IMG/VR virus record: IMGVR_UViG_3300010354_000402
Location: 1 to 29,718 of that record
Reading direction: 5' to 3' (one strand)
Source of the DNA: a virus
DNA: 29,718 bases
The position numbers were made by a program, and so were the translations under genes. The notes beneath the pieces are model-generated. The model searched no databases. It saw nothing but the letters and a program-made list of their open reading frames with translations, and had not been told where the DNA came from. Numbering within the stretch: the first letter of the stretch is position 1; every line of letters starts with the position of its first letter. Below, one piece after another: positions 1-29,718 of this stretch.

Positions 1-28
1 ATCGCTCAGGGGGTGATGGCGTGAACCT

Positions 29-151
29 TTGCACGAATTACTTCAGTATGTCAATGAACATCCACCTGCTGACTGCTTAATCAAGGTATCCAACCTTGTC
101 GAATCGGAACAGCTTACGGGCCGTGCAGGTGACCTTATAGGCATCACATAA
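29..151 (+). CDS. possible small or partial gene at left edge (40 aa)
   Basis: This frame reads without a stop from after the TGA at 14-16 to the TAA at 149-151. The peptide (HELLQYVNEHPPADCLIKVS...) has a protein-like composition and ends just inside a terminator-like hairpin, as the last gene of an operon often does. There is no ATG; TTG at 29 is the only plausible start I see. Frame 1 upstream ends at 22-24 (TGA), so this may instead be the end of a larger gene joined by a frameshift outside my view. I recognise no family. It is low confidence because it is short and cut off from its context. Confidence 0.3.
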   Translation: MHELLQYVNEHPPADCLIKVSNLVESEQLTGRAGDLIGIT

Positions 152-184
152 CGTGGTTATGTATGCAGGTCAATAAGGTTTTTT
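133..184 (+). terminator. rho-independent terminator, long imperfect hairpin plus T run
   Basis: Paired segments nest in order: CCTTAT (133-138) with ATAAGG (173-178), GCAT (141-144) with ATGC (163-166), and ACATAAC (146-152) with GTTATGT (156-162) around a GTG loop. Six T residues follow at 179-184. The site sits at the end of the left-edge coding frame and before a long stretch without genes, as expected for the end of an upstream operon. Confidence 0.6.
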
Positions 185-191
185 AAGAACG

Positions 192-320
192 AGTGATTGT
201 CAGTACTTCGTCAATCGCTTTGCGAAGATACGTTCAATTCAATTCAGATTCCAAATGTTTTCTGAAGTTTTTTTATCGAAATGATGTAAGTGATTGAAAA
301 TCAGCGAGAAAAAGTGATTG
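192..320 (+). repeat. three dispersed AGTGATTG octamers
   Basis: AGTGATTG occurs at 192-199, 289-296 and 313-320 in direct orientation. A one-mismatch inverted copy (CAATCGCT) lies at 212-219. The octamers are not evenly spaced and may be chance; they are recorded because they sit in the same intergenic region as stronger repeats. Confidence 0.35.
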
Positions 321-384
321 TAGGGGGATGAGGATTTTTGAGGAGGGTGAAACGGAGAGGGAGACTGCCCCGCCCGCGCCCCCA

Positions 385-420
385 TTTCCATTTTTTGGAA
401 ACTTTTCCCATTTTGGGAAA
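385..420. repeat. two adjacent inverted repeats
   Basis: TTTCCA (385-390) pairs with TGGAAA (396-401) around five T; TTTCCC (404-409) pairs with GGGAAA (415-420) around ATTTT. The two dyads are near-copies of each other, offset by 19 bp, and directly precede the 14-bp array. Confidence 0.6.
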
Positions 421-432
421 CGCAGAGTTTCG

Positions 433-516
433 CTACGGGATTTCCGTAACGTAAAACGCATAACGGGAAATGCATTACGTCCGAACCGTTACGCAAATTG
501 CGTAACGCAATTTGCA
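433..516. repeat. six-unit 14-bp tandem array of CGTWACG-like dyads
   Basis: The units start exactly 14 bp apart at 433, 447, 461, 475, 489 and 503, with first bases CTACG, TAACG, TAACG, TTACG, TTACG and TAACG. Viewed as dyads, the 7-bp core CGTWACG or a close variant is centred at 434 (CGCTACG), 448 (CGTAACG), 462 (CATAACG), 476 (CATTACG), 490 (CGTTACG) and 504 (CGTAACG). A period of 14 is not a multiple of three and no frame is convincing, so this is a DNA-level signal such as a cooperative binding array for replication, partition-like or regulatory proteins. Its function is not known from sequence. Confidence 0.75.
493..515. repeat. perfect 23-bp palindrome closing the 14-bp array
   Basis: GCAAATTGCGT (493-503) and ACGCAATTTGC (505-515) are exact reverse complements around A504, the same centre as the sixth CGTWACG dyad. 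A second odd palindrome, ACGCAA-A-TTGCGT, is centred at 497. It looks like the strongest binding site of the array or a cruciform-forming element. Confidence 0.7.
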
Positions 517-525
517 TAGTGACCG

Positions 526-545
526 CCTGCCTGCCTGCCTGCCTG
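526..545 (+). repeat. CCTG tetranucleotide repeat (5 units)
   Basis: Five uninterrupted CCTG units run from 526 to 545, just after the 14-bp array and touching the next hairpin. This is a simple repeat in a non-coding region; its length may vary between isolates. Confidence 0.8.
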
Positions 546-573
546 CAGGTGACTACAGATTGAAGTCACCTGC
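545..573. repeat. 10-bp inverted repeat hairpin
   Basis: GCAGGTGACT (545-554) pairs with AGTCACCTGC (564-573) around a 9-base loop. No T run follows, so it does not look like an intrinsic terminator. The GCAGGTGAC sequence also occurs at 125-133. Confidence 0.6.
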
Positions 574-728
574 CTACCTGCACCCCTTCAGGGAAAACGC
601 TAAAATCTCAGCCCAACCGCCACCCAAGCGCACCCCCGCCCCAAAAAATAAAATCGCTTTCCCTTTCGCCGCCGCCGCGCCAAACCCCACCCATAACCTC
701 CGAACTCCCCATATCTAGAGAAATGTAT

Positions 729-736
729 TACCTTTG
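729..736 (+). promoter_or_regulatory. Bacteroidota-type -7 promoter element
   Basis: TACCTTTG fits TAnnTTTG and lies 15 bases before the ATG at 752. I see no good TTTG -33 box at the expected distance, so the call rests on the -7 element and its position. Confidence 0.5.
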
Positions 737-751
737 TCAAAACGATAAGCC

Positions 752-979
752 ATGAAACCAAAAGTAAACGTACACGGAAAGTTCGCCGACAGGCAGATCA
801 AGATGTCCAATGGGATGATGATCAACGATGGTCCTGATACCATGCCATACATCACACAGGCTGCGATTCAGCGCAAGGAGCGGATGCGTCAGGAGAAGAT
901 CTCGATGATGGAGGAGGCCTACCTTAGGGCTGAGATGCGGTCCGAGATGCGCGAGATGATGAACGGAGATAAAGACTAA
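752..979 (+). CDS. hypothetical small protein (75 aa)
   Basis: This is the first gene after the long intergenic region and it follows a TAnnTTTG element. The product is highly charged. Its C-terminal half (residues about 38-75) is rich in Arg, Glu and Met and probably forms a helix (QRKERMRQEKISMMEEAYLR). I see no membrane segment, signal peptide or catalytic motif and do not recognise the family. A Gly-Met-rich stretch sits around residues 20-30. It is followed 19 bases later by another small gene on the same strand and probably shares its transcript. Confidence 0.65.
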   Translation: MKPKVNVHGKFADRQIKMSNGMMINDGPDTMPYITQAAIQRKERMRQEKISMMEEAYLRAEMRSEMREMMNGDKD

Positions 980-998
980 CATTTAAAAACATAAAGAC

Positions 999-1403
999 AT
1001 GCCTGTAAAAGTAAAATCAAAGCCCATTTATCAGAGAGAGAAAAATGTATCATATTCCCAAGGTGGCCCATATAAAGAGGACACCTTCTCTTCTGTCAAA
1101 CTAGGAAATACACTTTCTAGTAGAACCAACAAACAAAGAAGTCCTCAGGATCCAACTTACAACAAAAAGGAAACCACTCGCACTATAAAGAATCCAATCA
1201 CAGGGAACGTCCGCACTACAACAAAGACGAAGACCTATGGAGATAGAACTGCACTTGATTTTCCAAAAAACCAAACATCGAAAGAGGTTAGTGTTAAAGG
1301 TAAAAACAAGGAGGTAACGATGAAAAAGGAAAGGGTTGGTGCACTTGGCGGTTCATCTAAGACGACAACATCCTATAACAGGACCAAAAAGATAAAGCTT
1401 TAA
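999..1403 (+). CDS. hypothetical basic Lys/Thr-rich protein (134 aa)
   Basis: The product is strongly basic and rich in Lys, Thr, Ser and Asn, with little hydrophobic content. It looks extended or disordered rather than globular (for example GNVRTTTKTKTYGDRT and the C-terminus TTTSYNRTKKIKL). Such proteins in phage late regions can be minor virion or DNA-binding proteins, but nothing here proves it. Its codons are more A-rich than those of groEL downstream, which may mark a different origin. No Shine-Dalgarno is evident before the ATG. A clean intrinsic terminator follows 18 bases after the stop, so this ends the two-gene unit. Confidence 0.65.
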   Translation: MPVKVKSKPIYQREKNVSYSQGGPYKEDTFSSVKLGNTLSSRTNKQRSPQDPTYNKKETTRTIKNPITGNVRTTTKTKTYGDRTALDFPKNQTSKEVSVKGKNKEVTMKKERVGALGGSSKTTTSYNRTKKIKL

Positions 1404-1420
1404 TCCATGTGTTGTTTGTG

Positions 1421-1445
1421 TTTTTGGGGCTTCGGCCCCTTTTTT
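1421..1445 (+). terminator. rho-independent terminator (GGGGC-TTCG-GCCCC-T6)
   Basis: GGGGC (1426-1430), a TTCG tetraloop (1431-1434) and GCCCC (1435-1439) are followed by six T (1440-1445). This textbook intrinsic terminator separates the small-gene unit from the chaperonin operon. Confidence 0.9.
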
Positions 1446-1475
1446 ATTCCCGATTTTAAAAGCCTATTCCCGTTT

Positions 1476-1636
1476 TTATGTCGGTTTTATGTCGTTTTTG
1501 TTTTCGTAACTAATTGATTCTCTAGATTTATGTCGATTATGTCGATTTTTAATCTATATTGTAATGGGAAAAAAATAATAATAAAGAATATATATATATA
1601 TATAATAGGGACATAGTAAAATCAGGTTTCCGACAT
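1476..1636. promoter_or_regulatory. operator-like repeats TTATGTCG before groEL
   Basis: TTATGTCG occurs four times in direct orientation as two pairs, at 1476-1483 and 1487-1494 (11 bp apart) and at 1528-1535 and 1537-1544 (9 bp apart). The inverted core CGACAT lies at 1631-1636, close to the groEL promoter. Spacings near one helical turn suggest a protein binding the same face. This is inferred to be the control region of the chaperonin operon; the binding protein is unknown. Confidence 0.5.
1589..1604. repeat. (TA)8 dinucleotide run
   Basis: An uninterrupted TA repeat lies in an A/T-rich stretch (about 1570-1610) between the operator-like repeats and the groEL promoter. It could act as an easily melted or flexible spacer. 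Confidence 0.7.
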
Positions 1637-1646
1637 GCGATAGTTT

Positions 1647-1679
1647 TTTGTTGTCTGTCTCATTTCTTTTCTATATTTG
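1647..1679 (+). promoter_or_regulatory. Bacteroidota-type promoter for the chaperonin operon
   Basis: TTTG at 1647-1650 (with TTG at 1651-1653) is followed after about 18-21 bases by TATATTTG at 1672-1679, fitting the TTTG...TAnnTTTG consensus. The groEL ATG at 1698 lies 18 bases after the -7 element, giving a very short leader without a Shine-Dalgarno, as is common in this phylum. Confidence 0.75.
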
Positions 1680-1697
1680 CGACAAATCAAATGAACT

Positions 1698-3308
1698 ATG
1701 AATAACAACATGGGATATGCTCCGAAGGAGCTTTACTTTTCTACGGACGCCGTCACGCGTCTGATCAGTGGCGTCACCAAGATGAGCGATGCGGTCAAGA
1801 GTACCTTGGGTCCTCACGGGAACACGGTGCTGATCGAGTCCCCGAACCATACCAATGGTATCACGGTCACCAAGGATGGTGTCACGGTGGCTAAGGCTAT
1901 CGAGCTGAAGGACCCCGTCGAGAACCTTGCGGTTCGGATGATGAAGGAGGCTGCGGACAGGACGGCCACGGCTGCGGGTGACGGCACGACCACGGCGATT
2001 GTACTGACCGAGGCTTTGGTCAGGGAGGGTTGGAACAGTATCGGGTCTGAGATGAACAGGACCGAGGTGCTACGCCACCTGAGTCAGTTGACGGGGAAGG
2101 CGGTGGAGAAGCTCAAGAAGCGCAGCAAGAAGGTCACTAGCGGCATGATCAGCGACGTGGCTACGATCTCCTCCAATAACGACAAGTCGATTGGTAGCAT
2201 CATCTCTGAGGTGTACAAGGACGTCGGCAAGAACGGGATCGTGACGGTGGAGAAGTCTCAGACAAGTGAGACCTATGCGGAGACCACCAAGGGGTTGAAG
2301 ATAGATAGGGGGTATTCGTCCCCGCTGTTCGCCAACGATCAGAAGAAGGACGAGTGCATCCTCGACGACGTGATGGTGTTGGTGTCGGACATGGAGATCA
2401 GCAACGTGCTACAGATCGAGATGGTGCTGAAGCCCATCATACAGGAGGGCAAGAAGCTGCTGATTGTGGCCCCGTGCAGTAACAATGTGATCAACACCTT
2501 GGCGGCGAACGTCATCAAGGGGAACATCAAGGCCTGCGTGATCCCGCCGCCTAGCTTCGGCTACAGGCAGCACGAGCTGATGCAGGACTTGGCGGTGTCG
2601 GTGGGCGCCACCTACTTCAGCGAGAAGACGGGCGACGACCTGAGCCTTATCAACTACGGCAGCTTAGGCCATGCGGCCAAGGTGATCGTCAACCACGAGA
2701 GCACGATCCTGATCAAGTCCTCGGCTAGGGCCAAGGAGGAGGTGATCGAGGAGCGCGTGGCGCAGCTTTGGGAGGCCCACGCTGCAGCCAAGACCCGTGC
2801 CGACAAGGATCACATCCTGAAGAGGATCGCGTCCCTGACGGGCGGTATTGGCGTCATACACGTAGGCGGCAACACGGACCTCGAGCAGAAGGAGCTGTAC
2901 GACAGGGTCGACGACGCGGTGTGTGCGGTGCGGTCTGCCCTCGAGGAGGGCATACTGCCGGGGGCAGGGTTGGCGCTATACAGCCTAGACGTGAGGAGTA
3001 TGGTGTCGGAGAACCCTTCAGAGGAGGAGAAGGTGGCGGCTGAGATGCTTCATGCAGCTATTCGGGTCCCGCTCATTCAGATCCTAAAGAACGGAGGCAT
3101 AGACCACGCCACCTACTACGGCGGCTTGGTTCCTGACGGGCATGGGCTAAACCTGAAGACGGGTCAGTTTGGTGACCTCGTCAAGATGGGGGTGATAGAC
3201 CCACTGAAGGTGACACGGTCGGCGCTGCAGAACGCGGTGAGCGTGGCCACGACGATACTGAGCACGAACGCTATTGTAACCATGGCTAGGTCTTATGAGT
3301 GTGCATGA
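1698..3308 (+). CDS. groEL: chaperonin GroEL (60 kDa, phage-encoded)
   Basis: This is a group I chaperonin subunit that would form a cytoplasmic ring and fold proteins with ATP and GroES. At 536 residues it is close to the usual 540-550. Hallmarks visible are STLGPHGNTVLI (about 35-46), TKDGVTVAKAIEL with D60, and AGDGTTTA with D95; these Asp residues match E. coli D52 and D87. Near the C-terminus come a DDAVCAVRSA segment and EEGILPGAGLAL, matching the D398 region. The C-terminal Gly-Gly-Met tail of bacterial GroEL is absent; it ends MARSYECA. An earlier ATG at 1691 opens only a four-codon frame. It heads an operon with a 77-residue gene and groES. Probable clients are phage capsid or tail proteins (inference). 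Confidence 0.95.
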   Translation: MNNNMGYAPKELYFSTDAVTRLISGVTKMSDAVKSTLGPHGNTVLIESPNHTNGITVTKDGVTVAKAIELKDPVENLAVRMMKEAADRTATAAGDGTTTAIVLTEALVREGWNSIGSEMNRTEVLRHLSQLTGKAVEKLKKRSKKVTSGMISDVATISSNNDKSIGSIISEVYKDVGKNGIVTVEKSQTSETYAETTKGLKIDRGYSSPLFANDQKKDECILDDVMVLVSDMEISNVLQIEMVLKPIIQEGKKLLIVAPCSNNVINTLAANVIKGNIKACVIPPPSFGYRQHELMQDLAVSVGATYFSEKTGDDLSLINYGSLGHAAKVIVNHESTILIKSSARAKEEVIEERVAQLWEAHAAAKTRADKDHILKRIASLTGGIGVIHVGGNTDLEQKELYDRVDDAVCAVRSALEEGILPGAGLALYSLDVRSMVSENPSEEEKVAAEMLHAAIRVPLIQILKNGGIDHATYYGGLVPDGHGLNLKTGQFGDLVKMGVIDPLKVTRSALQNAVSVATTILSTNAIVTMARSYECA

Positions 3309-3528
3309 CGATCCGATAATGAAGGCCGATGGCTTCGATGAGGCCATCATTGGCGAGGAGCTGCTCACGGGCAGGTTGGTCTACTCTAAGTCCAAGTGCA
3401 TAGAGATCCTGATGAGGGACATGAGCGAGGAGGACGCCGAGGATTACTTCGGCTTCAACATACTAGGCGCATACGTTGGGGAGGGAACCCCGTTATTTAT
3501 TCAAGAAGGATATGAAAGCGATAGGTAA
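3295..3528 (+). CDS. conserved phage protein of unknown function between groEL and groES (77 aa)
   Basis: The start overlaps the end of groEL by 14 bases and the end overlaps the start of groES by 17, so the three genes are translationally coupled. The product is acidic and small. The phrases MKADGFDEAIIG, YSKSKCIEILM and MSEEDAEDYFGFN resemble a widespread small phage protein that I recall in several phage groups without a known function. The last residues run through GAYVGEGTPLFI. Position suggests a link to the chaperonin system, but the family is also found away from chaperonins as far as I recall, so the function stays open. Confidence 0.8.
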   Translation: MSVHDDPIMKADGFDEAIIGEELLTGRLVYSKSKCIEILMRDMSEEDAEDYFGFNILGAYVGEGTPLFIQEGYESDR

Positions 3529-3769
3529 ATACATAGTAATCAAGTCCATCGAAGAGGAGGTCAAGACCGAGTCGGGCATCATCCTCAGCGGTGAGGATAC
3601 CAACAGCTTCAGGTACAAGAAGGGGACGGTTGTCGTTCCGGGGACCGACGTGACCTGCATCAATGTAGGCGACGTGGTCTACTACGATAAGGGTCACAGC
3701 TTCACGATGCTGATCGGCGACGAGCAGCACACCATCATCCTTGAGAGGGACGTGGTTGTCGTTGAGTAG
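3512..3769 (+). CDS. groES: co-chaperonin GroES (10 kDa)
   Basis: GroES forms the lid on the GroEL ring. The start at 3512 gives MKAIGKYIVIKSI, the usual beta-strand N-terminus, with AAGAAGGA just upstream. A longer frame from 3476 would add 12 unrelated residues encoded inside the previous gene. The mobile-loop segment that contacts GroEL is SGIILSGED (about residues 21-29). Further on come YKKGTVVVPG and INVGDVVYYDKG, the expected GroES order, with a C-terminal strand HTIILERDVVVVE. At 85 residues it is slightly shorter than the usual 95. Its 3' end overlaps the opposing gene at 3735-4220 by 35 bases. Confidence 0.88.
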   Translation: MKAIGKYIVIKSIEEEVKTESGIILSGEDTNSFRYKKGTVVVPGTDVTCINVGDVVYYDKGHSFTMLIGDEQHTIILERDVVVVE

Positions 3770-4220
3770 CCCGCTCCTCGCGGCGCTTCTCCCTGACGAT
3801 GGCGTTCATCTCCTCGATCATGTCGACGTAGCGCCTCTCGGTGTAGGTGGGTCCGCGCTTGGCTGAGTTGATGCGGTGGGCATAGTGCATCTTCCTGTTG
3901 ATCTTGGCGAACGGCGCCGAGCCCTCGAGCCTATTGTAGATGAAGTCGACCACCTGAGAGCCCTTGAAGGAGATCTGATATAGGGTCCTGTTGCTGCCGA
4001 ACCTAGGCCTGAACACGGTGATCCACTCCTCCTTAAGCAGCCGCTTGAACCGCTTTTCGTCCCACGACACGAGCTTCTCGAACTCCTTGAACCGTTCCCT
4101 GCTGAAGTAGTCCTCGGAGTAGATGAATAGGAGCATGTCTAGGTCCTCGGTGTTGAGGCCCCACCTCCTTATGACATAGTGCCTGACGACACGCCAATAC
4201 TTTAAGTAATTTGATTTCAT
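3735..4220 (-). CDS. probable winged-helix DNA-binding regulator (161 aa), only minus-strand gene
   Basis: The first 110 residues look like a MarR-type winged helix: WRVVRHYVIRRWGL, then DLDMLLFIYSEDYFSRERF, a helix pair KRFKRLLKEEWITVF, and a wing-like RTLYQISFKGSQVVDFIY. The C-terminus is basic and low in complexity (EKRREERATQRQPRPSQG). I recall similar hypothetical proteins in Bacteroidota phages. It faces the chaperonin operon, overlapping groES tail to tail, and its 5' end abuts a divergent promoter region shared with the gene at 4261. It could repress or activate either neighbour, or its transcript could act antisense to groES/groEL. DNA binding is inferred from sequence pattern only. 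Confidence 0.8.
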   Translation of the reverse strand: MKSNYLKYWRVVRHYVIRRWGLNTEDLDMLLFIYSEDYFSRERFKEFEKLVSWDEKRFKRLLKEEWITVFRPRFGSNRTLYQISFKGSQVVDFIYNRLEGSAPFAKINRKMHYAHRINSAKRGPTYTERRYVDMIEEMNAIVREKRREERATQRQPRPSQG

Positions 4221-4247
4221 TTTTTATTTGTAACTTTGGCAAAAATA
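4210..4247. promoter_or_regulatory. overlapping divergent promoter elements
   Basis: On the + strand, TTTG (4210-4213) and TAACTTTG (4231-4238), 17 bases apart, point to the gene at 4261. On the - strand, TATTTTTG (4247-4240) points to the regulator starting at 4220. The two -7 elements are almost adjacent, so RNA polymerase could not occupy both at once. The minus-strand element lacks a clear -33 box. Confidence 0.5.
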
Positions 4248-4260
4248 AAGATAAAGCACC

Positions 4261-4446
4261 ATGAACGAATTTAAGAATTGGTTTGAGTCCAAGACAATTT
4301 GGATGGCCCTTGTTGCTCTCGCCCCTATCCTGTCAACATATTTAGGCTTCGACTTGGAGCAGACATTGAAAGATTTTATTACTATTGTGGGAATTATTGG
4401 AGCCATGTGGTTCCGCATAAGTGCTACTAAATCCTTAAAACTGTAA
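4261..4446 (+). CDS. small membrane protein, holin-like (61 aa)
   Basis: Two hydrophobic segments are visible: about residues 13-29 (IWMALVALAPILSTYLG) and about 39-52 (FITIVGIIGAMWFR). They are separated by a short acidic turn, with a basic C-terminal tail (ATKSLKL). The pattern KNWFESKTIW...GAMWFRISATK resembles small phage inner-membrane proteins often annotated as holins. The true lysis group, with the endolysin, lies 4 kb downstream, so this may instead be a structural or antiholin-type protein. It follows a TAACTTTG promoter element and precedes a very small basic gene by 4 bases. Confidence 0.75.
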   Translation: MNEFKNWFESKTIWMALVALAPILSTYLGFDLEQTLKDFITIVGIIGAMWFRISATKSLKL

Positions 4447-4450
4447 CGGC

Positions 4451-4558
4451 ATGAAAAAAGAAATGCAAGTTAAGCAGATGGTCGCCAAGAAGACGTCTAC
4501 CAAGATGGCTCCTAAGAAGAAGATGACCATGAAGTCTGCGTCGAAGAAGGGATACTAA
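4451..4558 (+). CDS. tiny lysine-rich peptide (35 aa)
   Basis: Beginning MKKEMQVKQMVAKKTS, the peptide contains 12 Lys and 6 Met in 35 residues and no acidic residue except one Glu. It resembles the tail of a histone-like or DNA-condensing protein (AKKTSTK, APKKK). It starts 4 bases after the preceding stop and is followed by a GC hairpin. Similar tiny basic peptides are frequent in phage virions, but no family is recognised. The tight spacing and its fit with the operon are the main support that it is real. Confidence 0.55.
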   Translation: MKKEMQVKQMVAKKTSTKMAPKKKMTMKSASKKGY

Positions 4559-4576
4559 TCCCCGAAACAAACCAAT

Positions 4577-4599
4577 GGGGGTGGGCTGAGCCTGCCCCC
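4577..4599 (+). terminator. GC-rich hairpin without T run (possible terminator or processing site)
   Basis: GGGGGTGGGC (4577-4586) and GCCTGCCCCC (4590-4599) pair around a TGA loop with two wobble pairs. No U tract follows. A hairpin with the same GGGGTGGGC arm lies after the capsid gene (22652-22693). It sits between the tiny basic gene and the collagen-stalk fibre gene and could shape transcript ends or stability. Confidence 0.55.
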
Positions 4600-4615
4600 T
4601 ACTTAAAAAGACACC

Positions 4616-5977
4616 ATGCAATACAACTTAGACGCTTCTAGGCTTTGGTATAGGGACGCACTTCCCTCCACTAGGCCATCTAACTTTAGGATCGAGACCG
4701 ACATCATGTGTCTCGACAACGGCGATTGCTATATATACAGGGCCGATCAGTGGGTCAAGGTGGTGCCGTTCCCTACCACGGGCGGAGGCACCGTAGGTCC
4801 CGCAGGCCCACAAGGACCTCAGGGCATTCAAGGCCCCGCAGGCCCGACAGGTCCTATGGGTCCACAGGGTCCGCAAGGTCCATCAGGTGGTGGCACGATG
4901 AACACGGGCCGCACGAGGTTCGTAGCTACGGAGGCTGACCTTCGCGCTGCGGTGCAGGCATCGGCAAACAACTCCGTCACCAACATTATACTGACCGCCG
5001 ACATTGGCGTCACTGCTCCAATCGACCTGCCAAAGACATTCCCATCGGACACGGCGACGGTTAAGCGCACAAAGAAGCTGACCATCGACTTGGGTGGTTG
5101 TCGGCTATTCGACGCAACAATTGCGGGGCTTCCGTACCTTATTGGCCGCAAGCCCGTCGATCAGAACGAGGCGTTAAACATCATGCAGGGCTACGCGCTG
5201 AACCTGTGCAATGGGGAGCTGTGGGGTAATGCCACCGCTGCTACGGGTACACTGCTAGACCTTGGAGCTACGTTTAACAGCATCGTGGAGAACGTGAACG
5301 TGGCTATGGCTCAGAGGGGCATCCACTTCAAGTTCTGTCTGATGAGCACCATCAGGAACTGTATGGCGCTGTCAATCAACCAAACGCCTTTTATTGTAGA
5401 TAACGGAGATTGGTCAGGGGCGGGATTGGCTAATGCTCAGTCCAACCACACGCTCATCGAGCAGTGTCGTGTTTTCAACAGGGACAATGCATACAGCGCC
5501 TTCAGCGTGATCGGAGCATCGGGCACGATCATCCGTCAGTGCATCAGCGAGGGTCTATCTCCTCAGTACCACGTTTGGTGGGACAGCAAGGGCAGCACGG
5601 TGGTTAAGGACGGAAAGATCGAGGGCCTGCACATTGAGAGCGGGTCCAAGGTTGCGGGTGTAAAGGGTAAGCTGTCTTCGGGATACTTCATGTGTACCGA
5701 CGTTTACAGTCAGTACGACAACGTGCTATTTGATTTCGAGGCAACAGTGGGCTATCCGCACGTGTATATCAAGCGCGTGCCTTGGTTCACTCCCGGAAGT
5801 AGACTCAAGACGGGAAGCAACGCGGTGGGTTGGAACTTCGAGGAGACCTACTTTGACCCGACCGCTGCTGCCACGTGGGTAAATGGAGTCAGGCCATACT
5901 ATTGGCGTTGGGACGACATGCGTCAGGACCCGATTATCAAGGCGAACAAGATCACCATTAACAATCAGACATTCTAA
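4616..5977 (+). CDS. tail or head fibre with collagen-like stalk (453 aa)
   Basis: Residues about 1-58 form a small N-terminal domain (WYRDALPSTRPSNFRIETD). About ten collagen-type Gly-X-Y triplets follow at residues 62-92 (GPAGPQGPQGIQGPAG...), which would form a trimeric triple-helix stalk. The rest, from about 100, is rich in beta strands and Asn/Gly turns (LTIDLGGCRLFDATI, NHTLIEQCRVFNRDN, SGTIIRQCISEG), consistent with a right-handed beta-helix receptor-binding domain. It ends KITINNQTF. Fibres of this design are common in phages and extend from tail or capsid; which applies cannot be told here. The start at 4616 gives the full N-terminal domain. Confidence 0.82.
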   Translation: MQYNLDASRLWYRDALPSTRPSNFRIETDIMCLDNGDCYIYRADQWVKVVPFPTTGGGTVGPAGPQGPQGIQGPAGPTGPMGPQGPQGPSGGGTMNTGRTRFVATEADLRAAVQASANNSVTNIILTADIGVTAPIDLPKTFPSDTATVKRTKKLTIDLGGCRLFDATIAGLPYLIGRKPVDQNEALNIMQGYALNLCNGELWGNATAATGTLLDLGATFNSIVENVNVAMAQRGIHFKFCLMSTIRNCMALSINQTPFIVDNGDWSGAGLANAQSNHTLIEQCRVFNRDNAYSAFSVIGASGTIIRQCISEGLSPQYHVWWDSKGSTVVKDGKIEGLHIESGSKVAGVKGKLSSGYFMCTDVYSQYDNVLFDFEATVGYPHVYIKRVPWFTPGSRLKTGSNAVGWNFEETYFDPTAAATWVNGVRPYYWRWDDMRQDPIIKANKITINNQTF

Positions 5978-5981
5978 ACAA

Positions 5982-6272
5982 GTGGCCAACAAATCCTCGA
6001 TGAAATGTAACTCCCCTGTCCCATCAGACAGGGCAGGCAAGAAGAAGATGGTAAGGGCTTGCCAAGGGGGCAAAGACAAGCTCATCCACTTCGGCGCTGA
6101 GGGATATGGCCACAATTATAGCGCTGCGGCCCGTAAGTCGTTTCGCGCACGTCATGGCTGTGACACGGCCAATGATAAGTTGACCGCTAGATATTGGGCC
6201 TGCAAACACCTGTGGGCGGGCCCAAGCGGTTCAACCAAGCCTAGTCCTAAATCACGTAAGGGTAAGTACTGA
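5982..6272 (+). CDS. conserved small Cys/basic phage protein (96 aa)
   Basis: I chose the GTG at 5982 because it gives the N-terminus MANKSSMKCN, which resembles what I recall from related phage proteins, and it lies 4 bases after the fibre stop. ATG at 6000 is the alternative; the open frame upstream to 5883 lies inside the fibre gene and is rejected. The product is very basic, with Cys residues in the pattern KCNSPVPS, VRACQGG, RHGCDTAN and YWACKHLW, and the block HFGAEGYGHNYSAAARKSF. This is a recurrent phage family of unknown role. Its two downstream neighbours have a similar character, suggesting a functional trio, perhaps minor virion proteins. Confidence 0.78.
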   Translation: MANKSSMKCNSPVPSDRAGKKKMVRACQGGKDKLIHFGAEGYGHNYSAAARKSFRARHGCDTANDKLTARYWACKHLWAGPSGSTKPSPKSRKGKY

Positions 6273-6273
6273 C

Positions 6274-6462
6274 ATGGCGCAATCTTGGAAGAGCAGGGGT
6301 CACTACCTTAAGGACGGGACCGAGTGGACGGGAAACCAACACTCACACAATGGAAAGGTGATGACGGGCAAGTCCCACACCGCAACGAGTAAGACACTAT
6401 ACCACTTCATGGACCTAGGTTCAGAGGCAAAGAAGAAGGTGTTATCAAGGCATAAGAAATGA
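6274..6462 (+). CDS. small conserved phage protein (62 aa)
   Basis: A basic protein with several His residues: GHYLKDGTEWTGNQHSHNG, then GKSHTATSKTLYHFMDL and a Lys-rich C-terminus. The sequence pattern (KDGTEWTG.QH...G.VMTGK.HT..SK.L.HF.DL) recalls a small protein found next to the Cys-rich family above in other phages. It begins one base after the previous stop and overlaps the next gene by 4 bases (ATGA), indicating translational coupling. No function is known to me; the His content could allow metal binding, which is speculation. Confidence 0.78.
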   Translation: MAQSWKSRGHYLKDGTEWTGNQHSHNGKVMTGKSHTATSKTLYHFMDLGSEAKKKVLSRHKK

Positions 6463-6800
6463 AGGACGCCTGCTACAACAAGGTAAAGTCTCAGTACAAG
6501 GTGTTCCCATCTGCGCGTGCATCACAGGCCATAGCCAAGTGCCGAAAGGAGTCGGGTAATGTAAGGAAGGGGGAGGAGGGGACGTCATTAAAGCGTTGGC
6601 AGAGCGAGAAGTGGGTAGACACTAGGACGGGCAAGCCGTGCGGTGCGGGTGGCAAGAATGAGTACTGTAGGCCATCGAAGCGTGTATCATCAAAGACGCC
6701 TGTCACTAGGTCCGAGATCAGTCCCTCTAAGCTTGCAGAGAAGAAGGCTGAGAAGTCTAGGGTGGGGATGGGTAACCGAGTTTCAAACATTAAGAAGTAA
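6459..6800 (+). CDS. DUF5872-like basic protein (113 aa)
   Basis: Residues 1-32 (CYNKVKSQYKVFPSARASQ, AKCRKE) and about 44-68 (SLKRWQSEKWVDTRTGKPCG, then NEYCRPSKRVSSKTP) match a small Cys-containing family seen in phages and large DNA viruses, which I recall as DUF5872. The name is from memory and not checked. The C-terminal 40 residues are basic and probably disordered. It starts within the end of the previous gene (ATGA). A TAACTTTG promoter element overlaps its stop codon. The role is unknown; basic charge and conservation across unrelated viruses suggest a nucleic-acid or virion-associated protein. Confidence 0.78.
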   Translation: MKDACYNKVKSQYKVFPSARASQAIAKCRKESGNVRKGEEGTSLKRWQSEKWVDTRTGKPCGAGGKNEYCRPSKRVSSKTPVTRSEISPSKLAEKKAEKSRVGMGNRVSNIKK

Positions 6801-6812
6801 CTTTGTACAAAG
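6798..6812 (+). promoter_or_regulatory. promoter -7 element overlapping a 12-bp palindrome
   Basis: TAACTTTG (6798-6805) fits TAnnTTTG. It overlaps the perfect palindrome CTTTGTACAAAG (6801-6812), which could be an operator. The next gene starts at 6843. No clear -33 TTTG lies at the right distance. Confidence 0.5.
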
Positions 6813-6842
6813 AAGAAGTCTTAACCAACAAATAAAATCACT

Positions 6843-7037
6843 ATGAATCAGGACAACACAAACCAAGAGAGCCGTGGACTCGGCGACACTATCGACAAGA
6901 TCACAACAGCTACAGGCATCAAGAAGATCGTAAAGATCGCTACGGGTGTCCCTGATGATAAGCCGTGTACTCCCTGTGAGGAACGCAGGCGTAAGCTGAA
7001 CGAGATGTTCCCATACAAACAAGAAGAAAACAAATAA
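6843..7037 (+). CDS. small conserved phage protein with CxxC motif (64 aa)
   Basis: Residues 13-35 read GLGDTIDKITTATGIKKIVK, followed by CTPCEERRRKLNEMFPYKQ. The pair of Cys followed by ERR.KLN..FPY recalls a small protein common in Bacteroidota phages, usually with a CGCE- or CxxC-type pair. Two Cys alone could bind metal only as a dimer or form a disulfide. No membrane segment is seen. It is the first gene after the 6798 promoter element and is followed 3 bases later by the paralogous structural pair. The role is unknown. Confidence 0.78.
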   Translation: MNQDNTNQESRGLGDTIDKITTATGIKKIVKIATGVPDDKPCTPCEERRRKLNEMFPYKQEENK

Positions 7038-7040
7038 GAG

Positions 7041-7538
7041 ATGTCATCACTAACGACAAAGACCAACTATCAGCATGCTATTGCTGTAATTCAGAGCGAC
7101 ACTGTTGAGATTCCATATCCTCCGCTAATTATGGGGACAGGTGTAAATACATCAATAGGTTCAAATATATTAGCAACGACGGGTACAGATTTTATATCTA
7201 CGAATGTAATGCCCGGTGATATTGTTATAAACAGGACCACACTTCAGATTGCATATGTAACTAGTGTTCTTCAACCTGAAGCCTTATTATTGAGTGCTAG
7301 TATATTTAATGTTATTAGTCAAACATATGAGATATACAAGTCCATGGGCAACTCAGGCATCACTTACGATGCTCCGCTTATCTACAATGCCACGGCGGGG
7401 AATAACTACTCTGTGCTCACGGCGGGAGGACAGACGGTGACATTTACCAATCTACCTGTTGGTATACTTCCCGTTCAGGTGAGGAGGGTGAACGTGACAG
7501 GATCCACAGCTTCTACAACAATCGTTGCTCTTTGGTGA
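7041..7538 (+). CDS. probable virion decoration protein, paralogue 1 (165 aa)
   Basis: Three parts are visible. The N-terminal motif is NYQHAIAVIQSDTVEIPYPP (residues 9-28). Residues about 43-99 form a variable beta-rich module (PGDIVINRTTLQIAYVTSV). The C-terminal part, 97-165, includes YKSMGNSGITYDAP, SVLTAGGQTVTF and VQVRRVNVTGSTA. The next gene has the same plan. The middle is A/T-rich relative to the ends. The beta content and place in the late region suggest a capsid or tail surface protein, but no catalytic motif or named family is recognised. The stop is followed one base later by the paralogue's ATG. Confidence 0.75.
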   Translation: MSSLTTKTNYQHAIAVIQSDTVEIPYPPLIMGTGVNTSIGSNILATTGTDFISTNVMPGDIVINRTTLQIAYVTSVLQPEALLLSASIFNVISQTYEIYKSMGNSGITYDAPLIYNATAGNNYSVLTAGGQTVTFTNLPVGILPVQVRRVNVTGSTASTTIVALW

Positions 7539-7539
7539 T

Positions 7540-8055
7540 ATGTCGCTAATAAACAAGAGGAACTATCAGCACGAGATGCCTGTCATAAAGAGCGATACGG
7601 TAGAGATACCGTATCCTCCGAACTTTATTGGCAGTGGACTTACATCTTCTGCGGATAACAATAAGTTGATATCCATATTTGAACTTCCTGATATATATGA
7701 TTCAATACAGGTAGGAGACATTGTTATCAACAATACGACATCAGCTATTGCGTATGTTACAGGTGTTGATCCGTCTGATATTACGACTATTTTTATTAGC
7801 AGCAATATTTTCACAGATGTGTTTGGTGGCGAAGAGTTCTCAATATATAAGTCCATGGGAAACAGTGGCATCACATACGACGCCCCTGTGCTTTACGTTG
7901 AAAGCAAGACCCCTAGCCACAGCATAAGCGTACTTACGGCGGGCGGTCAAACCGTTACGTTTAATAATGTTTTAAATGGCGTGTTCCCTGTTCAGGTGAA
8001 GAGGGTTAACGCAACGGGTTCCACCGCATTAACTACAGTAATTGCTCTTTGGTGA
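7540..8055 (+). CDS. probable virion decoration protein, paralogue 2 (171 aa)
   Basis: This is a tandem duplicate of the preceding gene. NYQHEMPVIKSDTVEIPYPP (8-27) and YKSMGNSGITYDAPVLYV, SVLTAGGQTVTF and PVQVKRVNATGSTA are shared nearly word for word, while the middle (about 43-104) is divergent with a common core GDIVINNTTSAIAYVTGV. I chose ATG 7540 over 7525 because the longer start overlaps the upstream gene and the shorter matches the paralogue's N-terminus. The gene ends with the same CTTTGGTGATATG junction as paralogue 1, a trace of the duplication. Divergence in the middle fits surface-exposed variation. Confidence 0.75.
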   Translation: MSLINKRNYQHEMPVIKSDTVEIPYPPNFIGSGLTSSADNNKLISIFELPDIYDSIQVGDIVINNTTSAIAYVTGVDPSDITTIFISSNIFTDVFGGEEFSIYKSMGNSGITYDAPVLYVESKTPSHSISVLTAGGQTVTFNNVLNGVFPVQVKRVNATGSTALTTVIALW

Positions 8056-8056
8056 T

Positions 8057-8362
8057 ATGAAAGTTATAAGTTGGCTGCAGTCGATAGGCATAGATATTAC
8101 GCTCATGTTGGCAGGTATGGCGGGAAGCGTGATGATGGCCACTAAGAAGAACATAGACGACATAAAGACAACGGCGATAAGCGTATTATCGGGAACACTG
8201 TCGGCCAACTACCTTACTCAGGTGGCGGTCGATATATTCGAGTTCGAGGGCAGGAGCCAATACGGTGTAGCCTTTTTGTTGGGATACTTCGGACTAAAGG
8301 GTGTAGAGAAATTTATAACAAGGTGGCAGAAGACACATGGCCAAGTTAAAGACGACATCTGA
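8057..8362 (+). CDS. holin-like membrane protein (101 aa)
   Basis: Starting at ATG 8057, the product has an N-terminal hydrophobic segment (IDITLMLAGMAGSVMMA, about 11-27), a middle segment (TTAISVLSGTLSANYLTQVAV, about 37-57) and a third weaker one (GVAFLLGYFGLKGVEKFI, about 74-91). The C-terminus is charged. Three short membrane segments, small size and a position two genes before the endolysin fit a class I holin that releases the endolysin through the inner membrane. The longer start at 8042 lies inside the upstream gene and is rejected. Its last 26 bases overlap the next small gene. Confidence 0.75.
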   Translation: MKVISWLQSIGIDITLMLAGMAGSVMMATKKNIDDIKTTAISVLSGTLSANYLTQVAVDIFEFEGRSQYGVAFLLGYFGLKGVEKFITRWQKTHGQVKDDI

Positions 8363-8480
8363 GAATACCTTCAAGGCCAAGCCTAAGAAGAACAACAAGG
8401 GGGTGCATTCCAAGAAGTGCACGAGTGGACTTAAGACAAGTAAGAACTACAAGAAACCATATAGAGGACAGGGAAGGTAA
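8337..8480 (+). CDS. small lysine-rich phage protein (47 aa)
   Basis: The product MAKLKTTSENTFKAKPKK... has 13 Lys and 2 Arg in 47 residues. The second half, HSKKCTSGLKTSKNYKKPYR, recalls a small protein recurring in Bacteroidota phages that ends KKPYRGQG. It overlaps the holin-like gene by 26 bases in another frame, and its stop overlaps the endolysin ATG (TAATG), so it is wedged into the lysis group and translationally coupled. Its function is unknown; strong basic charge suggests nucleic-acid or membrane binding. Confidence 0.72.
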   Translation: MAKLKTTSENTFKAKPKKNNKGVHSKKCTSGLKTSKNYKKPYRGQGR

Positions 8481-8929
8481 TGCAGCTATCAAAGAACTTC
8501 ACGCTAAGGGAGCTGACAAAGAGTAGCGTAGCCACACGCTACGATATCAACAACGAGCCATCGCTAGATGTTATCGTTAGGATGATGTCGTTGGCTGCTC
8601 ATGTACTTCAGCCGCTTAGGGACTTCATGGGCACGCCTGTTGCAATAAGCAGCGGCTACAGGAGCAAGGAGCTGAACGAGAAGATTGGCGGAAGCAGGTC
8701 ATCTCAGCACTGCACGGGAGAGGCTGCAGATATTGATTGCGACGGAAGGAACAGGGAGGTGTTTGAGTTTATCAAGGACCACCTAGACTTCGATCAGTTG
8801 ATATGGGAATATGGTGATAATATCGAGCCCGATTGGGTCCATGTATCTTATAAGGAGAGTGGGAACAGGCGTCAGGTGCTGATCTCAAGGAAGGGAAACG
8901 GAAAGACAGTCTACGAAAACTATGGCTAA
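8480..8929 (+). CDS. endolysin, peptidase M15 (zinc peptidase, 149 aa)
   Basis: This single-domain peptidase should cleave peptidoglycan peptides at lysis, in the family of D-Ala-D-Ala carboxypeptidases and L-Ala-D-Glu endolysins. The motif SSQHCTGEAADID supplies zinc ligands H77 and D84, and PDWVHVSY supplies H121; E110 in LIWEYGD is a candidate for the catalytic acid. SSGYRS at 57-62 is the usual motif before the first His. At 149 residues it is complete for the family. There is no signal peptide, so export depends on a holin, and two candidate membrane proteins flank it. It starts by TAATG coupling and ends overlapping the next ATG by 8 bases. Confidence 0.9.
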   Translation: MQLSKNFTLRELTKSSVATRYDINNEPSLDVIVRMMSLAAHVLQPLRDFMGTPVAISSGYRSKELNEKIGGSRSSQHCTGEAADIDCDGRNREVFEFIKDHLDFDQLIWEYGDNIEPDWVHVSYKESGNRRQVLISRKGNGKTVYENYG

Positions 8930-9374
8930 GGAGAGGTTCAGGGACACCAAGGTTGGCAAGTTTTTAAAGGTAAAGGCGCCAAAGATATTGGAGGTGGTTG
9001 GTGATGCGCTTCCCGACAAGGGGTTATTGGGCATAGTCAAGAACCTAATTGACGGATCCGAAGAGCTCACCCCTGAGGAGAAGGCCATGCTGCATCAGCA
9101 CATCAAGGACATCTACGGCATGGAGATACAGGAGAAGGCTTCGGCTAGGGAGCGCGAGGTGGAGATCCTGAAGGCAGGGGGGAGTGATTGGCTGTTCAAC
9201 GTCACGGGGATTGTGGGCCTTGTTGTGTTCTGCTTTATCGTGTACGCCATTGTGTACCTTCAGGTACCAAACGAGAACAAGGAGATATGGATCCATCTGA
9301 TTGGGATATCAGAGGGCGTAGTTTTGAGTATCTTTGGGTATTATTTCGGAAGTTCAATCAAACGTAATATATAA
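8922..9374 (+). CDS. membrane protein resembling GTA-type 3TM holin (150 aa)
   Basis: A soluble N-terminal half, LKVKAPKILEVVGDALPDKG and then ELTPEEKAMLHQHI, is followed by a charged helix (QEKASAREREVEILKAGG). A hydrophobic segment follows (about 93-114, TGIVGLVVFCFIVYAIVYLQ), then another near the C-terminus (SEGVVLSIFGYYFGSS). The pattern with final G.YFGSS recalls holins of the gene-transfer-agent release type. It overlaps the endolysin stop by 8 bases, which supports a lysis role. It may be an antiholin or spanin-like accessory, and its exact function is inferred. Confidence 0.72.
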   Translation: MAKERFRDTKVGKFLKVKAPKILEVVGDALPDKGLLGIVKNLIDGSEELTPEEKAMLHQHIKDIYGMEIQEKASAREREVEILKAGGSDWLFNVTGIVGLVVFCFIVYAIVYLQVPNENKEIWIHLIGISEGVVLSIFGYYFGSSIKRNI

Positions 9375-9377
9375 AAA

Positions 9378-9641
9378 ATGGAAAGCAAGAAAACAAACTA
9401 CGTCACAGCCGAGGAGCTGAACATGCTGCAGGAGATGGGTCAAGAGCTCAACAGGATGAAGATGGCTCTAGGTGAATTAGAGATTCAGCGTCATTCGCTC
9501 ATGGGGTCATTGGATGCCATGAAGGCTAGGTTCTCTCAGAACGAGGATGCGCTCATTAAGAAGTATGGCGAGAGGTCTGTCATCAATATCAAGACGGGCG
9601 AGGTCACCTACCCCAACGGGGAGATGGAAGTATTAAACTAA
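9378..9641 (+). CDS. coiled-coil protein of unknown function (87 aa)
   Basis: Residues about 10-55 form a heptad-rich helix (EELNMLQEMGQELNRMKMAL and following), and a short C-terminal tail reads SVINIKTGEVTYPNGE. I recall similar small proteins upstream of tail fibres in Bacteroidota phages, where a chaperone or adaptor role is conceivable. There is no membrane segment. It starts 3 bases after the previous stop and ends 9 bases before the large fibre gene, which fits a function together with that gene, but this is inference. Confidence 0.7.
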   Translation: MESKKTNYVTAEELNMLQEMGQELNRMKMALGELEIQRHSLMGSLDAMKARFSQNEDALIKKYGERSVINIKTGEVTYPNGEMEVLN

Positions 9642-9650
9642 TCGCAATAG

Positions 9651-12600
9651 ATGTTCCTATCGTCAACGAACCAAAAGCTAGAGGTATTTACAGATGCGGC
9701 GCCTGTAACGGCTAACCCTGTCTATAATATATCCTATAACGACTACATCTCTGCATCCACTCAGGGTGTAAGGTATGGAGATGCGGTCTGTGGTGCGTTG
9801 AATGGTACTACTCCTATTCAGGTGCTAAAGTCTCCACCTGTCACTAGCACTAGGGAGATTGTCTTTATGACGATATATAACGCCGACTCGGTATCTAGGA
9901 CGATCACCGTTCAGAAGGATGTCGACGGTGTCAAGTTTATAATTGTCAAGGTAGCAATAGCATCGGGCGATACTTTAGAGTACAGCGTCGAACATGGTTG
10001 GGGATTAAGTAATCAGTTCGGTGGTAGCATCACGGGCATAGCCTCATTGAATGGGCTGACACCTACGGCACAGTACTTTGTTGTAGGTACGGCGGGTAGC
10101 GACTTCGCTATTAACTCACTAGCTGACACGCATACATTTAATATCCCTACGGCGTCTGCAACAAAGAGGGGGTTGCTTTCTTCTGCTGATTGGACCACGT
10201 TCAATAGCAAGGAGCCTGCGATACCGCTTAGTTCGAGCGGTTACTATTGGCGTGGAGACAAGACTTGGCAGCTCCTGAACAAGGCGGCTGTAGGCTTGGG
10301 AAATGTGGACAACACGTCCGACATTAACAAGCCGATCAGTACCGCCACTCAGACGGCGCTGAATGCCAAGCAGGACACGATCACGCTAACCACTACGGGA
10401 AGCAGCGGCCCTGCCACGTTGGTTGGTGCTACGCTCAATATCCCTCAGTACTCATCCACGGGTGGCGGGATCAAGTCGGGCACAGCCACGCAGGTGACCC
10501 CCGGCGTTTACACGTCAACGATCACGGGCGTAGCTTCGTATGCTACAGGTGATGCATATCTTATCAAGTTTGACACTGACAACGATGGTGCGTCAACGAT
10601 AAACATCAACAGCCTTGGGGCTAAGAACATATACAAGAACACTATTGTACCAATAGCCTCGGGGGATATAGGCGCCAATCAGGAGATACTCATTGTCTAC
10701 GACGGCACCAACTTTCAGGCCATAGGGCTTAGTCAGACGCAGGTCATTGCGTATGTACACAATGCTGAGGGTGCTGTCATTAACAAGGGTCAGGTCGTCT
10801 ACGCCTATCAGGCTACGGGTAACAAGATGAGCGTCAAGTTGGCTAGGGCTGACGTTGACGCCACCTCTGCCAAGACCATTGGTATGGTGTACGACAGCTC
10901 TATTGGTATTGGTGGTGATGGTCACATCATCATTCAGGGCGTCATTGAGGGGATAAATACGGCGTCATTTTCTGCGGGAGACACGCTGTATCTTAGCGGT
11001 ACAACCTTTGGTGGGGTGACAAATGTCAAACCATATGCTCCCAATCACCTCGTGTATGTTGGTATTGTAGAGAGGGCTAATGCGGGTGCGGGACAGGTGT
11101 ATGTCAGGTGTCAGAACGGTTACGAGCTTGACGAGATCCACGACGTTGACCTGATCACGGTGGCTCCTGTTAATGGAGACTCTCTTGTTTTCAACGGGTC
11201 ACTGTGGGTGGCAGGGTCAAGGGTTAGTGGTAGTGGTACGACCAACGAGCTAGCCTACTTCACGGGAAGCAAGTCTATCGGGTCACTGTCTACAGCCACC
11301 TATCCATCACTGACTGAATTATCATACGTCAAGGGTGTTACATCCTCAATACAAACGCAGCTTAACGGCAAGCTATCAGCAGCCATCACATCGCTAAACG
11401 CCCTGACAGGGGCCACGCAAACTTTTGCCACGGGAACCACAGGCACGGACTTTGGCATCAGTTCGGTAGGCACTACGCATACCTTCAATATCCCCGATGC
11501 ATCGGCTACTGCGCGGGGACTTGTGACTACTGTGACGCAAACCTTCGCAGGGGCAAAGACATTCAGCAGTGCGCCTACATTCAGCACGATGACGGCGGGA
11601 TCGGTGTTATTCGCCGGAACATCGGGGGTGTTGACGCAGGATAATGCACAGCTATTCTTCAATAACACGAATGATACGCTTGGATTAGGAACAGCATCTC
11701 CTACATCGAAGTTACATATAGTTGCAGATACACTTGCAGAAACTACAAAAAACTATGGATTGCATGTTACAGGCACAATGCCTTCTACATATAATTACAG
11801 ACCAAATGGAGTTAGATTTGAAATAACATCAGCAGGAAGCCAATCAAATGCAAGTTTTCCGCAGGAAGCTTTATATGTAGTTTTATCAGCAGGATATACA
11901 GGTTCAACATCAACAAGGGCTATTTTTTGCGAAAATGCAACAGCAGGAACAGGTACAGGCATAGTTGTAGGTGGTTCGCCTGTTGGTAATGCAGCGATGA
12001 CTTTTAGCTGTGTAGCTAATACAACGGGAAATAATTATGGAGTAGCGGGATTCAGCCGTTTTGGTAATATTTCAATAGGTGGAGTTTTCCGAACAGGATT
12101 AAGCGCATCAGTAAACCAAAAAACAGGAGCAAAATATATTGGATGTTTTGGTGCAACACGCAATGATACAGGGGCAGGTTCTGTTAGTGTTGGTGGATAT
12201 TTTGGTTTGAATACCTCTGACCCTACTTTTGAGAATGCAGCTTTAATCGCTGATAATTCCGATGCGGCATACCCTATATTTTTAGCGAGAGATAATGGGT
12301 CCACAGTATTTACTGTTGCTGATGGGGGGGCTATTGGTGTAGGCACAGCATCTCCTACATCTAAAGCTCATATAGTTGCAGGAACACTTGCGGCTTCTAC
12401 AAATAATTATGGGTTGCACGTAACAGCTACAATGCCTTCAACATATACCTATGCGCCTTCTGCAATGTTAATGGAGGTTACGGGAGCAGGTAGTCAGACA
12501 AATGCATCTTATCCACAAGTAGCACATCGTGTTAATTATAATGCAGGATATACAGGCCCTGTAGCAACGGCAGCGGGATGGTATCTTAATTATAACGCAG

Positions 12601-13883
12601 GTACAGGCTCAGGAGTTGTCGAGGCAGGTCTTTCAACCTGTAATGCGGGCATGTGTGGATTCACAGTAGGTGATACAACAGGAGCAAATTATGGATTTAA
12701 TGCTTTTGCAAGATCGGGTAATATAAGCGCAGGAGGATTGTTTAGGGCAGGATTTACAACAGCATCAAACAATAAAAATGGAGCAAAATACTTAGGTGTA
12801 ATTGGTATAGCAAGAAATGATACTGCTGCCAATAGTACAAGTACAGGCGGTTATTTTGGTCTTAATACTTCTAATCCTACATTCGACAACGCAGCACTAA
12901 TCGCCGACAATGCTGACGCGGCATACCCTATATTTTTAGCGAGAGATAATGGATCAACTGTATTTACTGTTGCTGATGGAGGTGCTGTTGGAGTAGGCAC
13001 AGCATCACCTACTTCTAAAACACATATAGTTGCAGGAACACTTGCTGCTTCGACAAATAATTATGGGTTGCATGTAACAGCTACAATGCCTTCAACATAT
13101 AGTTATTTGCCGCAAGGTGTATTTTTTGAAATTACTTCAGCAGGTTCACAAACCAATGCAAGTTTTCCTCAACGTGGTGTTCAATGCACATTAGCCGCAG
13201 GATATACAGGGGGAACATCAACATCAGCTTTAGTAGCAAGTAACCTTGCTGCAGGAACGGCAGGTAGTATTATAGTTGACGGAACTCCGTTAGGAAATGC
13301 AGCCTTTACTTATGCTGCAATAGGAAATACAACGGGTTACAATTACGGAGCGGCAGGATTTTCAAGATTTGGAAATGTAAGTATTGGTGGTGTGTTTCGC
13401 TCAGGATCATCAACTACATCTCAAAATAAAAATGGAGCTAAATATATCGGGGGTTTTGGTGTAGCTCGTAATGATACGTCAGCAGGCTCTGTTTCATTGG
13501 GCGGATATTTCGGCCTTAACACCTTAGACCCTACTTTCGACAACGCAGCATTAATTGCAGATAACGCTGATGCAGCTTATCCCATATTCATCGCCCGTGA
13601 TAACGGTAGTGCAAAGTGGACGATAGCTGACGGAGGTGATACGACTTGGGGCGATGCAGTAAACATGGTGTTCAATACTACAACAGGCACGAAGATAGGA
13701 ACTGCAACATCACAGAAGATAGGCTTTTGGAACGCTGCGCCTATTGTTCAACCAACCACAGGCGTAGCATCAGCTACAAGGGTAGGCGGAGGAGGTACGA
13801 CGGTAACAGATACAGACACATTCGACGGATATACAATAGCACAAGTCGTCAAGGCTTTGCGTAATACAGGACTATTAGCTTAA
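9651..13883 (+). CDS. giant tail fibre with three 218-residue repeats (1410 aa)
   Basis: This is a probable receptor-binding fibre. Linker motifs typical of phage fibres are [11 protein letters not shown] and [20 protein letters not shown] (about 200-235). A second domain spans about 375-495 and ends [13 protein letters not shown], a recurring fibre module. [20 protein letters not shown] follows. From residue 680 to 1333 come three tandem copies beginning GTASPTSK, each 218 residues. The C-terminus (about 1375-1410) reads [20 protein letters not shown], a conserved fibre end in Bacteroidota phages. I see no chaperone peptidase domain at the end. The repeats are A/T-richer than the first half, suggesting they were acquired separately and then amplified. 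Confidence 0.85.
11688..13649 (+). repeat. three tandem 654-bp (218-codon) repeats inside the fibre gene
   Basis: The GTASPTSK codon blocks begin at 11688, 12342 and 12996, exactly 654 bp apart twice. Shared landmarks in each copy are NYGLHVT.TMPSTY, TGAKYIG or [17 protein letters not shown] and AAYPIF.ARDNGS. Copies 2 and 3 share stretches of near-identical DNA near their junctions, pointing to recent duplication or gene conversion. The third copy diverges at its end, where the C-terminal domain begins. Confidence 0.9.
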
Positions 13884-13889
13884 TAAACT

Positions 13890-14192
13890 ATGCAACAAAA
13901 CGAAATTAAAATTCAACCCATTATTACATGGGTTAATGGAGAGAGCAAGACACTAGATGTGCTTAGGCTCGACAACTACTTTCAGTACGACTTCTTAATG
14001 TGTCCCGGAAGAGTTCATTACTGTATATGCGAAACATATATTAGTAATGAAGACACTCAGGAGGAGCAGTACAGAAGCGTTATTGACGGGAATGTAGAAC
14101 TACCTTGGTCTCTTGTTGAGCAGTGGGGCAGCGATGACGCGCCTATCTTTGACTACGTATTGCAACAACTTAATTTAACTAGATATGAATAA
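13890..14192 (+). CDS. hypothetical protein (100 aa)
   Basis: An acidic soluble protein, with YFQYDFLMCPGRVHYCICET in the middle and a C-terminal half ending YVLQQLNLTRYE. The N-terminal half (KIQPIITWVNGESKTLDVLR) looks beta-rich. Three Cys (residues about 38-48) could form a disulfide or bind metal, but the spacing fits no motif I know. It starts 6 bases after the fibre stop and overlaps the next gene by 8 bases. A role as a small accessory or assembly factor for the fibre is only a guess from position. Confidence 0.7.
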   Translation: MQQNEIKIQPIITWVNGESKTLDVLRLDNYFQYDFLMCPGRVHYCICETYISNEDTQEEQYRSVIDGNVELPWSLVEQWGSDDAPIFDYVLQQLNLTRYE

Positions 14193-14349
14193 GGAACAAG
14201 CATTACAGACAATTGAACAGGCACTTAATGTAGCGAACATGAAGGGCGCATTCAGCCTAGCAGAGGCGCAGGCTGTTATTCAGGCTATCATCTTTTTAAA
14301 AGAGGAGTCATCCTCCTCTGAAGAGAAGCAAACAGTCCATGCCGTCTAA
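14185..14349 (+). CDS. small hypothetical protein (54 aa)
   Basis: The frame overlaps the previous gene by 8 bases and the next by 11, the same coupling as its neighbours, which supports it as a real gene. The product is helical (MNKEQALQTIEQALNVAN, FSLAEAQAVIQAIIFLKE) with an acidic Ser/Glu-rich tail. The amphipathic helices could pair with a partner, as in small phage adaptor proteins. No family is recognised and no catalytic residue is visible. Confidence 0.68.
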   Translation: MNKEQALQTIEQALNVANMKGAFSLAEAQAVIQAIIFLKEESSSSEEKQTVHAV

Positions 14350-14575
14350 AGCAATACGCAAGGTGTCAATAGGTCCCGACTACAAAGGCGGGGCTATGCA
14401 CTACATCGTCGGTCAGGCGGTGGTTGGTGACACCCATAGGATTGAGCACATCATATTTGATGACAGCTCTCAGTCCGTAAAGATCTACATCTCCAACGAC
14501 AAGAACGAGGTGATGGTTTGGAAGGAGTTCAACCATACCATCCCCATGTCAATCGAGTACGATATAAACTACTGA
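14339..14575 (+). CDS. conserved small phage protein (78 aa)
   Basis: The sequence KGGAMHYIVGQAVVGDTHRI and the C-terminal MVWKEFNHTIPMSIEYDI match a small beta-rich phage protein that I recall next to terminase genes of Bacteroidota phages, of unknown function. The alternating hydrophobic pattern (VKIYISNDKNEVMVW) predicts beta strands. Its ATG overlaps the preceding gene, and its stop overlaps the next ATG (TGATG at 14573-14577), so it is translationally coupled to both. Confidence 0.75.
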   Translation: MPSKAIRKVSIGPDYKGGAMHYIVGQAVVGDTHRIEHIIFDDSSQSVKIYISNDKNEVMVWKEFNHTIPMSIEYDINY

Positions 14576-15138
14576 TGCGTTCACCATTCTACTTCATTGC
14601 CACTCCATTTAACGACAGACGATACGACAACACCAAGGAGATAGGCGGAATTGAATTTATTGTTAGTACCTCTGAAGAGGATCACAAGTTCTCCAATAGG
14701 CATGCTGTCGTCGTCGAGACACCACTTGGATATGACGGTCCTATAAAGAAGGGGGACATCCTGCTTGTTCACCACAACGTCTTCAAGTTCTACAACGACA
14801 TGAAGGGCAGGCAGAAGAGCGGTAGGAGCTTCCTGAGGGACAACAAGTTTTTCATCGACTCCGAGCAGTTCTTTATGTACAAGAGCGATGGGGTGTGGCA
14901 CAGCTACGACAGGTACTGCTTTGTCAAGCCAATAGACGCCAAGGACTCGTACATCAAGAAGCCGTTCTCGAAGGAGCCGCTGATGGCAGAGATGAAGTAT
15001 CCCAACGTGTATCTGAAGGAGCGAGGGGTTGCTAGTGGCGACCTAGTGTGCTTCACTCCCGAGAGTGAGTATGAGTTTATTGTGGATGGCGAGACGCTGT
15101 ACAGGGTCTACGACCATCAGATAACCATGAAGCTATGA
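14575..15138 (+). CDS. probable tandem GroES-like protein (187 aa)
   Basis: I chose ATG 14575, within TGATG, over 14518, which lies inside the upstream gene. Two segments resemble GroES chains. The first runs KEIGGIEFIVSTSEEDHKFS, then VVVETPLGYDGPIKKGDILL and DRYCFVKPI (about residues 20-135). The second runs PNVYLKERGVASGDLVCF and YEFIVDGETLYRVYDHQI (about 145-187). The order matches GroES (glycine loop, KxGD turn, closing strand), but sequence similarity is loose. Phage co-chaperonins such as T4 gp31 also diverge strongly. It would be a second, larger co-chaperonin-like protein besides groES at 3512, or a structural protein using that fold. Confidence 0.65.
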   Translation: MRSPFYFIATPFNDRRYDNTKEIGGIEFIVSTSEEDHKFSNRHAVVVETPLGYDGPIKKGDILLVHHNVFKFYNDMKGRQKSGRSFLRDNKFFIDSEQFFMYKSDGVWHSYDRYCFVKPIDAKDSYIKKPFSKEPLMAEMKYPNVYLKERGVASGDLVCFTPESEYEFIVDGETLYRVYDHQITMKL

Positions 15139-15425
15139 TACCAAGGGATATAAAGGACGTAAAGATGAAGATCATCGAGGCGGGATATCAGGCCGTCGAT
15201 CAGCTCATCAAGGTAGCCAAGGAGGACATCATCAAGCATGATCCCGAGGATGACCTGTCTGCGGACAAGCTCAAGAACGCTGCGGCCACAAAGAAGTTGG
15301 CTATATTCGACGCGTTCGAGATACTCAGCAAGATAGAGACGGAGAGGGAGAACTTAGAGTCATCAGGTACTAGTGCAACAAAGGTAGACACAAGACAAGG
15401 CTTTGCAGAACGAAGATCAAAATAG
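15135..15425 (+). CDS. possible small terminase subunit (96 aa)
   Basis: The gene overlaps the previous one by 4 bases (ATGA) and the large terminase by 23, the classic place for a small terminase. The product is helical and charged (IIEAGYQAVDQLIKVAKEDI, DKLKNAAATKKLAIFDAFEI, LSKIETERENLES) with a basic end (GFAERRSK). The size fits, but I see no clear helix-turn-helix, so DNA recognition is not shown. Similar proteins precede terminases in other Bacteroidota phages as far as I recall. If it is the small terminase it would recognise the packaging site and recruit the large subunit. Confidence 0.55.
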   Translation: MIPRDIKDVKMKIIEAGYQAVDQLIKVAKEDIIKHDPEDDLSADKLKNAAATKKLAIFDAFEILSKIETERENLESSGTSATKVDTRQGFAERRSK

Positions 15426-17652
15426 GGTGCTCTATAGGGTACTCAATAAGTATGTCGAGCCGTCCATTGTCAAGAAGAAGAACAACGGATACTCTTGGGA
15501 GTACGGCTACGACGAGAAGTACGACATGGTCGTCATCTCAAAGACGGGTCAGATCGGCGATGTCATCAATATAAACGGACTGAATATCGCACTGCCGCTA
15601 GCTCCCGAGAAATGTCACCAAAGACACACTGATCCTAAGCATCAGTATTGGGAGAGGCACGAGTTGCCTAAAGAGTTAACAAAGATACAGTCCATTTTCC
15701 ATTGGAACGAGATGTCTTCTGACTTCAAGAACAAGTGGGTTGACTATATCGAGGACGAGTTCGACAATAGGGAGCGGGGATATTGGTTTATGAATAACGG
15801 CGAGCCCACCTACATCACGGGATCGCACTATATGTACCTGCAGTGGTCGAGTATTGACGTTGGGTATCCTGACTATAGGGAGGCAAACAGGATTTTCTTC
15901 CTGTTTTGGGAGGCCTGCAAGGCGGACCCGCGCTGTTTTGGTATGGTGTACCTGAAGATCAGGCGCTCGGGCTTCTCTTTTATGGCGGCAAGCGAGTGCG
16001 TGAACATGGCAACGCTAGCAAGGGACGCCCGTGTGGGTATTTTGTCCAAGACAGGGGCTGATGCGAAGAAGATGTTCACCGATAAGGTGGTCCCCATCAA
16101 CAGTAAGCTGCCATTTTTCTTCAGGCCCATCATGGATGGGATGGATAAGCCCAAGACGGAGCTCGCTTTCAGGGTTCCCGCCTCCAAGATCACCAAGAAG
16201 AACATGTACGACGTGTCCGAGGAGGAGATTGTGGGGCTAGACACCACCATAGATTGGAAAAATACCGAGGAAAACTCGTATGACGGGGAGAAATTGCTGC
16301 TTTTGGCGCACGATGAGAGCGGAAAGTGGGTGAAACCCAACAATATCCTCAACAATTGGAGGGTAACCAAGACCTGTTTGAGGTTGGGAAGCAAGATTAT
16401 AGGCAAATGCCTGATGGGATCCACGTCAAACGCCCTCAGTAAGGGTGGTGAGAACTTCAAGATCCTATATGAGGAGTCAAATGTGGCGGTCAGGAACGCC
16501 AATGGGCAGACAAAGAGCGGTATGTACGCCCTATTCATACCCATGGAGTGGAACATGGAGGGGTTCATCGACCAATATGGTATGCCTGTACTACGAAAAC
16601 CTTTCGACAGGATCAAGGGAGTGGATGGTGGATGGATAAGCAACGGTGCCATCGACTATTGGGAGGCCGAAGTTGAGTCTTTGAAGAGCGATTCGGACGC
16701 GCTCAACGAATACTACCGTCAGTTTCCACGCACTGAGAGCCATGCCTTCAGGGACGAGAGCAAGCAGGCGCTGTTTAACCTGACCAAGATCTACCAACAA
16801 ATCGACTACAACGACTCCATGATCAAGGAGCACTACCTCACGAGGGGTTCGTTCCATTGGAAGGACGGCATTAGGGATACCGAGGTGGTATGGATGCCCG
16901 ATAAGAAGGGCAGGTTCCTTGTCAGTTGGTTCCCAAAGCGTGAACTTCAGAACAGGTACTACGAAAGGAACGGGGTGAGGTACCCTGCCAACGAACACTT
17001 AGGGTCTTTTGGCTGCGACTCCTACGATATCTCGGCGGTTGTCGGGGGCAGGGGTTCAAACGGCGCACTTCACGGTATGACAAAGTATCACATGGAGGAC
17101 GCGCCTGTGAACGAGTTCTTCTTGGAGTACATCGCTAGGCCACAGACGGCGGAGATATTCTTCGAGGAGGTACTGATGGCCTGCGTATTCTTTGGCATGC
17201 CTATATTGGTGGAGAACAACAAGCCTAGACTGCTGTACCACTTCAAGAACAGGGGGTACAGGGGCTTCTGCATGACTAGGCCCGACCGTGAACTTAGTAA
17301 GCTATCCAAGACGGAACGCGAGTTGGGCGGTATCCCGAACTCCTCAGAGGATGTCAAGCAGGCGCACGCCTCCGCGATTGAGTCCTACATCGAGAAGTAC
17401 GTGGGCTACGACATGTCGGGCACCTACAGGGATCCTGACATGATAGGCACGATGCCCTTCACTAGGACGCTCGAGGATTGGGCTAAGTTTGATATAAATG
17501 ACAGGACTAGGTTCGACGCCTGCATCAGCTCGGGCTTGGCAATCATGGCTAATCAGAAACATCTGTATCAGCCTGAGAAGAAACAAACAAAAATTAGTGT
17601 TACCTTTGCAAGGTATACCAATGATGGGATATCAAGTAAACTAATTAGATGA
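15403..17652 (+). CDS. terminase large subunit (packaging ATPase-nuclease, 749 aa)
   Basis: This motor would pump DNA into the prohead through the portal and cut it. The ATPase A-type motif is K185-IRRSGF-S192, a variant without the usual GKS. The Walker B motif is LLLLAHDE with D304 and E305. The C-terminal RNase H-like nuclease shows GCDSYDI (D539) and ILVENN (E604), with later acidic residues near 700. The early YWFMNNGEPTYITGSHYMYL and FFLFWEACK are typical of the family. The start is TTG at 15403; no suitable ATG lies nearby and the frame matches the expected N-terminus RVLYRVLNKYVEPS. It ends overlapping the portal ATG (ATGA). Confidence 0.92.
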   Translation: MQNEDQNRVLYRVLNKYVEPSIVKKKNNGYSWEYGYDEKYDMVVISKTGQIGDVININGLNIALPLAPEKCHQRHTDPKHQYWERHELPKELTKIQSIFHWNEMSSDFKNKWVDYIEDEFDNRERGYWFMNNGEPTYITGSHYMYLQWSSIDVGYPDYREANRIFFLFWEACKADPRCFGMVYLKIRRSGFSFMAASECVNMATLARDARVGILSKTGADAKKMFTDKVVPINSKLPFFFRPIMDGMDKPKTELAFRVPASKITKKNMYDVSEEEIVGLDTTIDWKNTEENSYDGEKLLLLAHDESGKWVKPNNILNNWRVTKTCLRLGSKIIGKCLMGSTSNALSKGGENFKILYEESNVAVRNANGQTKSGMYALFIPMEWNMEGFIDQYGMPVLRKPFDRIKGVDGGWISNGAIDYWEAEVESLKSDSDALNEYYRQFPRTESHAFRDESKQALFNLTKIYQQIDYNDSMIKEHYLTRGSFHWKDGIRDTEVVWMPDKKGRFLVSWFPKRELQNRYYERNGVRYPANEHLGSFGCDSYDISAVVGGRGSNGALHGMTKYHMEDAPVNEFFLEYIARPQTAEIFFEEVLMACVFFGMPILVENNKPRLLYHFKNRGYRGFCMTRPDRELSKLSKTERELGGIPNSSEDVKQAHASAIESYIEKYVGYDMSGTYRDPDMIGTMPFTRTLEDWAKFDINDRTRFDACISSGLAIMANQKHLYQPEKKQTKISVTFARYTNDGISSKLIR
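17601..17608 (+). promoter_or_regulatory. Bacteroidota-type -7 element before the portal gene
   Basis: TACCTTTG fits TAnnTTTG, lies inside the end of the terminase gene and is about 40 bases before the portal ATG. No good -33 TTTG precedes it, so the call is tentative. Confidence 0.4.
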
Positions 17653-20084
17653 AAGAGATAGAGATCAACATATCATCTACGGTATTCCCTAGTCAGTTCG
17701 TTCCTGACAAGGTCAAGGAGTCGCAGGAGTACGGGCTGCAGATTGGTCAGGCCATACAGTACGAATGGTTCAAGCGCGACGGGGGATCTTGCAGATACTA
17801 TAGTCAGTACAGGGACTTCCATCGTCTGCGCCTATATGCACGTGGTGAGCAGCCCGTGCATAAGTACAAGAACGAGCTAGCTATCGACGGCGACCTGTCG
17901 TACCTAAACTTGGATTGGACACCCGTGCCTATCTTGCCAAAGTTCGTTGACATCGTCGTCAACGGTATGGCGGACAGGCTGTTCAAGGTGAAGGCGTATG
18001 CTCAGGACGCCATGTCGCAGGCCAAGCGCAACAAGTATCAGGACATGATCGAGGGGCAGATGGCTGCTAAGGATGTCTTGACTATCATTAAAGACAATAC
18101 GGGAGTGGACCCGTTTATGATGGACCCTGACGAGCTTCCCGAGACGGACGAGGAGATGTCGCTGTTTATGCAGCTCAACTACAAGCCCGCCATCGAGATC
18201 GCTGAGGAAGAGGCCATCAATACTTTGCTTGAGGAGAACCACTACTACGACATACGTAAGAGGCTAGACTACGACATGACCGTGTTGGGTGTGGCTATGG
18301 CGAAGCACGAGTTTCTGCCGGGAGCAGGGGTGAAGGTCTCCTATGTGGACCCCGCCAATGTGATATACAGTTACACCGAAGACCCGTACTTTCAGGACTG
18401 CTTCTATTGGGGCGAGGTCAAGACGGTACCTATCGGCGAGGTGGTTAAGATAGACCCCACGGTTACTACCGAGGACCTAGAGAAGATCGCAAGCTACAGT
18501 CAGAGTTGGTATGACTACTTCAACGTGTCTCAGTTCTATGACGACAGCCTGTTCTATAAGGACACCTGTACGCTGCTTTACTTCAACTATAAGACCACGA
18601 AGAAGATTGTATACAAGAAGAAGATCCTAGACGGCGGAGGAAGCCGTGTGATTGAGAAGGATGATACCTTCAATCCTCCCGCTGACATGATGGAGGAGGG
18701 TCGTTTCGAGAAGATCGAGAAGACCATTGACGTTTGGTATGACGGCGTGATGGTGATGGGAACAAACATCATCCTCAAGTGGCAGCTCTCCGAGAATATG
18801 GTGAGGCCAAAGTCATCTAGTCAGCATGCTATCCCCAACTACGTGGCCTGTGCCCCGAGGATGTACAAGGGTAGCATCGAGTCGTTGGTGAGGAGGATGA
18901 TCCCCTTCGCCGACCTTATTCAGATCACACATCTTAAGCTTCAGCAGATCATATCGAGGGTTGTGCCCGACGGAGTGTTCATTGATGCCGATGGCCTTAA
19001 CGAGGTTGACCTTGGTACGGGCGCCGCCTATAATCCCGAGGATGCGCTGAGGCTTTACTTCCAAACAGGTAGCGTGATTGGAAGGAGCTACACTCAGGAC
19101 GGCGAGTTTAACAATGCCCGTGTCCCTATTCAGCAGCTTACATCCAACTCGGGTGGTAGCAAGACACAGATGCTGATTGCCAACTACAACCACTATATGG
19201 ACATGCTCAGGTCTGTGACGGGACTCAACGAGGCTCGTGACGGTTCTATGCCGCACCCTGACGCGTTGGTTGGCGTACAGAAGTTAGCTGCGCTGAACTC
19301 AAACACGGCCACTAGGCATATCCTAGATGGTGGGCTCTACCTGTTCAGGTCTATTGCTGAGGCGATGACATATAGGGTGGCCGACATATTGGAGTATGCC
19401 GACTTCAAAGACGACTTTGCCAACAAGATCGGCAAGTACAATGTGTCTATCCTCAACGAAATCAAGGACCTGTACGTCTATGACTTTGGTATTTTTATTG
19501 AGATAGCGCCTGATGAGGAGCAGAAGGCTCAGTTGGAGGCGAACATACAAATGGCCCTTAGCAAGGGTGACATCTATTTAGAGGACGCCATCGACATCAG
19601 GGAGATCAAGAATCTGAAGCTAGCCAATCAACTACTCAAGGTGAAGAGGAGAAAGAAGCAGGAGCGGGAGGAGAAGATGATGATGCAGCAGCAGGCCATG
19701 ACGGCGCAGCAGAACCTGAAGTCTCAAGAGCTAGCGGGTCAGGTTGCGCTTCAGAAGATACAGGCAGAGACTCAGTCCAAGATGCAGATCAAGCAGGCGG
19801 AGGTGGCCTTCGAGATTCAGAAGATGCAGCAGGAGGCCGAGCTCAAGAGGATGCTGATGTCAGAGGAGTTCAACTACAACATGCAGATCTATAGCATGAA
19901 GGAGGACAAGCTCATGGCTAGGGAGACCGAGAAGGAGAAGGCCAAGGAGAAGAGGATAGGTGTTCAGAACACGCAGCAGTCTAAGCTGATCAATCAGCGC
20001 AAGAACAACCTGCCGCCGATGAACTTCGAGTCCAACGAGGATACGTTGGATGGCTTTGACTTGGCAGTATTTGAACCGAGATAA
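17649..20084 (+). CDS. portal protein (811 aa)
   Basis: The portal forms the dodecameric ring at one head vertex through which DNA passes and to which the tail attaches. Evidence is the place directly after terminase (ATGA overlap), the size, and the pattern of an N-terminal wing (YYSQYRDFHRLRLYARGEQP), a core (YLNLDWTPVPILPKFVDIVV) and a later LIQITHLKLQQIISRVVP stretch. Residues about 670-790 form a long Gln/Glu/Met/Lys-rich coiled coil (TQSKMQIKQAEVAFEIQK), a barrel-like extension common in crAss-like portals. The C-terminus reads DGFDLAVFEPR. The match to a specific portal family is by position and general pattern, not by search. Confidence 0.85.
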   Translation: MKEIEINISSTVFPSQFVPDKVKESQEYGLQIGQAIQYEWFKRDGGSCRYYSQYRDFHRLRLYARGEQPVHKYKNELAIDGDLSYLNLDWTPVPILPKFVDIVVNGMADRLFKVKAYAQDAMSQAKRNKYQDMIEGQMAAKDVLTIIKDNTGVDPFMMDPDELPETDEEMSLFMQLNYKPAIEIAEEEAINTLLEENHYYDIRKRLDYDMTVLGVAMAKHEFLPGAGVKVSYVDPANVIYSYTEDPYFQDCFYWGEVKTVPIGEVVKIDPTVTTEDLEKIASYSQSWYDYFNVSQFYDDSLFYKDTCTLLYFNYKTTKKIVYKKKILDGGGSRVIEKDDTFNPPADMMEEGRFEKIEKTIDVWYDGVMVMGTNIILKWQLSENMVRPKSSSQHAIPNYVACAPRMYKGSIESLVRRMIPFADLIQITHLKLQQIISRVVPDGVFIDADGLNEVDLGTGAAYNPEDALRLYFQTGSVIGRSYTQDGEFNNARVPIQQLTSNSGGSKTQMLIANYNHYMDMLRSVTGLNEARDGSMPHPDALVGVQKLAALNSNTATRHILDGGLYLFRSIAEAMTYRVADILEYADFKDDFANKIGKYNVSILNEIKDLYVYDFGIFIEIAPDEEQKAQLEANIQMALSKGDIYLEDAIDIREIKNLKLANQLLKVKRRKKQEREEKMMMQQQAMTAQQNLKSQELAGQVALQKIQAETQSKMQIKQAEVAFEIQKMQQEAELKRMLMSEEFNYNMQIYSMKEDKLMARETEKEKAKEKRIGVQNTQQSKLINQRKNNLPPMNFESNEDTLDGFDLAVFEPR

Positions 20085-20096
20085 TATTTAACTTTG
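20070..20096 (+). promoter_or_regulatory. promoter element before the scaffold gene
   Basis: TAACTTTG (20089-20096) fits TAnnTTTG and lies 15 bases before the scaffold ATG. TTTG at 20070-20073 gives a spacer of only 15 bases, shorter than typical. A short leader and no Shine-Dalgarno fit the host group. Confidence 0.6.
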
Positions 20097-20111
20097 CAAA
20101 AATAAAATCAA

Positions 20112-21188
20112 ATGGAAATTAAGGTAAGAGCATTAGACGTAGAGGAGCCAAAGGGTATTCAGGAACTCGAGCAGGAGCTGCAGGAGAAGCACGAGCAGGA
20201 GCTCGAGCAACAGCAGGAGATGGCCGAGGAGCAACACGAGGAGCCCAAGGTAGAGGTAGAGTTGAATGAGGGGGATGTCCTCTCGTTCATATCGAAGCGA
20301 TATAATAAGGAGATCAACTCGTTCGACGAGCTGATGGAGCAGCGACAGAGCAACGAGGAGTTGCCCGAGGATGTTGCCGCTTATTTGAAGTACAAGAAGG
20401 AAACGGGACGCGGATTCGACGACTTCCTTAAGTTAAGGAAGGACTACGATGAGATGGACCAAGACCAATTATTAAAGGAGTACCTCTTGGCTACTCAGGA
20501 GGGTCTCGACGAGGAGGATGTCGACCTGATGATGGACGACTACAAGTACGACGAGGACCTCGACGATGAGTCAAGAGTAAAGAAAGTAAAGGTTGCAAAG
20601 AAGAAGGCTGTTGTTGAGGCGAAGAAGTACTTCAACAACCTCAAGGAGAAATACAAGGCGCCGCTTGAGTCAAGTATGGCGAATGTCTCTGACGAGGAAA
20701 GGAAGGAGTTCGATTCCTACAAGCAATACCTTCAACAGGCTAAGACCATCCAAGAGCAGGATGAGAGGAAGCGTAATTGGTTTACGCAGAAAACAAATGA
20801 GGTGTTCGACAACGGATTCAAAGGTTTTGAGTTCAGCGTGAACGACCGAAAACTCATGTATGCTCCCGGCGATGCTGCCGAGCTGAAGAAGAACCAACTC
20901 ACCCCTGCGAACTTTGTGAATAAGTTCTTGGACGAGAATGGTCTTATTAAGGATGCGGCAGGTTATCATAGGTCGTTGGCCATTGCGATGAACCCTGAGA
21001 AGTTCGCTAAGTTCTTCTACGAACAGGGTTTGTCAGACGCTACCGAGGATGTGATGCGTAAGACCAAGAACATAAACATGGGCGAGCGCAAGGCACCTGA
21101 GATAGCGAATAAAGGAGGAGTGCAGATTAAAGCGGTCGATCCTGACTCCGGCAAATCGTTAAAGATCCGCAGTATCAAAAAAACTTAA
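20112..21188 (+). CDS. head scaffolding protein (358 aa)
   Basis: The gene lies between portal and major capsid genes, the usual place for a scaffold that shapes the prohead and is later lost. The product is acidic at the N-terminus (QELEQELQEKHEQELEQQQ) and rich in Glu, Asp, Gln and Lys, with helical stretches such as QYLQQAKTIQEQDERKRNW. The C-terminal part, residues about 265-358, is more basic and globular-looking (NPEKFAKFFYEQGLSDATED, ...SGKSLKIRSIKKT), fitting a capsid-binding end. Residues 8-120 have little hydrophobic core. No protease motif is visible. It follows a TAACTTTG promoter element. Confidence 0.8.
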   Translation: MEIKVRALDVEEPKGIQELEQELQEKHEQELEQQQEMAEEQHEEPKVEVELNEGDVLSFISKRYNKEINSFDELMEQRQSNEELPEDVAAYLKYKKETGRGFDDFLKLRKDYDEMDQDQLLKEYLLATQEGLDEEDVDLMMDDYKYDEDLDDESRVKKVKVAKKKAVVEAKKYFNNLKEKYKAPLESSMANVSDEERKEFDSYKQYLQQAKTIQEQDERKRNWFTQKTNEVFDNGFKGFEFSVNDRKLMYAPGDAAELKKNQLTPANFVNKFLDENGLIKDAAGYHRSLAIAMNPEKFAKFFYEQGLSDATEDVMRKTKNINMGERKAPEIANKGGVQIKAVDPDSGKSLKIRSIKKT

Positions 21189-21202
21189 AAAACTAAAAGA
21201 AA

Positions 21203-22636
21203 ATGGCAGGTTCAATATTAACTACACCCGCGGGATTAAACTTCCAAATTCAGCCTTCGGCAGAACGAGTTATTTCCGCTGCAAACTACATCACTACATT
21301 CAACTTCCTTAATCAGTATCTTCCTGATACCTACGAGAAGGAGTTCGAGCGCTATGGTAATCGCTCTGTTGCCTCATTCCTTCGGATGGTTGGCGCTGAG
21401 CTTCCTTCTGCCTCTGACCAAATCCGTTGGGCTGAGCAAGGGCGTCTGCACATCAGATACAATGCTGTTACGACAGCCGTTGCGGGTGGTGTAGTAACAT
21501 GCACTGTAACTGACACCTATGCTCCTGCTCCTATTACCACTGCAGCAATGCGTGTTGGTGCCACTGTTCTTATTCAGAACAACACTACAGGAGCTATAAA
21601 CAAGGGTATTGTTACAACTGTACCTTCAGCATTTGTGTTTACTGTTGCTGTGTATGAGGCTACTGTGACTGTTGGCGCTACAACGGGAGGATGCAGTGTG
21701 TTTATTTATGGTTCCGAATTTGCAAAAGGAACATCAGGCATGTCAGGTACATTAGATTCAGAGGATGAGTTCTTCTCAAACAGCCCTATCATTCTTAAGG
21801 ACAACTATACCGTAACGGGATCAGATATGGCTCAAGTCGGTTGGGTTGAGATTACCTCTGAGAATGGAGCTACAGGGTACCTTTGGTATCTCAAGTCTCA
21901 GGCTGATGCTCGTCAGCGTTTCGATGATTACCTTGAGACTGCGATGATTGAGGCCGTACCTGCAGCAGCAGGTTCAGGTGCTGCAGCAGCAGGATTTAAA
22001 GGAACTGAGGGCGTATTCTTTGTTGTAGGAAGCCGTGGCAATGTGTGGGGTGGAGGTACCCCTACCACTCTTACTGAGTGGGATACAATTGTTGCTCGTC
22101 TTGACCGTCAGGGTGCTATCGAAGAGAATGTAGTGTTTGTGAATCGTGGCTTCGGTTTCGATATCGACAACATGCTCGCAGGTCTTAACGGATATAGCGC
22201 CTCAGGTGCTGCAAATGCAGCCTCCTATGGTCTGTTCGACAACGACGTTCAGATGGCCCTCAATCTTGGCTTCAGCGGATTCCGTCGTGGCTACGACTTC
22301 TACAAGTCTGATTGGAAGTACTTGAACGACCCGACAATGCGTGGAGCTCTTGCTACCACGGGTGCTTCAAATACAAATACTATAGGACTTCTAGTTCCTG
22401 CAGGCACGACCTCTGTATACGATCAGATCATGGGCAAGAACGCTAAACGTCCCTTCCTGCACGTTCGTTACCGTGCCTCTGAGACCGAAGATCGTCGCTA
22501 CAAGACGTGGATTACGGGTTCTGCAGGTGGCGCTGCCACCTCTGACCTCGACGCAATGCAGGTGAACTTCCTTTCAGAGCGTTGCGTGTGTACACTTGGA
22601 GCTAACAACTTCATGCTGTTCCGCTACGGATCCTAA
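21203..22636 (+). CDS. major capsid protein, crAss-like HK97 fold (477 aa)
   Basis: This protein would form the icosahedral shell. The N-terminus (SAANYITTFNFLNQYLPDTY) and the C-terminus (LDAMQVNFLSERCVCTLGAN, NNFMLFRYGS) match signatures I know from crAss-like capsid proteins. Residues about 90-175 form an inserted beta-rich stretch (VVTCTVTDTYAPAP...VFIYGSEF). The gene follows the scaffold and is followed by a stable hairpin. Arginine codons are almost all CGT or CGC (17 CGT and 4 CGC of 24, no AGG), unlike the AGG-rich terminase, which fits high expression. No N-terminal cleavage site is evident to me. Confidence 0.88.
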   Translation: MAGSILTTPAGLNFQIQPSAERVISAANYITTFNFLNQYLPDTYEKEFERYGNRSVASFLRMVGAELPSASDQIRWAEQGRLHIRYNAVTTAVAGGVVTCTVTDTYAPAPITTAAMRVGATVLIQNNTTGAINKGIVTTVPSAFVFTVAVYEATVTVGATTGGCSVFIYGSEFAKGTSGMSGTLDSEDEFFSNSPIILKDNYTVTGSDMAQVGWVEITSENGATGYLWYLKSQADARQRFDDYLETAMIEAVPAAAGSGAAAAGFKGTEGVFFVVGSRGNVWGGGTPTTLTEWDTIVARLDRQGAIEENVVFVNRGFGFDIDNMLAGLNGYSASGAANAASYGLFDNDVQMALNLGFSGFRRGYDFYKSDWKYLNDPTMRGALATTGASNTNTIGLLVPAGTTSVYDQIMGKNAKRPFLHVRYRASETEDRRYKTWITGSAGGAATSDLDAMQVNFLSERCVCTLGANNFMLFRYGS

Positions 22637-22651
22637 TGACTAATTAATTAT

Positions 22652-22693
22652 CTTGGGATGGGGTGGGCAATTGGGCCCGCCCCTACCCCCAAG
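22652..22693 (+). terminator. stable GC hairpin after the capsid gene (possible terminator or processing site)
   Basis: An inner stem GGGGTGGGC (22660-22668) and GCCCGCCCC (22675-22683) pairs around AATTGG with one wobble. An outer stem CTTGGG (22652-22657) pairs with CCCAAG (22688-22693). The tail after it (TTCTTATAAAT) is only weakly T-rich. It may end or stabilise the capsid mRNA. It shares the GGGGTGGGC arm with the hairpin at 4577-4599. Confidence 0.65.
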
Positions 22694-22723
22694 TTCTTAT
22701 AAATCCAATTAAACCAAATAGAT

Positions 22724-23464
22724 ATGATTAAGCTCACACAAAAAGATCGCACCTACAGGCTGAAGGACGGCAAGCCTCTTTCCTATACAATACCGTCAAG
22801 AAATCACCCACGCTTCCCCCTCCTTTGGTTTGATAAGGAGAACAATCGAAATAGAGCGCTGAGGTATGCCGTCAATCAGGCGTCTCCGTTTGAGGACGAA
22901 CAGGACGGTAATGCTATTATTGAACCTATTATTTTTGAGGATGGTATGTTGCACGTACCTATGACAAATCCTGCGCTTCAGCATTTTCTTCACATACACC
23001 CCATGAATGGTCGACTATTTGAAGAGGTTGATACTGAGAAGATTGCGGCAGTAGAAATTGAAGAGTTCAACATAGAGGTTGACGCATTGATCGAAGCCCG
23101 TCAGTTGACGGTCGAGCAGCTCGAAGTGGTATACCGAGTGCTGTACGGCAAGGATCCGTCGATGGCTGCTACCTCGGAGATCCGCAGGGATGTCATCGTG
23201 GCGGCGAAGAAGGACCCTACAGGTTTTATGAACCTCATCAAGGACCCCATGCTCAAGTTCAACTCTAGGGTACGCATGTACTTCGACGCGAAGCTGCTGT
23301 CATTGAGGAATAACGACAAGGAGGTATGGTTTAACACCCCGTCCAACAAGCGCAAGATGTTGGCCGTGCAGTTCGGCGAGGACCCATACGAGGCGGTGGC
23401 CCTGTACCTCAAGTCGGACGAGGGTCTCGACGCACTGAAGTTTTTGGACAGTCAGTTGGACTAA
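22724..23464 (+). CDS. conserved structural or assembly protein (246 aa)
   Basis: The protein is acidic and helical. Residues about 26-60 (NHPRFPLLWFDKENNRNRAL, QASPFEDEQDG) are followed by a beta-like ILFEDG segment and MNGRLFEEVDTEKI. The C-terminal half is helical (EARQLTVEQLEVVYRVLYGK, RRDVIVAAKKDPTGF) and includes EVWFNTPSNKRKM. I recall this pattern from other Bacteroidota phages downstream of the capsid gene, with no known function. It may be a head-completion or internal protein. A rho-independent terminator follows 22 bases after its stop, making it the last gene of the head unit. Confidence 0.75.
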   Translation: MIKLTQKDRTYRLKDGKPLSYTIPSRNHPRFPLLWFDKENNRNRALRYAVNQASPFEDEQDGNAIIEPIIFEDGMLHVPMTNPALQHFLHIHPMNGRLFEEVDTEKIAAVEIEEFNIEVDALIEARQLTVEQLEVVYRVLYGKDPSMAATSEIRRDVIVAAKKDPTGFMNLIKDPMLKFNSRVRMYFDAKLLSLRNNDKEVWFNTPSNKRKMLAVQFGEDPYEAVALYLKSDEGLDALKFLDSQLD

Positions 23465-23486
23465 TGCCATAAAGTATTTTTGATAG

Positions 23487-23516
23487 ATAGGGTGCTCATT
23501 GCACCCTATTTTTTTT
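23487..23516 (+). terminator. rho-independent terminator ending the head operon
   Basis: ATAGGGTGC (23487-23495) pairs with GCACCCTAT (23501-23509) around TCATT, followed by T residues to 23516. It separates the head genes from the tail genes. Confidence 0.9.
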
Positions 23517-23526
23517 GGTATCTTTG
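23499..23526 (+). promoter_or_regulatory. Bacteroidota-type promoter for the tail operon
   Basis: TATCTTTG (23519-23526) fits TAnnTTTG. TTG at 23499-23501 gives a 17-base spacer, near the expected 19. The -33 box lies inside the terminator hairpin, so the transcription stop and restart share DNA. The next ATG is 19 bases downstream. Confidence 0.65.
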
Positions 23527-23545
23527 TAGAAACTAACCCGAGGAG

Positions 23546-24517
23546 ATGATTAACTCAGTTCGTAACACAGTCTTGTCGGTCCTTAACAAGAACAACTACG
23601 GGTACATATCGCCATCGGACTTCAACCTATACGCCAAGCAGGCACAGTTGGAGATCTTCGAGGACCGATACAGGGACTACAACAAGATTATAAATGCCGA
23701 GAATGCTCGACTCTCGGGCACCGACTATGCCGATGCCAAGAGGACGGCAGAGGAGGCCATGGAGCAGTTTGCTGTTACTGACGCTTTGTACCCACTAAGG
23801 ACATACAGTCCGACGGCGCCTCCGCCGGGGGTAAGCAGGTACAGTCTTCCCACCCAAGCATACAATGGGAACGACTACTACATGATCACAAACATAAACC
23901 TATCTACCGAGATATTTCCTCAAAGCGGATTCACCACTTTAGGTGGTGTTGCTGTATTAAATGACTTGGGTGCAAACTTTTTTATATTGCCGAGCATTGC
24001 TGCAATTGCTGTCAATACAACCACAAACGCTTGGGCATATGTAACAGGAATTGTTTCAGCAACTCAACTCTCGCTTTCTAATAACATATTTACTGCGGGT
24101 GGTCAGGGTTATGAGATAAGGCAGTTGAGTGATTATAGGGTTGCAGACAAGACCACAATGACAAAGGTCACAATGCACAACAACTCGATGTTCTTGCCGA
24201 TGTCAGCTAGGTATCCCATGTATGTTCAGACGGGCGACTATATTGATATATACCCACAGGTTGACTACGGTGCATTGGGTTCAGTAATGTGTACCTACTT
24301 CAGGTACCCGAAGGATCCGAAGTGGACATATATTTCACTGCCGGGAGGAGAGCCGTCATTTAACCAATCTGCTTTAGACTATCAGGACTTCGAGCTTCCT
24401 ATAGAGGACGAGTACAGGTTGGTGGCCAAGATACTGCAGTACTGCGGGGTCTCAATCAGGGAGGCTGAGGTATATCAGTTTGCAAAGAACGAAGAAGTAC
24501 AAGATAAGGTAGCATAA
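23546..24517 (+). CDS. tail ring/adaptor protein, crAss-like (323 aa)
   Basis: It begins MINSVRNTVLSVLNKNNYGY, then ISPSDFNLYAKQAQLEIFED, which matches my memory of a crAss-like neck/ring protein placed between the capsid and the muzzle. Residues about 137-191 are an inserted beta-rich module (AIAVNTTTNAWAYVTGI, LSNNIFTAGG) absent from the rest of the gene and A/T-rich in DNA, shared with the paralogues at 7041 and 7540. The C-terminal part includes YVQTGDYIDIYPQVDYG, CTYFRYPKDPKWTYI and a final helix EDEYRLVAKILQYCGVSIR. It would form a ring below the portal, linking head and tail. It follows a strong promoter. Confidence 0.78.
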   Translation: MINSVRNTVLSVLNKNNYGYISPSDFNLYAKQAQLEIFEDRYRDYNKIINAENARLSGTDYADAKRTAEEAMEQFAVTDALYPLRTYSPTAPPPGVSRYSLPTQAYNGNDYYMITNINLSTEIFPQSGFTTLGGVAVLNDLGANFFILPSIAAIAVNTTTNAWAYVTGIVSATQLSLSNNIFTAGGQGYEIRQLSDYRVADKTTMTKVTMHNNSMFLPMSARYPMYVQTGDYIDIYPQVDYGALGSVMCTYFRYPKDPKWTYISLPGGEPSFNQSALDYQDFELPIEDEYRLVAKILQYCGVSIREAEVYQFAKNEEVQDKVA

Positions 24518-24519
24518 GG

Positions 24520-25422
24520 ATGTCATACATAACACCACAGGCGTACTATACAAACCAATCCGAGTGGGGCTCGTATCAGTACGTAAGCCTATACGATATT
24601 GTCGACAACTTCCTATTAATGAACACAGGGAATCATTCGCTTATCAATAACGAGGACAGGTACAAGGCGCTGTTTCATGCCAAGCGTGCGATACAGGAGC
24701 TGCACTACGATGCGTTCAGGGAGGTCAAGTCATTGGAGCTTACCGTTTGTGGCAACACGCTAAGGTATATCTTACCACATGACTTTGTGAATTGGGTGAA
24801 GATCTCCATGTACAAGGACGGATGGCTGAGGCCACTTACGGAGAACATTCAGACACTTTCTGCTACTGCCTATTCTCAGAACTCAAACTGCATCATACAG
24901 TTTACGGGGTCCGAACCAACGATAATTACCTCAGAGATAGATGCGGACAGGATAGCCAAGACCAAGAAGAGCATATACCTTAACGGAGATAGCCCACTCA
25001 ATGGTCAGCTCGGATACTTTGTAGACGGCAATTGGTACTTTGACTACGCCACATGGTCTAGGTTTGGTCTCAACACCGAGACGGCAAACTTCAACCCTAC
25101 ATTTAATATCGACAGGAAGAAGGGTGTGATTAACTTTGACTCTTCTATGGCGGGGGAGAAGTGCATCCTTGAGTACATCTCTGATGGCATGGAGAATGGC
25201 GACGACAGCGCAGTTGCTGTCAACAAGCTATTCGAGAAGTATATCTACGCATACATGGAGTATGAGATACTGAACTCTAAGCTTGGCGTTCAGGAGTACA
25301 TCGTGAACAGGAAGAGGAAAGAGAAGACGGCTCTTTTAAGGAACGCAAAGATTAGAATCAGCAACATCCACCCTAGCAGGCTGCTTATGAACATGCGTGG
25401 TATGGATAAGGGAATGAAATAA
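24520..25422 (+). CDS. tail ring/tubular protein, crAss-like (300 aa)
   Basis: The N-terminal stretch NQSEWGSYQYVSLYDIVDNF, then FHAKRAIQELHYDAFREVKS and TLRYILPHDFVNWVKISMYK, matches a ring or tubular protein I know from crAss-like phages, usually next to the muzzle gene. The protein is beta-rich in the middle (GYFVDGNWYFDYATWSR) and helical at the C-terminus (KLFEKYIYAYMEYEILNSKL). It should form part of the neck channel. It starts 2 bases after the previous stop and is followed by the giant muzzle gene one base after its own stop, so the three genes form one tail operon. Confidence 0.78.
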   Translation: MSYITPQAYYTNQSEWGSYQYVSLYDIVDNFLLMNTGNHSLINNEDRYKALFHAKRAIQELHYDAFREVKSLELTVCGNTLRYILPHDFVNWVKISMYKDGWLRPLTENIQTLSATAYSQNSNCIIQFTGSEPTIITSEIDADRIAKTKKSIYLNGDSPLNGQLGYFVDGNWYFDYATWSRFGLNTETANFNPTFNIDRKKGVINFDSSMAGEKCILEYISDGMENGDDSAVAVNKLFEKYIYAYMEYEILNSKLGVQEYIVNRKRKEKTALLRNAKIRISNIHPSRLLMNMRGMDKGMK

Positions 25423-25423
25423 T

Positions 25424-28400
25424 ATGGCAAGGACAACAAGGAACTTTTTAAAGGGCAAGATGAACAAGGTCGTTGACGAACGACTTGTACCTGATGGCGA
25501 ATATATTGATGCATTAAATGTAAGGATGGGATCTACGGAGAAGTCCGAGATCGGCGTCATAGAGAACTCTAAGGGCAACGAACTAGTAGCCTCAATAAAC
25601 TACAATGGAGCATCGCTCAGCGCTAGCGCCCTTTGTATAGGAGCCATAGAGGACTCGGCCAACGATACGTTATATTGGTTTGTTCACGACCCAAACTTTG
25701 CTTCATCGCCTACAGGTAAGCTAGACCTTATTGTCTCATATAACGTAAACACTACGTCGCTATCATATCATATTATAAGCATAAGGGAGGGCAGCAGTGC
25801 AAATACCACGCTGAACTTTAACTCTAACTATTTGATAACGGGCGTCAGTATCATCGACGATTTTTTATATTGGACCGACGACTACAATCAGCCTAGGTTT
25901 ATAAACACAAAGAGGAACTATCCGAATCCCGCATTTAATGTTGATGGATTTACTGCGGAGTCGATACTAGTTATAAAGAAGCCGCCTGTATCATCACCAA
26001 CCATACAGCCATACAAGACTCTTTCTAATGAAGAGAACTTCTTAAAGGAGAGATTTATAAGTTTTGCATATAGGTATAGATATGCAGATGGTGAATACTC
26101 GGCAACATCACAATGGTCTAGGGTTGCATTCTCTCCTAAGGAGTTCTTTTTTGATAAAAAGACTTGGCTTAATGGTGGAATGGAAAACGAGTACAACGCA
26201 TGCAATGTTTCGTATAACTCAGGTGGTCCACTCGTTGTTGGTATAGACCTTCTATTTAAGGAGGCAAACTCTAATATTATAAGAGTAATAGAAAAGATAG
26301 ACAAGGCCAAGCAGGGTCTGTCTGATAATACTGTTTACACGTATCAATTTATAAACAGCAAGATCTTTACAATACTTCCCGAGTCAGAGATACTTAGGCT
26401 ATACGACAATGTCCCTAGGCTTGCCAAGGCTCAGACTATTATGGGCAACAGGATTATGTATGGTAACTACCTTGAGGGTTATGACCTTGTGGACTCATTC
26501 GGTTTTCCATGCAATATATCATATGTGGCAAATGGAGAGTCTGTGGCCGCAGAGGAGGATTCTGCTTCTGCGACTACAACCTCGGGTAATTACAATATAG
26601 ATCCATCAGGTCAAGTAATTGTGCCAAGCGGAACGCTGCTTATCAATGTAAGTAATATTTCACTAACAGCAGGGTCTCAGTTTTCTTTTGATATAGCATT
26701 TGATCACGATCAGTTTTCAGGGAATACGCCGTATCCTAGCGCTACCACTCAGGGCGCTGTTGCATCATTCACATTTGTGCTTCCAATAGACTACGCCACT
26801 CCTGCTGATATGATCAATAGCGCAGAGTTTCAGGCTGCTATTGGTACCGTAGGGAACATACAGGCAATTGGAAATGCCTGCTCAGGTGGTACATTTACTG
26901 ACACTGTGAACTGCTCAATACCTACTACATTAGGTACCTTTACTAAACTAGGGAGTGGTATAAATGCAATAAATGAACCCGCACTAGCATCATTTACATC
27001 TATAAATGTACCGCTAATTGGCCCTGTTGATTTCTTATTAGTTCAGCTCCCTGCGACGGTATATGTAGATGATCCGTTTTTCCCTACTCAGACTATTTAC
27101 GAGTACTACAATGTATTATCTGTAAATTCTATTTCTCAAAAGTTTTCTACGCCATCTAGTCTTCATAGCAACAGGGGGTATGAGGTGGGCATTGTTTATA
27201 TGGATGAGTTTAATAGATCAACAACTGCATTGGTCAGTCCATATAATACAGTACATTTCCCATGCTCTTCCTCCTCATTGATTAATACTATAAAGGTCGA
27301 TATACCTATAACTCAGAGGGCGCCATCTTGGGCTAAGAAGTACAAGTTTGTCATAAAGCCTGATTCTGAAAATTATGAGACCATATACTCTAACCTTTGG
27401 TATGCACAGCCGGGAAACTCTAGTAACAGTTGGTTTCTTTTAGATGGAGAGAATGCTAGGAAGGTAAATATAGGGGACAGACTTATAGTTAAGGCAGATG
27501 TGTCAGGCCCCCTATCAAAGTGTGCTGATGTCACTGTGCTAGAGAAAGATACTAAAGCCGAAGGAGCTCTTTTTAAGGGAGTAGTAGGTGTTTCACCTCC
27601 ATCTCCTGCGGGTGTATATATGAAGATATCTACTATTGAGCTATCTGTTGCTTTATCACCTGATGCTATTTTTAATGAATGGAGAGGTTATTATACACAA
27701 GAAAAAAGACCATGGGTTACTATACCATTACATGATGGAACCTCAAATGTATCTATACCTGCAGGGAGTAGGATAGTTATAAGTATGAGGATGTGGAGAA
27801 AAGGAGGTATGAATAATTGCGACAAAATAGATTATTCATATAATAGGGTATTTACTTCTCAAACAGATTATCCTGACTTTAGATCTTGGTTTGAAGGTGA
27901 TGGCATTGACAATATGATCAACAGTGGATCTTTGAATAGTAGTATATGCAACTCTTATACTAATATTTATGATCCAAATACCGTTTCGTTAGGAAATGCC
28001 GAAGCATACTCAACTAGTAAGACAGGTACTTGCACATCTTGGTGGACATGGTATGATGATGGAATTGGATTAAATTTACTCGTAACAAGCGTTCTTCCTT
28101 GCAATGGAACTCGTAGGCAGCTTGATAGACAGGCAAGGATAGATGGAAGCATTACCATCTATAGGGCAATAGATACATTTATATTTGAGACTATGCCTAA
28201 GGACTCTCTTCCTGATGTATTTTTTGAGAACCATCTTTCATTTGATATAGATCAGAGCGGAAACCACCTTGGTAATATACAGGACCAAGACATCGCAAAT
28301 GGAATACCTGCTATAGTTAATACAGAGTTTTTTAATTGCTTTACATTCGGGAATGGTGTAGAGAGCTATAAGGCATTTGATTCAATAGTAAGCAAGTCTT

Positions 28401-29718
28401 TTAATCTAGGAGAAAGGGTTACGTCTGTTGCTGCTCAGGACTACAAGGCAGCTAGGAGATATGCCGATATTACGTATAGTGGCGTATATAACAATGAGAC
28501 AAATGTAAACAAGCTAAATGAGTTCAACCTTGGCTTATTAAACTTTAAGCCACTAGAGGCTTCCTTCGGACGCATCTTTAAGATGGACGGTCGTGAGACT
28601 GACGTACTTGTCCTTCAGGAGGACAAGATCTCTTATGTATTGGCAGGCAAGAATCTTCTTTCTGATGCCGCTGCGGGAGGTGTAATTACGTCTGTACCTG
28701 AGGTGCTAGGCACTCAGATTGCTAGGGTCGAGAAGTATGGTATAAGCTTTAACCCCGAGAGCTATGTGAATTGGGGTTATGACAGGTACTTCACTGACGC
28801 AAAGAGGGGTGCTGTGATTCAGTTAAAGGGCGGGTCTTACAGCAGCGATCAGCTAAGGGTGGTATCAGAGCAGGGCATGAGGACGTGGTTTAGGGACGAG
28901 TTTAATGCGTCCTTCAACACGCAGAAGCTCGGAGGCTTTGACCCATACATGAACGAATATGTGCTTTCTACTAACGAGAGGTCTGTCATAGGGCAGGTGG
29001 ACTGTATAGACTGCGGGTTCACAAACACGTTTGTTATTACAGGCACAAGCCTATCTGTACCTGCACTTAGCTTTTGCACTGAGCTAGGCACAGGCATAGG
29101 CGATGTGAATATAGAATGGACGCATTCAGGAAGTGGTACATTTGAAGTTGAGGCTATATACGACGGCGTCTCTGAAACGGCAGTTGGCGGATTAGGTAAA
29201 TTAACATTCCCAAAGACATCATCTGCAATTAATAATGCAGATATCAATATATATGTAGATGGCTCTATCACAATTAACATAACAGTTGATTGCCCCGAGA
29301 CAGAGACGCTTAATATTATAGAGGTTGTTATAACTTCTACATCAGACTCAGGGAATACGATACATTCAGAGTACAGATATAACGACAACTCTACCAACTA
29401 TATATCACCCACTCAATCCAACCTTGTTACGTTTGGATCAAACAATGCAGCACCATATGTGTTGTCTAGGTATAATCTTTCGTCAGGACCAAAGGGGTCT
29501 GCTGCTTTCCCAACTGACGACAGTATGGTCACCATACAGACAAATAAGATTGCTCCCGACACATATGACTTTGTGCCAAACGTGAACAGGCTGCTGTTCT
29601 ATAGGTCATCAACCTTATACGGTAACAATATAGCTGATATAAATACACTCTTGGGCCTGTCTGTCAACCTTACAACACAGACTTCAGGAAATATCAGCTA
29701 TGCTTCCTTTGCTGCGGA
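25424..29718 (+). CDS. giant tail muzzle/stabilisation protein, crAss-like, runs off the window (1431+ aa)
   Basis: ATG at 25424, one base after the previous stop, opens a frame that I checked over its start, residues about 527 to 1240 and the last 25 codons without finding a stop. The start reads MARTTRNFLKGKMNKVVDER then LVPDGEYIDALNVRMGS, the typical opening of the crAss-like tail stabilisation protein. Other landmarks are RGYEVGIVYMDEFNR (about 584-598), QRAPSWAKKYKFVIKP (about 631-646) and YGISFNPESYVNWGYDRYF with TDAKRGAV (from Y1105). Beta-rich insertions lie around residues 390-560 and 1195-1325. It would form the tail nozzle or muzzle. At least 1431 residues are present; the true end lies outside. 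Confidence 0.88.
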   Translation, partial: MARTTRNFLKGKMNKVVDERLVPDGEYIDALNVRMGSTEKSEIGVIENSKGNELVASINYNGASLSASALCIGAIEDSANDTLYWFVHDPNFASSPTGKLDLIVSYNVNTTSLSYHIISIREGSSANTTLNFNSNYLITGVSIIDDFLYWTDDYNQPRFINTKRNYPNPAFNVDGFTAESILVIKKPPVSSPTIQPYKTLSNEENFLKERFISFAYRYRYADGEYSATSQWSRVAFSPKEFFFDKKTWLNGGMENEYNACNVSYNSGGPLVVGIDLLFKEANSNIIRVIEKIDKAKQGLSDNTVYTYQFINSKIFTILPESEILRLYDNVPRLAKAQTIMGNRIMYGNYLEGYDLVDSFGFPCNISYVANGESVAAEEDSASATTTSGNYNIDPSGQVIVPSGTLLINVSNISLTAGSQFSFDIAFDHDQFSGNTPYPSATTQGAVASFTFVLPIDYATPADMINSAEFQAAIGTVGNIQAIGNACSGGTFTDTVNCSIPTTLGTFTKLGSGINAINEPALASFTSINVPLIGPVDFLLVQLPATVYVDDPFFPTQTIYEYYNVLSVNSISQKFSTPSSLHSNRGYEVGIVYMDEFNRSTTALVSPYNTVHFPCSSSSLINTIKVDIPITQRAPSWAKKYKFVIKPDSENYETIYSNLWYAQPGNSSNSWFLLDGENARKVNIGDRLIVKADVSGPLSKCADVTVLEKDTKAEGALFKGVVGVSPPSPAGVYMKISTIELSVALSPDAIFNEWRGYYTQEKRPWVTIPLHDGTSNVSIPAGSRIVISMRMWRKGGMNNCDKIDYSYNRVFTSQTDYPDFRSWFEGDGIDNMINSGSLNSSICNSYTNIYDPNTVSLGNAEAYSTSKTGTCTSWWTWYDDGIGLNLLVTSVLPCNGTRRQLDRQARIDGSITIYRAIDTFIFETMPKDSLPDVFFENHLSFDIDQSGNHLGNIQDQDIANGIPAIVNTEFFNCFTFGNGVESYKAFDSIVSKSFNLGERVTSVAAQDYKAARRYADITYSGVYNNETNVNKLNEFNLGLLNFKPLEASFGRIFKMDGRETDVLVLQEDKISYVLAGKNLLSDAAAGGVITSVPEVLGTQIARVEKYGISFNPESYVNWGYDRYFTDAKRGAVIQLKGGSYSSDQLRVVSEQGMRTWFRDEFNASFNTQKLGGFDPYMNEYVLSTNERSVIGQVDCIDCGFTNTFVITGTSLSVPALSFCTELGTGIGDVNIEWTHSGSGTFEVEAIYDGVSETAVGGLGKLTFPKTSSAINNADINIYVDGSITINITVDCPETETLNIIEVVITSTSDSGNTIHSEYRYNDNSTNYISPTQSNLVTFGSNNAAPYVLSRYNLSSGPKGSAAFPTDDSMVTIQTNKIAPDTYDFVPNVNRLLFYRSSTLYGNNIADINTLLGLSVNLTTQTSGNISYASFAA

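Follow-up and report, generated by a model that had tools for sequence, protein, structure and literature searches.

The tandem array that lies just ahead of the late genes of this phage raises the question of what binds it and how a phage came to carry it. The window, by which we mean the whole stretch of DNA analyzed here, is an IMG/VR virus record of 29,718 bases with terminase (15403–17652), portal and capsid genes in addition to the chaperonin genes listed in Table 1. It begins 430 bp to the left of the array, and the early genes of the phage fall outside it. The relatives of the phage are Podoviridae sp. ctfjg026 (MW202828; terminase identity 79%), the Flavobacterium phages of Elemovirus (45% identity) and, more distantly, the Cellulophaga phages of Pervagoviridae (portal identity ~35%). 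These relatives place it among the phages of Bacteroidota, and the hosts of the cultured ones suggest that it probably infects Flavobacteria. A second GroES-like protein is encoded at 14518–15138, directly upstream of the terminase genes (PHROG 13932, E 9e-21).

A phased array in a gene-free region

The first-pass annotation had placed six dyad centers at 434, 448, 462, 476, 490 and 504, and these do lie exactly 14 bp apart. A motif-blind search for the six 7-mers with the fewest column mismatches, covering periods of 8 to 30 and all starts in 1–751, settled on a 14-bp period beginning at 431 (6 mismatches), compared with a best of 12 (mean 13.9) in 60 dinucleotide-preserving shuffles and a best of 11 in other sampled 751-bp pieces of the window. 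Both palindromes described at the end of the array are perfect with an unpaired center, the one centered on 504 spanning 23 bp (493–515) and the odd one centered on 497 spanning 21 bp (487–507), so that dyads recur every 7 bp in this last part. The dyads are of uneven strength, however: those at 434, 462, 476 and 490 pair at only about 2 to 3 of 6 arm positions and are not full palindromes, even though their core sequence and spacing are regular. Two ORFs, 239–517 on the minus strand and 328–519 on the plus strand, cross the array and nothing supports either as a gene, in agreement with the description of the region as gene-free.

Table 1. Coordinates of the array, its flanks and the first late genes in the window
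Feature	Position	Strand	Remarks
A+T-rich stretch, early-gene side	190–330	none	Family average there 30–35% G+C
Two TTTCC/GGAAA dyads left of the array	385–401, 404–420	none	GGAAAC/TTTCC dyads also beside the L008 and L009 arrays
Core array, six CRTWACG-like 7-mers, exact 14-bp spacing	431–507	none	Unguided search; phase in L008, L009 and L047
Core CGCTACG	431–437
Core CGTAACG	445–451
Core CATAACG	459–465
Core CATTACG	473–479
Core CGTTACG	487–493
Core CGTAACG	501–507
Degenerate seventh core, CATAGTG, in phase	515–521	none	Sequence
GCCT tetranucleotide repeat, running into a hairpin	525–546; arms 545–557 and 561–573	none
Conserved non-coding block, downstream of the array	591–716	+	AAAACGCTAAAATC .. 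CACCCCCGCCCC..AAAATCGCTTTCCC .. CGCCAAACCCC..; in relatives examined
TACCTTTG, matching the −7 consensus, upstream of the small late gene	729–736	+	Sequence match only
Conserved small gene, first on the late side	752–979	+	Homologue in 75 of 85 groEL-bearing loci; served as anchor
Phage GroEL gene	1698–3308	+	Second anchor
GroES	3476–3769

Tandem dyads in promoters are usually bound by oligomerizing regulators, and we consider it very likely that this array, too, serves to bind a protein. Cooperative binding, as had been proposed, is the natural reading of an exact phase combined with a drifting sequence, conservation in near relatives and a position in a gene-free, divergent control region, although the regularity is what we observe and the binding is what it suggests. 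The spacers drift in the window and in its two closest relatives, L008 and L009, which sets the array apart from 7-bp or 14-bp VNTR microsatellites with their near-identical units. The dyads explain why 380–600, taken as a single strand, forms a more stable fold than its shuffled versions do (z −5 to −6); neither Rfam nor tRNA searches gave a hit in the window or its nearest relatives. Hairpin promoters of the N4 type were considered and rejected, the D.DGD RNA-polymerase motif being absent from the giant ORFs checked.

Turnover of the array slot among relatives

Across the groEL-bearing relatives and the window, CRTWAYG pairs number 12 at a distance of 14 bp and 6, 4 and 3 at 28, 42 and 56 bp, against about 0.4 per other distance. 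The phase is carried by the window, L008, L009 and the more distant L047. The alignment of relatives proposed as a check on the array thus finds the 14-bp phase kept in L008 and L009, and the concern that related genomes would not conserve it does not hold there. Relatives whose records extend far enough have the array flanked by early genes on the minus strand and late genes on the plus strand. We anchored 75 relatives on the small gene and scored repeat density against Markov shuffles in 53 non-redundant ones; density peaks at −300 to −170 from the small-gene start (mean z 3.1, exceeding 3 in 23 of the 53) and is close to zero beyond −500 and within the small gene itself.

What fills this slot varies from phage to phage. 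Repeats have a period of 14 bp in the window, L008, L009 and L048, 17 in L032, 19 in L042, 23 in L029 and L080, 27 in L026 and L031, and 28 in L046, L061 and L003, and the remaining relatives carry simple G-rich or GT-rich repeats. Arrays of the phage family with periods other than 14 bp (17–34 bp) are of other sequence. Between L025/L022 and L027/L029, groEL is 91–93% identical and the conserved block next to the slot 72–78% identical, yet the arrays do not align. Judged from these alignments, the slot repeats turn over fast next to a conserved non-coding block. That block, ~110 bp long and upstream of the late operon, is common to the window phage group, Elemovirus and Pervagoviridae, and reads AAAAAGCCAAAAAATC .. 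ACCCCCACCCC .. AAAAAAAGTCrCTTTCGG .. CGCAAAACCGCTATAGTACCC. Its coordinates are 591–716 in the window, 30010–30120 in L088 and 35200–35310 in L124. Flavobacterium phage elemo and Calle_1 have the block too, elemo without a strong tandem array at that place, and the block may serve in late promoter control, as an origin core or as a packaging site. For the putative promoter element beyond it (Table 1), the Bacteroidota −7 consensus is TAnnTTTG.

Several smaller observations concern these flanks. L009 has the same GCCT tetranucleotide repeat in the same place and in the opposite orientation. The contig of a close relative, L127 (IMGVR_UViG_3300008448_000102, position 1), ends inside the conserved block, beside the expected array site, where repeats perhaps break assembly. 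Farther downstream, the groEL leader (1473–1611) contains TATGTCG repeats spaced ~9–11 bp apart that are kept in most relatives at ~70–80% identity; in L056 the leader has CGACATAAAC repeats at a 10-bp spacing.

Near-complete turnover between phages with such similar groEL genes, and the simple GCCT repeats that adjoin the array, would be expected if it were functionless, slippage-prone, low-complexity DNA kept where the region tolerates change. We regard this as very improbable. The window array is not an exact repeat: it retains core and phase although its spacers drift, a pattern opposite to that left by slippage. The phase is also common to L008, L009 and L047, and arrays of the same type recur in chromosomes at one gene family, as described below.

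Fast turnover is likewise what origin specificity would explain, if a phage origin ran from the A+T-rich stretch on the left through the array to the conserved block on the right, with a phage-encoded initiator binding the array as its iterons. The location at the early/late divergence, the A+T-rich flank, the peak of repeat density at the array place in 53 relatives and the conservation of the block over families with ~35–45% protein identity all fit an origin, as does a stand-alone protein resembling DnaA domain IV, encoded in nearly all early modules sampled. This protein (HSSVIHGI motif; MW202828 51033–51335 and homologues in most relatives) has its motif altered in G002, G008 and G016. 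The GC-skew check that had been proposed put the minimum of the cumulative skew at the array region: 8 relatives (60–65 kb records) have it no more than 60 bp from the anchor gene, and elemo has it close to the block. The skew follows gene strand, however, and is not independent evidence. The minus-strand GroEL of elemo reverses the trend locally, indicating that skew reports the coding strand; a minimum is then expected at any point of divergence and supports nothing beyond the gene map, and we therefore set GC skew aside as proof of an origin.

The array resembles the iterons of plasmid and phage origins (P1, R6K, lambda ori) in being made of tandem, site-like units by an A+T-rich stretch between early (replication) and late modules, but differs from them in its 14-bp spacing, in having dyads rather than plain direct repeats and in a sequence that is not conserved in the phage family. 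The spacing corresponds to 1.33 turns, not near whole helical turns as is usual for iterons. Elemo has the block and no strong tandem array there, a tie between an initiator and the array was not found, and chromosomal ATPase genes, at which one would not expect an origin, have the same array upstream. An origin is thus conceivable and, on balance, rather unlikely. Our search of the literature on iterons in crAss-like phages yielded nothing to the point. The array shares with plasmid centromeres (parC, tubC) the short tandem sites in a gene-free region, but no segregation ATPase, ParM or TubZ was recognized next to it, and the genes of the window are those for virion and chaperonin.

The position between divergent modules, and the 7-bp recurrence of dyads where the array is strongest, would also suit an operator, arranged like tandem ribbon-helix-helix operators, through which a phage-encoded regulator governs the early/late switch. 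Candidates are the first early gene product, the 3735–4220 product, which matches a PHROG transcription regulator weakly and which none of our analyses tied to the array, and the DnaA-IV-like protein. The omega repressor of pSM19035 is a ribbon-helix-helix protein with tandem heptad operators (WATCACW heptads), which the phage array recalls in its tandem layout and 7-bp dyad recurrence; its core repeats every 14 bp, however, and no ribbon-helix-helix protein was recognized among the proteins scanned, the early module lying outside the window. The first early gene product, from a family of ~200-aa proteins, is modeled with confidence (pLDDT 90) and shows a region predicted to resemble a helix-turn-helix and, at its C-terminus, a beta-alpha domain. 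It co-varies not with the array but with a different, dispersed palindrome. A de novo search found the 16-bp palindrome GTGTCTTYRAAGACAC, with variants, about once per kb of early region, mostly where the helix reads QKS; carriers of it upstream of the small gene include L007, L008, L016, L024, L045, L069, L080 and L081, among others. Where the helix differs there are other palindromes, namely CGTATT-N3-AATACG five times in L026, GTGCAC-N4-GTGCAC four times in L032, GTCGGT-N2-ACCGAC three times in L046 and GTCTCT-N4-AGAGAC six times in L051. Because helix and palindromes co-vary, the protein would bind these dispersed sites, and we rejected it as the array binder. L008, L009 and L042 have nearly the same recognition helix (QKSFAYKLL/QKSFAYRLI), yet the array of L042 differs. 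Control of the array by a phage regulator is accordingly a reading to which we give a low probability, and the first early gene product looks like a candidate global early repressor with dispersed, co-varying operators. Its assignment to the ParB/Spo0J type is doubtful: it had no Pfam, PHROG or PDB sequence match, and the fold match to Spo0J is weak (Z 5.5 over 90 residues at 3.4 Å) and absent with the N-terminal domain alone.

Similar arrays upstream of Bacteroidota ATPase genes

The remark in the first-pass annotation that phages rarely have named elements of this kind overlooked the same 14-bp CRTWACG array upstream of ATPase_2 genes in Bacteroidota. We scanned 84,980 bacterial and archaeal genomes, one per species, with the phage motif (four CRTWACG cores at 14 bp) and obtained at least 111 matching stretches. 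These are not to be taken at face value, since most are 7-bp repeats: among the matches listed, 89 are plain 7-bp repeats, none with an ATPase_2 gene, and 22 have a 14-bp structure, of which 6 stand directly upstream of an ATPase_2 gene (L162, from Aquiflexum; L232, from Cognataquiflexum; L183, L219, L231 and L244). Arrays that mix core states rather than repeating nearly exactly are, among the matches listed, all directly upstream of such a gene except in L263. Drifting CRTWACG dyad arrays of 14-bp period in Bacteroidota chromosomes thus appear to stand almost always directly upstream of one ATPase_2 family (COG1672, STAND-like), an association for which we found no description in the literature searched. 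The L263 array (~1635, reverse strand) stands by itself, with no ATPase, between kynureninase-like and kynurenine-monooxygenase-like genes, named here from their sequence.

ATPase_2 proteins are STAND-like P-loop ATPases. The products of the genes behind the arrays are ~375 aa long, most pairs being only 30–45% identical, and match ATPase_2 (PF01637) with E values from 4e-16 to 5e-13; one also matches nSTAND1. PADLOC relates the ATPase weakly to the defense candidates PDC-S27/PDC-S01 (E 4e-9 at best), a match that proves no defense role. Paralogues in the same genomes have upstream dyad arrays of 14 or 15 bp with other sequences, such as three copies of TTTACAAATTGTAA or repeats of ATGATTATCATYTT, and such paralogue-specific arrays precede ATPase_2/COG1672 genes in L219 (7345–7450), L274, L276 and L283, for example. 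In an even sample from 148 Bacteroidota genomes, 12 of the 20 ATPase genes had 14 or 15 as their best upstream period, where chance would allow 2 of 34 periods (binomial 1e-10); the corresponding count was 21 of 150 for upstream regions of other genes, drawn from loci already enriched in repeats.

The phage array resembles these chromosomal arrays: it has the same exact 14-bp period (14 or 15 bp upstream of ATPase genes), the CRTWACG core of the closer ATPase homologues, the palindromic drift, the several units and the non-coding setting, as a comparison of the window (CGTTACGCAAATTGCGTAACGCAATTTG) with Aquiflexum L162 (CATTACGCAATGTACGTTACGCATTCTACGTAACGTAATTTGCGTAACG) and L289 (GCGTTACGCAAATTACGTAACG) illustrates. 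The two differ in what follows. Chromosomal arrays have the ATPase_2 gene within ~160 bp, whereas ~230–320 bp separate the phage array from the first gene after it, which is the small gene at 752, with GroEL and not an ATPase coming next; the ORFs of the phage family contain no clear ATPase_2 homologue (best E 0.004).

A possible host-type array in a phage

The reading we favor, tentatively and at somewhat less than even odds, is that the phage array is a cooperative binding array of the host type, used as an operator mimic or as a capture site. On this view a DNA-binding protein would recognize clustered dyads in 14-bp phase, whose class of sequence is shared with the arrays directly ahead of ATPase_2/COG1672 genes. 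Whichever protein binds the host arrays, be it a regulator of the ATPase or the ATPase itself, which may end in a winged helix, would then bind the phage array cooperatively as well. The phage might thereby titrate a host factor, the array acting as a decoy, or might use that factor to time early and late transcription. Support for a host-type array comes from the match in core, palindromic drift and exact period between phage and chromosome, and from the enrichment of a 14/15-bp period upstream of ATPase genes together with short CRTWACG 14-bp arrays, with no ATPase alongside, in viral contigs outside the window phage family (e.g., L152/L156 and L153).

Against it, no host counterpart was matched to any of the other arrays of the phage family (17–34 bp), the motif of L048, ATGTTRYAACAT, is absent from 395 Bacteroidota genomes, and three other ATPase-array motifs are absent from IMG/VR. 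The L263 array has no adjacent ATPase, and the genome scan that yielded the stretches was made with the phage motif itself. A core this short and palindromic may also have arisen by convergence. Because the tests with other motifs were negative, we at present extend the decoy interpretation no further than the CRTWACG class. A broader version, which we consider doubtful, is that several unrelated lineages of Bacteroidota phages carry decoys copied from the operator arrays that belong to a host family of STAND-like ATPases, candidates for phage sensing or defense, with the hypervariable slot as a docking bay in which decoys would be exchanged as hosts change. The literature searched on phage decoy operators held nothing to the point. 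If the link between phage and host arrays holds, a Bacteroidota ATPase family that is widespread and uncharacterized would form, with its 14-bp array, a testable protein-DNA pair, and phages would be carrying host arrays as decoys or captured control elements. The link would also give a lead as to why, in a large group of aquatic phages, the repeats of a single intergenic slot change fast between conserved flanks. Among the viral contigs outside the family, L152 carries its three-unit CRTWACG array of 14-bp period at 1814–1848 (the same array occurs in L156), in the gap between an ssDNA-binding-like gene and a recA/uvsX-like gene, just upstream of the latter.
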